The notes beneath the pieces are model-generated. The model saw nothing but the letters and a program-made list of their open reading frames with translations, was not told the origin of the DNA and did no database searches. A stretch of 64,000 bases of DNA, from positions 3,112,501-3,176,500 of the forward strand of contig NZ_CP029553.1 in assembly GCF_003173755.1 (NCBI RefSeq), read 5' to 3'. Source of the stretch: Methylobacterium terrae. Its GTDB lineage: Bacteria; Pseudomonadota; Alphaproteobacteria; Rhizobiales; Beijerinckiaceae. This document shows, piece after piece, positions 1 to 64,000 of the stretch (its first letter is position 1; each line of letters begins with the position of its first letter). The position numbers were made by a program, and so were the translations under genes.

Positions 1-965
1 TCCTCGAACTGGCGGGCGATCCCGGCGATGCGCTCGTCGAACACCGTCACGGCGAGGCCATCGGGCTGGCGCAGCACCTCCGCCGCCTGCTCGGAATAGC
101 CCTTGCTCTCGTTCGAGAAGCGGCGCCCCTCCGCGTTCACCTGGAACCCGCCCTCGGTGACGGTCGCCCAGGTGATCAGGATGCCGTGCGGATGCGCCAC
201 CGAGCCGTGGCCCTGGTGGCCGGAGAGGTGGCGGGTCGCCGCGCCGAGCGCCTCGCCCCAGAGCAGCGCGTCGCCCTGGTTGCCCTCGTGGCCGAAATAG
301 AGCGCGCCGGCCAGTTCCGGCACGTGCTGCGCCACCAGCGCCTTGTTGCCGCCGTAGCCGTTGCAGGCGAGCACCAGCGCCCGGCAGGCGACGCGCTCGC
401 GCGAGCCGTCGGGGCGAACGAGGCCGAGGCCCCGGATCGCATCGCCCTCGGTGTAGATCGTATCGACCGTGGCGTCGCACAGGATCGGGATGCCGGCCGC
501 CTCGACCGCCCGGGCGAGGCGATCGACCAATTCCTCGCCCGACCGGCTCGGCAGGCCGTGCATGCGGTTGGCCGAGTGGCCTGGATAACGGAAATCGGTG
601 ATGACCGAGAAGGGCAGGCCGTGCCGGTGGCTGAGCCATTCGAGGGCCGGACCGACGGAGCCGGCTAACCGCGCGACGAGGGCCGGGTCCGGCTCGTTCT
701 TCGCCTTCGCCATGATGTCGGCGGAAAACAGCTCCGGGCTGTCCTCGAGCCCGGCCTCGCGCTGCCAGCGCGTGCCGGGGGCCGGGACCAGCCCGGCCGA
801 GAGGGCGGTGGAGCCGCGGGGCACGGGATCGCGCTCGATCACCAGCACCTCGGCCCCGGCCTCGTGGGCGGCGAGCGCCGCCACCAGCCCGGCAGCGCCG
901 GCGCCGATCACCGCGACCGGCACGTCGATGTCGAAGGCGATCCCTTCGGCGGATTCGACCCTCAT
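1..965 (-). CDS. FAD-dependent oxidoreductase, fumarate reductase/ketosteroid dehydrogenase type (3' end cut by window)
   Basis: Reading from an ATG at 965 down to the window edge, the frame stays open for about 321 codons. Residues 15-26 hold a Rossmann dinucleotide-binding start with GAGAAG, followed by an acidic residue at the end of strand 2 (VLVIER). Further on are a GHEGNQGDALLWGEALGA-type stretch and FSNES, both typical of the FAD_binding_2 family (flavoprotein of fumarate reductase, urocanate reductase, 3-ketosteroid dehydrogenase). It should therefore oxidise or reduce a C-C bond next to a carbonyl or carboxylate. Its ATG overlaps the stop of the upstream hydrolase by 4 bp, so it is the last visible gene of the hyu operon. 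The C-terminus lies outside the window, so the exact subfamily and substrate cannot be given. Confidence 0.85.
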   Translation of the reverse strand, partial: MRVESAEGIAFDIDVPVAVIGAGAAGLVAALAAHEAGAEVLVIERDPVPRGSTALSAGLVPAPGTRWQREAGLEDSPELFSADIMAKAKNEPDPALVARLAGSVGPALEWLSHRHGLPFSVITDFRYPGHSANRMHGLPSRSGEELVDRLARAVEAAGIPILCDATVDTIYTEGDAIRGLGLVRPDGSRERVACRALVLACNGYGGNKALVAQHVPELAGALYFGHEGNQGDALLWGEALGAATRHLSGHQGHGSVAHPHGILITWATVTEGGFQVNAEGRRFSNESKGYSEQAAEVLRQPDGLAVTVFDERIAGIARQFE

Positions 966-1573
966 GCGGACAGCTCCGCCAGGATTTCCGCCACCTCGGC
1001 GACGCGGCAGACGGGCTTCAGGGCGTCGATCGCGGTCCGGTGGACGGCCGGCGAGAAGGCCGCGCAGGCATCCGACAGCACGGTCACGGAAAAATCCCGG
1101 ACATGGGCGTCCCGCACCGTCGAGGCGACGCCGCCGTTGGTGACAATGCCCGACACGATGAGCCGCTCGATCCCGGCCTTGCGGAGCACCCATTCGAGCC
1201 GGGTCATGTAGAAGGCCGAGTAGGCGACCTTCTCGACCGCGAGGTCGGCGGGCTGGAGCTCGTCGACGAGCGCATGGCCCCAGGCGCCGGGCAGGAAGTC
1301 GCCCTTCGCCAGGAACGGCCGCAGCTCGCGCAGGTGGGGCGAGATCATCGGCTCGCCGCCCTTGCCCGGCACCAGGGTGAAGTGGGTCGAGACGATGAAG
1401 CCGCCCCTGGCCCGGATCAGCTCGGCGAGCGGCCGGACGCGGGCCGGCACCGCGGCGATCTCGGGCGCCGCCTGGCCGGCGCGGCCGTAGGCGCCGTCCG
1501 GGTGCAGGAAGTCGTTCTGGAGATCGCAGATCAGGAGCGCGGTGCGCTCCATCGGGATCGGACCATGGCTCAT
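962..1573 (-). CDS. Isochorismatase-superfamily hydrolase with Gly at the nucleophile position
   Basis: This 203-residue protein has the isochorismatase/cysteine hydrolase fold. The conserved Asp is D17 (LLICDLQNDF), and the catalytic Lys lies in a VEKVAYSAF stretch. The nucleophile motif, normally T-x-x-C-V-x-x-T, reads TNGGVAST, so the usual Cys is Gly148 (codon 1130-1132, GGC, one base from TGC). N-carbamoylsarcosine amidases and nicotinamidases need that Cys. True isochorismatases such as PhzD carry Gly there and use different chemistry. The start at 1573 overlaps the hyuA stop by 4 bp; an internal Met at residue 8 is an alternative. Context beside HyuA/HyuB would suggest N-carbamoyl amide hydrolysis, but the missing Cys argues against it, so the substrate is left open. 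Confidence 0.85.
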   Translation of the reverse strand: MSHGPIPMERTALLICDLQNDFLHPDGAYGRAGQAAPEIAAVPARVRPLAELIRARGGFIVSTHFTLVPGKGGEPMISPHLRELRPFLAKGDFLPGAWGHALVDELQPADLAVEKVAYSAFYMTRLEWVLRKAGIERLIVSGIVTNGGVASTVRDAHVRDFSVTVLSDACAAFSPAVHRTAIDALKPVCRVAEVAEILAELSA

Positions 1574-3636
1574 GCGGGCTCTCCCGTGCGGGTGACCACG
1601 ACGTTGCCGAGCCGGTCGACCCGGGCCGTCAGGTCGGGATCGACCACGGTCGTGGCGTCGGGCTGCTCGAGGATCGCCGGGCCAGGGATCTCGGCGCCGA
1701 CCGGGAGCGACAGGCGGGCGTAGACCGCGGCCTCGTGCCAGGCGCCGGAAAACCAGACCGGCCGGCTGCCGAGGCGGGCGGCGTCCAGCGAGGCATCCGC
1801 CCCCGGCGCGAGCGCGGCGAGGTCGAAGTGGGGCCGCCGTCCGATCGCCGCGGTGCGGAGGTTGACGATCCGGGTGCCCAGCCCCGGCAGCAGGCGGCTG
1901 AACGATGTGCGGTAGGCCCTCTCGAACGCCTCCTGGATGACGGCGACCGTGACGCCGGTGGTGCCGTTCTCGACCGTCACCGGCAGGGCGACCGCGACGG
2001 TGTGGGTCTGGCCGACATAGTGCATGTCGAGCTCGAACACCGTGTCGATCCGCGAGACGGTGAGGCCGGCGGCCTCGACGACCGCGCGGGCGGCCTGCGC
2101 CTCCGCCACCATCCGGCGGTCGAGGGCGGCGGCGTCGAGGTTCGCCAGCGACAGGTTGAGGGTCTGGACCTGGTCGTGGCGAATGTCGGCGATGACGCAG
2201 CCGAGCGCCGAGGTGACGCCCGGATAGCGCGGCACCAGGGCGCCGCGCAGGCCCACATCCTTGATCAGCGCCCCGACATGCAAGGCTCCTCCGCCGCCGA
2301 ACGGTACCGCGGCGAACTTTTGGGGGTCGTGCCCGCGCTCGATCGAGACGAGGCGGATCGCGCCCGCCATCTTGCCGTCGGCGACCCGCACGATCGCTTC
2401 GGCCGCCGCCATCACGTCGAGGCCCAGCGGCGCCGCGACGTGCTCGTGGATCGCGGCTTTCGCCGCCTCGACGTCGAGGCGCTTCAAGGCCCCGCCGATC
2501 GGCCGCTCGGCGTTGATGCGGCCGAGCACCACGTTGGCGTCGGTCAGCGTCGGGCGGGTGTTGCCCTGGCCGTAGCAGACCGGACCCGGCCGCGAGCCCG
2601 CGCTCTCCGGCCCGACCTGGAGCAGCCCGCCGGCATCGACGTGGGCGATCGAGCCGCCGCCGGCCCCGATGGTGCTGATCTCGATCATCGGGGTGCGGAT
2701 GACGAGGCCGAAATCGATGGTGGTCTGGGCGGCGAGCGCCGTCTCGCCCTCGACCACCAGCGACACGTCGAAGGAGGTGCCGCCGAGATCGCCCGTGATC
2801 ACGTTCGGGAAGCCGGCCTCCTTGGCGATGGCGGCGGCCGCGATGACGCCGGCCGCCGGCCCCGACAGGGCGGTGCGGACGGGGAGCCGCCGGGCGGTCG
2901 CGGTCGACATCACGCCGCCGTTCGACTGCACGATGTGGAAGCGGCCCTCGAACCCTTCGGATTCCAGCGCCCGGTCGAGCTTGCCGAGATAGCTGCCGAC
3001 CACCGGCTGCAAGTAGGCGTTGAGCACGGTCGTCGAGGTGCGCTCGAACTCGCGGATCTCCGGCAGGATGCCCGACGAGCGCTCCACGTTGGCGTTCGGC
3101 CACACGGACGAGGCGGCCTCCATGGCGACCCGCTCGTTCTCCGGGTTGGCGTAGGCGTTGACGAAGCAGATCGCCAGGGCCTCGGCGCCGTTGGCGAGAA
3201 GCGCGCGGGCGGCCTCCGCCACCTGCTCGGGATTCACCGCCTCGCGGATCGTGCCGTCGGCGAGGGTGCGCTCGTCGACCTCAAGCCTCAGGTCCCGGTC
3301 GACGACGGGGACGAAGTCGCCCCACAGGCCCCAGGTGTGGCGCCGGTCGCGCCGGCGCATCTCCAGCACGTCGCGGAATCCGCGCGTGGTGATGAGGCCG
3401 ATGCGGGCCCCTTTCCGCTCGAGCAGCGCGTTGGTGCCGACGGTGGTGCCGTGGACGATCGAGGCGAGGCCCGCGACCGGGCCGAACCCTTTGAGGCCGG
3501 CGAGGAAGCCGACCGCCTCGTCGCCGCGGTTCGACGGCACCTTGCCGGTCTGGAAGCGGCCGGCGGCCTCGTCGTAGTAAAAGAGGTCGGTGAAGGTGCC
3601 GCCGACATCGACGCCGACGATGGCGCGGGGGGTCAT
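1570..3636 (-). CDS. hyuA: Hydantoinase/oxoprolinase family subunit A
   Basis: This 688-residue protein has the sugar-kinase-like ATP-binding start GVDVGGTFTD at residues 8-17, then the Hydant_A core (GTTVGTNALLERKGA, SGPAAGVIAAA, GGTSFDVSLV) and a C-terminal domain usual in this family. HyuA works with HyuB as an ATP-dependent cyclic amide hydrolase (N-methylhydantoinase, 5-oxoprolinase) or, in relatives, as an acetone/acetophenone carboxylase. No third small carboxylase subunit is seen next to it, which favours the hydrolase reading. It overlaps both hyuB and the downstream hydrolase by 4 bp, showing tight translational coupling. The substrate is not determined by the sequence. Confidence 0.93.
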   Translation of the reverse strand: MTPRAIVGVDVGGTFTDLFYYDEAAGRFQTGKVPSNRGDEAVGFLAGLKGFGPVAGLASIVHGTTVGTNALLERKGARIGLITTRGFRDVLEMRRRDRRHTWGLWGDFVPVVDRDLRLEVDERTLADGTIREAVNPEQVAEAARALLANGAEALAICFVNAYANPENERVAMEAASSVWPNANVERSSGILPEIREFERTSTTVLNAYLQPVVGSYLGKLDRALESEGFEGRFHIVQSNGGVMSTATARRLPVRTALSGPAAGVIAAAAIAKEAGFPNVITGDLGGTSFDVSLVVEGETALAAQTTIDFGLVIRTPMIEISTIGAGGGSIAHVDAGGLLQVGPESAGSRPGPVCYGQGNTRPTLTDANVVLGRINAERPIGGALKRLDVEAAKAAIHEHVAAPLGLDVMAAAEAIVRVADGKMAGAIRLVSIERGHDPQKFAAVPFGGGGALHVGALIKDVGLRGALVPRYPGVTSALGCVIADIRHDQVQTLNLSLANLDAAALDRRMVAEAQAARAVVEAAGLTVSRIDTVFELDMHYVGQTHTVAVALPVTVENGTTGVTVAVIQEAFERAYRTSFSRLLPGLGTRIVNLRTAAIGRRPHFDLAALAPGADASLDAARLGSRPVWFSGAWHEAAVYARLSLPVGAEIPGPAILEQPDATTVVDPDLTARVDRLGNVVVTRTGEPA

Positions 3637-5318
3637 TGCTCGTCTCCGGTCGTCAGGGCGTAGTCGCGGGCAGCGGCCTCACGGGTCACGTAGCCGAGGC
3701 GCAGGTCGCGCTTCAGCGCCTCGCGGTCGCGCTCGGCCGGGTGGCCGAAGCCGCCGCCGCCGGGGGTCTCGAGCCGCACCCGCTCGCCGGCACGCACGCG
3801 CACGTCGGTCACCTTCGAGACCATCGGCGGGCTCGCCCAGCCCTCCGGAACCTGCCAGCCGAAGCGGTTCAGCGCCGCGGAGTGACCGCCCTTGACGCCG
3901 AACGGCGCCACCTTGCCGCGCTCGCCGAGCAGGAACACGTCGGCGTCGGTCAGGGTCTCGATCTCGTAGACCGCGCCCAGGCCGCCGCGATGGGCGCCCG
4001 CCCCGGCGCTGTCGGGCCGCAGGGCCCACTGGGTGAAGACCACCGGATAGGCGGCCTCGAGGATCTCGACCGGCGGGATCGTCGCGGTCGAGATCGGGTT
4101 GTTGGCGTGGCTGAGCCCGTCGGTCTCGGGGTTGCCCCCGAGGCCCCCGCCGAAGAACGAGAACATCACCCAGCGCGAGCCGTCGGCCCGGTGGCCGGCG
4201 AGCGAGAGCGCGTTGATGGTGCCGAAGGGCGCCGCCGTCGCCCGGTCCGGATCGGCCTCCGCGAGGGCACCCAGCACCACGCCGATCAGCCGCAGGATCG
4301 TCTCGGTGTAGCCGGCCATGGGCTTGGGCGCGCCGGCGCCGAGCAGCGTCGTCTCCGGCACCGTGAAGGTGATCGGCCGCAGGCAGCCGGCATTGGCCGG
4401 CACCTCGGTGAAGACGTGCTTCAGGGCCACGTAGCAGGCGGCGACCGTCGTCGCGTGCGAGATGTTGATCGGCCCCTGCGCCGGCGCCGACGAGCGCGAG
4501 AAGTCGAGGACCATCCGGTCGCCGTCGATCGTCAGGTCGAGGGCGATGGTCAGGGGCTCGTCGGTGATGCCGTCGTTGTCGAGCACGTCCTCGAAGCCGT
4601 AGCGGCCGTCCGGGAGCGCCCGGATCGCGGCGCGCATCAGGGCCTCGGCCCGGTCGGAGAAGGCCGCGAAGGCGGCATCCACAATGCGGTCGCCGTACTC
4701 GTCGAGGAGGGCGGCGAAGCGGCGCTCGCCGAGGTCGAGGGCGTTGAGCTGGCCGTTGAGGTCGCCCCAGTTCGAGGTCGGCACGCGGGTGTTGGCGGCC
4801 AGGATGTCGACGATGTCCTGGTTCAGGCGCCCTGCGGAGAACAGCTTGACGGGCGGGAAGCGCACGCCCTCCTGGAAGCTCTCGGTGGCCTTCGGATTGT
4901 AGCCGCCCGGCACGTTGCCGCCGATATCGAGCCAGTGGCCGACCGAGGCGAGCCAGCAGAACAGGGTGCCGTCCCGGAAGACCGGGCGGACGAGCCGGAA
5001 GTCGTTGAGGTGGGTGCCGCCGCTGTAGGGATCGTTGAACAGGAAGGTGTCGCCCGGCTCCAGGCCGCCCTCGCGCTCGACCTTGGCGATGACCGCCTTC
5101 ACCGCGAAGGCCATGGCGCCGACGAAGATCGGCAGGCCCTTGGTGCCCTGGACCAGGGTGTCGCCGGTGGTCGCGTGATAGAGGCCGTGGCAGGCGTCGC
5201 GGGCTTCCGCGATGATCGGGTTGAAGGCCGAGCGGTAGAGCGTCGCGTCCATCTCGTCGGCGATCTGCTCCAGGCGGCCCTTCAGCACCGCCAGGGTGAC
5301 GGGATCGATGGACGTCAT
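3633..5318 (-). CDS. hyuB: Hydantoinase/oxoprolinase family subunit B
   Basis: This 561-residue protein covers the whole HydB family. The N-terminal TSIDPVTLAVLKGRLEQIADEM, the FNDPYSGGTHLNDF motif and the C-terminal ETPGGGGFGHP glycine-rich stretch are hallmarks. It is the partner of HyuA in ATP-dependent ring opening of hydantoins or oxoproline, or in related ketone carboxylation. Its start codon overlaps the stop of the lyase gene upstream by 4 bp, and its stop overlaps the hyuA start by 4 bp, so the three are probably made from one message in fixed ratio. Confidence 0.93.
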   Translation of the reverse strand: MTSIDPVTLAVLKGRLEQIADEMDATLYRSAFNPIIAEARDACHGLYHATTGDTLVQGTKGLPIFVGAMAFAVKAVIAKVEREGGLEPGDTFLFNDPYSGGTHLNDFRLVRPVFRDGTLFCWLASVGHWLDIGGNVPGGYNPKATESFQEGVRFPPVKLFSAGRLNQDIVDILAANTRVPTSNWGDLNGQLNALDLGERRFAALLDEYGDRIVDAAFAAFSDRAEALMRAAIRALPDGRYGFEDVLDNDGITDEPLTIALDLTIDGDRMVLDFSRSSAPAQGPINISHATTVAACYVALKHVFTEVPANAGCLRPITFTVPETTLLGAGAPKPMAGYTETILRLIGVVLGALAEADPDRATAAPFGTINALSLAGHRADGSRWVMFSFFGGGLGGNPETDGLSHANNPISTATIPPVEILEAAYPVVFTQWALRPDSAGAGAHRGGLGAVYEIETLTDADVFLLGERGKVAPFGVKGGHSAALNRFGWQVPEGWASPPMVSKVTDVRVRAGERVRLETPGGGGFGHPAERDREALKRDLRLGYVTREAAARDYALTTGDEQ

Positions 5319-6181
5319 TGAGCGGATCCCTCGTAGGCGCGGCCGCGGGCCAGCATCTCGGGCGTGCCGATGAGCGCGTTGAGTTCGCCGAAATCGAACA
5401 TCCGGTCGGCGAACGGCGTGTTGGTGCCGGCCTTGGCGAGCGAGGCGTAATAATCCTTCGCGGTGCGGGCGAGCGCCCGGACGATGCCGCCGGGGAAGAT
5501 CACCAGGCGGAAGCCCAGAGCCCCGAGATCGGCGGCGGACGCCAGCGGCGTGTCGCCGCCCTCGACCATGTTGGCGAGCAGCGGGCGGGTCGAGCCCAGC
5601 GCCTTCGTGACCTCGGCGAGCTGGTCGGCGGAGCGCGGCGCCTCGACGAACAGCACGTCGGCGCCGGCTTCCGCATAGGCCCGCGCCCGCTCGATGGCGC
5701 GCTCGAAGCCCTCGACCGCGACCGCGTCGGTGCGGGCGACGATCAGGGTCTCGGCGCTCGCGCGGGCGTCGAGCGCCGCCTTGATCTTGCCGACCATCTC
5801 GGCCCTGCCGATCAGCGTCTTGTCCTGGAGGTGGCCGCAGCGCTTCGGATAGCTCTGGTCCTCGAGCTGGATCGCGCTGGCGCCGGCCCGCTCGAACAGC
5901 CGCACCGTGCGCTCGACGTTGAGCGCGTTGCCGTAGCCGTTATCGGCATCGACCACGAGGGGCGTCGCCACCCGGTCGCGCACCAGCGTGATGGTCTCGG
6001 CGACCTCGCTCATCGAGACGAGGCCGATATCGGGCCGGCCGAGGCGCGTGTAGGCGATGGCCGCGCCCGAGAGATACAGGGCCTCGAAGCCCGCATCCGT
6101 GGCGAGGGAGGCCGTGAGGGCGTCGTAGACGCCCGGAGCGACGAGGACGCGGTCCTCGGCGAGGCGGGACTTCAGGGACAT
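5315..6181 (-). CDS. Isocitrate lyase/PEP mutase family lyase
   Basis: Starting at the ATG at 6181 gives 288 residues, the usual length; an upstream in-frame start at 6247 would add 22 residues that look non-coding. Metal-binding acidic residues D78 and D80 (VDADNGYG), E107/D108 (QLEDQ) and the signature KRCGH at 113-117 are present. This includes the Cys used by isocitrate and methylisocitrate lyases. The enzyme should cleave a C-C bond of a 2-hydroxy di- or tricarboxylate (methylisocitrate, 2,3-dimethylmalate) or decarboxylate oxaloacetate. It is the first gene of the hyu block and sits 367 bp from an MmgE/PrpD gene on the same strand. Dehydratase plus lyase is the logic of the 2-methylcitrate and nicotinate side pathways. 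Confidence 0.88.
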   Translation of the reverse strand: MSLKSRLAEDRVLVAPGVYDALTASLATDAGFEALYLSGAAIAYTRLGRPDIGLVSMSEVAETITLVRDRVATPLVVDADNGYGNALNVERTVRLFERAGASAIQLEDQSYPKRCGHLQDKTLIGRAEMVGKIKAALDARASAETLIVARTDAVAVEGFERAIERARAYAEAGADVLFVEAPRSADQLAEVTKALGSTRPLLANMVEGGDTPLASAADLGALGFRLVIFPGGIVRALARTAKDYYASLAKAGTNTPFADRMFDFGELNALIGTPEMLARGRAYEGSAQ

Positions 6182-6277
6182 GACGCGGGGTGTTCCTCGT
6201 TCGGTTTCATCGCGTTCGTTGGGTGCGCATCCCTCCCCACCGCTCATGGAGCTGCCCAGGAGAGGACAAGCGCAGGT

Positions 6278-6429
6278 CCCCCTCTCCCGTGTGGGAGAGG
6301 GGACAGGGGTGAGGGTGGCACGCTTCCGCAGTAAAACTCAGATCGTCGTGCTGGCGGCGGAACGTTCGGTGCCTCTATCGGCACCGTCTCCACCCTCACC
6401 CCTACCCCTCTCCCACACGGGAGAGGGGA
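6278..6429. repeat. Inverted pair of self-palindromic GC-rich repeats
   Basis: About 40 bp at 6278-6318 reappears in inverted orientation at 6390-6429. Each arm begins with its own hairpin, CCCCTCTCCC-GTGT-GGGAGAGGGG in one and the same with ACAC in the other, followed by a GGTGAGGGTGG tail. The arms are separated by about 70 bp. Such units resemble dispersed REP-like elements in high-GC proteobacteria. They lie in the leader between the mmgE/prpD gene and the lyase gene. Confidence 0.8.
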
Positions 6430-6462
6430 TCCCGCGCCTCATCTTGTGTGCAATGCGCCCAT

Positions 6463-6491
6463 TTTTAATTCTCTGATATATGATTATGCAA
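6463..6491 (-). promoter_or_regulatory. Possible promoter for the lyase-hyuBA block
   Basis: This is the only AT-rich stretch in the 367-bp gap. On the minus strand it reads TTGCAT, a 17-bp spacer, then TTAAAA, a fair sigma70-like match. Transcription from here would give a leader of about 275 nt containing the inverted repeat pair. It could alternatively be read-through from the liv genes only. Confidence 0.3.
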
Positions 6492-6548
6492 GATTTTCAC
6501 ATTTTAATCAGGAGAATACCAAGGAGCCGCGCAGGCTGTGTCTTGATT

Positions 6549-7943
6549 TCACGCCACCAACGCCAGCAACGCCCCGACCCCCTCGGCCTTGTCGATCCCC
6601 GCCACCGCGGCGATGACCGCCTCGCTCCGCTCCGCCCCCCAGACCGGCCCGGCGAGCGCCCGGAACTTCTCGCGGACATCGTCGGCCGAGTACGGGTCCT
6701 CGGTGTCGCCGCGGTTGGTCGTCGCCTTCGCCGAGAGCCTGCGGCCGTCGGCCAGCGTCAGCGTGACCTTGGCGGGACGCAAGGACGGCAGCTGCGCCGT
6801 CATGCCGGGATCCTCCTGCACCATCACCCGGCGGGCCAGCGACAGGATGCGGCGGTCGGCCCGCGCCTCGTCCCGGAAGGCGTCGGTGTCGGCCTCGCCC
6901 CGCACCAGGGCGGCCGCGAGGGCAAAGGGCAGCGAGAACTTCGCCGCCAGCATCGTCGCGGGCGCCGGGTGGTCGAGCTGCGCCGCCCAGACGTAGGTGG
7001 CGACCTCGACCGAGCGCACGGCATCCGGGTCGATCGGGCCGGCCTCGGTTCGGATCTGCGCCAGGGCGTCGAGGGCGCCGTGGGTGTAGCGGCAGGCGGC
7101 GTGGCGCTTGAAGTAGTTGCGGGCGATCTCCCAGCGAAACCCCAGCTCCTCGACCATCGCCTCGGGCGAGAAATCCTCGGCGAGGATGCCGCCGTAGACC
7201 GTGCCGATCCCGTCGCGCTCCGGCAGGAAGCCGCTCCCGGCGAGATCCCAGGCGGTGAGCCCGAGCTGGTTGGAGAAGCCCGCATAGGTGTTGCGGACGG
7301 TCGCCCCCTCCAGCATCGTGCGCCGGCTGGTGCTCAGGCCCAGGGACGAGGCGAGGCCGATCGTCCGGCCGATCATCGCGGCGTCGGCGCCATGCAGCTT
7401 CGCCACCGCGAGCGCGGCGCCGACCGTGCCCCAGGTGCCGTGCGGGTGCATCGTCACCCGCAACTTCGAGGCGATGCCGATCCGCGCGCCGATCTCGTAG
7501 CCGAGGACCAGCGCCGCGATCAGGTCGGCGCCGGAAGCGTTCGTTTCCTGCGCGGCGGCGAGAACCGCGGGGACGACGTGGATCGCGGGATGGCCGCGGG
7601 CGTACTGGTTGCCCTCGTCGAGCTCGAGCGTCGTGCCCGCAGTCCCGTTGACCAGCGCCGCGTCGCGCGGATCGAGGGACAGGCCGCTGCCGATCGCCGG
7701 CGCCGGACCGTCGCGGCGGGCGGCCAGCCGCTCGGCGAGCGCCCGGCATTCCGGCTCGCGCATCCCGGCGGCGATGACGCCGAGAGAGTCGAGGAGGACG
7801 AGGCGGGCGCGCTCGTGCGCCGGTTCCGGGATGTCGGCGGGGGCGAGATCGGCCGCGAACCCCGTCCAGCGGTCGAGCCAGGCCGGGACGGGCTCGGCGA
7901 GCAAGGTGGTGGCCGGGACGATGCCGGGGGTGACGATGCCCAT
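6549..7943 (-). CDS. MmgE/PrpD family protein
   Basis: This 464-residue protein matches the MmgE/PrpD fold throughout: an N-terminal helical part with ARLVLLDSLGVIAAG, then GTAGTTLELDEGNQYARGHPAIHVVPA with the family acidic residues. The middle contains MHPHGTWGTVGAALAVAKL, with KRHAACRYTHGALDAL in the second half. Family members include 2-methylcitrate dehydratase, cis-aconitate decarboxylase and iminodisuccinate epimerase, so dehydration, decarboxylation or epimerisation of a small polycarboxylate is expected. It begins 2 bp after the livF stop, so it belongs to the transporter operon, and the transported compound is likely its substrate or a precursor. Confidence 0.9.
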   Translation of the reverse strand: MGIVTPGIVPATTLLAEPVPAWLDRWTGFAADLAPADIPEPAHERARLVLLDSLGVIAAGMREPECRALAERLAARRDGPAPAIGSGLSLDPRDAALVNGTAGTTLELDEGNQYARGHPAIHVVPAVLAAAQETNASGADLIAALVLGYEIGARIGIASKLRVTMHPHGTWGTVGAALAVAKLHGADAAMIGRTIGLASSLGLSTSRRTMLEGATVRNTYAGFSNQLGLTAWDLAGSGFLPERDGIGTVYGGILAEDFSPEAMVEELGFRWEIARNYFKRHAACRYTHGALDALAQIRTEAGPIDPDAVRSVEVATYVWAAQLDHPAPATMLAAKFSLPFALAAALVRGEADTDAFRDEARADRRILSLARRVMVQEDPGMTAQLPSLRPAKVTLTLADGRRLSAKATTNRGDTEDPYSADDVREKFRALAGPVWGAERSEAVIAAVAGIDKAEGVGALLALVA

Positions 7944-7945
7944 CG

Positions 7946-8647
7946 CTAAAGCCCCAGATAGGCCCGGCGCAGGGCCGGGTCGGCGGCGAGGGTCGCGGCG
8001 TCGCCCGACAGCGCGACGGTGCCGTTCTCCAGGATGTAGGCGCGGGTCGCGAGATCGAGCGACTGCACCACGTTCTGCTCCACCAGCATGATCGGCAGTC
8101 CTTGCCTGTTGAGGGTACGGACGAGCGTGAACATCTCTTCGACGAGGAGCGGCGAGAGCCCGAGCGAGGGCTCGTCGAGGATGAGGAGGCGCGGCTCGGC
8201 CATCAGGCCGCGGCCGATGGCGAGCATCTGCTGCTCTCCCCCCGAGAGGGTGCCGGCGGCCTGGGTCGCGCGCTCGCGCAGGCGCGGGAAGGTCGAGAAG
8301 ACCCGCTCGATGTTCTCCCCCCGCCGCGCCCGGCCGCGGCGGTAGCTGCCGAGCACCAGGTTCTCGCGCACGCTCAGGTTCGGGAAGATCTTGCGGCCTT
8401 CCGGCACGTGGATCAGGCCGGCCTCGACGATCGCGGACGCCGAGGCCTTGCCGATCGGCCGGCCGTCGAAGCGGATCTCGCCGGCGCGCGCCGGGACGAC
8501 CCCGGACAGCACCTTGTTGAGCGTCGTCTTGCCGACGCCGTTGGCGCCGAGCACCGCGACGATCTCGCCCGCGCGGACATTCAGGTCGAGGCCGCGCAGG
8601 ACCTCGGTGGCGCCGTAGCCGGCGCGAAGGCCCGCGACCTCAAGCAT
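7946..8647 (-). CDS. livF: Branched-chain amino acid-type ABC transporter ATPase
   Basis: This 233-residue ATPase has Walker A GANGVGKTT, the signature LSGGEQQMLAIGRGL, Walker B LLILDEPSLGL and the LivF-type end. It hydrolyses ATP on the cytoplasmic face to drive the LivHM channel. It overlaps livG by 8 bp. The importer is of the HAAT class, whose members also take up amides, urea and aromatic or dicarboxylic acids. The attached catabolic genes argue against plain leucine uptake. Confidence 0.95.
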   Translation of the reverse strand: MLEVAGLRAGYGATEVLRGLDLNVRAGEIVAVLGANGVGKTTLNKVLSGVVPARAGEIRFDGRPIGKASASAIVEAGLIHVPEGRKIFPNLSVRENLVLGSYRRGRARRGENIERVFSTFPRLRERATQAAGTLSGGEQQMLAIGRGLMAEPRLLILDEPSLGLSPLLVEEMFTLVRTLNRQGLPIMLVEQNVVQSLDLATRAYILENGTVALSGDAATLAADPALRRAYLGL

Positions 8648-9401
8648 CGACCGCCTCGTCGTTGAGGGAATCCTGGGCCTTCATCCGGGCGGCCGCGCCC
8701 TTGCCGAGATAGGCCTCGATCACCCCCGGGTCGGCGCAGACCTGGCGCGGCGGGCCGGACGCGATCATCCTGCCTTGTGCGAGCACGAAGACCTCCTCGC
8801 ACAGGGTCATCACCGCCTGCATGATGTGCTCGATCATCAGGATGGTGACGCCGTCGTCGCGGATGGAGCGCACCACCGGCAGGATGTCGCGGATCTCCGA
8901 CGGGTTCAGGCCCGCCAGCACCTCGTCGAGGAGGAGGAGTCGCGGCTCGGTGGCGAGCGCGCGGGCCACCTCCAGGCGCTTGCGCCCGGCGACCGTGAGG
9001 TCGGCGGCCGGCTTGTCGAGCTGGTCGGCGAGGCCGACCCGGGTCCCGACCTCCCGGGCCTTCGCCACGGCGTCGGCGCGACGCGGGTGGCGCAGGTAGG
9101 CGCCGACCGCGATGTTCTCGGCGACCGTCAGCCCGGCGAAGGGCTGGACGATCTGGAAGGTGCGGGCGATGCCGCGGCGCGCCCGCAGGTGCGGGGCCTC
9201 CGCCGTCACGTCCCGCCCCTCGAACAGCACCCGGCCCTCGCTGGGATTGAGGAAGCCCGAGATCATCCCGAACAGGGTGGTCTTGCCGGCGCCGTTCGGG
9301 CCGATGAGCCCGGTGATCGAGCCGGCCGGCACGGTGAGCGAGGCGCGGTCGACCGCAACGAGGCCCTGGAAGCGCTTGGTGAGGGATTCGACGGCGAGCA
9401 T
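8640..9401 (-). CDS. livG: Branched-chain amino acid-type ABC transporter ATPase
   Basis: This 253-residue ATPase is the LivG type. It has Walker A GPNGAGKTTLFGMISG, the atypical LivG signature LTVAGRKRLEVARAL and Walker B LLLLDEVLAGLNP, with the His switch in MIEHIM. It pairs with LivF to energise LivH/LivM. Its stop overlaps livF, and its start lies 3 bp from the livM stop, so all are one operon. Confidence 0.95.
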   Translation of the reverse strand: MLAVESLTKRFQGLVAVDRASLTVPAGSITGLIGPNGAGKTTLFGMISGFLNPSEGRVLFEGRDVTAEAPHLRARRGIARTFQIVQPFAGLTVAENIAVGAYLRHPRRADAVAKAREVGTRVGLADQLDKPAADLTVAGRKRLEVARALATEPRLLLLDEVLAGLNPSEIRDILPVVRSIRDDGVTILMIEHIMQAVMTLCEEVFVLAQGRMIASGPPRQVCADPGVIEAYLGKGAAARMKAQDSLNDEAVDA

Positions 9402-9404
9402 CGG

Positions 9405-10388
9405 TCAGGCCCCCATCGCGGCGGCGCGCGCGTCGCGGGCCTCGCGCCGGCGGCGAAAGGGGCGCAGGCCGAGCAGCCCCTGGGGCGCGAAGGCGATGAC
9501 GGCGATCAGGCAGGCGCCGAACACCACGAGGTCGACGCCGGGGACGCCGCCGGCGAGGTGCTTGGTCAGCTCGCCGAGGCCCTGCAGCGCCAGCGCCCCG
9601 ACGAGCGGCCCGAAGGCGGTGCCGATGCCGCCGACGATCGGCGCCAGCAGCGCCTCGACGGAGATCCAGGTGCCGTAGGCCACACCGGCATCGAGGTAGA
9701 GGAAGTACTGCACGTAGAGCCCGCCGGCCGCGGCGGTGATCGCCGCCGAGAGCGCGATGGCGCGAAGCTTCACCGCGAGGGCGTCGACCCCGAGCGCGCG
9801 CGCCGCCTCCTCGTTCTCGCGCACCGCGATCAGGTGGGCGCCGAAGCGCGAGCGCTCGAGCCAGCGCGAGGCCAGCAGCGCCAGGCCGACGAAGGCGAGG
9901 ACGAGGAGGACGAAGTAGCGCCGGTCGGCGAATTGCAGCGAGGCGAAGCCGGGCTGGAGCTTCAGCAGCAGGCCGGCCGCGCCGCCGGTGATGTCGGCGG
10001 TGTTCGCCAGGATGCGGAACACCTCGGCGAAGGCGAGGGTGACGAGGGCGAAGTAGGAGCCGCGCAGGCCGGCCCGGAAGCTCAGGTAGCCGATGGCGAG
10101 GCCGACCAGCGTGCCGAGGCCGATCCCGGCCGCGAGCGCCCCCCAGGCGTTCCAGCCGAACTTCACCTGGAGGACCGCGGTGGCGTATGCGCCGCTGCCG
10201 AAGAAGGCGGCGTGGCCGAAGGAATACTGCCCGCCGAAGCCGCCCAGCACGTTCCAGCCCAGGCCCGCGAGCGCGATGATGAGCGTGGTGACGAGGAAGT
10301 TGAGGAGGCTGCCCGACAGCCCCAGGAAGGGCAGGGCGGCGAGCACGCCCAGGACGAGGATCACGGGCAGGAGGTCGCGGGCGCTCAT
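9405..10388 (-). CDS. livM: Branched-chain amino acid-type ABC transporter permease
   Basis: This 327-residue membrane protein has about nine hydrophobic helices. The LivM markers are GLGWNVLGGFGGQYSFGHAAFFGSGAYA in the N-terminal half and the EAA-like loop VRENEEAARALGVDA that contacts the ATPases. The C-terminus is basic (FRRRREARDARAAA). It forms the inner membrane channel with LivH. It overlaps livH by 4 bp. Confidence 0.94.
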   Translation of the reverse strand: MSARDLLPVILVLGVLAALPFLGLSGSLLNFLVTTLIIALAGLGWNVLGGFGGQYSFGHAAFFGSGAYATAVLQVKFGWNAWGALAAGIGLGTLVGLAIGYLSFRAGLRGSYFALVTLAFAEVFRILANTADITGGAAGLLLKLQPGFASLQFADRRYFVLLVLAFVGLALLASRWLERSRFGAHLIAVRENEEAARALGVDALAVKLRAIALSAAITAAAGGLYVQYFLYLDAGVAYGTWISVEALLAPIVGGIGTAFGPLVGALALQGLGELTKHLAGGVPGVDLVVFGACLIAVIAFAPQGLLGLRPFRRRREARDARAAAMGA

Positions 10389-11263
10389 GCGCGGGCTCCG
10401 AACAGGCCGGTCGGGCGCACCAGCAGCACCAGGATGAAGATCAGGAAGATGCCGATCTGCCCGAGGCTGTCGCCCAGCAGGAGACCGGAGAAGCTCTCGA
10501 CCACGCCGATGACGAGGCCGCCGATGAGGGCGCCGGCGATCGACCCCATGCCGCCGAGCACCACGATGGTGAAGGCGACGAGCACGAAGGCGGCGCCCGA
10601 GCGCGGGTTGACGTAGTAGGTCGGCATCAGCAGGCAGGCGGCGACGGCGAGGCAGGCGCAGCCGATGCCGAAGGTCACGGCGTAGACGTGATCGACCTCG
10701 ATGCCGACGAGGCGCGCGCCGAGCTTCTCCCGCGCCACCGCGCGGATCGCCCGGCCGGTGTCGGTGCGGTTGAGGACGAGCCAGAGCACCCCTGTGACGG
10801 CGAGGGAGGCCAGGAAGCCGATCACCCGCGGCGTCGAGAGCAGGAGGGGGCCGAGCTCGATCACCTGGAGGGCGGCGTCGGAATCGAGCGCGCGGGTGTC
10901 GGAGCGGAACAGCGCGAGCAGCGCGTTCTCGAGCACGATCGACAGGCCCAGCGTGACCAGCAGCACGTTGTTGTCGCTGCCGTGGCTCGCCGGGCCGATG
11001 ACGAACCGCTGCAGGCCGTAGCCGAGGCCGAACATCAGCGGCACGATCCCGATCATCGCGAGATAGGGATCGACGTGGAACAGCGCGAAGGCGCCCCAGA
11101 CCGCGAACATCGCGCAGGTGAGCAGGGCGCCATGCGCGAAGTTGATGATGTGCAGCACCCCGTAGACCAGGGTCAGCCCGAGGGCGATGAGGGCGTAGAC
11201 CGCCCCCGTCATCAGGCCGTTGAGGGCCGCCTCGATCAGGATCTGGGGCGCGTACATCGTCAC
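10385..11263 (-). CDS. livH: Branched-chain amino acid-type ABC transporter permease
   Basis: This 292-residue membrane protein begins with the LivH pattern LIEAALNGLMTGAVYALIALGLTLVYGVLHIINFAHGA. It contains the coupling loop RTDTGRAIRAVAREKLGARLVGI. The GTG at 11263 overlaps the binding-protein stop (GTGA), which supports it over the ATG at 11257, though either would give the same mature topology. Partner of LivM. Confidence 0.94.
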   Translation of the reverse strand: MTMYAPQILIEAALNGLMTGAVYALIALGLTLVYGVLHIINFAHGALLTCAMFAVWGAFALFHVDPYLAMIGIVPLMFGLGYGLQRFVIGPASHGSDNNVLLVTLGLSIVLENALLALFRSDTRALDSDAALQVIELGPLLLSTPRVIGFLASLAVTGVLWLVLNRTDTGRAIRAVAREKLGARLVGIEVDHVYAVTFGIGCACLAVAACLLMPTYYVNPRSGAAFVLVAFTIVVLGGMGSIAGALIGGLVIGVVESFSGLLLGDSLGQIGIFLIFILVLLVRPTGLFGARA

Positions 11264-12477
11264 GCCTTGAGCGGGAAGTTGGCCTTAGCCTCGGCGAAGG
11301 CGTCCGGCGCGATCACCTTGACGTCGCCGCCCTGCACCTGCGTGTTGAGCGGCAGCGCGGAGGTGTTCTGGCCGTTCGAGAACTTCGACTGGCCGTAGGG
11401 CATCACCCCGCTGGCGAAGCTCTGGGTCGAGAGCGCCTCGATGATCTTGAGCCGGTCGGGCGCGCCGGCCTTCTCGATCGCCTCGGCCATCAGCCGCACG
11501 GCGGAGTAGTTCATCGGCACGTTGTAGGCGAAGGCGCGGCCCGCGGCTTCCGTGCGCTTGCGCAGCTCGGGCGTCAGCGGGTTCTTCGGATCGGGCCAGT
11601 GGTTGCAATCCATCACGCCCTCGGCCGCCTGCGGGAACTCCTTGACGAAGCGCAGGGACGAGGCGCCGCCGCCGAGGATCGCGTAGATGCCCTTCGGCCG
11701 GACCCGCTGCTGGAGCATCGTGCGGGCGAGCAGCACGAACTCGCCGTAATAGTTCGACGGGATGACGAGGTCGGGCTGGAGCGAGCGGATGCGCAGCACC
11801 ACGTTGGCCATGTCGCGGGCCGGGGTCGGGTGCGAGACGGTCTCGAGGATCTCGAAGCCGAGCTTCGGCAATTCCGCCTGGAGGAGCTTGGCGAGGCCGG
11901 AGCCGAACAGGCCGTCCTCGTGCACGATCACGACGGTGCGGGCCGGCTTGCCGGCGGCGTCGTTCAGCGCGACGAGGCGCTCCAGCGCGCTCTTCGTCAC
12001 CATGCCGAAGCTCGGCGAGAACCGGAAGGTGTTCTTGAGGCCGCGCTGGGTCAGCTGGTCGGCGACGCCGACATCGATCAGGTAGGGCAGGTCGTAGCGC
12101 GAGGCCGCCTGGCTCGCGGTGGCGCAGAGCCCGCTGCCGAAGCCGCCGACGATCGCCGCCACGCCCTCGCCGTTCAGGCGCTCGGTCTCCTGCGCCGCGG
12201 CTTCGGGGCTCGAGCGGCTGTCGGCGAAGACGATCTCGAGCTTGGCGCCGCCGAGGCTTTTGAGCCCGCCGGCGGCGTTGATGTCCTGCACGGCGAGTTC
12301 CGCGCCGAGCTTGCCGAGGTCGCCGTCATTGGCGAGCGCGCCCGTGACCGGCTGGATGATGCCGAGCTTCACGGTCGACCCCTGCGCCCGCAGGATCGAC
12401 GGCATCGCCACAAAGGAGGTCGCGGCGAGACCGGTGCGCAGGATCGCGCGGCGGGAGGGGGAGACGATCGAGGTCAC
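11260..12477 (-). CDS. ABC transporter substrate-binding protein, HAAT type, Tat-like signal
   Basis: This 405-residue periplasmic type I binding protein starts at a GTG that overlaps the regulator stop by 4 bp. Residues 8-32 form a twin-arginine signal (SRRAILRTGLAATSF) ending near an A-x-A-like site before QGSTVKLGI. The mature part has the two-lobed LivJ/LivK layout (GIIQPVTGALANDGDLGKLGAELAV, AIVGGFGSG, ARTVVIVHEDGLFG). It captures the substrate for LivHMGF. Tat export suggests folding before secretion. The ligand cannot be read from sequence. Confidence 0.92.
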   Translation of the reverse strand: MTSIVSPSRRAILRTGLAATSFVAMPSILRAQGSTVKLGIIQPVTGALANDGDLGKLGAELAVQDINAAGGLKSLGGAKLEIVFADSRSSPEAAAQETERLNGEGVAAIVGGFGSGLCATASQAASRYDLPYLIDVGVADQLTQRGLKNTFRFSPSFGMVTKSALERLVALNDAAGKPARTVVIVHEDGLFGSGLAKLLQAELPKLGFEILETVSHPTPARDMANVVLRIRSLQPDLVIPSNYYGEFVLLARTMLQQRVRPKGIYAILGGGASSLRFVKEFPQAAEGVMDCNHWPDPKNPLTPELRKRTEAAGRAFAYNVPMNYSAVRLMAEAIEKAGAPDRLKIIEALSTQSFASGVMPYGQSKFSNGQNTSALPLNTQVQGGDVKVIAPDAFAEAKANFPLKA

Positions 12478-13298
12478 GGGGCGGGCCTCCTGTGGGCGGC
12501 GGGTCGGCGGGGGGTGGAATCAGGCTTGACGGGGCGCGGCACGGCGGGCGTCCAGCGCCGCTCGCCGGCGTCGCCCGTGCGCACGAGGTCCATCTGGAAG
12601 GCGTAGCGGTCGGGCCGGTAGAGCGCGTGCAGGTGCTCGACGCCGCGGCCGGTGGGATCGAACACGACCCGGGTCAGGTCGATCAGCGCCGATCCGACCT
12701 CGAGGTCGAGGGCCTGGGCCACCTCGGGCCCGGCGAGGGTCGCGCCGATCGCCTGCGTCGCCCGGTCGGCGGTGACGCCGGAGCGCTCCATCAGCGACAG
12801 GAGCGGCGTCGCCGCGAGATCGGCCTCCGAGTAGGACAGGCCGACCCGCTCGGGCACGTGGGTGGTGAGGTAGGAGAAGGGCCGGCCGTCGATCAGGCGG
12901 ACGCGCACCGAGCGCTGCACCCGCTCGCCGGGATCGAGCAGCAGGGCCTCGGCGATGGCGGCCGGCGCCGCGACGTACTCGAAGGACAGGAGCCGCACGC
13001 CGGTGGCGCGCCCCATGGCGATCAGCCCCGCGAGCAGGTTCGGCAGGTCGCCGATCACCGGCCGGGCGCCGTCCGGACCCTGCACGAAGGTGCCGGAGCC
13101 GGGGCGCCGCCGCACCAGCCCCTCGCTCGCGAGAAGGTCGAGGGCGCGCCGCACGGTCACCCGCGCCAGGCCGTGCTCGGCGGCGAGCGCCGGCTCGCCC
13201 GGCAGCCGGGCGCCGCTCGGCAGCCGGCCGCTGGAGATCTGGTCGCGCAGCAGCAGGTAGAGCCGGCGCGCCTTGTGGGGCTCGATCGCGGAGGTCAC
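12474..13298 (-). CDS. GntR family regulator, HutC subfamily
   Basis: This 274-residue protein has an N-terminal winged helix at about residues 8-75 (LYLLLRDQISSGRLPSGARLPGE, ARVTVRRALDLLASEGLVRRRPGSGTFV). A UTRA ligand-binding domain follows (SVRVRLIDGRPFSYLTTHVPE, VFDPTGRGVEHLHALYRPDRYAFQ). The GTG at 13298 is chosen because the regulator family begins just before the first helix and an AGGGA lies about 9 nt upstream; an in-frame ATG at 13373 would add 25 residues. It is the first gene of the operon and probably represses its own promoter, releasing it when a pathway acid or amine binds the UTRA domain. Confidence 0.9.
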   Translation of the reverse strand: MTSAIEPHKARRLYLLLRDQISSGRLPSGARLPGEPALAAEHGLARVTVRRALDLLASEGLVRRRPGSGTFVQGPDGARPVIGDLPNLLAGLIAMGRATGVRLLSFEYVAAPAAIAEALLLDPGERVQRSVRVRLIDGRPFSYLTTHVPERVGLSYSEADLAATPLLSLMERSGVTADRATQAIGATLAGPEVAQALDLEVGSALIDLTRVVFDPTGRGVEHLHALYRPDRYAFQMDLVRTGDAGERRWTPAVPRPVKPDSTPRRPAAHRRPAP

Positions 13299-13384
13299 GG
13301 GGCCATCCCTGGCTCGTGGCTTGCATGACTCGTGGCGTGCACGAGTCGGGTTGCAAGTGCCGTCCACGGTCATCCGCCGGCGCT

Positions 13385-13434
13385 CACCTGTCCGATTATG
13401 CAGACAGGTTGCTGTCCGTCAATTGGGACAGGTG
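13385..13434 (-). promoter_or_regulatory. Promoter with overlapping operator half-sites for the GntR/liv operon
   Basis: On the minus strand TTGACG (13422-13417), a 16-bp spacer and CATAAT (13400-13395) make a strong sigma70-like promoter. Four alternating half-sites cover it: ACCTGTC at 13386, GACAG at 13403, CTGTC at 13412 and GGACAGGT at 13426. The outer pair CACCTGTCC/GGACAGGTG is a perfect 9-bp inverted repeat, and ACCTGTC/GACAGGT a perfect 7-bp one with a 10-bp spacer. This is the expected place for GntR autorepression. Confidence 0.65.
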
Positions 13435-13606
13435 GCAAGAACGAACAGGAATTTTCCGGGCGCCCGGGCGGGGCGGAGCCGGCGACCGGCACGGGCCGGT
13501 CCGGATCTCATCGCTTCCTGGTTCGCTCCGGGCCCGCGGAAGCGGCGCCCCGGACGACCCTGGGCGGGGCGATCGTCCGGCTCCGCCCCTCGCGGGCGCT
13601 TGCGCC

Positions 13607-14539
13607 TTACCGCGACGGCACCCATTGCCGCGACAGCGCGTAGAGGCGGTGCCCGAACGACCAGGTGCGCAGGAACCGCTTGGCGTAGCGCACCGGATCG
13701 TCGGCGAGGCGGCAGCGCCGGCGCAGGATGTCCCGGGCCGCCTCCGGGTCGCCGACGTCGAGGAGCTGGCGGGCGTATTCGAGCATCAGGAAGTTGCGGT
13801 AGCGCCCGGCGGAGCGCACGAGGTGCGGCGGGACCGCGTTGTGGCGCAGGAGGGCGGTCAGCGTCCGGTCGAAGGGCGGCGGCAGCGGGCGCTTGCGCAT
13901 CTGGTGGGCGAGGACGCTGGTCGGGTGGCCGTCGCGGTAGACCGCCGTCGGCTCGGCCACGTAGCGGAAGGCGCCCTCGAGGGCGAGGCGGCAGAAGGTG
14001 TCGGTGTCGCCGCCCATCGCGGCGCCGACCGGGAACAGGCCCGCCCGCCGCAGGGCCGTCCGCTCGATCATCACCGCGCTCGGATGCACGGCGTAGGGGT
14101 AATGGGCGAGGGCGAAGGCGAAGAAGTCCTCGGTGCGCTGCCCGGGCAGGGCGGCCGGCATCACCGGCGCGGCGCGGCTGGCGAGCAGGTAGTTGCTGAA
14201 CACCAGCACCGCGTCGCCCCGCGCCGCTTCCGCCGCCAGGTTCTCCAGGTGACGGCCGGCCCAGAGGTCGTCGGCATCCAGGAAGGCGATCCAGTCGCCG
14301 CGGGCCTCGGCGATGCCGCGGTTGCGCGCCGCCGCCTCGCCGCCGTTCGGCTGGCGCACCAGGCGGATGCGCGGGTCGGGATGCGCCGCCACGATGTCGC
14401 CGCCGCCATCGGTCGAGCCGTCGTCGACGACGACCAGCTCGAAATGCGGGTAGCTCTGGCGGAGCACCGCCGCGAGGGTTTCGGCGATCACGTCCGCCTT
14501 CTGGTAGAGCGGGATCACCACGGAGAGGGTCGGCAGCAC
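13607..14539 (-). CDS. Family 2 glycosyltransferase
   Basis: This 310-residue GT-A type enzyme starts at a GTG preceded by GGAGG at 7 nt. The N-terminal half has LSVVIPLYQKADVIAETL, LVVVDDGSTDGG, GEAAARNRGIAEARGDWIAFLDADD with the metal-binding DxD, and the acceptor-side region MGGDTDTF. The C-terminal 100 residues are variable. It should transfer a sugar from a nucleotide sugar to a cell-surface polysaccharide or lipid in the cytoplasm. It is divergent from another glycosyltransferase at 14865, suggesting a shared surface-glycan task, but no complete polysaccharide cluster surrounds them. Confidence 0.88.
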   Translation of the reverse strand: MLPTLSVVIPLYQKADVIAETLAAVLRQSYPHFELVVVDDGSTDGGGDIVAAHPDPRIRLVRQPNGGEAAARNRGIAEARGDWIAFLDADDLWAGRHLENLAAEAARGDAVLVFSNYLLASRAAPVMPAALPGQRTEDFFAFALAHYPYAVHPSAVMIERTALRRAGLFPVGAAMGGDTDTFCRLALEGAFRYVAEPTAVYRDGHPTSVLAHQMRKRPLPPPFDRTLTALLRHNAVPPHLVRSAGRYRNFLMLEYARQLLDVGDPEAARDILRRRCRLADDPVRYAKRFLRTWSFGHRLYALSRQWVPSR

Positions 14540-14759
14540 GGATCGGCCTCCGGTCGGTCGCGCGGGTCATGCCGCGTCCGCCCTTGCTTACCAAGCCGCC
14601 GCGGGCGCCGGACCCGCCGCTTCCGGCGCTGCCGCCGCGGCGCCGCCTCCGGCATCCGGGGGCGGTCCTCCCCCGATCGGCGAACACGCTCCCGCCGAAG
14701 GCGGCGGTGCCGCGCTCCGCCGCCGCCGCTAGCCTCCTGCGGCGGCCGGCTCTCGTCCC

Positions 14760-14839
14760 GGCAAGTTCGGGTCCCGGCAAGTTCGGGTCCCGGCAAGTTC
14801 GGGTCCCGGCAAGTTCGCATCTCGGCAAGGTCGCGGCCC
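14760..14839. repeat. 16-bp tandem repeat, five units
   Basis: The unit GGCAAGTTCGGGTCCC occurs three times exactly at 14760, 14776 and 14792, then twice in degenerate form at 14808 and 14824. It fills the space between the two divergent glycosyltransferase genes and ends about 10 bp before the Shine-Dalgarno of the plus-strand one. It is non-coding as far as can be seen. Confidence 0.9.
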
Positions 14840-14864
14840 GGCAGCCGGCAGGAGGTTTCTCGCG

Positions 14865-16529
14865 ATGATGGAAGCGGTGCGGGCCGGCGCCGGCGGCGAT
14901 CCCGAGGCGCGGCGGATGCAGGCGGCGCTGGCGCGCAATCTCGCGGCGTTCCGCCACCTCCTCGCCCGGGCCCACCAGGCGGCGACCGAGGGGCGCGACG
15001 AGCATGCCGCCGTACTGGGCGAGGCTGCGGCGGCCTTCGCCACGGCCAACCATTGCGGCCTGTTCTCCAGCCCGGAGCTCGAGCGGCTGGTGACGGCCCT
15101 CGGCCGCCGCCTCGCGCCGCATCCGGTCGCATCGCGCGCGCCGCCCCGATCCTCGCCGGACCGGGTCCTCCACGTCCTGACCGAGGCGAGGATCGTGGGC
15201 GGCAGCAGCCGGATGGCCTGGCGCTGGATCGCGCAGGATCGCGGCCGGCGCCACTCGGTGGCCCTCACGCGCCAGGACGGCGCGCGGCTCCCGGCCCCCC
15301 TCGTCGCGGCGGTGCTGGCGAGCGGCGGCGCGGTCCACCGCCTCGACGGGGCGGGCCTGCTGGCGCGGGCGCGCCAGCTCGCGGCCCTCGGCCGGGAGGC
15401 CGACCTGGCGGTGGTGCACACCGAGCAGGACGCCGTGCCGCTCCTCGCCTTCGCGGATCCGGCCCGCTCGCCGCCGACCCTGTTCGTCGACCACGGCGAC
15501 CACAAGTTCCGGCTCGGCCTCGCGGCGAGCACGGTGGTGGCGAGCATGCGCGAATCCGGCCAGCGCCACGCCCGCCGCCGACGCGACGTCGACCCGGCCC
15601 GCAACCCGCTGCTGCCGACCCTGCTCGACGCGGCCCCGGAGGCCGGACGGCGGGAGGAGGCGCGCCGGGCCCTCGGCCTGCCGGCCGAGGCGCGGATCCT
15701 GCTCAGCATCGCCCGAGGGACGAAGTTCGGTGCGCCCGGGAGCCCGAGCTACGCCGATCGGCACCTGTCGGTGCTCGAGGCCGATCCGGCGGCGCTCCTG
15801 GTGGTGGTCGGGGCGGGCACGCGCCCGGATTGGCAGGCGGCGGCGGAGCGCAGCGGCGGGCGCATCGTCGCCCTCGACGAGCGGCCCGACACCGCTCCCT
15901 TCTACGATGCCGCCGACATCTACGTCGATTCGTTCCCGTTCGTGTCGATCACCTCGCTGCTGGAAGCCGGCAGCCGCGGCCTGCCCCTGGTGAGCTGCTT
16001 CCCGCACGCGCCGGAGGCCGAGATCTTCGGCGCCGACATGCCGGGGCTGACCGGCTGCCTGCGGCGCGCCGGGGCCTGGCCCGAGTACCAGGAGATCCTC
16101 GCCGGCCTGCTGGCCGACGGGGCGGAGCGGCGCGCCCTCGGCCTGCGCACCCGGGCCTCGATCGCCGCCGTCCATACGGGGGAGGGGTGGATGGCGGCGC
16201 TCGAGCGCGCCTACGCCCTCGCGGCGCGGGAGCACGGCCCGTTCCGGGCGCCCCGGCCCGACGACGGGCCGGCCTTCGACCCCGTCGACCTCATCGTGCC
16301 GCTCGTCTGCCCGCAGGGCCACGCACCGGAACAGGCGATCGCCCAGCAATTGCGGATCTATCCCCTCTGGGCGCGGCTGAAGCTGTGGCTCGCGCTCGCG
16401 CGCGGGGCCGGGCCGGACGCCCGGATCGGGCGCAGCACCCTGGCCTGCTTCCTGCCGCCGGCCGCCCTCGCCCGGCTGCGGGCGGCGATGGCCCGGCGCC
16501 GGAGCGCGAGGGCGTGCGGGGGGGCCTGA
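14865..16529 (+). CDS. GT-B type glycosyltransferase-like protein
   Basis: This 554-residue protein has AGGAGG 9 nt before the ATG. Residues 1-100 are Ala/Arg-rich and helical. The next part has a GT-B N-domain look (VLHVLTEARIVGGSSRMAWRW), and the C-domain has RILLSIARG, LVVVGAGTRPDW and DAADIYVDSFPFVSITSLLEAGSRGLPLVS. The last is the sugar-nucleotide-binding stretch shared by GT4 and GT41-like enzymes. It probably adds a sugar to a surface glycan or a protein. The N-terminal helical region may hold the acceptor or bind another protein. Family membership is moderately sure; the donor and acceptor are unknown. Confidence 0.75.
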   Translation: MMEAVRAGAGGDPEARRMQAALARNLAAFRHLLARAHQAATEGRDEHAAVLGEAAAAFATANHCGLFSSPELERLVTALGRRLAPHPVASRAPPRSSPDRVLHVLTEARIVGGSSRMAWRWIAQDRGRRHSVALTRQDGARLPAPLVAAVLASGGAVHRLDGAGLLARARQLAALGREADLAVVHTEQDAVPLLAFADPARSPPTLFVDHGDHKFRLGLAASTVVASMRESGQRHARRRRDVDPARNPLLPTLLDAAPEAGRREEARRALGLPAEARILLSIARGTKFGAPGSPSYADRHLSVLEADPAALLVVVGAGTRPDWQAAAERSGGRIVALDERPDTAPFYDAADIYVDSFPFVSITSLLEAGSRGLPLVSCFPHAPEAEIFGADMPGLTGCLRRAGAWPEYQEILAGLLADGAERRALGLRTRASIAAVHTGEGWMAALERAYALAAREHGPFRAPRPDDGPAFDPVDLIVPLVCPQGHAPEQAIAQQLRIYPLWARLKLWLALARGAGPDARIGRSTLACFLPPAALARLRAAMARRRSARACGGA

Positions 16530-16735
16530 GGGGGCATGAGAGACGGGATGGGGGACGACGAAACTCGGTCGTCGGCGCCCGGGATCAAGGCCCGCCGCGG
16601 CGCCGACGGGACACGGAACCGGGGTCTCGGTGCCCCTGGGACGCCCAGGCAAGAGATTGGGACGCTCGGACGTATCCTGCATCCCGCATCCGTGTTTGAC
16701 CTTGGACCCCTGAACTGCTTCCCGGCTCAAGGACG

Positions 16736-16966
16736 ATGTCGAAGCGCTCCTCTACCCCGATCCCGGCCTGGCTGCGTCGCCGCGGTTACTCTCCCCGCAC
16801 CAAGGTGTGGCTCGCGGCCGCCTGCGAACGGACCCGCCGCCGGTCCGGGACGCCGTCGCCGGAGAGCGGGTGCGAGATCATCCCGTTCCCGGTCCGGTCG
16901 CCGGCCGTGGCCCGGGACGCGATGCGCGGCGCGGAGCCGCCACGGGTCGCCACCACCTGGCAGTAG
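16736..16966 (+). CDS. Small basic protein of unknown function
   Basis: This is a 76-residue frame rich in Arg and Pro, with a CEIIPFPVRS segment in the middle; IIPFP-type segments recur in short proteins of this bacterial order. AAGGA lies only 2 nt before the ATG, closer than usual, which weakens the start. No signal peptide or membrane helix. Coding status is uncertain; it lies alone between a glycosyltransferase and a small minus-strand gene. The flanking 16530-16735 shows nothing recognisable. Confidence 0.4.
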   Translation: MSKRSSTPIPAWLRRRGYSPRTKVWLAAACERTRRRSGTPSPESGCEIIPFPVRSPAVARDAMRGAEPPRVATTWQ

Positions 16967-17091
16967 GCGAGGCGTCGGACGGACGGCCTCTCCGCCTCGA
17001 GGAGCCCTGCGCAACATCCGCCGAAGCGGTCACCGGTTCGGCGGCGGAGTCGATGCCGTGACGGACGCCGAGCAGAGTGGCGCCGCTCCGC

Positions 17092-17283
17092 TCAGCCGCC
17101 CGGATGCACGAACAGGGTGTCGAACTCGCCCGGCTCGTAGTGGCGGCCGGTGATGTCGGTGATCACGATCCACTCGTGGCCGTCCGCCGCGAGTTCGTCG
17201 GCCTTCTCCAGCGCCGCCTCCGGCGAGGTGCGCTGGTACGAGAGGTGCCCGTCCGGGGTGTGGGCCGTCACGACGAGATGCAT
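17092..17283 (-). CDS. Small soluble protein of unknown function
   Basis: This 63-residue protein starts at the ATG at 17283, which has AAGGAG 6 nt upstream; longer in-frame starts lack a site. It reads MHLVVTAHTPDGHLSYQRT, then a helix SPEAALEKADELAADG and a beta-rich end with VITDITGRHYEPGEFDTLF. The pattern looks like a compact alpha/beta protein. No family could be named. It stands alone, facing away from a tiny membrane peptide gene on the other strand. Confidence 0.65.
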   Translation of the reverse strand: MHLVVTAHTPDGHLSYQRTSPEAALEKADELAADGHEWIVITDITGRHYEPGEFDTLFVHPGG

Positions 17284-17443
17284 GGCTCTCCTTGCATATG
17301 CGGAGAGGCATTCTACAGGAACATGCCTCGCAGGGCGAGTCGGACCGAGACGGCGCCACGGCCACGCTTCCTGACCCATTGTCACGGAGCGGCCTTACTC
17401 ACCGGCTAGGCGTGCCGCGTCGCCGCTTCCTGGAGGCCATCGG

Positions 17444-17521
17444 ATGCCCGTCCTGCTCGCCGCAGCCTCATGCCTCGCCCTCGGCATCGCCCTCGTGGTG
17501 CTGCTCGGCCTCAACGTCTGA
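17444..17521 (+). CDS. Candidate 25-residue single-span membrane peptide
   Basis: ATG at 17444 is preceded by GGAGG with a 7-nt spacer. The 25 codons encode a short peptide that is almost entirely hydrophobic (LLAAASCLALGIALVVLLGL), ending with TGA at 17521. It would be a single inner-membrane helix with hardly any soluble part, like KdpF/CydX-type small membrane proteins, but no partner gene is adjacent. Support is only the ribosome site and the composition. Confidence 0.4.
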   Translation: MPVLLAAASCLALGIALVVLLGLNV

Positions 17522-17608
17522 GCATCGGTCGCCGGGGCGGTGACCGCTTCGGCGACGACACCGAGGCGAGACGGCGAAGCCGAGCGGCGTTGCGCCATGC
17601 GACCCTGC

Positions 17609-19102
17609 TCAGAGCAGCGCCTTCGCCGCCTGCGCGACCTGGCGAATCGAGGTGTCGACCTCCCCGGCCGAGCCGGCGATCCGCTCCATGCTCCGGCGCA
17701 CCGAGCCGACGCTCTGGGCCGCGTTCTGCATGTTGAACGACATGTCCCGGGTCACGGCGGCCTGCTCGACGATGGCGGAGGAGACCCCGACCGAGATCTC
17801 GCTGACGTGGCCGATGGCGGCGACGATCGCCTGGAGCGCCGCCACCGCCTCGGCGGTCGCGCCCTGCACGGCCTCGATCTGGGTGCCGATCTCCTGGGTC
17901 GCCCGGGCCGACTGGCCGGCGAGCGCCTTGACCTCGGCGGCCACCACCGCGAAGCCGCGCCCGGCCGCTCCCGCCCGGGCGGCCTCGATGGTGGCGTTGA
18001 GCGCCAGCAGGTTGGTCTGGTCGGCGATCGAGCGGATCAGCGACACGGCCTCGCCGATCCGGTCGGCGGCACCGGTCAGGCTCGTGACGATGCCGCCGGC
18101 ATCCTGGGCCTTGCGCACCGCCGCGTCGGAGGCGGTGCGGGCCTCCTCGGCATGCCGGCCGAGCTCGGCGATCGAGGCGGCGAACTCCTCCGTGCCGGCG
18201 GCCACCGCCTCGACGTTGCCGGAGGTCATCACCGTCTGCTCGGTGGTGGCGCGGGCCTGGTCGGTGACAGCCGACACCGCGACGGTGATCGCCGCGATGT
18301 CCGCCTCGATCGCCCGCTGGCCGGCGCTCCGGCGCTGCTGGTCGAGCACCCGCTGGGTGATGTCGGTGGCGAATTTCACCACCGCGCAGGGCTTGCCGTC
18401 GAGGTCGAGCACCGGATTGTAGGCGCCGAAGATCCACACGTCGCGGCCGGCCTTGGCCACGCGGTGGAACTCGCCGGCCTGGTGGCGGCCGGCGGCCAGC
18501 GCCTGCCAGAACGCGGCGTAGTCCGCGCTCGCCCGCTCGGCTTCCGGGACGAACAGGCTGTGGTGGCGCCCCACCACCTCGTCGCGGGTGTAGCCCATCA
18601 CGCCGAGGAAATTGGCGTTGGCCTCGGTGATCGTCCCGTCGGGCGTGAAGTGGATCACCGCCTGCGAGCGGTCGAGGGCGGCGATCTGGCCGGCCAGGTA
18701 GGCGTCGCGCTCCTTGCGGGCGGTGATGTCGGAGGCGAGCTTCACGATCCGCACGACGCGGCCGCGGCGGTCGAGGACCGGGTTGTAGGAGGCCTGGATC
18801 CAGATCGCGCGCCCGTCCTTGGCGACGCGGCGGAACTCCCGGGTCTCGAACCGGCCCTGCCGCAGGCCCTCCCAGAACGCCGTGTAGTCGGGACTGTCCC
18901 GCTCGGCCGCCGGCATCAGCAGGCCGTGGTGCCGGCCGCGCAGCTCGGCGAGGGTGTAGCCGGTCAGCGCCAGGAAGCCGGCATTCGCGTCCAGGATCGT
19001 CCCGGACGGGTCGAATTCGATCCGGCTCTGCGACCGGTCGACGGCCGCGAGGAGCGCGGCGTGGCTCGAGTGGAGAAGGGACACGGCTGCGGCCTCGGGC
19101 AT
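17609..19102 (-). CDS. Soluble methyl-accepting chemotaxis protein with two PAS domains
   Basis: This 497-residue chemoreceptor has two similar PAS domains at about residues 15-125 and 140-250. Each contains F(D/T)P(S/D)GTI, NAxFLxxxGYTxxE, GRHH and [19 protein letters not shown] segments. A signalling domain at about 290-490 follows, with the highly conserved tip [20 protein letters not shown]. There is no transmembrane helix, so it should sense a cytoplasmic cue such as redox state or a bound cofactor, as Aer-like PAS receptors do, and act on CheA. No other che gene is in the window. The duplicated PAS probably arose by internal duplication. Confidence 0.93.
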
Positions 19103-19613
19103 CGGTTCCCGGTCAAGGTGCTCCGGGTTTATTATTGAACAGTGAAGACTGGAAAATTTTCCGGGCGGCCATCAAATGATAAAATACTCCCTGCGAGCAT
19201 GCTATTCACTGAAAGTGCCCTAGATGACCAGGTCAGATGCTGACGAGCATTTTTCGCAAGGCGGGAAGATACCGACCGTCGTGAGCGCAGTCGCGGTGCA
19301 AGGAGGCGGCTCGCCGCCCCGCGAAATACGGAGACCGGCAGGCAATTCGGCGATCGAAGGGCGATCAACGGGTCCGGAAGGTCCCTGGACACCCTGATCG
19401 CCGGCCAGGCAGGTCGGGTGTGCACGGATCTATTTAGGACACGATACTATCGACGCCGACCGGACAGTGGCCGGATGCGCGACGCCGAGGCCGATCATCG
19501 GGTGCTCCGCTCGGTCAGGCCCGTACTGCGTGCCGGTCCGGCCTCCGCTCGGCCTGGAAGGATGGAGCGTCCGCGACGCGGGGATCGCCGGCGGGCTCGC
19601 CCGTCGGCGGCCC
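19103..19613. other. Intergenic stretch without a supported gene
   Basis: This region between the chemoreceptor start and a small Cys-rich gene is less GC-rich next to the chemoreceptor (19125-19200), where its promoter should lie. A 97-codon minus-strand frame at 19132-19425 has no ribosome site or family features and was not called. Confidence 0.5.
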
Positions 19614-19853
19614 TCACCCCTTGCGCTGCGCCTTCACGTAGCTCGTGATCGCAGCCTGGCAGTTCGGGGACAGCTTGGCCTTGTTCTGGCGGAAGCAGGC
19701 CTGCACCTCGGGACCGTCCGGCGCCAGGTTGCCGCAATAGGTCAGGTAGTCGCCGGTGCAGTACTGCTTGAGCACCGCGCGATCGACCGCGACGGGCTCG
19801 GCGAGGGCGGCGCCCGTGGTCAGGGCGAGGACGAGGGTGGAGCGAAGGAGCAC
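19614..19853 (-). CDS. Exported cysteine-rich repeat protein
   Basis: This 79-residue protein begins at a GTG at 19853, with GGAGAG 6 nt upstream. Residues 1-18 are a signal peptide ending ALA-E. The mature part has four Cys in the pattern QYCTGDYLTYCGN...VQACFRQN...SPNCQAAI. This matches the cysteine-rich repeat family (Cys_rich_FGFR type) found in many alphaproteobacterial periplasmic proteins. Function is not known; disulfides in the periplasm are likely. Confidence 0.75.
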   Translation of the reverse strand: MLLRSTLVLALTTGAALAEPVAVDRAVLKQYCTGDYLTYCGNLAPDGPEVQACFRQNKAKLSPNCQAAITSYVKAQRKG

Positions 19854-20322
19854 GTCGTCTCTCCGGTTGAGCGGATCGGGGAGGGGAGGAGGGGGGTACA
19901 GGCCAGACGATCCTGGCCGCAATGAGTTAGCGCGGCCGTAGCGATGATCTAGCAGGTCCGCGGCCGAGGACAAGTTTTCTCGCGGCGAGACTTCCGAAAT
20001 CGCGCCGAGAGCGGTCGCCGGGACATCGGGATTCTGCCCTCGACTGTTCCTCGACCGCCCCGGACAAGTCATAACATCGCCCGTTCGCATCGCCGCACCG
20101 ATGCAGCGTTCGTCGGGGCGGCGGCACCAGGACGGCGCTGCCGCCGGGGCGCCGGGAGTCGGTGAGCGGGGCAGCCGAGGGCGCCGGGATCGGCAGGCGA
20201 CCTCATACCCTCCGCGCTCATGCATCGACCCGTCGACGCCAAGGCGTCCAGCGCAGCAGCGCCGACGCCCGTTCGGGCTGAGCCAGAGCCTTCGGACGGG
20301 TCCGTTCGAAGGCGCACCGGTG
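19854..20322. other. Intergenic stretch holding a dispersed repeat
   Basis: No gene is supported in these 469 bp. The right end (20222-20314) is one copy of a roughly 95-bp repeat seen again at 43131-43225. The left part should carry the promoter of the small Cys-rich gene. Confidence 0.5.
20222..20314. repeat. Dispersed palindromic repeat, copy 1
   Basis: It starts with GCATCGACCCGTCGACGCC and ends with the imperfect palindrome GCCTTCGGACGG-GT-CCGTTCGAAGGC. The middle CAGCGCCGACGCCCGTTCGG is identical to the copy at 43131. It sits at the 3' side of the RlpA-like gene and could act as a transcript-end hairpin. Confidence 0.8.
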
Positions 20323-20688
20323 TCAGAGACGGCTGAGGCGCACCCGGGCGACGCCCGACATGCCGATCGCCCGGGCCGACGCCTGGGACAGGTCGATCAC
20401 CCGGCCGCCGATGAAGGGGCCGCGGTCGTTGATGCGCACGACCACCGAGCGGCCGTTCGTCGTGTTGGTGACCCGGACCCGGGTGCCGAAGGGGAGGCGG
20501 CGGTGAGCCGCCGTGAAGGCGTGCGTGTTGAAGCGCTCGCCGTTCGCAGTGCGCCGGCCCTGGAATCCGGGGCCGTACCAGGAGGCGGCACCGGACTGGG
20601 CTTCGGCGGGCGTGCTGGCTTGTAGGGTCGCTCCGACGGAACCTGCCACCGCGAGCCCGATGATCGCCAGCTTTGCCTTCGAAACCAT
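20323..20688 (-). CDS. RlpA-like double-psi beta-barrel protein
   Basis: This 121-residue protein has a signal peptide (residues 1-30, ending AEA-Q) followed by a single DPBB domain: [44 protein letters not shown] and the end [16 protein letters not shown]. The Asp of the NDRGP motif and the ASWYG start are the family signature. RlpA proteins are lytic transglycosylases that act on denuded peptidoglycan at the septum. This one lacks the SPOR domain of full-length RlpA, so septal targeting is doubtful. Periplasmic. Confidence 0.88.
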
Positions 20689-20909
20689 TTCGCATTCCCG
20701 TTTTGTTGCTTGACGCGGTGCAACATAAAACCGAAGAAGGCGACATTATGGAACAGTGAAAATCGAGATAATCTGTCGTATACTCGGAACTGCTGATCTG
20801 GCGGATGTCCGAGATTTACATCCGTTAACTGTTTTCGCAGGTCGATCCGCCGCGCCGGCGGGATGGAACCCGCGCCATCATACGGCCAAGGTCGGGCCGG
20901 CGGGCCGGG

Positions 20910-21536
20910 TCAGGACGCCCGCGCGGCCTCCCGCAGGGCGACCCGGATCAGGTCGGCGAGGGTGCGGGCGCCGAGCTTGCGGCGCAGCTGCGTGCAGGTA
21001 TTGGCGATGGTCTTGTAGCTCAGGCCCAGCTCCTCGGCGATCGCCCCGTGCGAGCGGCCGGCGCCGAGGCGCTCGAGGATCTGGCGCTCGCGCGGGGTGA
21101 GGGGCGGCGCGGCCGGTGTCTCGCACCGCAGCCGCGCGACCTCGGCGGCCAGCGAGGGCGCGACGTAGGTGCCCCCGGCGCGCACCCGCTCGAAGGCGAG
21201 GTGGAGCTCCGCGGACGCCGTGTCCTTGAGGACGTAGCCCGCCGCCCCGCTCTCGAGGGCGCGCGCGGCGATCTCGGGATCGTCGTGCATGCTGAAGACC
21301 AGGATCCGGGTTCCCGGCGACACCGCCCGGATCCGCCGGATCAGCGCGAGGCCGCTCAGCGACGCGCCCTGGAAGGTCAGGTCGGCCACCACGATCTCGG
21401 GGCGGTGGCGGCGGAAACGCCGGTAGCCGGCGGCGATGCCGGTGGCCTCGTGCACGGTCTCGACGCCGGCATCCTCCAGCACGCGGCGGCAGCCCTGCAG
21501 CACGACCGGATGGTCGTCGACGACGAGCACGTTCAC
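20910..21536 (-). CDS. Orphan NarL/FixJ-type response regulator
   Basis: This 208-residue protein starts at GTG 21536, directly before the LVVDDHP motif. The receiver domain (residues 1-120) has D7/D8, phospho-acceptor D52 in VVADLTF and Lys in YVLKDTAS. A LuxR-type HTH fills residues 145-208 (LTPRERQILERLGAGRSHGAIAEELGLSYKTIANTCTQL). It should bind DNA after phosphorylation. No histidine kinase is next to it. It lies 92 bp after a fumarylacetoacetase-family gene on the same strand and may be co-transcribed. Confidence 0.9.
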   Translation of the reverse strand: MNVLVVDDHPVVLQGCRRVLEDAGVETVHEATGIAAGYRRFRRHRPEIVVADLTFQGASLSGLALIRRIRAVSPGTRILVFSMHDDPEIAARALESGAAGYVLKDTASAELHLAFERVRAGGTYVAPSLAAEVARLRCETPAAPPLTPRERQILERLGAGRSHGAIAEELGLSYKTIANTCTQLRRKLGARTLADLIRVALREAARAS

Positions 21537-21628
21537 GGGTTCGATCCTCCGGCGCCCGGCCCGCGGCGACGCCGCGGGCCGCTCGGCCCCATTCCTGGCC
21601 TGCGGCGTCGCCGCGGGCCGCCTGACGG

Positions 21629-22513
21629 TCAGTTGGTCGGCTCGCCGGCCGCGACCTTGGCGGTCCAGTCGTCGAAGGCGACGACCGTCTGGCGCTGCTC
21701 GCCCAAGCCCTCGATGCCGAGAGTCACGACGTCGCCGGCCTTCAGGAAGCGGGCCGGCTTCATGCCCATGCCGACGCCGGGGGGCGTGCCGGTGGTGATG
21801 ACGTCGCCGGGCTCGAGCAGCATGAAGTGCGACAGGTATGAGACGATCTGCCGGCAGTCGAAGATCATCGTGCGGGTCGAGCCGGTCTGCATCCGCTCGC
21901 CGTTCACGTCGAGCCACATGCCGAGATTCTGCACGTCGGCGACCTCGTCCGGGGTGACGAGCCAGGGGCCAAGCGGGCCGAAGGTCGGGCAGCCCTTGCC
22001 CTTGGTCCAGGTGCCGCCGCGCTCGAGCTGGAACTCGCGCTCCGAGACGTCGTGGCAGACGCAGTAGCCGGCGACGTAGTCGAGCGCCTCGTTGGCGTGG
22101 ACGTAGGACGCGCGCTTGCCGATCACGATGGCGAGCTCGACCTCCCAGTCGGTCTTGGCCGAGCCCTTGGGCAGGATCACGTCGTCGTTCGGGCCGACGA
22201 TGCAGGACGGCGCCTTGTTGAACAGGATCGGCTCGGCCGGGATCGGCGAGCCGGTCTCGGCGGCGTGGTCGGCGTAGTTGAGGCCGATGGCGATGAAGTT
22301 GCGCACGTGCCCGACGCAAGCGCCGAGCCGCGTGCCGGCGGGGACCTCCGGCAGGGTGGCGGGGTCGATCCCCCGCAAGGTGCCGAGGGTGTCGGCGGCG
22401 AGGAACGGGCCGGCGACGTCGCGGATCACGCCCGACAGGTCGCGGATCCGGCCGCCCTGGTCGACGAGTCCCGGCTTCTCCTCACCGCTCTCGCCCCAGC
22501 GCACAAGCTTCAT
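21629..22513 (-). CDS. Fumarylacetoacetate hydrolase family protein
   Basis: The ATG at 22513, with GGGAGG 7 nt upstream, gives 294 residues. The FAH fold is clear: AIGLNYADHAAETGSPIP, the metal ligands E and E/D in DWEVELAIVIGK, YVAGYCVCHDVSERE, KGCPTFGPLGPWL, and the end PGDVITTGTPPGVGMG. Members hydrolyse or decarboxylate acylpyruvates, fumarylpyruvate or 2,4-diketo-3-deoxy sugars with Mg2+. The subfamily around TFGPLGPWL is often found in sugar acid and fucose-type pathways, but no neighbour supports one. Cytoplasmic enzyme, substrate unknown. Confidence 0.88.
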   Translation of the reverse strand: MKLVRWGESGEEKPGLVDQGGRIRDLSGVIRDVAGPFLAADTLGTLRGIDPATLPEVPAGTRLGACVGHVRNFIAIGLNYADHAAETGSPIPAEPILFNKAPSCIVGPNDDVILPKGSAKTDWEVELAIVIGKRASYVHANEALDYVAGYCVCHDVSEREFQLERGGTWTKGKGCPTFGPLGPWLVTPDEVADVQNLGMWLDVNGERMQTGSTRTMIFDCRQIVSYLSHFMLLEPGDVITTGTPPGVGMGMKPARFLKAGDVVTLGIEGLGEQRQTVVAFDDWTAKVAAGEPTN

Positions 22514-22936
22514 GGTCGCCTCCCGAAACATCCGGTTCGAGGAGTCCCGGCCGACCGTTCGAGGCCGGGATCCCGCAGGGTCCGGACATTGGCGCCGGCG
22601 CGGCACCGCCGCAAGCCGGCAGGGGCGCGGGGGGAGCACGGCCCCGTTGCAGTTTCGTCACATCTGGGGCGAAACCATGTCGGCACGGCGAGCAAGCGGC
22701 GACAGGATCTTCTTCATCTATACGCTGGGCGGATCGAAAGATGGATAAAAAGCCTGTTTTCGACTTTTCCCGCGAGCAGATCCACAGCTCAAATCGAAAA
22801 AACTCCAGGACAAATCCGTCGGAACCCCGCCCATCGCCGGGATTGCACACCGGCTGCCTGCTGCCGCATCATTCCGCTCAAGCTGCGGGCGATATGAAGC
22901 CACGCGGCACGCGATTTCGGGTGTCGAGGTTACGTC
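22514..22936. other. Divergent intergenic region
   Basis: These 423 bp separate the FAH-family gene from the FadL-type porin gene. The part at 22700-22810 is clearly richer in A and T than its surroundings (GATAAAAAGCC, AATCGAAAAAACTCC), the likely promoter zone. No small gene or hairpin stands out. Confidence 0.5.
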
Positions 22937-24235
22937 ATGACGGGTTTGAGGAGGGCGGCGCTGCTGGCCGGCGCATCGGTGGCGGTGCTGGCCGGTACCA
23001 ACGGGGCGGCGCAGGCGGGAGCGTTCGGCCTGCGCGAGCAGAGCGCTCAGGCGATGGGCATGGCCTTCGCCGGCGCGGCGTCCGGCTCCGGCGGCCTGTC
23101 GTCGATGTTCTGGAACCCGGCCGTCGTCACGATGAAGCCGGGCTGGAACTCGGACTTCAACGCCACCCTGGTGGTCCCCTCGGCCACCATCACGCCGACG
23201 ACCGGCACCTTCCCGCCCCTGATCGGGCTCGGCAATTCGGGCGATATCGGCCAGGCCGCGGTGCTGCCGGCGACCTACACGAACTACCAGCTCAGCGACC
23301 GGCTGTTCATCGGCCTGTCCGGCGCCGCGCCGTTCGGCCTCATCACCAAGCCGAACAACGTCTGGGCCGGGCAGACCTACAGCCGCTCGTCGAAGGTCTT
23401 CTCGCTCAACTTCAACCCGGTGATCGGCTACAAGGTCAACGACTGGCTGTCGGTCGCGGCCGGGCCGGTGCTCGAATACTTCAAGCTGACCCTGCGCCAG
23501 GCCACCGGCATCACCCCCGGGGCGAACACGGGGTTCCTCAAGGGCGACGACTGGGGCTGGGGCTTCACCGCCGGCGTCGTGGCGCGCCTCTCGGAGGGCA
23601 CTACGGTCGGCGTCGGCTACCGCTCGTCGATCAACCACCAGATCGAGGGCTCGGCCTTCGGCATCGGCCAGGTCCGCGCCTCGCTCAACACCCCCGAGAA
23701 GGTCTCGGTCGGCCTGACCCAGGCGATCACCCGTGACCTGCGCCTGAACTTCGGCTTCGAGTGGGACAACTGGACCCGGATCGGCTCGCCGGCGATCGTC
23801 TCGCTGGCCCTCGGCCGGCCGGTGACGGCGCTGCCGCTGAACTACAAGAACGGGTTCTACTACTCGGTCGGCGCCGAGTACGACTTCACCCCGCAATGGA
23901 CCGGCCGCGTCGGCTTCGCCTACGAGCAGTCGCCGATCGATCTCTCGAACCGCTCGACCCGCCTGCCCGACGGCGACCGCTACTTCGCCTCGGTCGGCGC
24001 GAGCTACCGCCTCAACGAGAAGGTCCAGTTCGACGTCTCCTACCAGCACCTGTTCTCCGTCGGCGGCCGCACCCGGATCGCGATCGTGCCGGGCGAGCCG
24101 CTCTACACCCCGCCGCTCGCCTTCCTGGGCACCGCCGACGCCAGCGCCGACATCGTCTCTGTCGGCCTGAAGTACCGCTGGGACACCCCGCCGGCCCCGG
24201 CGCCGATCCCGGTGCCGCTGGTGCGGAAGTACTGA
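22937..24235 (+). CDS. FadL/OmpP1 family outer membrane transporter
   Basis: This 432-residue protein has a signal peptide (residues 1-27, ending AQA-G). The FadL hatch region follows: GAFGLREQSAQAMGMAFAGAAS and SSMFWNPA with the NPA kink. The rest is alternating beta-strand sequence ending in VSVGLKYRW and a terminal LVRKY. FadL proteins form a 14-stranded barrel that lets long-chain fatty acids or other hydrophobic compounds diffuse laterally into the outer membrane. Single gene followed by a hairpin at 24295. Confidence 0.9.
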   Translation: MTGLRRAALLAGASVAVLAGTNGAAQAGAFGLREQSAQAMGMAFAGAASGSGGLSSMFWNPAVVTMKPGWNSDFNATLVVPSATITPTTGTFPPLIGLGNSGDIGQAAVLPATYTNYQLSDRLFIGLSGAAPFGLITKPNNVWAGQTYSRSSKVFSLNFNPVIGYKVNDWLSVAAGPVLEYFKLTLRQATGITPGANTGFLKGDDWGWGFTAGVVARLSEGTTVGVGYRSSINHQIEGSAFGIGQVRASLNTPEKVSVGLTQAITRDLRLNFGFEWDNWTRIGSPAIVSLALGRPVTALPLNYKNGFYYSVGAEYDFTPQWTGRVGFAYEQSPIDLSNRSTRLPDGDRYFASVGASYRLNEKVQFDVSYQHLFSVGGRTRIAIVPGEPLYTPPLAFLGTADASADIVSVGLKYRWDTPPAPAPIPVPLVRKY

Positions 24236-24294
24236 GGTGAGGGCGCCCTTCGAGGGGCAGTGGGCTGCTCCTCTCGACGGCGCTTCCTGACTGC

Positions 24295-24334
24295 ACGTCA
24301 TTCCGGGGCCGCGCAACGGAGCCCGGAATGACGT
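24295..24334. terminator. Perfect 13-bp inverted repeat after the FadL-type gene
   Basis: ACGTCATTCCGGG and CCCGGAATGACGT pair perfectly around a 14-nt loop, about 60 bp after the stop codon. This hairpin type recurs after genes in this group of bacteria. No T-run follows, so it may be a repeat acting as a message end rather than a classical terminator. Confidence 0.6.
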
Positions 24335-24395
24335 ATCGGATGGATTTCCGACTGCTGAGCGATTCAACCGCGTCGTCAGAAGCCGGTGGGCGACC

Positions 24396-24665
24396 ATGAC
24401 GACTCTCCCGCCGACTCCGATTCCCGACAATCGCAAGCTCGTCACCAACGAAACCGCCAAGCTGCTCGCGAACAATCTCGACCGCGTATCGACGGCGTGT
24501 TTCACGGTCGGCGCAGCCACGCCTGTAACCGGCTGGCTCTTCGGAGTGAGCGGACTGAACCAGGTGCCATGGTGGTTTCTGGCAGTCATCGTCTCCTGTT
24601 GGCTCGGAGGCTCCGCGCTCCCACATGACCTGGCACGACGCGTTCTCAGAGGGCTCATCCCATGA
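24396..24665 (+). CDS. Small membrane protein of unknown function
   Basis: This 89-residue protein starts with a polar segment (TTLPPTPIPDNRKLVTNETAKLLANNLDR). Two hydrophobic stretches follow at about 33-52 (ACFTVGAATPVTGWLFGV) and 57-74 (VPWWFLAVIVSCWLGGSAL), then a basic tail. It is probably a two-helix inner membrane protein. Its TGA overlaps the ATG of the next small gene, so the two are made together. No family is recognised; the arrangement of two tiny membrane proteins is reminiscent of holin/anti-holin or toxin-type pairs, but that is only a resemblance. Confidence 0.6.
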   Translation: MTTLPPTPIPDNRKLVTNETAKLLANNLDRVSTACFTVGAATPVTGWLFGVSGLNQVPWWFLAVIVSCWLGGSALPHDLARRVLRGLIP

Positions 24666-24814
24666 ACGAGTATGCGGTCCTCGCCCTGATCGTCCCCTTC
24701 GTCGCGGTCGGCGTCGCCTACGTCGCGGTCCGGGTCCAGGAGCGACAGATCGCCCGCTTGAGACGGGACCTCGAGGCCGAAGCCGAGCAGGCGCGGCGTG
24801 CAGCTCTCGGCTAG
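24662..24814 (+). CDS. 50-residue membrane-anchored coiled protein
   Basis: The ATG overlaps the preceding stop (ATGA). Residues 3-23 are a hydrophobic helix (EYAVLALIVPFVAVGVAYVA). Residues 25-48 are charged and helical (VQERQIARLRRDLEAEAEQARR), ending at TAG 24814. The layout is an N-terminal membrane anchor with a short cytoplasmic coiled tail. Coupling to the upstream gene is the main support. Function unknown. Confidence 0.55.
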   Translation: MNEYAVLALIVPFVAVGVAYVAVRVQERQIARLRRDLEAEAEQARRAALG

Positions 24815-24902
24815 GGACGAAAGCCGGTCGTCGTGATGATGGGAGGGTTGGTCGCGACCCGATTTGGACGGCCCTGTGCCGACATCAACAATCGCGACAG
24901 CC

Positions 24903-25139
24903 ATGACCCACGAACTCTACCGCGTGATACGCCTGCTCGAAAGAGAGCGGATTCACTACCGTCTTGATCGCCATCGCGACGATAGCATCATGGTTACGGC
25001 AACCTTGGTCGGCGAGCGGATCGAGATCGATGTGTTCGAGGACGGGCACATCGAATATTCCCGGTTCCGCGGAAGCGAGGATGTAGAGGATGACGTCGCC
25101 TTGCTCGAAGCGCTGTTTCGCGAGGAGGGCAAGGAGTGA
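24903..25139 (+). CDS. Small acidic protein of unknown function
   Basis: This 78-residue protein is called from the ATG at 24903; an upstream in-frame start would add 13 residues of poor quality. It has an N-terminal helix (ELYRVIRLLERERIHY), then beta strands RDDSIMVTATLVGERIEIDVFEDGHIEYSRFRG and an acidic helical end. The strand pattern E-I-D-V-F-x-D-G-H-I-E is like that of several small immunity or inhibitor proteins, but no toxin gene is adjacent and no family could be named with certainty. Confidence 0.6.
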   Translation: MTHELYRVIRLLERERIHYRLDRHRDDSIMVTATLVGERIEIDVFEDGHIEYSRFRGSEDVEDDVALLEALFREEGKE

Positions 25140-25223
25140 TGGTCCTGCCGCTTCTTACTCCCGGTGGTCCTTGCCGTGGCTAAGCTGATAGGTTTCGGAC
25201 CTTGAGCACCACTTCGGAGGAAA

Positions 25224-25247
25224 GCCCCCGGGACACCGCCCGGGGGC
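25224..25247 (-). terminator. Terminator hairpin of phaC
   Basis: GCCCCCGGG and CCCGGGGGC pair perfectly around 6 nt. On the minus strand the stem is followed by CTTTCC, a weak T-run, just after the phaC stop at 25258. It lies between two convergent genes. Confidence 0.65.
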
Positions 25248-25257
25248 CCGCCTCATC

Positions 25258-27096
25258 TCACGCCTTCTCGAGCACGTAGGTCCCGGGCGCCGGGCCGAGC
25301 GAGGGCAGGGCGTCGCCGCCGGGCCGGCGCGCCGGCACCCGCTCGCCGTTCTGCTGCTCGAGCCAGGAGAACCAGTACGGCCACCACGAGCCGGGATGCT
25401 CGGTCGCCGCCGAGATCCACTCCTGGAGCGTGCCGTGGGCCGGTCCGCCGGTCCAGTACTGGTACTTGGGCTTGGCCGGCGGGTTGACCACGCCGGCGAT
25501 GTGGCCCGAGCCCGCCAGCACGTAGTCGACGGGACCGCCGAAGGCGCGGCAGCCCTCGAACACCGAGAGCGCCGGGGCGATGTGGTCCTCCCGCGTCGCC
25601 AGGTTGAAGACCGGCGCCGTCACCTTGCCGAGGTCGAGGCGCACGTTGCCGAGCACCATCTCGCCGCGCGACAGCTTGTTGTCCAGGTAGCAGTTGCGCA
25701 GGTAGAACGAGTGGTTGGCGGCCGGCATCCGGGTCGCGTCGGAGTTCCAGTACAGGAGGTCGAAGGGCAGCGGCGCCTTGCCCTTCAGGTAGTTGTTGAC
25801 GACGTAGGGCCAGATCAGGTCGTTGGGGCGCAGCATGTTGAAGGCGTTGGCCATCTTGGCGCCTTCGAGGTAGCCGCGATCCTTCATGCCGGCCTCGATC
25901 GAGCGGATCTGCGCCTCGTCGACGAAGACCTTGAGGTCGCCGGCATGGGTGAAGTCGACCTGGGTGGTCAGGAAGGTGGCGCTGGCGATGCGGTCGTCGC
26001 CGACCGCCGCCATGTAGGCGAGGCTGACGGCGAGCAGCGTGCCGCCGACGCAGTAGCCCACCGCCGAGACCTGGCGCTCGCCGGTCGCCCGCTCGATCGC
26101 CTCGAGCGCGGAGAAGATCCCCTCGCGCATGTAGCTCTCGAAGTCCTTCGAGGCGTGGCGCGCGTCCGGGTTGACCCACGAGATCACGAACACGGTGAGG
26201 CCCTGGCTCACCGCCCAGCCGATGTAGCTCTTGTCCTTGTTCAGATCGAGGATGTAGTACTTGTTGATCCAGGGCGGCACGATCAGCAGCGGGCGCTTGA
26301 GCACCGTGTCGGTCTGCGGCGCGTACTGGATCAGCTCGATCAAGTCGTTGCGGAACACCACCTCGCCCGGCGTGCTCGCCATGTTGACGCCGACCTTGAA
26401 CTGGCCCTGGTCGGTCTGGCGCACGCGCAGCTCGCCGCCGCCGGCCTCGACGTCCTCGGCGAGCATCTTCATGCCGCGCACGAGGTTGGCGCCGTTCTCC
26501 CGGAAGGTCTCGCGGATCAGCTCCGGGTTGGTGGCGAGGAAGTTCGACGGCGACATCGCCCCCGAGATCTGCCGGACGTAGAACTGCGCCTTGGCGCGGG
26601 TATGGTCGTCGAGCCCCTCGGCCTCGTCGACCAGGATCTCGGCCCAGCGGGTGGTGATCAGGTAGCCCTGCTTCAGGAAGTCGAAGACCGGGTTCGCCGA
26701 CCATTCGGGCGCCGCGAAGCGCTTGTCCTTCGGGTCGGGCAGGGCGACCGGCGTGACCGTCTCGCCCTGCATCTTCTGCAGGGTCGAGCCCCACAGGGCC
26801 AGGAACTGGCCGCCGATCAGGCTCTGGGCCTCCATCGCCTTCTGGGGATCGGTGAACCACTTCTCGGCCACGGTGCCGAGCGTGCGCACCACCTCGGTGA
26901 CCGATTCGGCGAGAGCGGTGTTCGGTTTTCCCTCCTCGAGGGGCTTGGCGTAGGCGGCGAGCGCCCGGCCGAACTGCTCGGTCATCAGGCCCGCATTGCG
27001 CGACAGGGCCTCCACGTCAGCCACCGGCACCTGTGCCCCCGGTCCTTGCGCCCCTGGTACTTGCGCAAACGGCGCCGTACTCCTCTCGGTCGTCAC
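25258..27096 (-). CDS. phaC: Class I polyhydroxyalkanoate synthase
   Basis: The GTG at 27096 with GGAGGG upstream gives 612 residues, normal for class I PhaC. The N-terminal domain has [11 protein letters not shown], and [23 protein letters not shown] is the PhaC_N signature. The alpha/beta-hydrolase core has the lipase-like box GYCVGG with nucleophile Cys349, Asp in ATREDHIAP and His in [24 protein letters not shown] is also characteristic. It polymerises (R)-3-hydroxyacyl-CoA into storage granules. phaA, phaB and phasins are not nearby. Confidence 0.96.
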
Positions 27097-27242
27097 GTGC
27101 GCATCCCTCCCTCGTTGTCGACGCCCCGCCCTGACGAGCCGCCTTTCCGACAAAATATCGTCTCAGACCGCCGGTTCCGCCAGATCACCGGACCGGGTTT
27201 CCTCACCGCCACGGTGCCCTCGCGCAAGGTTCCCTCGACGTC

Positions 27243-27614
27243 ATGCCCGTCTTCCCCGCTCTTTGGCCCGGTCTGGCCCGCCTCGCCCTCCTCTCGACCT
27301 GCCTCGCGGCCGGCGGCTGCGTGCTCGACGGCGCCTCGGTGCGCGACGCCGCGAAGTCGGCCGGCTTCGGACCGAAGGAAGTCGCGGCTCCCGACTTCGT
27401 GGCCCAGTCCCGCCGCGGGGGCGGGGACTTCCTGCCGGTCGGCGAATCGGCCCCGCCCCGCGAGACCCGTGCCAAGTCGGCGGCCGGGGTGAAGGCGCTC
27501 GAGGCCGATCTCGATGCCAGCCGCCAGCGCAACGAGGTGAAGGGCCGCGACGCCGCCAAGGTCGGCGGCGCGGTCAAGCCGCCGGCTCCGCCGAAAGTCC
27601 CGCCGGCCGAGTGA
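27243..27614 (+). CDS. Putative lipoprotein of unknown function
   Basis: This 123-residue protein has a hydrophobic start and Cys26 ([11 protein letters not shown]) as a probable lipidation site, with Ala rather than Leu at -3. The mature part is rich in Lys, Arg, Ala and Pro ([50 protein letters not shown]). It looks extended and charged, perhaps peptidoglycan-contacting. It is divergent from phaC and 109 bp before the aminotransferase gene. No family recognised. Confidence 0.65.
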
Positions 27615-27723
27615 CGCGGAGTCACGAACGGCGGCCGCCCGAACTTCCTCTTCCCCCAAAACCCCTCTAGACAGCGTGTGTGACACGCGCGTCGCAGCGG
27701 CGGCGCCGATCCAGGACCCGGCC

Positions 27724-28944
<1,221 letters not shown>

Positions 28945-29094
28945 CATCGTCACTTGTGGCCGGGGGGCGACAGGGGAGGCGCAATCGCGCCCCATCCGCG
29001 CTCCCCGCCGCCGCTCCGGCCCCGGTTCGGGTTGATCCGGGGGCTGCTGAGCGTCAGGGTGCGGCCAAGGTTTGGCTCCACCTTAGGGTATCCG

Positions 29095-29310
29095 ATGCGT
29101 CGCTCGCTGAAGCTCGTCGTTCTCGCCGCCGCGGCCGCCCTGCCGGCCGCCTGCGCGCCGAACCCGATCATCGCCCGCGATCCCGTCCCGGCGCCGAGCC
29201 CCGACATCGCCTATCGCTGCTCCTCGACCCCGGCGCTCCTCAACGGCTACTGGGCCGATTGCGAGCGGGTGCGGCGCGAGCGCGAGGTCGTAGTCCGCAC
29301 CAAGGGCTAA
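29095..29310 (+). CDS. Small putative lipoprotein
   Basis: This 71-residue protein has an N-terminal hydrophobic segment ending LPAAC (Cys20), a lipobox-like site with Pro at -3. The short mature domain has two further Cys (YRCSS and WADCERV). It probably sits in the periplasm or membrane with one disulfide. It is the first of three small exported-protein genes on this strand. No known family. Confidence 0.6.
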   Translation: MRRSLKLVVLAAAAALPAACAPNPIIARDPVPAPSPDIAYRCSSTPALLNGYWADCERVRREREVVVRTKG

Positions 29311-29394
29311 CTCGCGCCCAAACCCGGACACCACGCCGCGCCCCGGAACCGGGCGCCGCTCGCCACGCGTTGACCCGGCATCCGTCACCGGAGG

Positions 29395-29778
29395 ATGCCC
29401 CGCGTGGTCCGTCGTTTCATCCTGCCGCTCGCCGCCCTGGCAAGCCTGTCCCCGGCCATCCTCGCGGGCACGGCCCTCGCGCAGTCGCCTCTGCCCCTGC
29501 GCGTGCGCCCGCCCATGGCCGTCGAGCCGGACATCTACAACCGCGCCGCAGCAGCCGGCCCCGTCGTGCTGCAGGTCTCGCCCGACGTGACCGTCGGCCC
29601 GATGCCGTTGGGCCCGACCCGGCTCGTGGCGATCCGCGCCGTGCCGGTCGCGGCCGTCACCAATGGCGGCGGCTTCGGGCCGAGCGGCTTCGGCTACTAC
29701 AACGACAGCGTGAGCGAGGGCCCGCTCAACCGCCCGCACCGCATGGCGGACTACGTCCTCGGCAGCCGGACCTACTAG
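29395..29778 (+). CDS. Exported protein of unknown function
   Basis: This 127-residue protein has a signal peptide to about residue 29 (ALAQS). The mature part is a Pro/Val-rich beta-like region (VLQVSPDVTVGPMPLGPTRLVAIRAVPVAAV) ending in GGFGPSGFGYYNDSVSEGP. No motif points to a function. It is followed after 30 bp by another exported protein gene, probably in one operon. Confidence 0.65.
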   Translation: MPRVVRRFILPLAALASLSPAILAGTALAQSPLPLRVRPPMAVEPDIYNRAAAAGPVVLQVSPDVTVGPMPLGPTRLVAIRAVPVAAVTNGGGFGPSGFGYYNDSVSEGPLNRPHRMADYVLGSRTY

Positions 29779-29808
29779 ACTCCTCCCCATTCAGAGAAGG
29801 ATACGTCG

Positions 29809-30249
29809 ATGCGCGCACGCTTCCTCGCGGCCGGCCTCGTCGGCCTCGCCACCCTCGCCGCCGCCCTGCCGGCCGCGGCCCAGAGCGTCGGCTACGTCAC
29901 CGGCTTCCCGGGCCGGGACCCGGCCGGCGACGACGAGATCGGCTGGGGTCCGGCCTACCGGCCCGAGACCAGCTTCTCGCAGCCCGGCACGCCGCCGACC
30001 CCCGGCGACTTCGCCGGCGCCGCCTACCGGGCGCGGACCGGGCACGGGCCCTACGACGCGATCCAGGCCCCAATGCGGCCGGTGCGCGCCTACCAGTACC
30101 AGAACCCGGGCTACGGCGACGCCCCGGGCTACGACCAGGAACCCGGCTACGCCCCGCGCATGCGGAGCGTGCGGGCCCGGCATGCGGTCAAGCCGCGGCA
30201 TCACGCCAAGGCGAAGATGCACCGGACGTACCGGCAGGTGATGCGCTGA
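29809..30249 (+). CDS. Exported Tyr/Gly/Pro-rich protein
   Basis: This 146-residue protein has a clear signal peptide (residues 1-24, ending AAA-Q). The mature part is low in hydrophobic residues, rich in Tyr, Gly and Pro (YQYQNPGYGDAPGYDQEPGYAP). Its C-terminus is strongly basic and His-rich (RHAVKPRHHAKAKMHRTYRQ). It looks disordered and could bind acidic surface polymers. AGAAGG precedes the start. No family known. Confidence 0.65.
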   Translation: MRARFLAAGLVGLATLAAALPAAAQSVGYVTGFPGRDPAGDDEIGWGPAYRPETSFSQPGTPPTPGDFAGAAYRARTGHGPYDAIQAPMRPVRAYQYQNPGYGDAPGYDQEPGYAPRMRSVRARHAVKPRHHAKAKMHRTYRQVMR

Positions 30250-30274
30250 CGGCACCGGCGCGCCTCAGGTATTC

Positions 30275-30351
30275 GTCACTCACGGTGCCACCACGCAGGG
30301 TCATCCCGGCACTCGTCGCAGGCGAGACCCGGGATGACGATGCCGAGTGAC
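30275..30351. terminator. Nested inverted repeats between convergent genes
   Basis: GTCACTC at 30275 pairs with GAGTGAC at 30345. Inside it, GTCATCCCGG at 30300 pairs with CCGGGATGAC at 30329. The element lies between two converging genes and could end both messages. Confidence 0.55.
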
Positions 30352-30391
30352 AGGACCGCCGGGTGCGCCGAAGCGACGCCCCGCATATCGC

Positions 30392-31408
30392 TCAGGCAAA
30401 CCCCTCCAGCACGATCTTCCCCTTCGCCCGCCCACTCTCGAGGAGCGCGTGGGCGCGCCTCAGGTTCGCGGCGGTGATCGGGCCGAAATGCTCGGCGAGC
30501 GTCGTGCGCAGCCGCCCCGCCTCGACGAGGCGCGCCACCTCGTCGAGCAGCGCGCCCTGCGCCGCGACGTCGACGGTGCCGAACATCGGCCGGGTGAACA
30601 TGAACTCCCAGTGCAGCGACAGGCTCTTGCGCTTGAGGATCGACACGTCGAGCACCGCCGGGTCGTCGATCAGGGCCAGCCGCCCTTGCGGCGCGATCAG
30701 CTCGGCGATTCCCGCGAGGTGGGTGTCGGTGTGGGTGGTCGAGAACACGAGGCCCGGGGCGCCGAGCCCGAGCGCCGCGACGCCCTGCGCCAGCGACGCC
30801 CCGTGATCGACCACGTGATGCGCGCCGAGTTCCCGGCACCAGTCTCGCGTCTCCGGCCGCGAGGCGGTGGCGATCACCGTGAGGTCGGTGAGCTGGCGCG
30901 CGAGCTGCGTCGCGATCGACCCGACGCCGCCGGCCCCCCCGACGATCAGCACGGCCTCCGCCGCGCCGGGCACGGGCTTTCGCACGTCGAGCCGGTCGAA
31001 CAGCGTCTCCCAGGCGGTGATCGCGGTGAGCGGCAGGGCCGCGGCCTCGGCGAAGGACAGCGAGGCCGGCTTGGTGCCGACGATGCGCTCGTCAACGAGG
31101 TGGAACTCGGCATTGGTGCCGGGGCGCTCCAGGGCGCCGGCATAGTAGACCGCGTCGCCGGGTCGGAACCGCGTCGCCTCGGGACCAGCCGCGACGACGA
31201 TGCCGGCGGCGTCCCAGCCCAGGACCTTCCAGCCGCCGGCCTCCGGCGCGGCGCGGCGGCGCACCTTGGTGTCGACGGGGTTCACCGAGACGGCCCGGAC
31301 CTCGACCAGAAGGTCGCGTCCCGTGGGCTCGGGGCGGGGCAGGGTGATGTCCCGGAGGGCGGCCTCGTCCTCGATCGGCAGGGAGGTCTGGTAACCGACG
31401 GCGCGCAT
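30392..31408 (-). CDS. Zinc-type alcohol dehydrogenase-like / quinone oxidoreductase (MDR family)
   Basis: This 338-residue protein is a medium-chain dehydrogenase/reductase. It has the GroES-like start with VEVRAVSVNPVDTKVRRR, VLGWDAAGIVVAAG and an NADPH-binding stretch VLIVGGAGGVGSIATQLARQLTDLTVIATASR. It lacks structural zinc Cys residues, like the zinc-independent quinone oxidoreductases (ZADH subgroup). It should reduce quinones or enones with NADPH. AAGGAG precedes the ATG. It is divergent from an HxlR regulator 97 bp away, an arrangement seen for QorR/qor2 and YodB-controlled genes. Confidence 0.9.
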   Translation of the reverse strand: MRAVGYQTSLPIEDEAALRDITLPRPEPTGRDLLVEVRAVSVNPVDTKVRRRAAPEAGGWKVLGWDAAGIVVAAGPEATRFRPGDAVYYAGALERPGTNAEFHLVDERIVGTKPASLSFAEAAALPLTAITAWETLFDRLDVRKPVPGAAEAVLIVGGAGGVGSIATQLARQLTDLTVIATASRPETRDWCRELGAHHVVDHGASLAQGVAALGLGAPGLVFSTTHTDTHLAGIAELIAPQGRLALIDDPAVLDVSILKRKSLSLHWEFMFTRPMFGTVDVAAQGALLDEVARLVEAGRLRTTLAEHFGPITAANLRRAHALLESGRAKGKIVLEGFA

Positions 31409-31505
31409 GGGCGGGCTCCTTGATGACGGATGCCCAGATGACCGCTACTCTCACGAGGCGCAAGAACGCACATGAAGCGCCCATAGTGTCGAAAAGGATA
31501 CCGTC

Positions 31506-31898
31506 ATGGCCCGCACCCGGCACCGTAGCCTGGATTGCAGCCCGGGCTGCGCGGTCGAGGCGACGCTGCAGCTGATCGACGGCAAGTGGAAGGGCGTGAT
31601 CCTCTACCACCTGCTCGACGAGGTGCCGGAGCCGGGGGGCGCCCTGCGGTTCAACGCCTTCCGCCGCCGGATGCCGAACGTGACGCAGCGGATGCTGACG
31701 AACCAGCTGCGCGAGCTGGAGGCGGACGGGCTCGTGCACCGCACGGTCTACGCCGAGGTGCCGCCGCGGGTGGAGTACCGCCTGACGGCGCGGGGCCGCA
31801 CCCTCGAGCCGGTGATCCGGGCGCTCAAGGCCTGGGGCGATGCGCACGCCATGCCGGCCTCCGGGGCCGACGCGGCCTGCGGAGCCGACGCGGCCTGA
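31506..31898 (+). CDS. HxlR family transcriptional regulator
   Basis: This 130-residue winged-helix protein has the HxlR core: CSPGCAVEATLQLIDGKWKGVILYHLL, LRFNAFRRRMPNVTQRMLTNQLRELEADGLV and VEYRLTARGRTLEPVI. Cys15 sits at the position used as a redox or quinone sensor in YodB and QorR, and Cys11 is close by. It is divergent from the quinone oxidoreductase gene, so it probably represses that gene and itself until electrophiles modify the Cys. AAGGA precedes the start. Confidence 0.9.
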   Translation: MARTRHRSLDCSPGCAVEATLQLIDGKWKGVILYHLLDEVPEPGGALRFNAFRRRMPNVTQRMLTNQLRELEADGLVHRTVYAEVPPRVEYRLTARGRTLEPVIRALKAWGDAHAMPASGADAACGADAA

Positions 31899-31902
31899 CG
31901 GG

Positions 31903-32112
31903 TCAGCGCGACAGGCTGCGGAACGCGCAAGTCCGCCCGCGATCCTCGTAGCCCGCCGGGCACTGGGCGACGCAGGCGCCGGAGGCGAACTTCAGCGGCG
32001 GGCGACAGTAGGATTCCTCCTGCTGGGCCCGCAGGGCGGGCGGCCGGAGGAGGGCGACCGCGATCATCACGGCGGCCGTCAGGATGATGCCGAGAGTAAT
32101 GAGGCGCAGCAC
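31903..32112 (-). CDS. Small membrane-anchored Cys-rich protein
   Basis: This 69-residue protein begins at GTG 32112 with AAGGAG 9 nt upstream. Residues 3-22 are a hydrophobic helix (LITLGIILTAAVMIAVALL). The rest has four Cys: SYCRPPLKFASGACVAQCPAGYEDRGRTCAF, like a tiny EGF-type disulfide module facing the periplasm. It ends 4 bp from the converging regulator gene. No family could be named. Confidence 0.65.
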   Translation of the reverse strand: MLRLITLGIILTAAVMIAVALLRPPALRAQQEESYCRPPLKFASGACVAQCPAGYEDRGRTCAFRSLSR

Positions 32113-32365
32113 GGATCCGCACTCCTTTGTGCACTGCACGCCACCATATGGGGCCCGCGCGGCGCGCCGACAGGGAGGCCTCCGGCGATGCCGCGGAGGG
32201 AACCGCGTGGACGGCGCGGTGCGGCATCCTGGCCCCACCACCTTGTGCGCTTGACCCGTTGCGGCGGACGTGGCCCCACTCGCCGCGATACTCCGGCCAC
32301 GCTGCCGGTTTCCATGCAGCGACAGCCCCCGCACCTAGCGCAGGGAAAGGACAGGATCTCGCACG

Positions 32366-33514
32366 ATGGCGGAGCTCAGCCGTCCGGACCTCGATTACCG
32401 CCTGAAGCAGCAGAGGATCCTGTCGGAATTCGGCGTCGAGGCCCTGCGCGCCGACGATCTCGGCCGGCTCCTGCAGCGGGCGACCGAGCTGTGCGCGGAG
32501 GGGATGTCGGCCCAGTTCTGCAAGGCCCTCGAGTACAAGCCGGGACACGACACGCTGCTCGTCATCGCGGGCGTCGGGTGGGGGCCGAACGTCGTCGGCC
32601 ACGCCCTCGTCGGTGCCGACCTCGCCTCGCCGGCGGGCTACGCCCTGAAGACCGGGCAGCCGGTGATCTCCAACCACCTCGAGAACGAGCGCCGCTTCCG
32701 CACCCCGCAGCTGATGGCCGAGCACGGCGTGCGCCGGGCGCTGAACGTGCTGATCCGCAACCGCGAGGGCGATTTCGGCGTGCTGGAGGTCGACGACAGT
32801 CGCGAGGGCCAGTTCGACGAGGCCGACATCGCCTTCATGCAGGGCTTCGCCAACCTGCTCGGCGGCGCCATCGAGCGCCAGCGGGCGGAGGCCCGGCTCC
32901 AGGCCGCCCTCGACCGCCAGGAGCTGCTCACCCGCGAGATGAGCCACCGGGTCAAGAACAGCCTCGCGACGGTGGCGGGCCTGCTCTCGCTCCAGGCCCG
33001 CACCACCGAGGGCCAGCAGGCGCGCGAGGCGCTGGACGATGCCCGCTCGCGGGTCGAAGCGGTGGCGCAGGTGCACGACCAGCTCTGGCGCCAGCCCGAC
33101 CTCGCGGCGGTGGAGCTCAAGGGCTTCCTCGAGAGCCTGTGCGAGAAGCTGCGCGAGAGCGCGCCGGGCCACGCCATCACCTGCGAGGCGCCCGCGATGA
33201 CGATCCCGGCCGACCTCGCGATCCCGCTCGGGCTGTTCGTCAACGAGCTCGTCACCAACGCGGTCAAGTACGCCTATCCGGGCGGCCACGGCCCGGTGCG
33301 GGTCGAGGCGGTGCCGTCGAGCGACGACACGGTGCGCCTGAGCGTCTCCGACGACGGCGTCGGCCTGCCCGAGGGGTTCGACGCGGCCGCCGCCCGCCGC
33401 AGCCTCGGCATGCGGGTGATCCACGGGCTCGCCCGCCAGCTCGGCGGAGAGTTGGCGGTGTCGGGGACGAAGGGCGCCTGCTTCGCCCTGACGCTGGACC
33501 CCAAGGCGGCCTGA
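32366..33514 (+). CDS. GAF-domain sensor histidine kinase, HisKA_2/HWE type
   Basis: This 382-residue soluble kinase has a GAF domain at about 25-175 (HDTLLVIAGVGWGPNVVG, RRALNVLIRNREGDFGVLEVDD). A HisKA_2 dimerisation domain follows with phospho-acceptor His194 in EMSHRVKNSLATVAGLL, then an ATP-binding domain with LFVNELVTNAVKYAYP, VSDDGVGLPEG and GMRVIHGLARQLGGEL. In alphaproteobacteria such kinases often feed the general stress response (PhyR) or light sensing. No response regulator is adjacent. The GAF lacks an obvious bilin Cys. Confidence 0.92.
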   Translation: MAELSRPDLDYRLKQQRILSEFGVEALRADDLGRLLQRATELCAEGMSAQFCKALEYKPGHDTLLVIAGVGWGPNVVGHALVGADLASPAGYALKTGQPVISNHLENERRFRTPQLMAEHGVRRALNVLIRNREGDFGVLEVDDSREGQFDEADIAFMQGFANLLGGAIERQRAEARLQAALDRQELLTREMSHRVKNSLATVAGLLSLQARTTEGQQAREALDDARSRVEAVAQVHDQLWRQPDLAAVELKGFLESLCEKLRESAPGHAITCEAPAMTIPADLAIPLGLFVNELVTNAVKYAYPGGHGPVRVEAVPSSDDTVRLSVSDDGVGLPEGFDAAAARRSLGMRVIHGLARQLGGELAVSGTKGACFALTLDPKAA

Positions 33515-33729
33515 GACGCCGAACGCCCCCGGGTGGATGGGGCCAGGCGGGATTTTTCCCGGGCGCGTCGCGGCGAGCCGCTTCCCACGGCCGCGCCTCT
33601 TGCACTACGCTCTCCGGCAGCGCTGCCGCTCGAACGCCGAATGACGGGCGGCGCGACGGGGACCGGAAGACCGGCCCCGCCTCGAACGAGCCCGGGCGGC
33701 AGATCCGGGCGGAGCAAGGGCAGGAAACG

Positions 33730-35067
33730 ATGGGCGAGTTCTCCCGCGGCGGTCCGAGCCGCCGCAGCATCCTGGCATCCGGCGCCGCGGCGGCCGGCCT
33801 CGGGTTGATCGGCTCACGTCCGGCCTTCGCGGCCGTGGACTGGAAGCGCCACGCCGGCACCACCCTCGAGGTCAACCTGATCAAGGGGCCGCGCGGCGAC
33901 CTGCTCCACCGCAGCGCCGCCGAGTTCACGGCGCTCACCGGGATCAAGGTCTCCTCCGAGGTGATCCCCGAGCAGCAGCAGCGCCAGAAGATCGTCATCG
34001 AGCTGACCTCCGGCCGGCCGAGCTTCGACGTGGTGCACCTGAGCTACCACGTGCAGAAGCGCCAGTTCGACAAGGCCGGCTGGCTCGCCGACCTGTCGGG
34101 CTTCATGAAGGACCCGAACCTGACCGAGCCCTCTCTCAAGGAGGCCGATTTCAGCAATGCGGGCCTGCAATACGCCAAGACGCCGAACGGCGAGATGCGC
34201 TCGCTGCCGCTCTCGGTCGACTACTTCATCCTGTACTGGAACAAGGAGCTGTTCCAGAAGAAGAACGTCGCCTTCCCCGAAACCTACGACGACATGGTGC
34301 GGGCGGCCGAGACCCTGACCGACCCGAAGGCCGGCACCTACGGCTTCGTCGGCCGGGGCTTGCGCAACGCCAACATGGCGCTCTGGGGCGCGTTCTTCCT
34401 CGCCTATGGCGGCCGTTTCCTCGACGACAAGGGCAACCTCCTGATCGACGGCCCTGAGGCCGTGGAGGCGACCAAGATCTACCAGCGCCTGCTGACCAAG
34501 ACCGCGCCCCCCGGCGTCGTCGGCTTCAACTGGATGGAGTCGATGGCCGCGTTCACCCAAGGGCGGGCCGCGATGTGGCTCGACGGCGTCGGCTGGGCGC
34601 CGCCGCTGGAGGATCCCAACGCCTCCCGTGTCGTCGGCAAGGTCGGCTACGCCGTGGTGCCGAAGGGCCCGAAGGACCATGCGGCAGCAACTTATGGCGA
34701 CGGGATCGGCGTCGCGGCGGCGAGCACCAAGAAGGAAGCCGGCTACCTCTACTGCCAGTGGGCGGTCTCGAAGCTCATGGGCGCGCGCCTGCTCCAGGCC
34801 GGCGGCGGCGTGCCGTTCCGCGACTCGATCCTCGGCGACGCCGAGGTGCAGCAGGGCGTGAAGATGCCGCGCGAGTGGCTCGATTCGGCGATCGGCTCGG
34901 CCAAGATCAGCAAGCTCGGCCTGCCCGTCGTGGTGCCGGTGGCGGAGTTCCGCGACATCGTCGGCTCCGCCGTCACCGCCACCCTGTCGGGGGCCGACCC
35001 GGCGGCCGAGCTGAAGAAGGCGGCCGAGCAGTACCGGCCGATCCTCGAGCGCAGCGAGAAGGCGTGA
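33730..35067 (+). CDS. Extracellular solute-binding protein, sugar ABC transporter type
   Basis: This 445-residue protein starts with a Tat signal (PSRRSILASGAAAAGLGLIG) ending FAA-V. The mature protein is a family 1 binding protein (EVIPEQQQRQKIVIELTSGRPSFDVVHLSYHV, LPLSVDYFILYWNKELF, FTQGRAAMWLDGVGW, ASTKKEAGYLYCQWAVSK). It binds a sugar, polyol or glycerophosphodiester-like ligand and delivers it to the two permeases encoded directly downstream. Its stop overlaps the first permease start by 1 bp (TGATG). Confidence 0.92.
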   Translation: MGEFSRGGPSRRSILASGAAAAGLGLIGSRPAFAAVDWKRHAGTTLEVNLIKGPRGDLLHRSAAEFTALTGIKVSSEVIPEQQQRQKIVIELTSGRPSFDVVHLSYHVQKRQFDKAGWLADLSGFMKDPNLTEPSLKEADFSNAGLQYAKTPNGEMRSLPLSVDYFILYWNKELFQKKNVAFPETYDDMVRAAETLTDPKAGTYGFVGRGLRNANMALWGAFFLAYGGRFLDDKGNLLIDGPEAVEATKIYQRLLTKTAPPGVVGFNWMESMAAFTQGRAAMWLDGVGWAPPLEDPNASRVVGKVGYAVVPKGPKDHAAATYGDGIGVAAASTKKEAGYLYCQWAVSKLMGARLLQAGGGVPFRDSILGDAEVQQGVKMPREWLDSAIGSAKISKLGLPVVVPVAEFRDIVGSAVTATLSGADPAAELKKAAEQYRPILERSEKA

Positions 35068-35999
35068 TGGCGCGGGCCGGCCTCGCATCGCCAGCGGACG
35101 ACCTGTCACCGGCCGAGGAGGCCGCGCCCGCCCGCTGGCGCCCGCCGGGCTACTGGCCCTTCGTGGTACCGGCCCTCGTCGTCGTCGTCGGGGTGATCGT
35201 CTTCCCCTGGGCCTTCACCCTGTGGATGAGCCTGCACGAGTGGAAGGTCGGCGCGGCGCCGGCCTTCGTCGGCCTGTCGAACTACGCGCGGCTGCCCACC
35301 GATCCGCGCTTCCTCGACGCGGTGTGGCAGACGCTGGTCTACACCGCGCTCTCGGTGGTGCTGCCGCTCGTCCTCGGCACGCTGGCGGCCTGCGTGTTCC
35401 ACGCGAAGTTCCCGTTGCGCGGCTTCCTGCGCGGCGTGTTCATCCTGCCGATGATGGCGACGCCCGTCGCCATCGCGCTCGTCTGGACGATGATGTTCCA
35501 TCCCCAGCTCGGGGTCTTGAACTACCTGCTCTCGCTGGTCGGCATCCCGCCCCAGCTCTGGGTCTTCCACCCCGCCACGGTGATCCCGTCCCTGGTGCTG
35601 GTCGAGACCTGGCAGTGGACGCCGCTCGTGATGCTGATCGTGCTCGGCGGCCTCGCGGCGCTCCCCACCGAGCCCTACGAGAGCGCGCAGATCGACGGCG
35701 CCTCGATCTGGCAGATGTTCCGCCACATCACCCTGCCGCTGGTCGCCCCCTTCCTGTTCGTCGCCGCGATGATCCGGATGATCGACGCGGTGAAGAGCTT
35801 CGACATCATCTTCGCCATCACTCAAGGGGGACCGGGAACGGCGTCGGAGACAATCAACATCTACCTCTACAGCGTCGCCTTCGCCTATTACGACGTCGGC
35901 TACGGCTCGGCGATCGCCGTGGTGTTCTTCCTGCTCATCATCGCCCTCGCCGCCGCCCTGCTGGTGGTCCGCAAGCGCACGCAAGGCGCCGTCGCATGA
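35067..35999 (+). CDS. Sugar-type ABC transporter permease (MalF/UgpA type)
   Basis: This 310-residue membrane protein has six main helices. It has the typical WMSLHEWKVG...FVGLSNYARLPTDPRFLDAVWQT loop after helix 1. The EAA loop is EPYESAQIDGASIWQMFRHITLPLVAP, and FDIIFAITQGGPGTASETINIYLYSVAF follows. It pairs with the next gene product. The ATG overlaps the binding-protein stop. Confidence 0.94.
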   Translation: MARAGLASPADDLSPAEEAAPARWRPPGYWPFVVPALVVVVGVIVFPWAFTLWMSLHEWKVGAAPAFVGLSNYARLPTDPRFLDAVWQTLVYTALSVVLPLVLGTLAACVFHAKFPLRGFLRGVFILPMMATPVAIALVWTMMFHPQLGVLNYLLSLVGIPPQLWVFHPATVIPSLVLVETWQWTPLVMLIVLGGLAALPTEPYESAQIDGASIWQMFRHITLPLVAPFLFVAAMIRMIDAVKSFDIIFAITQGGPGTASETINIYLYSVAFAYYDVGYGSAIAVVFFLLIIALAAALLVVRKRTQGAVA

Positions 36000-36820
36000 A
36001 CTGGCGCTGGCTCGTCAAGCAGGCCGCCCTGCTCTTCGCCGTCCTGGTCATCGTCTCGCCGGTGATCCTGTTCTTCGTCTGGATGCTGTCGCTCTCGGTC
36101 AAGTACGAGATCGACAACGCCTCCTACCCGCCGATCCTGATTCCCGAGCGCTTCGCCTGGAAGAACTACCTCGACGTCCTCGAATCGAACCGGTTCTCGA
36201 CCTACTTCGTCAACAGCCTCCTGGTCACCGGCACGGCGACGCTGCTTGCGCTCCTCGTCGGGGTGCCGGCGGGCTACGGCATCGCCCGGATGAAGGCCGC
36301 GAAGGCCGCGGTGGTGATCCTGGTCGCCCGCATCACGCCGGGCCTGTCCTACCTCATCCCACTCTTCCTGCTGTTCCAGTGGCTCGGGCTCCTCGGCACG
36401 CTGTGGCCGCAGATCATCATCCACCTCGTCGTTACGGTGCCGATCGTGATCTGGATCATGATCGGCTACTTCGAGACCACGCCGCTCGAACTGGAGGAGG
36501 CGGCGGTCATCGACGGCGCCAGCCGCTGGCAGGTCTTCCGCTACGTGGCGCTGCCGATCGCCAAGCCCGGCATCGCGGTCGCGATGATCCTGGCGGTGAT
36601 CTTCTCCTGGAACAACTTCGTCTTCGGCATCGTGCTCGCCGGGCGCGAGACGCGCACCCTGCCGGTCGCGGTCTACAACATGATCTCGTTCGACCAGCTG
36701 AGCTGGGGTCCGCTCGCCGCGGCCGCGCTCATCGTCACCCTGCCGGTGCTGGTGCTGACGGTGTTCGCGCAGCGCCAGATCGTCGCCGGGCTGACGGCCG
36801 GGGCGGTGAAGGGGGGGTGA
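35996..36820 (+). CDS. Sugar-type ABC transporter permease (MalG/UgpE type)
   Basis: This 274-residue membrane protein has the MalG-type layout. FAWKNYLDVLESNRFSTYFVNSLLVTG follows helix 1, and the EAA loop is LELEEAAVIDGASRWQVFRYVALPIAKPG. The C-terminus is VFAQRQIVAGLTAGAVKGG. It overlaps the previous permease by 4 bp. No ATPase gene follows, so the system must use an MsiK/UgpC-like ATPase made elsewhere. Confidence 0.94.
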   Translation: MNWRWLVKQAALLFAVLVIVSPVILFFVWMLSLSVKYEIDNASYPPILIPERFAWKNYLDVLESNRFSTYFVNSLLVTGTATLLALLVGVPAGYGIARMKAAKAAVVILVARITPGLSYLIPLFLLFQWLGLLGTLWPQIIIHLVVTVPIVIWIMIGYFETTPLELEEAAVIDGASRWQVFRYVALPIAKPGIAVAMILAVIFSWNNFVFGIVLAGRETRTLPVAVYNMISFDQLSWGPLAAAALIVTLPVLVLTVFAQRQIVAGLTAGAVKGG

Positions 36821-37206
36821 GGGGGCAGCGCACGTCCCGCCCACTCGCGAAGCTCATGCCGAGCACGGCACCTTGAAAGGCACGGCTCTCATAATACCCT
36901 CGGGCCTTGGAACGGACCCGTTCCAAGGCGCTGCGGTATGATACCAGCGCGCCTTGCCACCGGCGGGTCGACGGCAGGGCGTCCGGCGCATCGGTGCCGG
37001 CGCCCGTTCAAGCGTAGCCAGCGTCTTCGAACGCTTCCGTTCGAAGACGCTGCAGCATGAGACATCCGCCCGATCGCTTCGCTGCGCGGGTTTCGGCGTC
37101 GCTCGAGCGTGTGGAGCCGTCGGCTCCCCCGCGCGCGCTCGTGATACCGCTTCCGGAAGTCACCGTCGGGAATCGGCATCAGACCTTCGCCGCTTCGGGT
37201 CCTCCC
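36821..37206. other. Intergenic region with two long palindromes
   Basis: These 386 bp lie between the last permease and the ModE-like gene. They hold a repeat element (36904-37050) and otherwise no supported gene. Confidence 0.5.
36904..37050. repeat. Dispersed palindromic repeat, copy 2 (two hairpins)
   Basis: The first hairpin is GCCTTGGAACGG-AC-CCGTTCCAAGGC at 36904-36929. The second is GCGTCTTCGAACG-CTTC-CGTTCGAAGACGC at 37021-37050, with perfect 13-bp arms. Between them GGGCGTCCGGCGC...GGCGCCCGTTCAAGC resembles the middle of copies 1 and 3. It lies 3' of the transporter operon. Confidence 0.75.
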
Positions 37207-37548
37207 ATGTCCTCGCTCAGCATCCGCATCGACCTCGCCCCCGAGATCCGGGTCGGCCCCGGCAAGATCCGTCTCCTCGAAGCCATCGCCGAGCACGGCT
37301 CGATCTCGGCCGCCGGCCGGGTGCTCGGGATGTCGTACCGCCGCGCCTGGGTGCTCGTCGACGAGCTCAACCGTTCGTTCTCGCAGCCCGTCGTCGAGGG
37401 CCAGGTCGGGGGGCGCAGCGGCGGAGGTGCTCACGTCACGCCGTTCGGCGAGCGCCTGATCGCCTGCTACCGCGCCATCGAGCGCGATGCGACCGCGGTG
37501 GCCGCCCAGCACCTGGCCGGCCTTGAGGGCGCCGTCGCCGCACGCTGA
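37207..37548 (+). CDS. ModE N-terminal-like winged-helix regulator
   Basis: This 113-residue protein has a LysR/ModE-type helix-turn-helix: IRVGPGKIRLLEAIAEHGSISAAGRVLGMSYRRAWVLVDELNRSF. It then has a wing with GGRSGGGAHVTPFGERLIACYRAIE. It lacks the C-terminal molybdate-binding (Mop) domains of E. coli ModE. Such short forms occur near molybdate genes in many bacteria, but none are here. It should bind DNA; whether it senses molybdate is unclear. Confidence 0.85.
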   Translation: MSSLSIRIDLAPEIRVGPGKIRLLEAIAEHGSISAAGRVLGMSYRRAWVLVDELNRSFSQPVVEGQVGGRSGGGAHVTPFGERLIACYRAIERDATAVAAQHLAGLEGAVAAR

Positions 37549-38356
37549 CCGCCCGGGGAGCGCCCCCGCCGCCGGGGGGCTGGCGTGCGATGGATGCTGA
37601 CGACCCCGCGCTGCGGTCGTCCGGATATGGTGGCCGCGGCCGATGACACGGCCGCCACGGAGATGGTCATGCCGCTTGCCGCCTTGCCGCGCCGGCTCGC
37701 GACCCTGGCGGCTCGCACCGGCCTCGTGCCGACGGACGATTCCGGACGCAATGCGGCCCGCGCGTCGTCCTGTCCGAGGAAGGGCAGGGGATCCCGGCCC
37801 GGCACGACCTTGATCCCGATCGCATCGGATCCGTGACGCACCCGCCCCGCTCGATCATAGGCGCCGCTCCGTGTCGATCGCCGACCGGCGCGCCAAGCGC
37901 GCCGGGGCCGGTGTCCTCACCGCCAGCGACTAGGACCTCCACGGCCGGGCGGTCTCGCGCCCGGGACGCCGAGGGCGGGGCGCCCCACCGCCAAGGTCAT
38001 CGACGCTGTTACGCCCTGAGATCGGCCGGCGCTGCACCGACGACGCGATAATCCGGTCCGGCGGCCGGTTCTTCGGCGTCGAGGGCACCGACACGACCAG
38101 CGGGACGGCGGCGGGACGGAACGGTGTATCGGCGGCCGCCCCCATTCCGACCGTTGTGGTCGAGGAAACCGTCGCCGAAGGCACGCGCGGGATCATCGGC
38201 GACCTCGTGCCTGCCCCCCGGCGGTCTCGGCGGCATTTCAGCCCCGACCTGCACATCGTTCCGGGCAGCCACCGGGCGACGGAGACGCCGACCCTGCCCG
38301 ACGGCCTGAACGCCGATCAAGCGCCCTGGTCGGCGACGCCGCCTCGGGCCGACCTC
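37549..38356. other. 808-bp stretch without a convincing gene
   Basis: Several short frames cross this region on both strands, but none has a ribosome site together with recognisable protein features. Runs such as PTVVVEETVAEGTRGIIGDL near 38145-38200 look protein-like but end in poor sequence. It may be decayed coding DNA; no parent gene was identified. Confidence 0.4.
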
Positions 38357-39022
38357 CTACCAACGACCGGCCGCTTGGCGCGTGCGAAGGGACCGTTCGT
38401 CCTCGCTCGGCGGCCTGGTGGCGAAGCTGCCGGTCTCGATCGCCCCATCCCGCTCGAGCGCCGCGAAGTGGACGCCCTTGGGCGAGTGGGCCTGCTCGAC
38501 CAGCCGCCACGCACGGGCCGCCGACGGATCGTCCGCGTGCCAGCGCTTGCCGCGACCGAGCATGACCGGAAAGGTGATCAGCACGATCCGGTCGATGAGG
38601 CCCGCCGCGAGCAGCGCCGGGTAGAGCATGCTGCTTCCCTGGATGAGGAGATCGGGACCGTCGCTCTCCTTCAGGCCGGTGACCGCCGCGACGGGGTCGC
38701 CGACGAGACGCTGGCTGTTGGTCCAGCCGAGCGCCCGGTCGGACGAGGTCACGACGTGCTTGCGCACGGCATTGAAGGCCGCTCCGATCGGCTGATCCCC
38801 GTTATGCGGCCAGTAGGCGGCGAAGATCTCGTAGGTCCGGCGCCCGAGCAGCAGCTCGTACTCCGCCTCGAACAGCCTCCCCATCGCCCCGCCCAGCGCG
38901 GTGTCGAAGTACGGGAAGGTCCACCCACCATGAGTGAACCCGGTCTGATCCTCCTCCGGGCCACCCGGGGCCTGGATCACGCCGTCGAGCGACTGGAACA
39001 GGGATCCGGTGATCCTACGCAT
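38357..39022 (-). CDS. Dihydrofolate reductase-like (RibD C-terminal) family protein
   Basis: This 221-residue protein shows the family's start RRITGSLFQSLDGVIQAPGGPEED, the LLLGRRTYEIFAAYWP motif, and DLLIQGSSMLYPALLAAGLIDRIVLITFPVMLGRGKR. This is the DHFR-like NADPH-binding fold. Most proteins of this type have unproven substrates. It is last in an operon with two VOC-type genes and overlaps the upstream stop by 8 bp. The C-terminal 30 residues are extra and basic. Confidence 0.88.
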   Translation of the reverse strand: MRRITGSLFQSLDGVIQAPGGPEEDQTGFTHGGWTFPYFDTALGGAMGRLFEAEYELLLGRRTYEIFAAYWPHNGDQPIGAAFNAVRKHVVTSSDRALGWTNSQRLVGDPVAAVTGLKESDGPDLLIQGSSMLYPALLAAGLIDRIVLITFPVMLGRGKRWHADDPSAARAWRLVEQAHSPKGVHFAALERDGAIETGSFATRPPSEDERSLRTRQAAGRW

Positions 39023-39515
39023 GGACGGAATCCCCCCTGACGGCGGCCTCGATCCGGGCGATGTCGATCTTGCGCATGGTCATCATCGCCTCGAACGCGC
39101 GCCGGGCGGCGGCCTTGTCGGGATGGCCGTTGGCGCGCAGCAGCGCCCGGGGCGTGATCTGCCAGGAGAAACCCCACCGGTCGGTGCACCAGCCGCACTG
39201 GCTCTCGGCGCCGCCGCCGTCCACGATGGCGTTCCAGTAGCGGTCGGTCTCCGCCTGATCCTCGGTCAGCACCATGAAGCTGACCGCCTGGTTCGCCCTG
39301 AAGGCGGGGCCGCCGTTCAGGCCGACGAACGGGCGGCCGAGGACGGTGAACTTCACCGTCAGCTCGGCGCCCGCGGATCCGCCGGGGAAATCCGACGGCG
39401 CCTCCATGGGGGCGCCGACATGGCTGTCCGGAAAGGTCCCGGCATAGAACTCCGCGGCCCTGCGGGCCTCGCCGTGGTCGAACCACAGGCAGGTCGTCAG
39501 CTTCTCGCTCGTCAT
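39015..39515 (-). CDS. PhnB-like VOC family protein
   Basis: This 166-residue protein begins MTSEKLTTCLWFDHGEARRAAEFYAGTFPDSHVG and continues with VLGRPFVGLNGGP, SFMVLTEDQAETDRYWNAI and GWCTDRWGFSWQITPR. This matches the PhnB/3-demethylubiquinone-methyltransferase-like VOC group. Members are often annotated as glyoxalase-like, with unknown reaction. It lies 13 bp after the upstream VOC gene. Confidence 0.88.
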   Translation of the reverse strand: MTSEKLTTCLWFDHGEARRAAEFYAGTFPDSHVGAPMEAPSDFPGGSAGAELTVKFTVLGRPFVGLNGGPAFRANQAVSFMVLTEDQAETDRYWNAIVDGGGAESQCGWCTDRWGFSWQITPRALLRANGHPDKAAARRAFEAMMTMRKIDIARIEAAVRGDSVHA

Positions 39516-39528
39516 CGTCCGTCTCCCG

Positions 39529-40320
39529 TCACGCCGCCCGACGCGGACCGGCGAGGCCGAGCCGGTTGCCCGCCGGATCGGCGACGGTGGCCGAGTGGCT
39601 GCCGCCGGGGATCGGGTCGGGTCCCTGGAGCACCGTGCCGCCCCTCTCCCGGACCGTCGCGACCGCGACGTCGATGTCGGCCACGTGGACGTACCAGTTC
39701 CACCGCGCCGGCGCGCCGGTGGCGGCGCTCGGCATCACCGCGCCCGGGCGCAGGTCTCCCCGGCCGATGAAGGCGTACTCGCCCATACCCCCCATCGGCA
39801 TCGCCCCGAGCTTCTCCCAGCCGAACAGCGCGCCGTAGAACGCGATCGCCGCCTCGGGATCGGGGGTGGCGAGCTCGATCCAGACGCCGTGGCCGAGGGT
39901 CCGCTCCGTCCCCAGGGGAACGGGGCCGAAGGCACGGCTCTCGCCGGGCCTGGCGGGCGTCATCATGGCGAACATCACGCCCTGCGGATCGCGCGCCATC
40001 GCGAAGCGGCCGACATGGGGGATGTCGACGGGCCCGAACGGGACCTGCCCGCCGAGTTCGACGACCCGGGAGGCCAAGGCATCGACGTCCCCGGTCGCGA
40101 GGTAGATGGCCCAGCCGGGGAGGCCGGGTGCCCCGGGGATCGACCCGCGGATGCCGGCGACGGGCGTCCCGTCCGCCTCGGCGATCCGGTAGCCGCCGTG
40201 CTCGGGCATGGGGGACGGCGCGACATGCCAGCCGGCGACGGCCTCGTAGAAGGCTTGCGCGGCGTCCTGGTCGGTCGCGTTCAGCTCGAACCAGATGGGC
40301 GTTCCCTCGACGGTCGGCAT
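39529..40320 (-). CDS. VOC (glyoxalase-like) family protein, two-module
   Basis: From ATG 40320, with GGAGGAGG 4-5 nt upstream, it gives 263 residues. It contains two VOC modules: residues 1-125 (GTPIWFELNATDQDAAQAFYEAVAGW, IYLATGDVDALASRVVELGG) and 135-255 (GVWIELATPDPEAAIAFYGALFGWEK, VHVADIDVAVATVRERGGTV). This resembles the CFP32/antigen-type hydroxylase-like proteins. It could bind or modify a hydrophobic or metal-chelated compound. It is the first gene of a three-gene operon divergent from an HxlR regulator. Confidence 0.87.
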   Translation of the reverse strand: MPTVEGTPIWFELNATDQDAAQAFYEAVAGWHVAPSPMPEHGGYRIAEADGTPVAGIRGSIPGAPGLPGWAIYLATGDVDALASRVVELGGQVPFGPVDIPHVGRFAMARDPQGVMFAMMTPARPGESRAFGPVPLGTERTLGHGVWIELATPDPEAAIAFYGALFGWEKLGAMPMGGMGEYAFIGRGDLRPGAVMPSAATGAPARWNWYVHVADIDVAVATVRERGGTVLQGPDPIPGGSHSATVADPAGNRLGLAGPRRAA

Positions 40321-40368
40321 CGGACCTCCTCCGTGACACCATGCGCGTCCGCCGCGTCGCGGCACCGC

Positions 40369-40398
40369 TTGTCCCAGGCTGGCATCGTCGGTTATAGA
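40369..40398 (+). promoter_or_regulatory. Putative promoter giving a nearly leaderless hxlR-type message
   Basis: TTGTCC (40369-40374), an 18-bp spacer and TATAGA (40393-40398) precede the ATG at 40407 by only 8 nt. Transcription would then begin at or near the start codon. An ATAG-N7-CTAT inverted repeat (40394-40408) overlaps the -10 and the ATG and could be the regulator's own site. Confidence 0.4.
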
Positions 40399-40406
40399 AA
40401 GCAACT

Positions 40407-41099
40407 ATGGAGTCAGAAAAAATAACTGAAGCGGGATCGCGGGCACGAGAGCGCCGTTACGACGATGCCTGCGGCACCGCCCTCGCGCTGGAATTCATCG
40501 GGGAGCGCTGGTCGCTCCTGATCATGCGCGAGCTGGTCTTCGGTCCCCGGCGCTTCGGCGAGATCAAGGCGAACCTTCCGGGCATCAGCGCCAACGTCCT
40601 GACGCAGCGCCTGGAGAGCCTGGAGGAGGTGGGCATCGCCCGGCGCTACCACCTGCCCTCTCCGGCGAACGTCCAGGTCTACGACCTGACGGAGTGGGGC
40701 CGCGAGGCCGCGCCGCTGATGCGCGGCCTGGGCCGCTGGGCCGCCCGCTCGCCACGGCACGACGTGAGCCTCTTCATGTCGGGTGCCTCCGCGATGATGT
40801 CGCTCCAGGCCCTGGTCGACCCCGCGCGGGCGATGGCGTTGCCGGTGTCGGTCGCCTTCCACTTCCCCGGCGAGGACTTCGTCGCGCGGGTGGCCGGCGG
40901 TGAGATCCTCGTGAGCCGGGGCGCCGTGGAGGGACCCGACCTCGCCTTCACCGGCGACACGATGGCGATGCGCCGGACGATCTACGGCAAGGCGCCCCTC
41001 GCCAGGGACGGCGCGGGCGGCACCCTCGCCGTCGCGGGCGATGTCGATCTGGCGCGGTCCTTCATCGACCTCTTCCGCCTGCCTGCCAAAGCCGCCTGA
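40407..41099 (+). CDS. HxlR family regulator with C-terminal SCP2-like domain
   Basis: This 230-residue protein has an HxlR winged helix at residues 15-115 (YDDACGTALALEFIGERWSLLIMRELVFGPRRFGEIKANLPGISANVLTQRLESLEEVGI). A 110-residue extension follows that looks like a small sterol-carrier-type pocket (ARVAGGEILVSRGAVEGPDLAFTGDTMAMRR). The extension could bind a hydrophobic inducer. Conserved Cys22 is present. It is divergent from the VOC/PhnB/RibD-like operon and probably controls it. Confidence 0.87.
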   Translation: MESEKITEAGSRARERRYDDACGTALALEFIGERWSLLIMRELVFGPRRFGEIKANLPGISANVLTQRLESLEEVGIARRYHLPSPANVQVYDLTEWGREAAPLMRGLGRWAARSPRHDVSLFMSGASAMMSLQALVDPARAMALPVSVAFHFPGEDFVARVAGGEILVSRGAVEGPDLAFTGDTMAMRRTIYGKAPLARDGAGGTLAVAGDVDLARSFIDLFRLPAKAA

Positions 41100-41100
41100 T

Positions 41101-41765
41101 CCCGGCTCCGCTGGCTGGTCGGCGAACAGGCCAGCCACGTCCAGAAGTCCCTCGAGGCCGCCAACCTCAAGCTCGCCTCGGTGCTCACCGACATCATGGG
41201 CCAGTCCGGCCGCGCCGTCCTCGACGCGCTGGTCGAGGGGGAGCGCGATCCGGCCGGGCTGCAGGGCGCCGGTCAGTCCGCGGGTGAGGGCGCCGCCCGA
41301 GGCGATCCGTGCCGCGCTGACGGGCCGGATCGGCGATCACCACCGCTCCCTGCTCGGTGTCCATCCGCGCCAGTACGACGGATCAGGACGGGCGATCGGG
41401 GAGATCGACGCGCAACGTGGAGAGCGACCTCGGCCCTTTCGGGGAAGCGGTGAAGGTGCAGGTGACGATCCCGGGCATCGGTGACCTCACCGCGCAGGTG
41501 ATCCTCTCCGAGATCGGCCCCGACATGAGCCGCTTCCCGACCGCCGGCCACCTGATCTCCTGGGCAGGCCTATGCCCGGGGAGCGACGAGAGCGCGGGCA
41601 AGCGCCGCTCGACACGGCTGCGCAAGGGCACGCCCTGGCTCAAGACGGCCCTGGTGCAGGCGGCCTGGGCCGGAACGCGCAGGAAGACGAGCGACATCAG
41701 GGCGCAGTTCCGGCGCCTGGGCGGCCGGCGACCTCGACGCCGCCGCACGGCGCGCGCCCTCGACC
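41101..41765 (+). pseudogene. Degraded IS110 family transposase
   Basis: Three reading frames in succession carry pieces of one IS110 transposase. First is RWLVGEQASHVQKSLEAANLKLASVLTDIMGQSGRAVLDAL from 41103. Next, AIRAALTGRIGDHHRSLLGVHPRQYD lies in a second frame near 41310-41380. Last, FGEAVKVQVTIPGIGDLTAQVI through PTAGHLISWAGLCPG, KRRSTRLRKGTPWLKTALVQAAWA lies in a third frame to about 41740. The N-terminal DEDD part is missing. At least two frameshifts make it non-functional. It directly follows the HxlR-type gene. Confidence 0.88.
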
Positions 41766-41777
41766 TCCGCTTCCTTC

Positions 41778-41817
41778 GCTCGAGCAGGGATCACTTGGCT
41801 CGAGCAGGGATCGTTTG
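41778..41817. repeat. 20-bp direct repeat, two units
   Basis: GCTCGAGCAGGGATCACTTG at 41778 is followed directly by GCTCGAGCAGGGATCGTTTG. It lies just after the transposase remnant and may mark an old end or slippage. Confidence 0.7.
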
Positions 41818-41889
41818 GCCACGGTCGCGACGCGAAGCGCATCCATGACCGGAGCGAGAGGCGGCAGCCCTGGCCTTGGGGTTTCGCGA

Positions 41890-42903
41890 TCAGAAGACGG
41901 CGTGGTCGCCGCGCTCGGCCTCGGCCTCGCCCCGGAGCAGGCGCGCGTAGTAGTCGAACAGCGTCTCGGACCCGGTGCCGGGCGTCGCCGCCGCGTCGTA
42001 CCGGCCCGAGGCGGGGTCCAGAACGAGCATCGATTCCGTGGCGTAGTAGCGCCCGATCCGCGCGAGCTCGGCCTTGTCGGCCAGCGAGGGAACCACGCGG
42101 CCGGACGTGGACAGCCCCCAGACCACGGCATCCAGAAGACCCACCGGCACATGCCGAAAGCGCGGGGGGCGGCCGAGCAGGGCGAACAATGCCTCGCCCT
42201 GCTGCCGGGGCGTGATCGCCTCGCCCGGTCCGCCGATCGGGAGAACGCGGTTGCGCCGCTCGCGCTCCTCGGTGCACGCGGCGAGGTAGCGGGCCAGATC
42301 GTCGTCGCTGATCGGCTTGCAGGCCGTGAGCGCGCCGTCGCCGAACAGCAGCCAGGGCCTGCCCCGCCGGACGCCCTCGACCTGCCCGGAGAGCGACTTG
42401 AAGAACGCCGTGGGCCTGACGATCGTGTAGTCGATCCCCGAGGCGATCAGCGCACGCTCGAAGGCCAGCTTGGCCCGCTGGAACGCGAGCAGCGGCTTCT
42501 GGACGCAGATCGCCGAGAGCAGGACCATGTGCCCGATGCCGGACGCCCTGGCCGCGGCCAGCACCACCAGATGCGCGTCGTGGTCGATCGCCCAGGCGTC
42601 GCGGGGACGCCCGGTGCGCGAGGCGAGGCACGTGACCAGGGTGTCGAAGCGCTCGCCGCGCAGGCCGTCGCGCGCCAGCGAGGTCGGATCGGTCACGTCG
42701 CCGAACCGGACGGCGGCGCCCGCGGGAAGCCCGAGGGGTGCGGCGGCATCCGACCCGGTCGGCAGGCCGGGCCGGGACCTGACGAAGCAGACCACGTCGT
42801 GACCGCGCGCCACGAGGGCCCGCGCGGTTGCGCGGCCGATGGTGCCCGTGGCGCCGACGAGGAAGACCCGCCGCCCGCGACGGCCGGAGGATGCGTGCGC
42901 CAT
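41890..42903 (-). CDS. bciA: Divinyl (bacterio)chlorophyllide 8-vinyl reductase, BciA type
   Basis: The ATG at 42903 with GGGGAGA upstream gives 337 residues. An atypical SDR/NmrA-like Rossmann start, VFLVGATGTIGRATARALVARGHDVVCFVR, is followed by the BciA run RFGDVTDPTSLARDGLRGERFDTLVTCLASRTG. Later come MVLLSAICVQKPLLAFQRAKLAFE, VRPTAFFKSLSGQVEGVRRG and RIGRYYATESMLVLDP. BciA reduces the C8 vinyl group of divinyl protochlorophyllide or chlorophyllide with NADPH in bacteriochlorophyll synthesis. This indicates an aerobic anoxygenic phototroph. No other photosynthesis gene is in the window, so it lies apart from the main cluster. Confidence 0.92.
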   Translation of the reverse strand: MAHASSGRRGRRVFLVGATGTIGRATARALVARGHDVVCFVRSRPGLPTGSDAAAPLGLPAGAAVRFGDVTDPTSLARDGLRGERFDTLVTCLASRTGRPRDAWAIDHDAHLVVLAAARASGIGHMVLLSAICVQKPLLAFQRAKLAFERALIASGIDYTIVRPTAFFKSLSGQVEGVRRGRPWLLFGDGALTACKPISDDDLARYLAACTEERERRNRVLPIGGPGEAITPRQQGEALFALLGRPPRFRHVPVGLLDAVVWGLSTSGRVVPSLADKAELARIGRYYATESMLVLDPASGRYDAAATPGTGSETLFDYYARLLRGEAEAERGDHAVF

Positions 42904-43129
42904 GGTTCTCCCCGACAGGCCCTCTCCAAGATCGCCGGCGCGACCATAGCGCGGTCCCGCACCGCCGTGGGGCGCCACGTCCCGGGCGTCGGGCGGCGAA
43001 CGGCGGGGAGGTGACCCAGAGGTCCAGGCGCAGGTCAGGGCCCGACCCGGATCAGCCGCCGGCGGTCACCGCCACGGAGTCCTGGCCGCGCTCGGGTCAC
43101 CCGCCGGACCCGCTCATACCCTCGCGCCT

Positions 43130-43225
43130 CGGCATCGACCCGTCGATGCCGAGGGGTCCGGCGCACCAGCGCCGACGCCCGTTCGGGCTCAGCCGGCGCC
43201 TTCGAACGGATCCGTTCGAAGGCGC
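43130..43225. repeat. Dispersed palindromic repeat, copy 3
   Basis: It starts with the palindrome CGGCATCGAC-CC-GTCGATGCCG (43130-43151) and ends with a 30-bp perfect palindrome centred on 43210/43211 (GCGCCTTCGAACGGA and its complement). The middle matches copy 1 closely. It lies 8 bp past the stop of the lipoprotein gene and is the best-preserved copy. The rest of the 42904-43232 gap shows nothing else. Confidence 0.85.
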
Positions 43226-43232
43226 TGGGGCA

Positions 43233-43583
43233 TCAATCGACGCAGCGATACACCGTGCCGATCGCCTCGGCCGCGCCCCAGCCGGCCGCGTCGTTGAGGA
43301 GGTAGAGGTGGGTACCGCCGGTCGCGGCGGTCCGGCGGCGGAGGTCGACGAGAAGCGCCTCGTAGGCCTCGACCCTCGCGGCGGCGACGAGGCGGGCGGG
43401 GCGCCCGAGGGTCGCCACGAAGCGGCAGCCTCTGACGGCCGCGAGGTCCCGCACGAGGGTCACGCCGTCCCCGGGCTCGCGGACCGACAGGCATCCGGCG
43501 AGCAGTGCGGAGAGGGCAAGCAGCGCCAGCGGAGCGCAGGAGCGCCGCATCCCGGCCGGGCGGCGAGCGATCGCGCGCGTCAT
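43233..43583 (-). CDS. Small lipoprotein of the curli operon
   Basis: This 116-residue protein has a long signal peptide with a perfect lipobox LLAGC (Cys31). Its mature domain contains GVTLVRDLAAVRGCRFVATL, ARVEAYEALLVDLRRRTAATGGTHLYLLND and the end IGTVYRC. This resembles DUF4156/RcsF-like envelope lipoproteins with one disulfide. The ATG overlaps the csgG stop by 4 bp. It may help place or monitor the CsgG secretion pore; that role is inferred only from position. Confidence 0.8.
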   Translation of the reverse strand: MTRAIARRPAGMRRSCAPLALLALSALLAGCLSVREPGDGVTLVRDLAAVRGCRFVATLGRPARLVAAARVEAYEALLVDLRRRTAATGGTHLYLLNDAAGWGAAEAIGTVYRCVD

Positions 43584-44590
43584 GGCGACACCGGCTGCGG
43601 CTTGGCGTCGGCGCGGGGCGGGGCCGGCGGGGGCAGCGCGGCGAGCATCATGCTCGCCGCCTCCGGGCTCGGCGCCGCGGCCTCGGCCTCCGCGAGGGCC
43701 TGCCGCCGGTCGGAATCGGACGGGATCTCCGCCTTCACCTTCAGGGGCTTCGACGATTTGTACCGCTTCACGTGCTCCGCGGCGGCGAGACCGGTCCTGA
43801 ACTTCCACAATCCCTTCTCGGCCCCCTCCATGATCAGGGCGTAGACGCCGAGCTCGATCGCCTCGCGGACCGCGAGCTGGGTCGGCTCGTTGCGCGAGAA
43901 GCCGGCCTCCGCCTCCAGGATCTTGTCGATCGCGATGAACTTGTAGGTGCTGCCGTCGACCAGGACGGAGTAGATCGTCTTGGTGGTGGTGACGCTGAGC
44001 AGGACCTGGCCGCTCTGCACCGAGACGAGGCGCAGCGCGACGGTCACGGCGTCGCGCCGGTACTTCGTGTCCGCGCCGATCCCGAGGTAGCGCGCGCCGA
44101 ACCCGCCCGTCACCGTGTTCGCGTCGTAGGCCAGGATCCCGCCCTCGAGGATCAGCCCGGCGAAGCGCAGCGGCGGGAGCGGGGCCGCGCTCGCCCCCTG
44201 GTACTCGACCCGGGTCGCGCGGATGAGCTGCCGCTCCTGGAGCAGCGCCTGGAGGCCGCCGCGCTCGACGACGTTGAACCACCTGCCCCCGCCGGCGCGG
44301 CGCAGGGCGTCGACCACGAAGGCCGAGCCGCCCTGCGTCACCGCGCGCGAGTACTCGGCGAAGTTGTCGCTCGGCTTGTTCTGGCCGGTCAGGTCGGGAA
44401 ACGCGTAGAGCGCGACGTCGATCGGCCGCTGGGGCGGCGGGAGGGATTCGAGCCCGATTCCCGTCGGGGAGGAGGGTGTCACCTGGGGCGCCTCGGCCAG
44501 GATTTCCCGTTCTCCGGCGACCGTCTGGCACCCTGCCAGGGCGAGGGGCGAGCAGAGGAGGGCGAGGATGCGTGCGATCTGGGATGTCAT
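43580..44590 (-). CDS. csgG: Curli secretion channel CsgG
   Basis: This 336-residue lipoprotein has its lipobox at LALAGC (Cys21). CsgG family features are RPIDVALYAFPDLTGQNKPS, FVVDALRRAGGGRWFNVVERGGLQALLQERQLIR, and the pore-forming/periplasmic part with GGFGARYLGIGADTKYRRDAVTVALRLVSVQSGQVL. GVYALIMEGAEKGLW is near the end. It forms the nonameric outer membrane channel that exports curlin subunits. It is about 60 residues longer than E. coli CsgG because of an Ala/Pro-rich C-terminal tail (EAAAPSPEAASMMLAALPPPAPP). Confidence 0.95.
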   Translation of the reverse strand: MTSQIARILALLCSPLALAGCQTVAGEREILAEAPQVTPSSPTGIGLESLPPPQRPIDVALYAFPDLTGQNKPSDNFAEYSRAVTQGGSAFVVDALRRAGGGRWFNVVERGGLQALLQERQLIRATRVEYQGASAAPLPPLRFAGLILEGGILAYDANTVTGGFGARYLGIGADTKYRRDAVTVALRLVSVQSGQVLLSVTTTKTIYSVLVDGSTYKFIAIDKILEAEAGFSRNEPTQLAVREAIELGVYALIMEGAEKGLWKFRTGLAAAEHVKRYKSSKPLKVKAEIPSDSDRRQALAEAEAAAPSPEAASMMLAALPPPAPPRADAKPQPVSP

Positions 44591-44674
44591 GTCTCAGCCG
44601 TTCGCCGGCGGCCGTTCGGCCGATGCCGGCCCGGTCACCGGAGAGTTGCTGCGCGGGGAAGGGCGAAAAAGGCT

Positions 44675-45127
44675 CTAGAAGCCGAGGGGCACCGTTACGG
44701 TCGACGTGCTGGTCCCGTCGTTGACGGTGATCTGCACGTTGGCGCCGACCTGCTGGAACGTGATCGTCGTTCCCTGGACCACGAAGGTCCCGCTCTGCTG
44801 CGCGTTCTGCCCGAAGATCGCGGTCGTGATGCGATCGGCGACCGCCGCCAGGAGCCGGGCGTTGATGATCGCCGCGAAGTTGTTGGCCTGCGACGTCGAG
44901 GTCTGGGATTGCTGCGCCTGCTGGATCGCCTGCGCCATCGCGGCGCGCTGCTGCTCCTGCCGCACGAACACGTTCTGCGACGTCCCCTGCTGTAGAAGCC
45001 AAGTCCCGTTCAGTGGAGATCCGCCGAAAGACGGATTATTGGGCTGGTACGTCAACGGCGAGCCCGCGGCCGCGACGACACTCAACACGAGACCGGATGC
45101 GGCGGCGACGCTTGAGAAACAGTTCAC
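44675..45127 (-). CDS. csgF: Curli assembly protein CsgF
   Basis: The GTG at 45127 has GGAGG 5 nt upstream and gives 150 residues. After a signal peptide the mature N-terminus has the CsgF signature SPLTYQPNNPSFGGSPLNGTWLLQ; E. coli CsgF has an equivalent F-x-NP-x-FGG-x-P-x-NG segment that lines the CsgG pore. The C-terminal half is beta-rich (GTFVVQGTTITFQQVGANVQITV). It caps the channel outside the cell and couples secretion to nucleation. It lies 84 bp before csgG. Confidence 0.93.
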   Translation of the reverse strand: MNCFSSVAAASGLVLSVVAAAGSPLTYQPNNPSFGGSPLNGTWLLQQGTSQNVFVRQEQQRAAMAQAIQQAQQSQTSTSQANNFAAIINARLLAAVADRITTAIFGQNAQQSGTFVVQGTTITFQQVGANVQITVNDGTSTSTVTVPLGF

Positions 45128-45386
45128 GAGGCCTCCAACACGCTCGCTGCCCCGACGGCCCGGCACTAACAAATATTGTCAGGGGACAAGCCCTTTGCCA
45201 ACTGTTCCGCTCGCCCCCTGTATTGTCATCGCGCGGAACGCGACCGGCTGTGGCTTCGTTGTCACATCGCGTCCGGCGGACCCATACCTGTCAGCGCTTC
45301 TCCATCGACCCAGGCGGATTCGCGCATGCGCGCGGGGCATCGCTCCGTGGGGACGGAGCCGTCACTCCCGCGGCGCGCCCTCGCGG
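45128..45386 (-). promoter_or_regulatory. Gap between curlin and csgF genes with probable promoter
   Basis: The AT-rich part near 45165-45235 reads, on the minus strand, TTGGCA, 18 bp, AATATT, a fair promoter for csgFG. A TTGTC-AGGG-GACAA inverted repeat (45176-45189) overlaps it. No gene is seen here. Confidence 0.4.
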
Positions 45387-46115
45387 TCAGCGCCGCGGGG
45401 CGACCGGCAGCGGCGTCGCGCCCGGCGGGACGATGACGGGCGCGGCCGCCGCGCCGGAATTCGTCTGGACGACCGAGATGTTCGCGTCGCGCCCCACCAC
45501 CGTCAGCCCGTAGTTCAGGTTGTTGCCGGTCTGGGTGTTCGTGACGACGTTGCGCTGCCCGCTGACGTTCAGCGTGGAGCTGTTGTTGTCGCCGGTCTGG
45601 GTGGTGCCGACCGTGTTGCCGGTTCCGTACAGCGTCAGGTTCGACGCGCTGCCGTTACCCGTCTGGACCTGCGAGGTGGCGTTCGATCCGCCGTAGATCG
45701 TCGCGACCGCGGCGTTTCCCTGCCCCGTCTGGCTGATGGTGCCCGTGTTGCCCGCGCCGAACTGATTCAGGACGGCCGTGTTGCCGCTCGACCCGGCCGG
45801 GGCCGCACCCGGGGCGGGCGCGCCGCCGAACAGGCCTGCGCTCGACGCGCCCGCGGAGCCCGCCGTCCCGGCACCCCGGCCCGCGGCATTGCCGGCGGCC
45901 GCGTCGAGGAGGCTCTGCTCGACGGTCTGCGCCGTGACCGACCGCCGGTCGGGCGAGGCGACCGCGCGGTCGACCTGGTTGATGTAGACGCCGCCCTGCT
46001 GGGCCGCGGCGGGCCGGGCGAGGGCGGCCGCCACGAGGCCGAGCGCCGGGAGGCCGAGCGCCGGGAGGCCGAGCGCCGGGAGGCCGAGCGCCAAGAGAAG
46101 CCGGTACGCGCGCAT
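45387..46115 (-). CDS. Curlin-repeat protein (CsgB/CsgA-like)
   Basis: This 242-residue protein has a signal peptide of unusual make-up: four near-identical LGLPA units followed by VAAALARPAAAQ. After a Gly/Ala/Pro linker (residues 70-105), curlin repeats run from about 108 to 220 in the pattern N-x5-Q-x-G-x-x-N. Examples are NTAVLNQFGAGNTGTISQTGQGN, NNSSTLNVSGQRN and NVVTNTQTGNNLN. It is probably a minor curlin or nucleator exported by CsgG. It lies 11 bp after csgH. Confidence 0.87.
   Translation of the reverse strand: MRAYRLLLALGLPALGLPALGLPALGLVAAALARPAAAQQGGVYINQVDRAVASPDRRSVTAQTVEQSLLDAAAGNAAGRGAGTAGSAGASSAGLFGGAPAPGAAPAGSSGNTAVLNQFGAGNTGTISQTGQGNAAVATIYGGSNATSQVQTGNGSASNLTLYGTGNTVGTTQTGDNNSSTLNVSGQRNVVTNTQTGNNLNYGLTVVGRDANISVVQTNSGAAAAPVIVPPGATPLPVAPRR
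46036..46095. repeat. 15-bp tandem repeat inside a curlin signal peptide
   Basis: AGGCCGAGCGCCGGG occurs three times exactly at 46036, 46051 and 46066, and once with two changes at 46081. On the coding strand each unit adds L-G-L-P-A to the hydrophobic core. Being a multiple of three, copy changes would lengthen or shorten the signal peptide without breaking the frame. Confidence 0.92.
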
Positions 46116-46126
46116 GGTCGTGATCC

Positions 46127-46558
46127 TCACAGCGGGGTCGCCGCCGGTCCCGAGGACCGGCATTCGATGGTGCGGCCGAGTACGTCGAGGGTGAGGACGG
46201 CGTCGTAGCGCGCGCCCTGCTCCAGGCCGAGGCCGGCCTGCCCGACGCTCACGGGACGACGCGGCTCGGCGCGGAACTCGCCCGCCTGCGCGATGTCCGA
46301 GGATCCGGCGGCTCCGGTCTTGCGCACCCGCAGCCGGTAGCGTCCGGCGAGGGCGGCACTCGCCTCGGCCCAGCCCCGGATCGTCACGACGGGTCCGTCG
46401 CGCTCCTCGGTGATCGCGCACGTTACCGCGCTGCGATCGCCCTCGTCGGCCTTCGTCATTGCTGCTCCCCCGGACATCCAGATGGCTCCCGCGGCGATCA
46501 GGCCGGCGAGGGGGCGCGGCCATGCCGCTCCCCCGCGGGATCGCGCCGCCCCCGTCAT
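46127..46558 (-). CDS. csgH: CsgH-type curli assembly protein
   Basis: This 143-residue protein starts at an ATG that overlaps the LuxR-type stop by 4 bp. A long N-terminal hydrophobic segment (RPLAGLIAAGAIWMSGGA) exports a compact beta-sandwich. That domain has VTCAITEERDGPVVTIRGWAEAS, GRYRLRVRKTGAAGSSDIAQAGEF, VSVGQAGLGLEQGARYDAVLTLDVLGRTIECRS. This is the alphaproteobacterial CsgH, a structural counterpart of CsgC that keeps curlin from forming amyloid in the periplasm. Two Cys, in VTCAI and IECRS, could form a disulfide. Confidence 0.87.
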   Translation of the reverse strand: MTGAARSRGGAAWPRPLAGLIAAGAIWMSGGAAMTKADEGDRSAVTCAITEERDGPVVTIRGWAEASAALAGRYRLRVRKTGAAGSSDIAQAGEFRAEPRRPVSVGQAGLGLEQGARYDAVLTLDVLGRTIECRSSGPAATPL

Positions 46559-47139
46559 GACAGGATCGCCGCCTTCGCGAGGAGCGCGACGAGCTCGGCC
46601 TGGCGCCTGGTCTGGGTCTTCACGAAGATCGACGCGAGCTGGGTGCGCAGCGTCGCGTGGCTCAGGCCCGTCGCGCGCGAGACCTCCGCCAGGGTCTGCC
46701 CGCAGCCGATCGCCTGGGCGAGCCGCGTCTCCGCGGGCGTCAGGTCGAACAGGCGGCGAAGGACCTTGGCGTCGGGTTGCGGCGGGTGGGCCAGCTCGAC
46801 GAGGACGAGCACCGTGTGGGGTGACCCACCGGCCTCGACCGGGGTCGCGTGCAGGACCAGGGGCGGGCGCGGCTCGCGCCGGATCGTCACGAACAGCGCG
46901 TCGTTCGGATCCAGCTTCGCCCTCGCCGCCGCGAGGAGCGCCCGGAGGGCGTCCCGGCGCGCCCGGTGGTCGGCCCCGGCCGCGAGGTCCAGCATGCGGT
47001 CGGCGTTCCGGTTGGCGCCCAGGACGTCGCCGGAGGAACCGAGGACGAGGACGCCGCACGGCGTGCGGTCGAGGACGTCGAGGAGCGAGGCGGCGAGCCC
47101 GTCCGGGAACGATGCCGCTTCGGAGAAACCGGTCTTCAT
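46555..47139 (-). CDS. PAS/LuxR-type transcriptional regulator (CsgD-like role)
   Basis: The ATG at 47139 gives 194 residues; longer in-frame versions run through sequence lacking protein character. A PAS-like sensor domain (residues 15-110, LLDVLDRTPCGVLVLGSSGDVLGANRNADRMLDL) precedes a LuxR-type HTH (LTPAETRLAQAIGCGQTLAEVSRATGLSHATLRTQLASIF). It overlaps csgH and heads the csgH-curlin unit, so it probably controls curli genes, as CsgD (also LuxR-type) does in enterics. It is not an orthologue of CsgD by domain make-up. Confidence 0.83.
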   Translation of the reverse strand: MKTGFSEAASFPDGLAASLLDVLDRTPCGVLVLGSSGDVLGANRNADRMLDLAAGADHRARRDALRALLAAARAKLDPNDALFVTIRREPRPPLVLHATPVEAGGSPHTVLVLVELAHPPQPDAKVLRRLFDLTPAETRLAQAIGCGQTLAEVSRATGLSHATLRTQLASIFVKTQTRRQAELVALLAKAAILS

Positions 47140-47823
47140 CTTGCCCCAGGCGAGCGGATGGTCGTCGAGGGAGCTGCGCCAGGCCGCACCGTCCGGGAGC
47201 GGGCCGGGACCATCCGGACGGCGTGCCGGCGCCGGCACGCAGGAGTGCGGAGGAACGGGGCTCGCCGACCCGGCATCCACGTCAGCAAAGCTGTGTCGCA
47301 AGTTTACTCCCCCCAACCTTGCGCCGTGTGCGGATCGGCAACTTCGGTGTCCGGCGTCGTTTCCGCTCCTCGGGTCGATGGCGTGCCACGCCTGATCAGA
47401 CCGATGTCCTTGGAGCGATACGCCAAGGCCTAACGACAATTACGCCACCACCCTTCGAGATCAGAAACAGTCCTACAACTGCGTGACGACTCCATTAACC
47501 CTTCATCCAAGAAGGCGATGACTCGTTACCCGAATTACCTCGCCAGACCGATTTGTCAAACGGAATCAGCATTGGTGCTTCACCACCCTTCGGCACCGGG
47601 ATCCTGGCTCAGCACTTTTCCGAACTGTTGATTTATCGGCGCTTCATTCGAACGAATGATGCGAAGCGCGTTCCGGATCGACTAGTAAATAAATCGTTAA
47701 GCCAAGCGGCCCGGCGCCAAGACGCCGGCCCTCGCGCTGACAAGGGGAGGCGGCCACGCCGCGTCAGACGTTCGACAAGGCGGACAGCCGAGCGCTTTCT
47801 CGCCAGCTTACGGGGATTGAACA
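47140..47823. promoter_or_regulatory. Divergent control region of the curli locus
   Basis: This 684-bp gap separates the regulator from the large curlin gene. From about 47420 it turns noticeably A/T-rich. It contains a TCATTCG-AA-CGAATGA palindrome (47644-47659) and an AT-rich run TAGTAAATAAATCGTTAA (47682-47699) that could hold a -10. A plus-strand frame crossing it (47553 on) overlaps the curlin start and lacks support. A long leader and several regulator sites are likely. Confidence 0.55.
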
Positions 47824-49140
47824 ATGAAAAAGCATCTTCTCGCGCTTGCCGCGGGCACGGCGACGCTCGTTCTTGCGACTTCAGCTTTCGCTCAGTCGAA
47901 CACCGCTTTCACCAGCCAGCGGGACAGCAACAACGTGATGGACATCACGCAGTCCGGCTCGGGCGGCTTCGTGGGATTCAGCGATGGCCAGCGGGTCGAT
48001 CAGAGAGGCGGGAGCGGCAACAGCCTCGTTGTCCGGCAGAGTGGCGCGAACAACGTCGTCGGCGCGACGGATTACAACACGGCGCAACAGGTTCTGGACG
48101 GCGCTCAGAACGGATCTGCTAATACCCTTCGCATCGATCAGAGCGGCTCTGGCAACGGCGTTCGTTACAGCCAGTTCGGCAATAACAACGGCAATCTCAC
48201 GGCCGGCAGCTCCAATGGCGCGAACAATTTAGGTCCGTATGGCGGGACGGGCTTCCAAAGCCCCTTCGGCGGCGGCAACAATCATGGCGGTGCCGCGGGC
48301 GACGTCGCACGTTGGGATTACGTCCGTCAGGAAGGCACGGGCGATCAGTTGGCCATCAAACAGGATTCCCGTGACGCTTCAGGCGCAAATGGCGTCATCT
48401 CCCGCCAGAACAGCACCGCGTCGCGCATCAGCCTGGAGCAGCTGGCGACTAGTTCCGGCAACAACTACGCGTACTTCATTCAGAATGGCGGATCAGGGAA
48501 TACGGCCGCCGTCCAGCAGACGAATCTCGGCAACGTGTTCAACTTGGCTGATATCCGTCAGGGCGACGGGTACGTCGGCCGCAGCACGACAGCCTCGACG
48601 GTCAACGCGACGCAGTCCGGCTCGGCACTCGATCTGTTCGTGAACCAGAGCGGTCAGTGGAACCAGGCGACAACCTCGCAGGAGGTGGCCAGCAATACCA
48701 TCTCGATCTTCCAGGCTGGCATCGGCTACGATGATCTCACTGCCAACAAGGTAGATGCCAGCCAGCTCTCCGGCTCAGGCAACTATCTGTACGGCTACCA
48801 GGATGGCTATGCAAATTCCATTCTGAGCAGGCAGGATGGCAACAACAATTTTGGGTACATTACGCAGATCGGCAACTCCAACAACGTCACCAACCGGCAG
48901 TCCGGCGACAACCATCAGTTAATCGCCTTGCAGGTTGGCACCGGGTTGATCGTGGACTCGACCCAGAATGGCAGCGGCCAGTACGCGTCCATCGACCAGA
49001 ACGGCTATAACAACTCCTACACTGGATTGCAGTCTGGCACCTCCAACCAGGCGTATGTGAGCCAGGGGCAGAACGGCAACATCGCCAACGTCGTCCAGGC
49101 CGGCTCTGGCAACCTCGCCACGATCCGCCAGAACCGCTGA
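47824..49140 (+). CDS. Large curlin (major CsgA-like amyloid subunit)
   Basis: This 438-residue protein has a signal peptide MKKHLLALAAGTATLVLATSAFA. Nearly the whole mature chain is made of curlin-type units such as N-x5-Q-S-G-x-x-N: NNVMDITQSGSGG, NSLVVRQSGANN, NTLRIDQSGSGNGVRYSQFGNNN, NYLYGYQDGYAN, NNVTNRQSGDNHQ. They run up to the last one, NLATIRQNR, which ends in Q-N-R. It is about three times the size of E. coli CsgA. Two longer Gly/Asn-rich interruptions lie near residues 123-160. Its codons use more A and T than the neighbours. It is probably the main fibre protein. Confidence 0.9.
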   Translation: MKKHLLALAAGTATLVLATSAFAQSNTAFTSQRDSNNVMDITQSGSGGFVGFSDGQRVDQRGGSGNSLVVRQSGANNVVGATDYNTAQQVLDGAQNGSANTLRIDQSGSGNGVRYSQFGNNNGNLTAGSSNGANNLGPYGGTGFQSPFGGGNNHGGAAGDVARWDYVRQEGTGDQLAIKQDSRDASGANGVISRQNSTASRISLEQLATSSGNNYAYFIQNGGSGNTAAVQQTNLGNVFNLADIRQGDGYVGRSTTASTVNATQSGSALDLFVNQSGQWNQATTSQEVASNTISIFQAGIGYDDLTANKVDASQLSGSGNYLYGYQDGYANSILSRQDGNNNFGYITQIGNSNNVTNRQSGDNHQLIALQVGTGLIVDSTQNGSGQYASIDQNGYNNSYTGLQSGTSNQAYVSQGQNGNIANVVQAGSGNLATIRQNR

Positions 49141-49148
49141 TCCAACTC

Positions 49149-49180
49149 GACCGGAGGACGGCCCGCGCCGCCCTCCGGTC
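49149..49180 (+). terminator. Hairpin after the large curlin gene
   Basis: GACCGGAGG-A-CGGC, loop CCGC, GCCG-C-CCTCCGGTC forms a 13-pair stem with one mismatch, 8 bp past the stop codon. The following CTCGTCGCC has no clear T-run. Confidence 0.7.
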
Positions 49181-49451
49181 CTCGTCGCCCCGCGGGCGGT
49201 GCCCGGGATCGTGCCCCAGGGCGTTCCTCGCGGCGACACCCTTTTCTGCCCTTCGAGACCGAACTCGCTCCCGCCCGCCTCGCAAGCGACGACAGGTGGA
49301 TCCTCGGCGTCTCGGTGAAGGATTTCGAAGGTCGCGCCCGATCCTGTGCTGATCTCCGCGTCGTCGGAGCGTCCCGAATCTGAACGCGCCGGCGCCCATC
49401 TTTCATTAAGGTGCCTTGATCACACAGAGCACAGGTGGATCTCAGGACGCC

Positions 49452-50177
49452 ATGCCTCGCTTGACCTTTCCGATCGCTCGAACGGTGATTGCCGGCGCCG
49501 GCCTGTGGCTGGCCGCAGCAGCCGCATCCGGCGCCCTCGCGCAGGCTCCCGCTGCGGGCGCGCCGCCGAGCACGGCGGCACCGTCTCCCGCGGCGGGCCC
49601 CGCTCCCGCGACCCCGGCCAATCCGGCCTGCGACGCCGGCTGCGTCCGGGCGAATGCCGACCGCGCCGTGCAGGCCTGCGCGCCGCGGATCGAGGCGGAA
49701 GCCCCGGGCGACTACGAGTGGCTGCTGCGGCCCTACGGCAGCATCTTCCAGGAGGCCGACACGCCCGAGCAGGCGAGCTCGACCGTCGTGCGCTACCGCG
49801 GCGACTCGATCCGCTTCCTGTCGCCCCAGAAGGAGTGGCTCCGCGCGATCTACGAGTGCGGCTTCGACGCCGGAACCCGTCAGGTCGCCTACGTGCGGGT
49901 CCGGATCGGCGTGCTCGGCAAGCGCAGCGCGGTTCCGGTCGCCGCCGCCGCGCCGGCCCCGCGGGCGCCGGCCGCCGCACCGGCCGCCACCCCAGCGGCC
50001 ACCCCAGCCGCGAAGCCGGCGGCGCCGGGCCCGCAGGCCGCCGCGCCGAACCCGGCGCCGCCCGCCGCGAATTCGAGTGCCCCCCAGCCGGCCTCGATCA
50101 ACCTGCGGGCGATCGGCGAGCCGAGCCTGGTCGACGTCCGCCAGATTCCCGCCGGAGCGAGGCCGCCGAAACCCTGA
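49452..50177 (+). CDS. Exported Ala/Pro-rich protein of unknown function
   Basis: Taken from ATG 49452, this 241-residue protein has a signal peptide ending ALAQ and a Pro/Ala linker. A folded domain lies at about 55-155, with four Cys (NPACDAGCVRANADRAVQACAPRIEAEA and IYECGFDAGTRQVAYVRVRIGVLGKR). A second Ala/Pro-rich tail follows, ending in INLRAIGEPSLVDVRQIPAG. The domain looks disulfide-bonded and periplasmic. Its place between the main curlin and a lytic transglycosylase suggests an envelope role in fibre export, without direct evidence. The preceding 49181-49451 shows nothing else. Confidence 0.7.
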   Translation: MPRLTFPIARTVIAGAGLWLAAAAASGALAQAPAAGAPPSTAAPSPAAGPAPATPANPACDAGCVRANADRAVQACAPRIEAEAPGDYEWLLRPYGSIFQEADTPEQASSTVVRYRGDSIRFLSPQKEWLRAIYECGFDAGTRQVAYVRVRIGVLGKRSAVPVAAAAPAPRAPAAAPAATPAATPAAKPAAPGPQAAAPNPAPPAANSSAPQPASINLRAIGEPSLVDVRQIPAGARPPKP

Positions 50178-50425
50178 GGAGACGAGCCGGCAGGTGCCGC
50201 GCGCGGCGGGACCGATGCGGTCCCGCCCGGTCGAATACGCCGCTACACTGGCCTCAGGCAAGTCACAGCCTTGTATCGGCCCTCCCTGCGGCCGCGACGT
50301 GGTCCCGATGCGTTGAAGACAGAAAGCCTTGCGGCGTGTTCGCCAGGCTACAGACAGGCGGCCGCCAGACGCTAGAGTGGCATGAATTGCGCGAAAAGCG
50401 CGGTGATGGGGGCGGATTGTCGGTC

Positions 50426-51271
50426 GTGCGTGTCGTCGTTCTCGCAATCATTGCCGCGTTCTCGGCAGGTTCGGCCGCCGCAACCGGCCCCGCCTCGCCC
50501 TCGGCCCAAGCGGAAGATGCGATCCTCGCGCAGATGACCGGGCGCGTGACCGGCGCGATGACGTCGGCGCCGCTGCCGCTCTTCATCCGCATGGCGCCGA
50601 TGCGCCCGCCGGTCGTGCCGGCGATGCGCCGGGAATTCGTCGCCCTGGCGGAGAGCGCGGCCACGCGGCACGGCCTGGATGCCGAGTTCTTCAAGCGCCT
50701 CATCCGGCAGGAGAGCGGCTACAACCCGAACGCCGTGAGCGCGGCCGGCGCCCAGGGCATCGCCCAGTTCATGCCGGCGACCGCCCTGATGGTCGGCCTC
50801 GACGATCCCTTCGATCCGAGGAAGGCCCTGCCGAAATCCGCCGAGCACCTGGCCGCCCTGCGCCAGCGCCTGGGCAACGAGGGCCTCGCGGCCGCCGCCT
50901 ACAATGCCGGCGAGGCGCGGGTGCGGGCGTGGCTGGCCGGCCGCTCCGCCCTGCCGCTCGAGACGCAGAACTACGTCCTCACCATCACCGGCCGGCAGGC
51001 CTCCGAGTGGATCGCGCGCGGCGCCGCGACCTTCGACCGGATCGGCTTCGCCTGGCCGGCCGCGGCCGGGACCTTCGATCGTTCGCGGGAGGAGGGCTGG
51101 CGACCCGGAAGCGGCCTGTTCGAGGCCGCCACCCCGAAGCCCTCCCCGAGGCCTCTCGCGGCGACGGCGCATCCGCGCGCTCCCGCCGTCGCGAGCGCCG
51201 CACGCCGGCCGGTCTCGGGGGAGCGGGACCTGTGCGCCAGGATGGGCTGCATCGTTGCCGCGTCGTACTAG
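50426..51271 (+). CDS. Lytic transglycosylase, SLT domain
   Basis: GTG 50426, with GGGGGCGGA upstream, is preferred over TTG 50417. It gives 281 residues with a signal peptide (VVVLAIIAAFSAGSAAAT). The SLT lysozyme-like domain spans about 75-195: catalytic Glu96 in LIRQESGYNPNAVSAAGAQGIAQFMP, then GLDDPFDPRKALPKSAEHLAAL and LAAAAYNAGEARV. It cleaves peptidoglycan glycan strands to 1,6-anhydro ends. Such enzymes are needed to let envelope-spanning machines pass the wall. Its position in the curli locus fits making room for CsgG assembly. The Ala/Pro-rich C-terminus is probably disordered. Confidence 0.88.
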   Translation: MRVVVLAIIAAFSAGSAAATGPASPSAQAEDAILAQMTGRVTGAMTSAPLPLFIRMAPMRPPVVPAMRREFVALAESAATRHGLDAEFFKRLIRQESGYNPNAVSAAGAQGIAQFMPATALMVGLDDPFDPRKALPKSAEHLAALRQRLGNEGLAAAAYNAGEARVRAWLAGRSALPLETQNYVLTITGRQASEWIARGAATFDRIGFAWPAAAGTFDRSREEGWRPGSGLFEAATPKPSPRPLAATAHPRAPAVASAARRPVSGERDLCARMGCIVAASY

Positions 51272-51272
51272 A

Positions 51273-51292
51273 GCAGCGCGCGATCGCGCTGC
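51273..51292. terminator. Hairpin after the lytic transglycosylase gene
   Basis: GCAGCGCG-CGAT-CGCGCTGC pairs perfectly, starting 1 bp after the TAG. A degraded copy of the GGCGAACCGG...TTCGTCGG palindrome (compare 58977) follows at about 51341-51364. It lies between converging genes. Confidence 0.65.
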
Positions 51293-51398
51293 CTTCGGAC
51301 GCTCCTCCAGGCGTTCGATGGTGCCGCATCGTCTGCGGCGAACCGGCGTCCGCTTCGTCGGAGGATGCGTCCGGCGATCCCGCGCGGCGGCCGGCGGC

Positions 51399-51971
51399 TC
51401 AGCGCTGCACGACCGTCAGCCGGTGCCCGGTCCCGCCCTGGATCGCGCCGAGCTGGTTGCCCTGCCCGAGCTGCACCGCCTGGATCATCCCCAGGATTCC
51501 GCTCTGCTGCAGCGTGACCGTGTTGCCGGATCCGGCTTGATGGACGGAGACCGCGAGCCCGTCGCCCGACTGCGCCACCGTCAGGTGATTGCCGAAGCCG
51601 CCCTGGATCAGGGCCGCCTCGTTGCGAAAGCCGTCCTGGACGAGGCCGATCGCGTTGCGCGTGCCGGCCTGCGGGAGGCCGGGCCGGCCGACGTCGCCCG
51701 CCGGGGGAGCGAGGAGCAGGTCGCTCGTCCCGCTCCGGCCGAGACCCGCCGCGGCCGCCGGTTCGCCGCCCGGCAAGCCGGTGATTCCGCCGGCGAGGAG
51801 CCGCGGGCCCTGTCCGCCGGACCCGAGGGCGCCCCTGTCGGAGCCCATGCCGGTTCGAACCGCTCCGGGCGCGACCTGCGCGATCCAGACCTCCTGTGCC
51901 CGCGAAGGACAGGAGAATCCCAAGGCGGCGACGGCCAGCAGGACTGCGCCGAGAGATCCGGTCCTGACCAT
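51399..51971 (-). CDS. Third curlin-repeat protein
   Basis: The ATG at 51971 with GAGG 8 nt upstream gives 190 residues. A signal peptide ends at SRAQE. Residues 25-100 are Gly/Ala/Pro-rich without repeats. The C-terminal 90 residues hold curlin-like units NAIGLVQDGFRN, EAALIQGGFGN, HLTVAQSGDG, SGNTVTLQQSGI and GNQLGAIQGGTGHRLTVVQR. It resembles a nucleator or cap such as CsgB more than a fibre body. It is convergent with the transglycosylase gene. Confidence 0.85.
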   Translation of the reverse strand: MVRTGSLGAVLLAVAALGFSCPSRAQEVWIAQVAPGAVRTGMGSDRGALGSGGQGPRLLAGGITGLPGGEPAAAAGLGRSGTSDLLLAPPAGDVGRPGLPQAGTRNAIGLVQDGFRNEAALIQGGFGNHLTVAQSGDGLAVSVHQAGSGNTVTLQQSGILGMIQAVQLGQGNQLGAIQGGTGHRLTVVQR

Positions 51972-52069
51972 GCGCCCCACCTCGCGTTCGCCGCCTCGAT
52001 CGGACGAACGATAGTCGTGCCGCGTGGAGAACAGGTTAAGACGGGCCGGACATGGTCGGAGGCGACACG

Positions 52070-52450
52070 ATGAGAGCAGTCCCGTCTTGGTCGGTCTTGA
52101 TTCATCTGACGCTGGGCACGGCCGCCCTGGCGCAGGGCGCAGGGTCGAGCGGCAACGTCAACGATTGCACGTTCCTCAAGGACCCGATCGAGCTGCGCAA
52201 CTGCATCCTGCGGTTCGAGGGCACGGGTACGCCGCCTCCGGCCGTGATCGAGGCGCCGCCCCCGGCGACGCCCGCGGACGGCGCGCTGCCCGGGACCGCC
52301 GCGGAGGAGAGCACGGGCAAGCCGTCCGGACGGCGCGCCAAGAGCAGGCGGGCGCGCGGCAGGCCGCAGGCGCCCCCCGTCGCGCCGTCCCGGGCGCGCG
52401 ACACCCCGACCTCGATCGAGCAGGTCGAGATCCCGCCGCGGGCCCGGTGA
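52070..52450 (+). CDS. Small secreted protein with a Pro/Arg-rich tail
   Basis: This 126-residue protein starts at ATG 52070 with GGAGG 7 nt upstream (an ATG at 52052 is possible). It has a signal peptide ending ALAQG, a short motif NVNDCTFLKDPIELRNCILRFEG with two Cys, then a Pro- and Arg-rich disordered tail (GRRAKSRRARGRPQAPP). It is divergent from the third curlin gene 98 bp away. The function is unknown; the location suggests membership of the curli locus. Confidence 0.7.
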   Translation: MRAVPSWSVLIHLTLGTAALAQGAGSSGNVNDCTFLKDPIELRNCILRFEGTGTPPPAVIEAPPPATPADGALPGTAAEESTGKPSGRRAKSRRARGRPQAPPVAPSRARDTPTSIEQVEIPPRAR

Positions 52451-52472
52451 CGGGCGGGGTGCCGGCCGCCCC

Positions 52473-53663
52473 TCAGCGATCCGTCCGGTGCGCCACCACG
52501 CCGACGAGGGCCACCGCCAGCGCCAGCCCGGCGCCGATCAGCGGCAGGTGGCCGTAGCCCACCCCCGCCGTGATGGCGACGCCGCCGAGCCAGGCGCCGA
52601 GGGCGTTGCCGAGGTTGAAGGCACCCTGGTTCACCGTCGAGGCGAGGTTGCGGGCGCCGTCGGCCGCGGTGAGCACCCGCATCTGCAGCGGCGCCACCAG
52701 GGCGAAGGCGAGGATGCCCCACAGGCCGATCAGCGCGGTGGCGGGCATCAGTGAAGAACTCGCCGGCACGAGGGCCAGCAGCACCGCGACGAGGGCGAGG
52801 CCCAGGCCGATCACCGAGGGCATCAGCCGCCAGTCGCCGAGGCGCCCGCCGAGCACGTTGCCGAGCGTCAGCCCGACGCCGAACAGCAGCAGCACGCCGG
52901 TGATCGCCGACGGGCTCGCGCCCGCGGTCGCGGCGAGCATCGGCGCGACGTAGGTGAAGACGCTGAACAGGCTCGCCGAGGCCAGCACGCTGAGCAGCAT
53001 GGCGAGCACCACCTGGGTCCGGCGCAAGGCTCGCATCTCCGACAGCAGGCTGCCGGATTCGTGGGCCAGGCGCCGCGGCAGCCAGGCGAGGAGCGCCGCG
53101 GCGGCGACGAAGCCGATGCCGACCACGGCCCAGAACGTCGCCCGCCAGCCCAGCGCGTGGCCGAGCGCGGTGCCGAACGGCACGCCGAGCACGTTGGCGA
53201 GGGTGAGCCCGGTGAACATGATCGCGATGGCGCTCGCCTTGCGGTGCGCGGGGACGAGGTCCGCCGCCACCACCGAGCCGAGGCCGAAGAAGGCGCCGTG
53301 GCAGAGCGCCGTGACGATGCGGGCGAGCATCAGGAGGCGGTAATCGGCCGCGAGCGCGCAGAGCGCGTTGCCGAGGATGAACAGGCCGATCAGCACGAGA
53401 AGCGCCCGGCGCCGGTCGAGGCGCGACAGCAGCACCGCCACGACCGGCGAGCCGAAGGTGACGCTGAGCGCGTAGCCGGAGACGAGGAGACCCGCCTTCG
53501 GGATGCTCACCCCGAGATCCGAGGCCATCTCGGGCAGGAGCCCCATGATGACGAACTCGGTGGTGCCGATGCCGAAGGAGGCGGCGGCCAGCGCCAGGAG
53601 GGCGAGGCCCGCGGCGCGCCCGGTCGCCGCGGCGCCGGCGGTGTGATCGAGTGTGTGCTGCAT
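52473..53663 (-). CDS. MFS transporter, DHA1/AraJ-type
   Basis: This 396-residue membrane protein has twelve helices. Its DHA1 markers are FGIGTTEFVIMGLLPEMASDLGVSIPKAGLLVSGYAL, LSRLDRRRALLVLIGLF (motif A), and RIVTALCHGAFFGLGSVVAADLVP. GVPFGTALGHALGWRATFW (motif C) follows. Relatives (AraJ, YdhP, SotB) are proton-driven exporters of sugars, purine ribosides or drugs. It is preceded by a 19-bp tandem repeat block in its upstream region. The exported compound cannot be told. Confidence 0.92.
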   Translation of the reverse strand: MQHTLDHTAGAAATGRAAGLALLALAAASFGIGTTEFVIMGLLPEMASDLGVSIPKAGLLVSGYALSVTFGSPVVAVLLSRLDRRRALLVLIGLFILGNALCALAADYRLLMLARIVTALCHGAFFGLGSVVAADLVPAHRKASAIAIMFTGLTLANVLGVPFGTALGHALGWRATFWAVVGIGFVAAAALLAWLPRRLAHESGSLLSEMRALRRTQVVLAMLLSVLASASLFSVFTYVAPMLAATAGASPSAITGVLLLFGVGLTLGNVLGGRLGDWRLMPSVIGLGLALVAVLLALVPASSSLMPATALIGLWGILAFALVAPLQMRVLTAADGARNLASTVNQGAFNLGNALGAWLGGVAITAGVGYGHLPLIGAGLALAVALVGVVAHRTDR

Positions 53664-53731
53664 CGCCGTCCTTACTGTTGCGATGCAGCATAAGGCGGGA
53701 GGCCGCCCGGGGTTCAGCCCCGGCGCCGCAT

Positions 53732-53826
53732 GGCAGGCCTGCGGCGGCTCGGCAGGCCTGTGGCGGCTCGGCAGGCCTGTGGCGGCTCGGCAGGCCTGTG
53801 GCGGCTCGGCAGGCCTTTAGCGGCTT
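53732..53826. repeat. 19-bp tandem repeat, five units
   Basis: GGCAGGCCTGTGGCGGCTC is repeated at 53732, 53751, 53770, 53789 and 53808. The middle three are identical, the first has one change and the last several. Looser traces continue to about 53860. It lies between the end of the DsbD-type gene and the MFS start. Confidence 0.92.
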
Positions 53827-53893
53827 TGAAAGGCCTGCGGGGGCTCGGAAAGGCCGGGAGGATGTTGGCTCCGTCGAGAGACCGAGGCGACCG

Positions 53894-56050
53894 TTACGGC
53901 AAGGCCGCCCGCGGCCCGGTGCCGGCGGGCAGGGCCGCCAGGGCGTCGCGGACGATCGACTCGGTGAGGATCTGCGGCAGCACCGCGACGCCGCCGCGGC
54001 CGTCGTAGAGCAGGTAGAGCGGCACGCCCGAGCGGCCGTTGGCCTCGAGCACCCGGGTGATCTCCGGGTTCTGGTTGGTCCAGTCGCCGGTGAGCTGCGC
54101 CACGTCGTGGGCCCGGAAGGCCTCGCGCACCGAGGCCGCCCGCAGGGTGGCGCGGTCGTTGACCTGGCAGGTGATGCACCACGCCGCCGTCATGTTGACG
54201 AAGACCGGCCGGCGCTCGGCCAGGAGCGCGTCGAGCCGGGCCCGGCTGAACGGCTCGACCCCGTCCGCGGCCGCCACCGCGACCGGGCCGGCGCGGTCCC
54301 GGTCGAGCACGGCGAGGAGGCCGGCGACGCCGAGGAGGCCGACGAGCGTCGCGGCCTGCGCGGCGCGCCGGGCGACCGCGCCCGCCATCCGCCCGCGCTC
54401 GCTCGTCCAGGCGCAGAACGCCACCAGCACGAGGCCGGTGAGCCCGGCCATCAGCCCGGTCGGCCCGACCTGCCGGCTCAGCACCCAGACCAGCCACGCC
54501 ACCGTGAGGTAGAGCGGGAAGGCGAGGACGCCCTTGAGGGTCTCCATCCAGGCGCCGGGCCGCGGCAGGCGCCGCAAGCCGGCCGGCCAGGCCGCCAGCA
54601 GGGCGAAGGGCAGGGCGAGCCCGAGGCCGAGCGCCGCGAAGACCGCGAGCGCGACCGGAGCCCCCTGCGTCAGCCCGTAGCCGACCGCCGCCCCCATGAA
54701 GGGCGCGGTGCAGGGCGTGGCGACGATCGTGGCGAGCACGCCGGTGAAGAACGAGCCCTCGAGCCCGGCCCGCCGGGTGAGGCCGTCGCCGAGCGACGCC
54801 GCCCGGCCGCCGAGGTGCCAGACCCCCGACAGGCTGAGGCCCATGGCGAACAGCCCGTAGGCGAGGCCGGCCACCACCAGGGGCGATTGCAGCTGGAAGC
54901 CCCAGCCGATCTGCGCGCCGCCGGCCCGCAGCGCGATCAGCAGGCCGGCGAGGCTCAGGAACGTCGCCAGCACGCCGGCCGCGTAGGCGAGGCCGTGCAG
55001 CCGCACCCGGCCCGGGCTCTCGCCGGAATGGCGCACCAGGCTCAGGACCTTGATCGACAGGACCGGGAAGACGCAGGGCATCAGGTTGAGGAGGAGCCCG
55101 CCCAGGAAGGCGAGGAAAGCCGCCTGCCACAGGCCCTCGGCCTCCGGCGGCGCGCTGGCGGTGGCGACGGGCGCGGAGGGGGCCGTCGTCGCGGGCGTCG
55201 GCGCCGCCTCGCCGAGCGCGTAGGCGCGGCGCACCGGGCCGGATCCGGTCTCCTCCGTGAAGGTCAGCACGCCGTCGGCCCGGGGCGCCGGGGCGTCGGC
55301 CTGGCTGCTGCGCTGGAGCCGCAGGTGCAGGCCGGTCGCGTCGCTCGTCGCGACCTGGACGGCGGCGTGCTCCAGGGCGGTCTCGGAATAGGGGAAGAAC
55401 GCGAGGTCGCGGGCCTTCAGCCCCGGCGCGTCGATGTCGAGCACCGGGGTCGCGCCGTCCTGCCGCATCCGGACCGGCCAGGGCGCGGGCACCGGCAGGC
55501 GCTCCCGGCCCTGCGCGAACAGGGCCGCCGCGCGGGGATCGGGCCGCGGGCTGGTGCCGGCGGGCGCCACCGGCAGGCTCAGCGACAGCGACGCCTCGCC
55601 CGGCACGCATTCGCGCTCGCAGACGAGATAGGAGACCTTGGCCCTGAGCGGCACGGGCCCGGGCCCGAGCGTCTCCGGCGCGGTGACCGGCACCGTCAGC
55701 AGCACCTCGCCCTCGTAGCCGAAATTCATCAGGTCGCCGACCGGGATCCGCTCCGGCGCCGGCCACGCGACGGATCCCGCCGAGAAGCCCGCCGGCAGCG
55801 TCCAGGCGATCTCCGGCGGCAGGCCGGAATCGCCCGGGTTGCGCCAGTAGACGTGCCAGCCCGGCTTCATCGCGAGCCGCACGCCGGCGGTGAGCACGGT
55901 GCCCGGCGCGACCGCGCTCTCCTCGGTCACGAGCTCGGCCCGGACGAGGTCGGCGTATTTCGAGGAACGCGGCGCCTGCGCCGCGGCGGGCCCGAGGCCG
56001 AACCAGGACGCGAGGAGAACGAGGAGGAGGGCGAGGCGACGGGGCGGCAT
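53894..56050 (-). CDS. DsbD/ScsB-type thiol:disulfide interchange protein
   Basis: This 718-residue protein has all three parts of the family. A periplasmic N-terminal domain (about 30-290) has AMKPGWHVYWRNPGDSG and the Cys pair in VCERECVPG. An eight-helix core (about 310-570) has Cys in LMPCVFPVLS and VATPCTAPFMG. A C-terminal thioredoxin domain has AAWCITCQVN. It passes electrons from cytoplasmic thioredoxin to periplasmic partners. The N-domain type is that of ScsB, linked to copper stress and disulfide isomerisation, rather than classical DsbD. Partners such as ScsC are not adjacent. Confidence 0.92.
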   Translation of the reverse strand: MPPRRLALLLVLLASWFGLGPAAAQAPRSSKYADLVRAELVTEESAVAPGTVLTAGVRLAMKPGWHVYWRNPGDSGLPPEIAWTLPAGFSAGSVAWPAPERIPVGDLMNFGYEGEVLLTVPVTAPETLGPGPVPLRAKVSYLVCERECVPGEASLSLSLPVAPAGTSPRPDPRAAALFAQGRERLPVPAPWPVRMRQDGATPVLDIDAPGLKARDLAFFPYSETALEHAAVQVATSDATGLHLRLQRSSQADAPAPRADGVLTFTEETGSGPVRRAYALGEAAPTPATTAPSAPVATASAPPEAEGLWQAAFLAFLGGLLLNLMPCVFPVLSIKVLSLVRHSGESPGRVRLHGLAYAAGVLATFLSLAGLLIALRAGGAQIGWGFQLQSPLVVAGLAYGLFAMGLSLSGVWHLGGRAASLGDGLTRRAGLEGSFFTGVLATIVATPCTAPFMGAAVGYGLTQGAPVALAVFAALGLGLALPFALLAAWPAGLRRLPRPGAWMETLKGVLAFPLYLTVAWLVWVLSRQVGPTGLMAGLTGLVLVAFCAWTSERGRMAGAVARRAAQAATLVGLLGVAGLLAVLDRDRAGPVAVAAADGVEPFSRARLDALLAERRPVFVNMTAAWCITCQVNDRATLRAASVREAFRAHDVAQLTGDWTNQNPEITRVLEANGRSGVPLYLLYDGRGGVAVLPQILTESIVRDALAALPAGTGPRAALP

Positions 56051-56122
56051 GGCTCACGGGTTACCCGGACTCTGCGGCGCTGGCGAGGCCGGGCGGATCG
56101 CGTTCGCGTGAGGCGCGGGGCC

Positions 56123-57058
56123 TCAGGGCGCGGGCCGGCGCCAGGGGGGCGGATCGAGGGCGCTCGCGAGCGCGTCGAGGAAGCGCCGGGTGCGCGCGGC
56201 GCGGGCCCGGCGCCGGGCGCCCAGCAGCGCCGTCACGGGGGCGTCCGGCAGGGCATAGCCGGGCAGGAGGCGCACGAGGCGCCCGGCCCGCAGGTCGCCG
56301 GCGACGTCCCATTCCGAGCGCAGGATGATGCCGCGCCCGGCGAGCGCCCAGCCGCGCACCACCTCGCCGTCGTTGCTCGACAGGCGCGGCTCGATCCGCA
56401 CCCGCTCCTCGGTCTCCCCGGTCTCGGCCCCCGGGCTCCGGAAGCGCCACAGGGTCACGTCCTCGTCGTTCTCGCGCAGCGCGATGCAGGCGTGGGCGCC
56501 GAGCTCGGCGGGGCGCGCCGGGGTGCCCCGCGCGGCGAGGTAGGCCGGCGCGGCGCAGACCACCCGGTCGTTCGGGGCGAGCCGCCGGGCGATCAGGCCC
56601 GGCGCCGCCCGGGCGATCTCGCCGACATGGATCGCGAGGTCGAAGGTGCCCTCCGGCACGCCGCCGAGGCGGTCGGAGAGCACGAGGTCGATCGCCACCT
56701 CGGGGTGGTCCTCCTGGAACGAGGCCGCGACGGGGGCGACGTGGCGGCGGCCGAAGCCGAGCGGCGCGACGATCCGCAGGTGCCCGACCACCCGCCCGCG
56801 CCGGGCGGCCAGGGCCTCGTCGAGGTCGCCGAGGGCGTCGAGGACCGCGCGGCCGCGCTCGGCGACGAGCTCGCCCTCGTCGGTGAGCGCGAGGTGGCGC
56901 CCGGTCCGGTCGACGAGGTGCACGCCGAGCCGTTCCTCGAGCCCGCGCAGGCGCTGCGTGACCGCCGGCGGAGACACGTCGAGGGCACGCGCGGCGGCGG
57001 CGAGCGAGGCTGCGTCGGCGATGGCGAGGAAGAAGCGGAGGTCGTCGGTTCCGAGCAT
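56123..57058 (-). CDS. LysR family transcriptional regulator
   Basis: This 311-residue protein has an N-terminal HTH (LRFFLAIADAASLAAAARALDVSPPAVTQRLRGLEERLGVHLVDRTGRHLALTDEGE). A periplasmic-binding-like effector domain follows (LRIVAPLGFGRRHVAPVAASFQEDHPEV, GTFDLAIHVG, GRGIILRSEWDVAGDLRAGRL). It is divergent from a D-amino-acid enzyme gene, and a palindrome overlapping its start codon is probably its site. It likely activates the divergent genes on binding an amino acid-like effector. Confidence 0.92.
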   Translation of the reverse strand: MLGTDDLRFFLAIADAASLAAAARALDVSPPAVTQRLRGLEERLGVHLVDRTGRHLALTDEGELVAERGRAVLDALGDLDEALAARRGRVVGHLRIVAPLGFGRRHVAPVAASFQEDHPEVAIDLVLSDRLGGVPEGTFDLAIHVGEIARAAPGLIARRLAPNDRVVCAAPAYLAARGTPARPAELGAHACIALRENDEDVTLWRFRSPGAETGETEERVRIEPRLSSNDGEVVRGWALAGRGIILRSEWDVAGDLRAGRLVRLLPGYALPDAPVTALLGARRRARAARTRRFLDALASALDPPPWRRPAP

Positions 57059-57076
57059 TAAGTCCGATCTTAATGC
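57055..57076. promoter_or_regulatory. LysR-type operator palindrome
   Basis: GCATTAAG-TCCGAT-CTTAATGC is a perfect 8-bp inverted repeat with a 6-bp spacer and fits the T-N11-A rule. It covers the lysR start codon (57056-57058) and lies 88 bp before the divergent enzyme gene, a classic place for autorepression with divergent activation. Confidence 0.7.
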
Positions 57077-57163
57077 AGGAGGCAGCTACCGTTAATGGCG
57101 CTTGGGGGCCGTCCCGTGCTTCCTGCGGGCCTTCAGACCCCGCGACGGGAGGAGGTCCGCGAC

Positions 57164-58303
57164 ATGGCCGAAACGCTCGAGACCCTGGCGACCCCCTGTC
57201 TGCTCCTCGACGAGGCGCGCCTGCGCGCCAATGCCGAGCGGATGCGCGCCCACCTCGCCGGCCTCGGGGTGCGCTTGCGGCCCCATCTCAAGACCGCGAA
57301 GTCGCTCGACGTCGCCCGCATCGCCATGACGTCGCCGGAGGGGCCGGCGATCGTCTCGACCCTGCGCGAGGCCGAGTACTTCGCGGCGGGCGGGGTGCGC
57401 GACATGATCTACGGCGTCGGCATCGCGCCGGCGAAGCTGCCCCGGGTGGCGGCGATCAGGGCCGGGGGCACCGACCTCGCGATCATCCTCGACAGCCTCG
57501 AACAGGCGCGAGCCGTGGCGGCTCACGCCCGCGCGAGCGGCGACGCGGTGCCGGTGCTGATCGAGGTCGATGCCGACGGCCACCGCTCCGGCGTCGCGCC
57601 CCATGACGGCGACACCCTGGCGGCGATCGGCCGCGCGCTCACGGCGGGCGGCGCGACCTTGCGCGGCGTGATGCTGCATGCCGGCGACAGCTACGCCCTG
57701 CGCGACCCCGAGGCCCTGGCGGCGGCGGCCGAGAACGAGCGGGTCGCCGCGGTGACGGCGGCGGACGCGTTGCGCGCCGCGGGCCTGCCGTGCCCGGTGG
57801 TCAGCGTCGGCTCGACCCCGACCGCGCGGTTTGCCCGCGACCTCACCGGCATCACCGAGGTCCGGGCCGGCGTCTACATGGTGGGCGACCTGTTCCAGGC
57901 CGGCGTCGGCTCGGTCGCGGTCGAGGACATCGCGGTCTCGGTCCTCGCCACGGTGATCGGCCACCAGCGGGCGAAGGGCTGGATCATCGTCGATGCCGGC
58001 TGGATGGCGCTGTCGCGCGACCGCGGCACGGCGCGACAGGCCGTCGACCAGGGCTACGGCCTCGTCTGCGATCTCGCCGGCCGGCCCTATCCCGACCTCC
58101 TCGTCGCCGACGCCAACCAGGAGCACGGCATCGTGGCCCTGCGGGCGGGCTCGGGCGGGGGCCTGCCGGACCTTCCGGTCGGCGCGCAGGTGCGCATCCT
58201 GCCGAACCACGCCTGCGCCACCGGCGCGCAGTACGACCGCTACCACGTCCTCGACGGCGAGGGCCGGGTCTCGGCCGTGTGGCCGCGCATCAACGGCTGG
58301 TAG
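57164..58303 (+). CDS. DSD1-family PLP enzyme (D-serine dehydratase / D-threonine aldolase-like)
   Basis: ATG 57164 with GGGAGGAGG upstream gives 379 residues. The fold-type III alanine-racemase-like barrel has the PLP Lys43 in LRPHLKTAKS. The C-terminal beta domain carries the zinc site of this family, His349 and Cys351 in PNHACAT. The early TPCLLLDEARLRANAERM is typical. Members dehydrate D-serine or cleave D-threonine or 3-hydroxy-D-aspartate. With the LysR upstream and the HAD gene downstream, use of a D-3-hydroxyamino acid is plausible. Confidence 0.9.
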   Translation: MAETLETLATPCLLLDEARLRANAERMRAHLAGLGVRLRPHLKTAKSLDVARIAMTSPEGPAIVSTLREAEYFAAGGVRDMIYGVGIAPAKLPRVAAIRAGGTDLAIILDSLEQARAVAAHARASGDAVPVLIEVDADGHRSGVAPHDGDTLAAIGRALTAGGATLRGVMLHAGDSYALRDPEALAAAAENERVAAVTAADALRAAGLPCPVVSVGSTPTARFARDLTGITEVRAGVYMVGDLFQAGVGSVAVEDIAVSVLATVIGHQRAKGWIIVDAGWMALSRDRGTARQAVDQGYGLVCDLAGRPYPDLLVADANQEHGIVALRAGSGGGLPDLPVGAQVRILPNHACATGAQYDRYHVLDGEGRVSAVWPRINGW

Positions 58304-58335
58304 GGAAGAGCCGCTGGACCGGAGGGGAGAGACCC

Positions 58336-58968
58336 ATGTCGACCCGTCGCTACGACGCCGTCCTGTTCGACCTTCTGACCGCGCTCCTCGACAGCTGGAC
58401 GCTGTGGAACGCGGTCGCCGGCGACGACGATCTCGGCCGGCGCTGGCGCGCCGAGTACCTGCGGATCACCTACCGCACCGGCGGCTACCGGCCCTACGAG
58501 GCGCTGGTCGCCGAAGCGGCGGAGGCGGTCGGGCTGCCGCGCACGGCGGCCGGGCAGCTCGACGAGCGCTACGGCGAGCTGAAGCCCTGGCCCGGCGTGC
58601 CGCAGGCCCTGCGGGCGCTGGCCGCGGCTTCCGTGCCGCTCGGCATCGTGACGAACTGCTCGGAGCGGCTCGGCCGCATCGCGGCGGGGTGCGTCGGGGT
58701 CGACGTCGCGGTCCTCGTCACGGCGGAGCGGGCCGGGTTCTACAAGCCCGATCCCCGGACCTACCGGCTCGGGCTGCGGGAGATCGGCGTCGCGGCGCCG
58801 CGCTGCCTGTTCGTCGCCGGCTCGCCCTACGACCTCGTCGGGACGGGGGCGGCCGGGCTGCCGACCTACTGGCACGACCGCTCCGGGATGACCGCTCCTC
58901 CGGACGCGCCCGCGCCGCTCGCCCGCGCGACGAACCTCGACGGGCTGCCGGCCTTCGTCCTCGGCTAG
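58336..58968 (+). CDS. HAD superfamily hydrolase, haloacid dehalogenase-like
   Basis: This 210-residue protein has HAD motif I as VLFDLLTALLDSW, with the nucleophile Asp but Leu where phosphatases have the second Asp. Motif II is IVTNCS, motif III Lys in GFYKPDPRTYRLGL, motif IV LFVAGSPYDLVGTGAAGLPTYW. The missing second Asp is also seen in 2-haloacid dehalogenases (FDxYGTL). In motif IV an acidic pair is reduced to one Asp. It follows the D-amino acid enzyme by 32 bp and is likely co-transcribed. The true reaction is unknown. Confidence 0.85.
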   Translation: MSTRRYDAVLFDLLTALLDSWTLWNAVAGDDDLGRRWRAEYLRITYRTGGYRPYEALVAEAAEAVGLPRTAAGQLDERYGELKPWPGVPQALRALAAASVPLGIVTNCSERLGRIAAGCVGVDVAVLVTAERAGFYKPDPRTYRLGLREIGVAAPRCLFVAGSPYDLVGTGAAGLPTYWHDRSGMTAPPDAPAPLARATNLDGLPAFVLG

Positions 58969-58976
58969 AGCATTGC

Positions 58977-59003
58977 CCGACGAACCGGTGTCCGGTTCGT
59001 CGG
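58977..59003. terminator. Hairpin between converging genes, repeat family member
   Basis: CCGACGAACCGG-TGT-CCGGTTCGTCGG has perfect 12-bp arms, 8 bp past the HAD stop. A related but eroded sequence lies at 51341. The AGAGCATTGCCCGACGAACCGG form looks like a dispersed element. Confidence 0.7.
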
Positions 59004-59065
59004 ACGAGGCGGCGTGATCAAGGACCTGGAGCGGCGTTCGGTGGCGAGACGACCCGAGCGCGGCC

Positions 59066-60418
59066 CTAGCTCGCATCCTCCGGCTCGGGGCCGCGGGTCT
59101 GGTCCAGCGGCTTCCCGTCCGGGCCTTTCGCGCGCCCGTCCTTCTCGCCCCTCGCCACGCTCCGCTCGGGAGGCTTCAGCGCCACCGTCTGCCCGGTGCG
59201 GGCGGCCTCGTAGATCGCCTCCATCAGGATCTGGTCCTGCAGGCCCTCCTCGCCCGGGGTGCGGGGGGTGCGGCCCTCGAGGATGCAGGTCGCCATGTGG
59301 TCGATCTCGAGGGCGAACTGGTTCTTCTGCCCCAGCACCCGCTCCTCGCGCGCCTCGGCCCTGCCCTCGCGGTGGCTCAGGAACAGGCGCTGGCCCTGGT
59401 AGGCGAAGGCGTTCTGGAGCTGGATCGCCGCGCCCTCGGCCTGGACGGTCAGGGAGCGGGTCTCGTGGGCGCCGTAGCTGGTCGAGCACAGGGCGAGCGC
59501 GCCGGAGGGGAACCGCAGCGTGAACGCCACCGTCTCCTCGACCTCGCGGTAGAGGGGATCGTCGACCGAGTGAACCTGCGCCTGGACGGAGACCGGCTCC
59601 TCGCCCATCAGCGCCCGCACCCCGTTGAGGCAGTAGAGCCCGATATCCGGCAGCGCGCCGCCGCCGGCCAGCGCCTTGCGCATCCGCCACTGCTCGGGCA
59701 GGCTCATGGTCTGGGTGTTGGTCGCCTCGATCAGCTTGACCTTGCCGTACTTGCCGCTGCGCGCCAGGTGCACGACCTCGCGGTTGTAGGGCTCGTACTG
59801 GCAGCGATAGGCGATCATCAGCGTCACCTTCGCCGTGGCGCAGGCGTCGATCATCGCCCGCGCCTCCGCCGCGGAGGTCGCCATCGGCTTCTCGCACAGC
59901 ACGTGCTTGCCGGCGCCGGCCGCGGCGATCACCTGGTCGCGGTGCAGCGCGTTCGGGGTGACGATGTAGACCGCCTTCACCTCCGGGTTGCGGGCGAGCG
60001 CGTCCCACCCGTCGTAGCCGTAGACTGCCTCGGGCCTGATGCCGTGCTGCGCCGCCACCGCCTTGGCCTTGTCGGGCGAGCCCGACATCAGCGCGACGGG
60101 CTTCGCCTTGCGGCACTCGCCGAAGGCCGGGAGGATCTCCTCCAGCGACAGCCTCCCCAGGCCCACGATCGCGAAGCCGACCCGCTCGGAGGGCGGCAGC
60201 GGCGCCGGCGGCGGCGGGGAGGGGCGGTCGGACGGGCCGCGCCAGTTCGGGAACGTGACCTTGCCGTTCTCGACCTTGCCCGTATCGACCGGCCGCTCGG
60301 GCCCGGGCGTCCCTTGCCCGGACGTCCCTTGCGCCGCCGCGCTGCCGATCCCGACCAGGGTGGCCCCGCCGGCCATCATCAGGCTGCGGCGCGAGAGGGC
60401 GGTGACATCGTCCGGCAT
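59066..60418 (-). CDS. Gfo/Idh/MocA family oxidoreductase with Tat signal
   Basis: From ATG 60418 (a GTG lies 6 nt upstream) the protein has 450 residues. A twin-arginine signal (LSRRSLMMAGGATLVGIGSAAAQ) and a Pro-rich linker precede the NAD(P)-binding domain (VGFAIVGLGRLSLEEILPAF, AVYIVTPNALHRDQVIAAAGAGKHVLCEKPMA). A C-terminal domain follows with GGGALPDIGLYCLNGVRALMGEEP. This is the layout of glucose-fructose oxidoreductase of Zymomonas, a periplasmic enzyme with tightly bound NADP. It should interconvert sugars or cyclitols in the periplasm. The C-terminal 35 residues are charged and probably disordered. Confidence 0.9.
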   Translation of the reverse strand: MPDDVTALSRRSLMMAGGATLVGIGSAAAQGTSGQGTPGPERPVDTGKVENGKVTFPNWRGPSDRPSPPPPAPLPPSERVGFAIVGLGRLSLEEILPAFGECRKAKPVALMSGSPDKAKAVAAQHGIRPEAVYGYDGWDALARNPEVKAVYIVTPNALHRDQVIAAAGAGKHVLCEKPMATSAAEARAMIDACATAKVTLMIAYRCQYEPYNREVVHLARSGKYGKVKLIEATNTQTMSLPEQWRMRKALAGGGALPDIGLYCLNGVRALMGEEPVSVQAQVHSVDDPLYREVEETVAFTLRFPSGALALCSTSYGAHETRSLTVQAEGAAIQLQNAFAYQGQRLFLSHREGRAEAREERVLGQKNQFALEIDHMATCILEGRTPRTPGEEGLQDQILMEAIYEAARTGQTVALKPPERSVARGEKDGRAKGPDGKPLDQTRGPEPEDAS

Positions 60419-60582
60419 CGGCACTCATCCGTTGGGGCGGGAGCCTGCGCAACGTGTCGAGGGTGGCGGGGTTCCGGCGATGCCGAGCGTTGGTCGGACC
60501 GCTCGATGACGCTTCGGACCGGCAACGCGAGAAAGGCCGACCCTCGCGGGCCGGCCTTCCGGGAACTCACCGCACCTCAGGC

Positions 60583-60792
60583 TCACTCGCCCGCCATCAT
60601 CTCCGGCGAGAAGTGGCCGCACCAATCCTGGGCCGAGACCACCGGCCACAGGCCGTGCCCTTGCGGCTCGGGCTGGCTCACCGGCGGGTTGAAGCGGCAC
60701 AGGCCCTCCTCGCCCTGCGCGGCGGCGCCGTTGAGCTTGTGGTCGTCGTAGTAGCGGCAGCTGTGGCAGTTCGCGGACGGGGTCGTCGTCAT
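60583..60792 (-). CDS. Small four-Cys protein
   Basis: This 69-residue protein has AAGGAGG 7 nt before its ATG. It reads TPSANCHSCRYYDDHKLNG, then GLCRFNPPV and WPVVSAQDWCGHF. The Cys pattern is CxxC...C...C, suitable for a zinc or iron-sulfur site. The CRYY, CRFNPP and DWCG blocks look conserved and constrained rather than random. No function is known to me for this type. It is divergent from the radical SAM gene 171 bp away. Confidence 0.75.
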   Translation of the reverse strand: MTTTPSANCHSCRYYDDHKLNGAAAQGEEGLCRFNPPVSQPEPQGHGLWPVVSAQDWCGHFSPEMMAGE

Positions 60793-60963
60793 GTCGTGCC
60801 TCCTTGCGAATTAGAAGAACTCCAATCAGGCGGATAACGGGAGGGCGCGCGGCGGGTTCCCGATGCGCGGTCCGCGACGCGGCACCCCCGATGCGGCTTT
60901 CGACCACGGGGACGCGCCGCCTTCCGCCTTGAACGAACCCAGAACAGAGCCCAGGTTGCCGGT

Positions 60964-62175
60964 ATGGACGACGCCCTGAAGAAGAAGCTCACGATCCTCG
61001 CCGACGCGGCGAAGTACGATGCCTCCTGCGCCTCGTCGGGGGCGCCCAAGCGCAAGGCCGAACCCGGCGGGCTCGGCTCGACCACCGGGGCCGGGATCTG
61101 CCACGCCTACACGCCGGACGGGCGCTGCGTCTCGCTGCTCAAGATCCTGCTCACCAATTACTGCCTGTTCGACTGCGCCTACTGCGTCAACCGGCGCTCC
61201 TCGAACGTGCGACGGGCCCGGTTCTCGGTCGACGAGGTCGTGACGCTGACGGTCGAGTTCTACAAGCGCAACTACATCGAGGGGCTGTTTCTCTCCTCCG
61301 GGATCATCCGCTCGCCCGACCACACGATGGAGCAGCTGATCCGGGTGGCCAAGACCTTGCGTCAGCGCCACGGCTTTCGCGGCTACATCCACCTGAAGAC
61401 CATCCCCGAGGCGAGCCCGTGGCTGATCGAGCAGGCCGGGCTCTACGCCGACCGGCTCTCGATCAACCTCGAACTGCCGACCGAGGCGAGCCTGGAGCGG
61501 CTGGCGCCGGAGAAGGACGGCGCCGCGATCCAGACCGCGATGGGCCAGATGGGCGAGCGCATCCTGCAGGCGAAGGAGGAGAAGCGCCGCTTCGCCCCCG
61601 CCGGGCAATCGACGCAGGTGATCGTCGGCGCCGATGCCAGCACCGACGAATCGCTGATCCGCACCTCGGCGCGGCTCTACGACCATTACGGCCTGAAGCG
61701 GATCTACTACTCGGCCTTCAGCCCGATTCCCGACGCCGCCTCGATTCTGCCGAGCAAATCCCCGCCGCTCCAGCGCGAGCACCGGCTGTACCAGGCCGAC
61801 TGGCTGATGCGGTACTACGAGTTCTCGCCCGACGACGTGGCGGGGGCGACCGAATCCGGCATGCTCGCCCTCGACGTCGACCCGAAGCTCGCCTGGGCCC
61901 TGCGCAACCGCGACCGCTTCCCCGTCGACGTCAACAAGGCCGACCGGGAGATGCTGCTGCGGGTGCCGGGCCTCGGCGTCCGGGCGGTCGACAAGATCGT
62001 GGCGGCGCGCCGGCACGCGACCCTGCGGCTCGACGACGTGGCGCGGCTCACCTCGGGCCTCAAGCGCGCCCGGCCGTTCCTGATCGCGGCCGATTACGCG
62101 CCGGTGCGGCTCACCGACCGGCTCGACCTGCGCGCGCGCCTCGCCGAGCCGCCGCGCCAGCTGAGCCTGTTCTAG
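60964..62175 (+). CDS. Radical SAM protein linked to UdgX (putative DNA modification/repair)
   Basis: This 403-residue protein has the SAM-cluster motif CLFDCAYC, Cys67, Cys71 and Cys74 (CX3CX2C). Before it are KYDASCASSG and GICHAYTPDGRCVSLLKILLTNY, with further Cys; later GYIHLKTIPEASPWLIEQAG and LSINLELPTEASLERLAPEK. Near the end is a helix-hairpin-helix (VDVNKADREMLLRVPGLGVRAVDKIVAAR, about 320-350), a DNA-backbone-binding fold. This is the rSAM_link_UDG family, nearly always beside a UdgX-type gene, as here (stop and start codons touch). It probably does radical chemistry on nucleic acid; the reaction is unknown. Confidence 0.93.
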   Translation: MDDALKKKLTILADAAKYDASCASSGAPKRKAEPGGLGSTTGAGICHAYTPDGRCVSLLKILLTNYCLFDCAYCVNRRSSNVRRARFSVDEVVTLTVEFYKRNYIEGLFLSSGIIRSPDHTMEQLIRVAKTLRQRHGFRGYIHLKTIPEASPWLIEQAGLYADRLSINLELPTEASLERLAPEKDGAAIQTAMGQMGERILQAKEEKRRFAPAGQSTQVIVGADASTDESLIRTSARLYDHYGLKRIYYSAFSPIPDAASILPSKSPPLQREHRLYQADWLMRYYEFSPDDVAGATESGMLALDVDPKLAWALRNRDRFPVDVNKADREMLLRVPGLGVRAVDKIVAARRHATLRLDDVARLTSGLKRARPFLIAADYAPVRLTDRLDLRARLAEPPRQLSLF

Positions 62176-63627
62176 ATGGCGCTCCGCACGATCCGCCTGC
62201 GGCCGGGCGCCGACCTCGCGGGTTTCCGCGAGGCGGTCCGGCGGCTGATCCACGAGGGCGTGCCGCCGGAGGCGGTGACCTGGGTCGCCGGGGAGGCGCG
62301 CTCGCTGTTCCCCGAGGACGCGCCCCCCGGGGAGCCCGCGCCGGCGCTCGCCCTGCCGCGGGCGGTGGCCGCCCTCGCCTCCGCCGTCGTGATGCACCGC
62401 GAGCCCGAGCGCTACGGCCTGCTCCACCGGCTGATCCGGCGCGTCGCGGACGGCGAGCGCCACCTCGCCGAGGTCGCCAGCGACCCGCTGGTCCACCGCC
62501 TGAACCTGATGCGCAAGGCGGTGGGCCGCGACCTGCACAAGATGCACGCCTTCCTGCGCTTCCGCCGCGCCGGGTCGGGCGAGGGGACGGGGGAGGGCGG
62601 CCGGGAGCGGTTCGCCGCCTGGTTCGAGCCCGAGCACCACATCCTCGTCGAGGCGGCGCCGTTCTTCTCGGCCCGCTTCCCGTCCTTCGACTGGTCGATC
62701 CTGACCCCGGACGGCTCGGCGCACTGGGACGGGCGGTCCCTGTCCTTCGGTCCGCCGGGCTGGCGCGAGGACGTGCCCGAGCAGGACGCGTTCGAGGCCG
62801 GCTGGACCGACTATTATTCCAGCACCTTCAACCCCGCCCGCACCAACCTCGCGGCGATGCGGGCCGAGATGCCGAAGAAGTACTGGCACAACATGCCCGA
62901 GACCGCGGCGATCCCGGGGCTCGTGCGCGAGGCCGGGCGGCGGGTCGGGGAGATGATCGCGCGTGCCCCCGAGGCGCCGGCAAAGCGCGTGCCGGCGCGG
63001 GCGCTCGCCGCCATGGCGGCGCAGGAGCCGGACTCCCTCGAGGCGCTGAACGCGGTGATCCGCGCCTCCGAGCCCCTGGTGCCGGGCGCGACGCAGGCGG
63101 TGCTCGGGGAGGGCCCCGTGGGCGCCGCCATCGCCTTCGTGGGCGAGCAGCCGGGCGACCAGGAGGACCTGCAGGGCCGGCCCTTCGTCGGCCCGGCGGG
63201 CCGGCTGCTGGCGGGCGCCCTGCGCGAGGCGGGGATCGACCGCGACCGGGCCTACCTCACCAATGCGGTCAAGCACTTCAAGTTCGAGGCGCGGGGCAAG
63301 CGGCGCCTCCACCGGTCGCCCACCGCCGGCGAGGTCGCGCATTACCGCTGGTGGCTCGACCGCGAGCTCGCCTTCGTGGCCCCGCGCCTCGTGGTGGCGC
63401 TCGGCGCCACCGCCGTGCTCGCGCTGACCGGCCGCCAGGTCCCGATCACCCGCGCCCGCGGGCCGGCCGCCTTCGACGGCAGGCCGTACCGGGGCTTCGT
63501 CACCGTCCACCCCTCCTACCTGCTGCGCCTGCCCGACGAGGCCCGGGAAGAGGCCTATGCGGGCTTCGTCGACGACCTGCGGCGCGCCGCGTCCCTGGCG
63601 GCGGAGCTCGCGACGGCCTCCGCGTAG
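62176..63627 (+). CDS. udgX: DUF4130-UdgX fusion, uracil-DNA glycosylase superfamily
   Basis: This 483-residue protein has two parts. Residues about 80-260 are DUF4130 (YGLLHRLIRRVADGERHLAEVASDPLVHRL, LHKMHAFLRFRR, FEPEHHILVEAAPFFSARF, DWSILTPDGSAHWD). Residues about 290-475 are a family-4-like UDG domain with motif A GEQPGDQED (323-331), RPFVGPAGRLL and HPSYLLR (His445). It also carries the loop KRRLH at 375-379, the UdgX hallmark (KRRIH in mycobacteria). In UdgX the loop His (here His379) becomes covalently bonded to the sugar after uracil is removed, so the protein stays on the DNA. It starts at the base after the radical SAM stop codon. Confidence 0.95.
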   Translation: MALRTIRLRPGADLAGFREAVRRLIHEGVPPEAVTWVAGEARSLFPEDAPPGEPAPALALPRAVAALASAVVMHREPERYGLLHRLIRRVADGERHLAEVASDPLVHRLNLMRKAVGRDLHKMHAFLRFRRAGSGEGTGEGGRERFAAWFEPEHHILVEAAPFFSARFPSFDWSILTPDGSAHWDGRSLSFGPPGWREDVPEQDAFEAGWTDYYSSTFNPARTNLAAMRAEMPKKYWHNMPETAAIPGLVREAGRRVGEMIARAPEAPAKRVPARALAAMAAQEPDSLEALNAVIRASEPLVPGATQAVLGEGPVGAAIAFVGEQPGDQEDLQGRPFVGPAGRLLAGALREAGIDRDRAYLTNAVKHFKFEARGKRRLHRSPTAGEVAHYRWWLDRELAFVAPRLVVALGATAVLALTGRQVPITRARGPAAFDGRPYRGFVTVHPSYLLRLPDEAREEAYAGFVDDLRRAASLAAELATASA

Positions 63628-63717
63628 GACCGGAATTACCCCGGGAAACGCTGCACTGCGGAAACCAAGCCGGTCCTGCCGAGTTTGTCGCCAGACCGGA
63701 ACCGGGAAACGAGGACC

Positions 63718-64000
63718 ATGAGGCTGATCGTGTCCGCCCTCGCGGCGGGAATCTGTCTGGGTGCCGCCGCGGCGCCCGCCATCGCCAGGACGGGCGCCAA
63801 GGCGGCGGACCGCTTCGACGGCACCTGGAGCGTCGAGGTCATCACCGAGAGCGGCTCCTGCGACCGCGCCTACCGCTACGGCGTGATCATCCAGAACGGC
63901 CAGGCCCGTTACGCCGGCGGCGGCGATTTCACCGTCTCCGGGCGGGTGCAGCCGAGCGGCGCCGTCCGGGCGACGATCAGCCGGGGCGACGCGGCCGCCC
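63718..64000 (+). CDS. Exported protein of unknown function (3' end cut by window)
   Basis: From ATG 63718 the frame is open to the window edge, giving 94 codons. A signal peptide (LIVSALAAGICLGAAAAPAIAR) precedes DRFDGTWSVEVITESGSCDRAYRYGVIIQNGQARYAGGGDFTVSGRVQPSGAVRATISRGD. This is a beta-rich small domain seen in exported hypothetical proteins of Hyphomicrobiales. Function unknown. Confidence 0.75.
   Translation, partial: MRLIVSALAAGICLGAAAAPAIARTGAKAADRFDGTWSVEVITESGSCDRAYRYGVIIQNGQARYAGGGDFTVSGRVQPSGAVRATISRGDAAA

Follow-up and report, generated by a model that had tools for sequence, protein, structure and literature searches.

What does a radical SAM protein do in an operon with a protein of the UdgX family, whose members trap themselves on uracil in DNA? 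The locus described here bears on two questions: what UdgX does in the cell, and which chemistry the radical SAM enzymes of TIGR03916 carry out. It lies in a window of 64,000 nucleotides (the whole stretch of DNA that was analyzed; Methylobacterium terrae, contig NZ_CP029553.1, positions 3,112,501 to 3,176,500), which is part of a single-contig genome of 6.16 Mb.

The operon belongs to a known but uncharacterized set of families

The locus contains two open reading frames on the forward strand (Table 1). Profile searches bore out the domains that a preliminary description of this DNA had named (radical SAM, DUF4130 and UdgX): the first protein scored 558.5 bits with TIGR03916 (cut-off 343.5), and the second scored 188.9 with TIGR03915 (cut-off 112.25), 293.3 with the UdgX profile TIGR03914 (cut-off 189.95) and 122.2 bits with Pfam PF13566 (cut-off 27). 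As all three TIGR profiles exceed their curated cut-offs by far, chance is not an issue. The functional link that the description had drawn between the two genes was right, and the pairing of radical SAM, DUF4130 and UDG is already listed in databases and literature. The association is established in databases by the NCBIfam names themselves, i.e. putative DNA modification/repair radical SAM protein (TIGR03916), putative DNA repair protein (TIGR03915) and UdgX (TIGR03914). COG4277 is presumably the same radical SAM family as TIGR03916. In passages of a 2013 comparative study, DUF4130 was tied to radical SAM and UDG genes, and a role on thymines was guessed (PMC3765255). The operon is thus a member of a known but uncharacterized set of families; what sets it above the ordinary are a cluster-less UdgX, a clamp-type tail, extra cysteines and natural deletions.

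The TAG stop codon of the first gene (ending at 62175) is directly followed by the ATG of the second, both in one frame, just as had been described. In close relatives (the best 80 of 385; Methylobacterium, Methylorubrum and Microvirga make up nearly all of them, so that they are not independent), the intergenic distance as estimated from alignments ranges from −4 to about 267 bases, and exact abutment was therefore rejected as a conserved or special trait. A small divergent gene encoding four cysteines, suggested earlier as a possible partner, adjoins the operon in only 9/80 close relatives and occurs anywhere in the genome in only 5/38 radical SAM-bearing genomes of a phylum sample (see below); this co-occurrence check led us to reject it as a general partner. 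No third conserved partner was seen by eye at a spaced-out operon (L286) and at two UdgX-less loci (L288, L290), and Rfam at gathering scores gave no match across the window. Four features had escaped the preliminary description: a LexA box, a C-terminal QLSLF in the first protein, three additional invariant cysteines in the same protein, and the lack of any cysteine in the second.

Table 1. Features of the locus, numbered by position in the window
Feature	Positions	Strand	Basis
Four-Cys gene	60583-60792	-	ORF exists, divergent from the pair
LexA (SOS) box, GAAC-N7-GAAC (reverse complement of GTTC-N7-GTTC)	60931..60945	+	Perfect box, 18 bp before radical SAM start codon
Radical SAM ORF, TIGR03916 (rSAM_link_UDG), 403 aa	60964..62175	+	ORF list, profile score
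Stretch with extra cysteines C22, C46, C55	61027..61128	+	Invariant in 30/30 aligned proteins
CX3CX2C radical SAM cluster loop, C67-C71-C74	61162..61185	+	Motif search, alignment
Helix-hairpin-helix, residues 321-350	61924..62013	+	PF12836
QLSLF, sliding-clamp-type C-terminal peptide	62158..62172	+	Tail pattern; residues 386-403 pLDDT under 50
Second protein ORF, DUF4130-UdgX, 483 aa	62176..63627	+	ORF list, profile score
DUF4130/TIGR03915 region, residues 1-243	62176..62904	+	TIGR03915, PF13566, fold model
UdgX domain, residues 246-470, cysteine-free	62911..63585	+	TIGR03914, sequence
Motif A GEQPG, from residue 323	63142..63156	+	Motif search
R-loop KRRLH, residues 375-379, His379 expected covalent nucleophile	63298..63312	+	Motif search; chemistry from passages of PMC10359453
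Motif B HPSYLLR, from residue 445	63508..63528	+	Motif search

A conserved LexA box suggests SOS control

The window holds two LexA boxes against 1.18 expected, which alone is not significant; the box before the operon gains its significance from conservation in close relatives. Indeed, 80/80 of them carry one no more than 60 bp ahead of the radical SAM start codon, against 0.09 expected. These 80 boxes represent 31 different sequences, in which spacer and orientation vary and the halves are fixed by the search pattern, and elsewhere only 24 boxes were found across 1.26 Mb.

We also examined boxes and tails in a sample of 199 Pseudomonadota genomes, to which profile cut-offs were applied; loci were obtained from 30 of its 38 radical SAM-bearing genomes (eight gave none), and some of these 30 overlap the 80 close relatives. 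In all 25 loci of the same class, window included, a box lies within 100 bp of the start, while three of the five loci from other classes carry CTGT-N8-ACAG in its place, the box type for LexA of gamma- and betaproteobacteria; at L089 and L105 neither type was recognized. Boxes of the same type as that of the operon precede this genome's lexA and one LexA-like gene. No perfect box was found at its recA, and none at the relocated DUF4130-UdgX genes of two Methylobacterium species. Passages of a 2021 study name GTTC-N7-GTTC as the LexA box of Alphaproteobacteria, describe a two-gene COG1573-COG4277 operon under LexA in Bacteroidetes and cite work in which the UDG system of Alphaproteobacteria and Verrucomicrobia is under SOS control (PMC8565304). 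Taken as promoter elements, the boxes suggest that the operon is under SOS/LexA control.

The radical SAM protein ends in a clamp-type peptide

The radical SAM protein terminates in PPRQLSLF. The pattern Q[LM]xLF occurs within the last 12 residues of 79/80 close relatives and 17/29 others, the remaining 12/29 lacking the strict pentapeptide, and a looser clamp-type form is present in 80/80 and 26/29, respectively. UdgX-less relatives (L089, L108) also have a clamp-type peptide, and none of 106 second proteins of the operon ends in one, such that the peptide is found on the radical SAM protein only. Among control tails (sets limited to 250-480 aa, which kept 19/20 LipA, 18/20 SplB-type and 14/16 BioB proteins), the strict pattern was found in 0/19 LipA, 0/14 BioB and 0/20 RecJ proteins and in 6/58,000 random tails. 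Q399 is invariant in an alignment of 30 proteins, and positions +1 and +3 after it are more conserved than any of the 25 preceding linker positions in 29 of these 30, a count that is anchored on Q399, and hence uninformative about Q399 itself, and that left out L105 (peptide QGSLF). The tail is modeled with low confidence, as expected of a disordered tail. Passages of an earlier study show QLDLF and QLSLPL in use as strong clamp motifs (eLife.11134). Together, these patterns suggest that the radical SAM protein is a putative β-clamp client via QLSLF.

A literature search found nothing joining the TIGR03916 family with the sliding clamp, the word "clamp" is absent from the main text of PMC3765255, and the accessible portions of the literature on the TIGR03916/TIGR03915/TIGR03914 trio mention neither the clamp-type tail nor the extra cysteines; we do not claim that the peptide is unpublished. 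SplB-type proteins (NF033668) also have clamp-type tails (7/18 strict, 15/18 loose), making the peptide less specific to TIGR03916. A LexA box was also found close to the gene start in 15/20 SplB-type loci; in three of these, it falls slightly within the gene as delimited by the script. By these sequence marks, both families resemble clamp clients under SOS control.

DUF4130 is the steady partner and UdgX an addition

In the phylum sample, a radical SAM gene over cut-off was present in 38/199 genomes, and 38/38 carried DUF4130 on the same contig; among the 161 genomes without the radical SAM gene, DUF4130 exceeded its cut-off in two (G174, G185). UdgX exceeded its cut-off in 37 genomes, of which 28 have the radical SAM-DUF4130 pair and nine lack the radical SAM gene. 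This leaves ten of the 38 pairs in which UdgX does not reach its cut-off; for six of them the second protein was read (L119, L136, L137, L142, L144, L148), and it is 277-295 aa long and contains DUF4130 without UdgX. Because DUF4130 accompanies all 38 radical SAM genes and UdgX over cut-off is wanting in ten, the radical SAM protein and DUF4130 form the core and UdgX is an addition; what regularly accompanies the radical SAM protein is DUF4130 rather than UdgX. In one genome with the pair and UdgX (G146), the UdgX frame appears broken. At L038 and L047, DUF4130-UdgX is not beside the radical SAM gene and is found elsewhere in the same genomes.

Natural deletions separate the parts further. The search for the radical SAM gene gave no match in G174 and G185, which retain DUF4130-UdgX. 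Their upstream DNA is collinear with that of intact relatives as far as the former radical SAM start (in G174, against one of three relatives, the match enters the former gene by about 13 codons), and the box that they share with their congeners, GTTCATGATATGTTC, precedes the aligned DUF4130-UdgX start by 160-219 bases. In G071, what remains downstream of a box is UdgX and a residual piece of DUF4130. As these three genomes retain UdgX behind a box, UdgX is not strictly dependent on the clamp-bearing protein. Four stand-alone UdgX loci (L155, L157, L170, L178) have no box; no locus was obtained from two further genomes of this kind, and L173 was left out, its start being at a contig end and its genome having the pair.

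The DUF4130 fold (structure alignment of 68/75 DUF4130 rows plus the window) weakly resembles RecJ/Cdc45, with best Foldseek E values of 0.006 (BFVD) and 0.026 (PDB). Comparison with a RecJ profile showed no similarity, leaving the fold match without sequence support, and a DHH motif (D[HT][HDNS]) was present in 7/31 DUF4130 proteins, with no position common to all. A role of DUF4130 as a nucleic-acid-binding part would fit this weak resemblance of the model. The invariant residues of DUF4130 include H121, R128, E151, R167 and W173. In viral contigs, no DUF4130 relative was confirmed, and the radical SAM gene was seen at two loci, one amid phage-like surroundings.

Three extra cysteines accompany the radical SAM cluster site

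The CX3CX2C cluster site proved intact, as had been noted, with all three cysteines invariant in 30/30 aligned radical SAM proteins. The equally invariant C22, C46 and C55 may form a second Fe-S site; as the structure model is of modest quality (pLDDT 67; structure alignment of 68/80 close rows, two viral-contig rows and the window), their geometry is not readable from it. The helix-hairpin-helix of the preliminary description was found again with PF12836, albeit at 22.7 bits and thus below the 27-bit Pfam cut-off; HHH_3 matched 22/22 family members at E ≤ 0.1.

Foldseek searches with this model ranked spore photoproduct lyase structures below lipoyl synthase and HydE; spore photoproduct lyase was absent among the 50 VIA matches listed, which is no exclusion. 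The 18 NCBIfam families listed with E values of up to 1 do not include SplB-type NF033668. With hhalign, based on narrow alphaproteobacterial alignments (Neff about 2.5-3), only 15 columns comprising the cysteine loop aligned with SplB-type proteins, with no profile similarity between TIGR03916 and NF033668 outside that loop. On these narrow alignments, the profiles do not support an SplB-like label for the TIGR03916 protein.

The UdgX domain lacks cysteines in one clade

The KRRLH loop with His379 is present where the preliminary description had placed it. The 483-residue protein has no cysteine at all, and UdgX here is therefore without its usual 4Fe-4S ligands. The CxxC preceding GEQPG is deleted in the window and in 75/75 close relatives, all of which keep the long second ORF, and present in the solved Mycobacterium smegmatis UdgX (MsmUdgX) and in 18/22 other GEQPG-bearing relatives; the four others without it belong to the same genus or order. 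The later UdgX cysteine is a tyrosine here, in a column that holds Y in 80/106 rows and C in 18. In a tree of 15/76 close rows (the window plus 14/75 loci) and those 22/30 others holding GEQPG, with the columns of the trait included, the 19 cluster-less rows formed one group (support 100/99), placing the cysteine loss on one branch, 0.76 changes per column long. We therefore file this UdgX as a predicted cluster-less variant of one clade. Loss of all cysteine ligands might lower UdgX activity.

According to passages of the UdgX literature, the protein is a 4Fe-4S protein (PMC10359453) that forms its covalent adduct via His109, the counterpart of His379 here, and prefers single-stranded DNA by 3-5 orders of magnitude; a shielding role was proposed for it (PMC10359453, PMC8070346). 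Adduct clearance by RecA-dependent pathways or proteases is named in the discussion of PMC10359453.

A working model and its alternatives

The model that we favor, to which we give about an even chance, is that of an SOS-induced DNA-damage module with clamp-tethered radical repair at replication forks or post-replicative gaps, in which UdgX serves as an optional uracil cap. Upon DNA damage, LexA would be cleaved and the operon made; the radical SAM protein would dock on the β clamp through QLSLF, with DNA held by the helix-hairpin-helix and by DUF4130, perhaps as a non-catalytic RecJ/Cdc45-like fold. A 5'-deoxyadenosyl radical would then repair or modify a damaged base (a damaged pyrimidine being our best guess) in single-stranded or gapped DNA, perhaps helped by a second cluster at C22/C46/C55. 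UdgX would cap uracils in exposed single strands via a covalent His379 adduct, which might guard the site against breakage until it is cleared by recombination or proteolysis.

The earlier proposal, in which the covalent adduct of UdgX with DNA is cleared or altered by the radical SAM enzyme, appears very improbable to us. UdgX adducts do need some clearance route, as the available passages of PMC10359453 imply, and UdgX exceeds its cut-off in 28/38 pair genomes; yet ten pairs have no UdgX over cut-off, 9/37 UdgX genomes lack the radical SAM gene, and DUF4130-UdgX was retained after two radical SAM losses (G174, G185), although losing the radical SAM gene first would presumably be costly were it needed for clearance. 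We consider it unlikely that the protein is an SplB-like lyase directly reversing UV pyrimidine dimers, with DUF4130 and UdgX as unrelated add-ons: passages of the 2013 study call the partner SplB-like (PMC3765255), and SplB-type genes are likewise SOS-boxed with clamp-type C-termini, but the narrow profile comparison matched the cysteine loop only, spore photoproduct lyase ranked below lipoyl synthase and HydE, and the three extra invariant cysteines stand apart.

Still less probable is a DNA-base modification enzyme that would use a sulfur- or carbon-inserting auxiliary cluster, by a lipoyl-synthase-like logic, for stress marking rather than repair. Concerning the second protein, UdgX of this clade could be degenerate, forming no adduct without its cluster and leaving DUF4130 alone to matter. 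The complete absence of cysteines and the single long branch on which the change falls speak for this, while the intact GEQPG, KRRLH and HPSYLLR motifs of the window and the long ORF kept in 75 close relatives speak against it, and we regard degeneration as doubtful.

Extending the favored model, we tentatively consider, at less than even chances, that TIGR03916 and NF033668, both of which have LexA boxes and, at the C-terminus, clamp-type peptides in Alphaproteobacteria, constitute a replication-clamp-tethered SOS branch of radical SAM enzymes. Here, the enzyme might bring to single-stranded gaps both a DNA holder (DUF4130, non-catalytic and RecJ/Cdc45-like) and a covalent uracil cap free of cysteine, as the bacterial equivalent of the eukaryotic HMCES shield, linked in this case to radical chemistry on bases.

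The clamp-type peptide, the LexA box and the steady DUF4130 partner point to where and when the system may act, Q399, F403, C22/C46/C55 and H379 offer themselves for single-residue tests, and the natural deletions reveal which parts can persist in the absence of others. A UdgX without iron-sulfur cluster, if active, would mean that the cluster is dispensable for the covalent trap, and might become an air-stable uracil-mapping reagent.

Comparison with known systems

The RecJ/Cdc45/DHH superfamily shares with DUF4130 a weak fold match, but DUF4130 lacks a DHH motif at a shared position and RecJ profile similarity. HMCES/SRAP proteins, whose fold is unrelated to that of UdgX, covalently capture abasic sites in single-stranded DNA, are linked to the sliding clamp and shield such sites at forks. 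Unlike them, UdgX itself creates the abasic site, and we do not claim membership. In passages of PMC3901139, the ImuA-ImuB-ImuC mutasome is likewise an SOS-controlled multi-gene module with one subunit, ImuB, bearing a clamp motif, but the present locus has no polymerase; the two share a logic, and membership is again not claimed. MsmUdgX (6ail and relatives; E 1.4e-47) has in common with the present domain GEQPG, the K-R-R-[LI]-H loop and HPS..LR, whereas its CxxC and later cysteine are deleted or replaced by tyrosine here; MsmUdgX is described as containing a 4Fe-4S cluster. The solved chains are UDG domains of 192-229 aa, and UdgX here is fused to DUF4130. Another close system is the TIGR03916/TIGR03915/TIGR03914 trio, or COG4277-COG1573 operon, with which the locus agrees in all profiles over cut-off and in adjacent genes, as well as, by passages on the COG1573-COG4277 operon of Bacteroidetes, in the LexA control reported there, and from which it differs by a UdgX without any cysteine.

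LexA boxes and clamp-type peptides at radical SAM loci

Across the radical SAM promoters of the 80 close relatives (L009-L088), the LexA box occurs in two main settings, in the GAAC orientation at about -33 or in the GTTC orientation at -16, the latter in 28 of the 80, as if the box had been replaced or inverted within the genus. LexA boxes are also found at 15 of 20 loci for SplB-type (NF033668) radical SAM genes in the genome of the window and other Alphaproteobacteria (L246-L265), and the proteins encoded there likewise terminate in clamp-type peptides. About 2.3 kb ahead of the SplB-type gene of the window's genome lies a second UDG-family match (137 bits, under the UdgX cut-off). The four-Cys gene, of which the window's genome holds a second copy, is present in one to two copies per genome in all four same-genus genomes sampled.

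Coordinates of features in the window, its genome and an IMG/VR contig
Feature	Position	Strand	Remark
Four-Cys small gene	window 60583-60792	-	
Four-Cys gene, second copy	G000:C1:5218558-5218755		
Second LexA-type box in window	window 50458-50472	-	compatible with chance occurrence
SplB-type radical SAM gene (L262)	G000:C1:3949457-3950545		protein end QYSLF
Second UDG-family match	G000:C1:3946576-3947109		
Radical SAM gene copy (L179)	L179:4839-6227		IMG/VR contig

Radical SAM genes on plasmids and a viral contig

The radical SAM gene is matched by 158 plasmid records, with hosts such as Phaeobacter, Paracoccus and Azospirillum; of these records, 142 are typed as non-mobilizable. The copy on the IMG/VR contig is adjoined by ORFs that, named by eye, appear phage-like, and is followed by an apparent hemerythrin-like ORF rather than DUF4130. 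At another locus, L286, an ORF that by eye resembles this hemerythrin-like ORF separates the radical SAM and DUF4130 genes. In one genome (G146, locus L128), the UdgX part of the DUF4130-UdgX gene seems to be divided over two reading frames.
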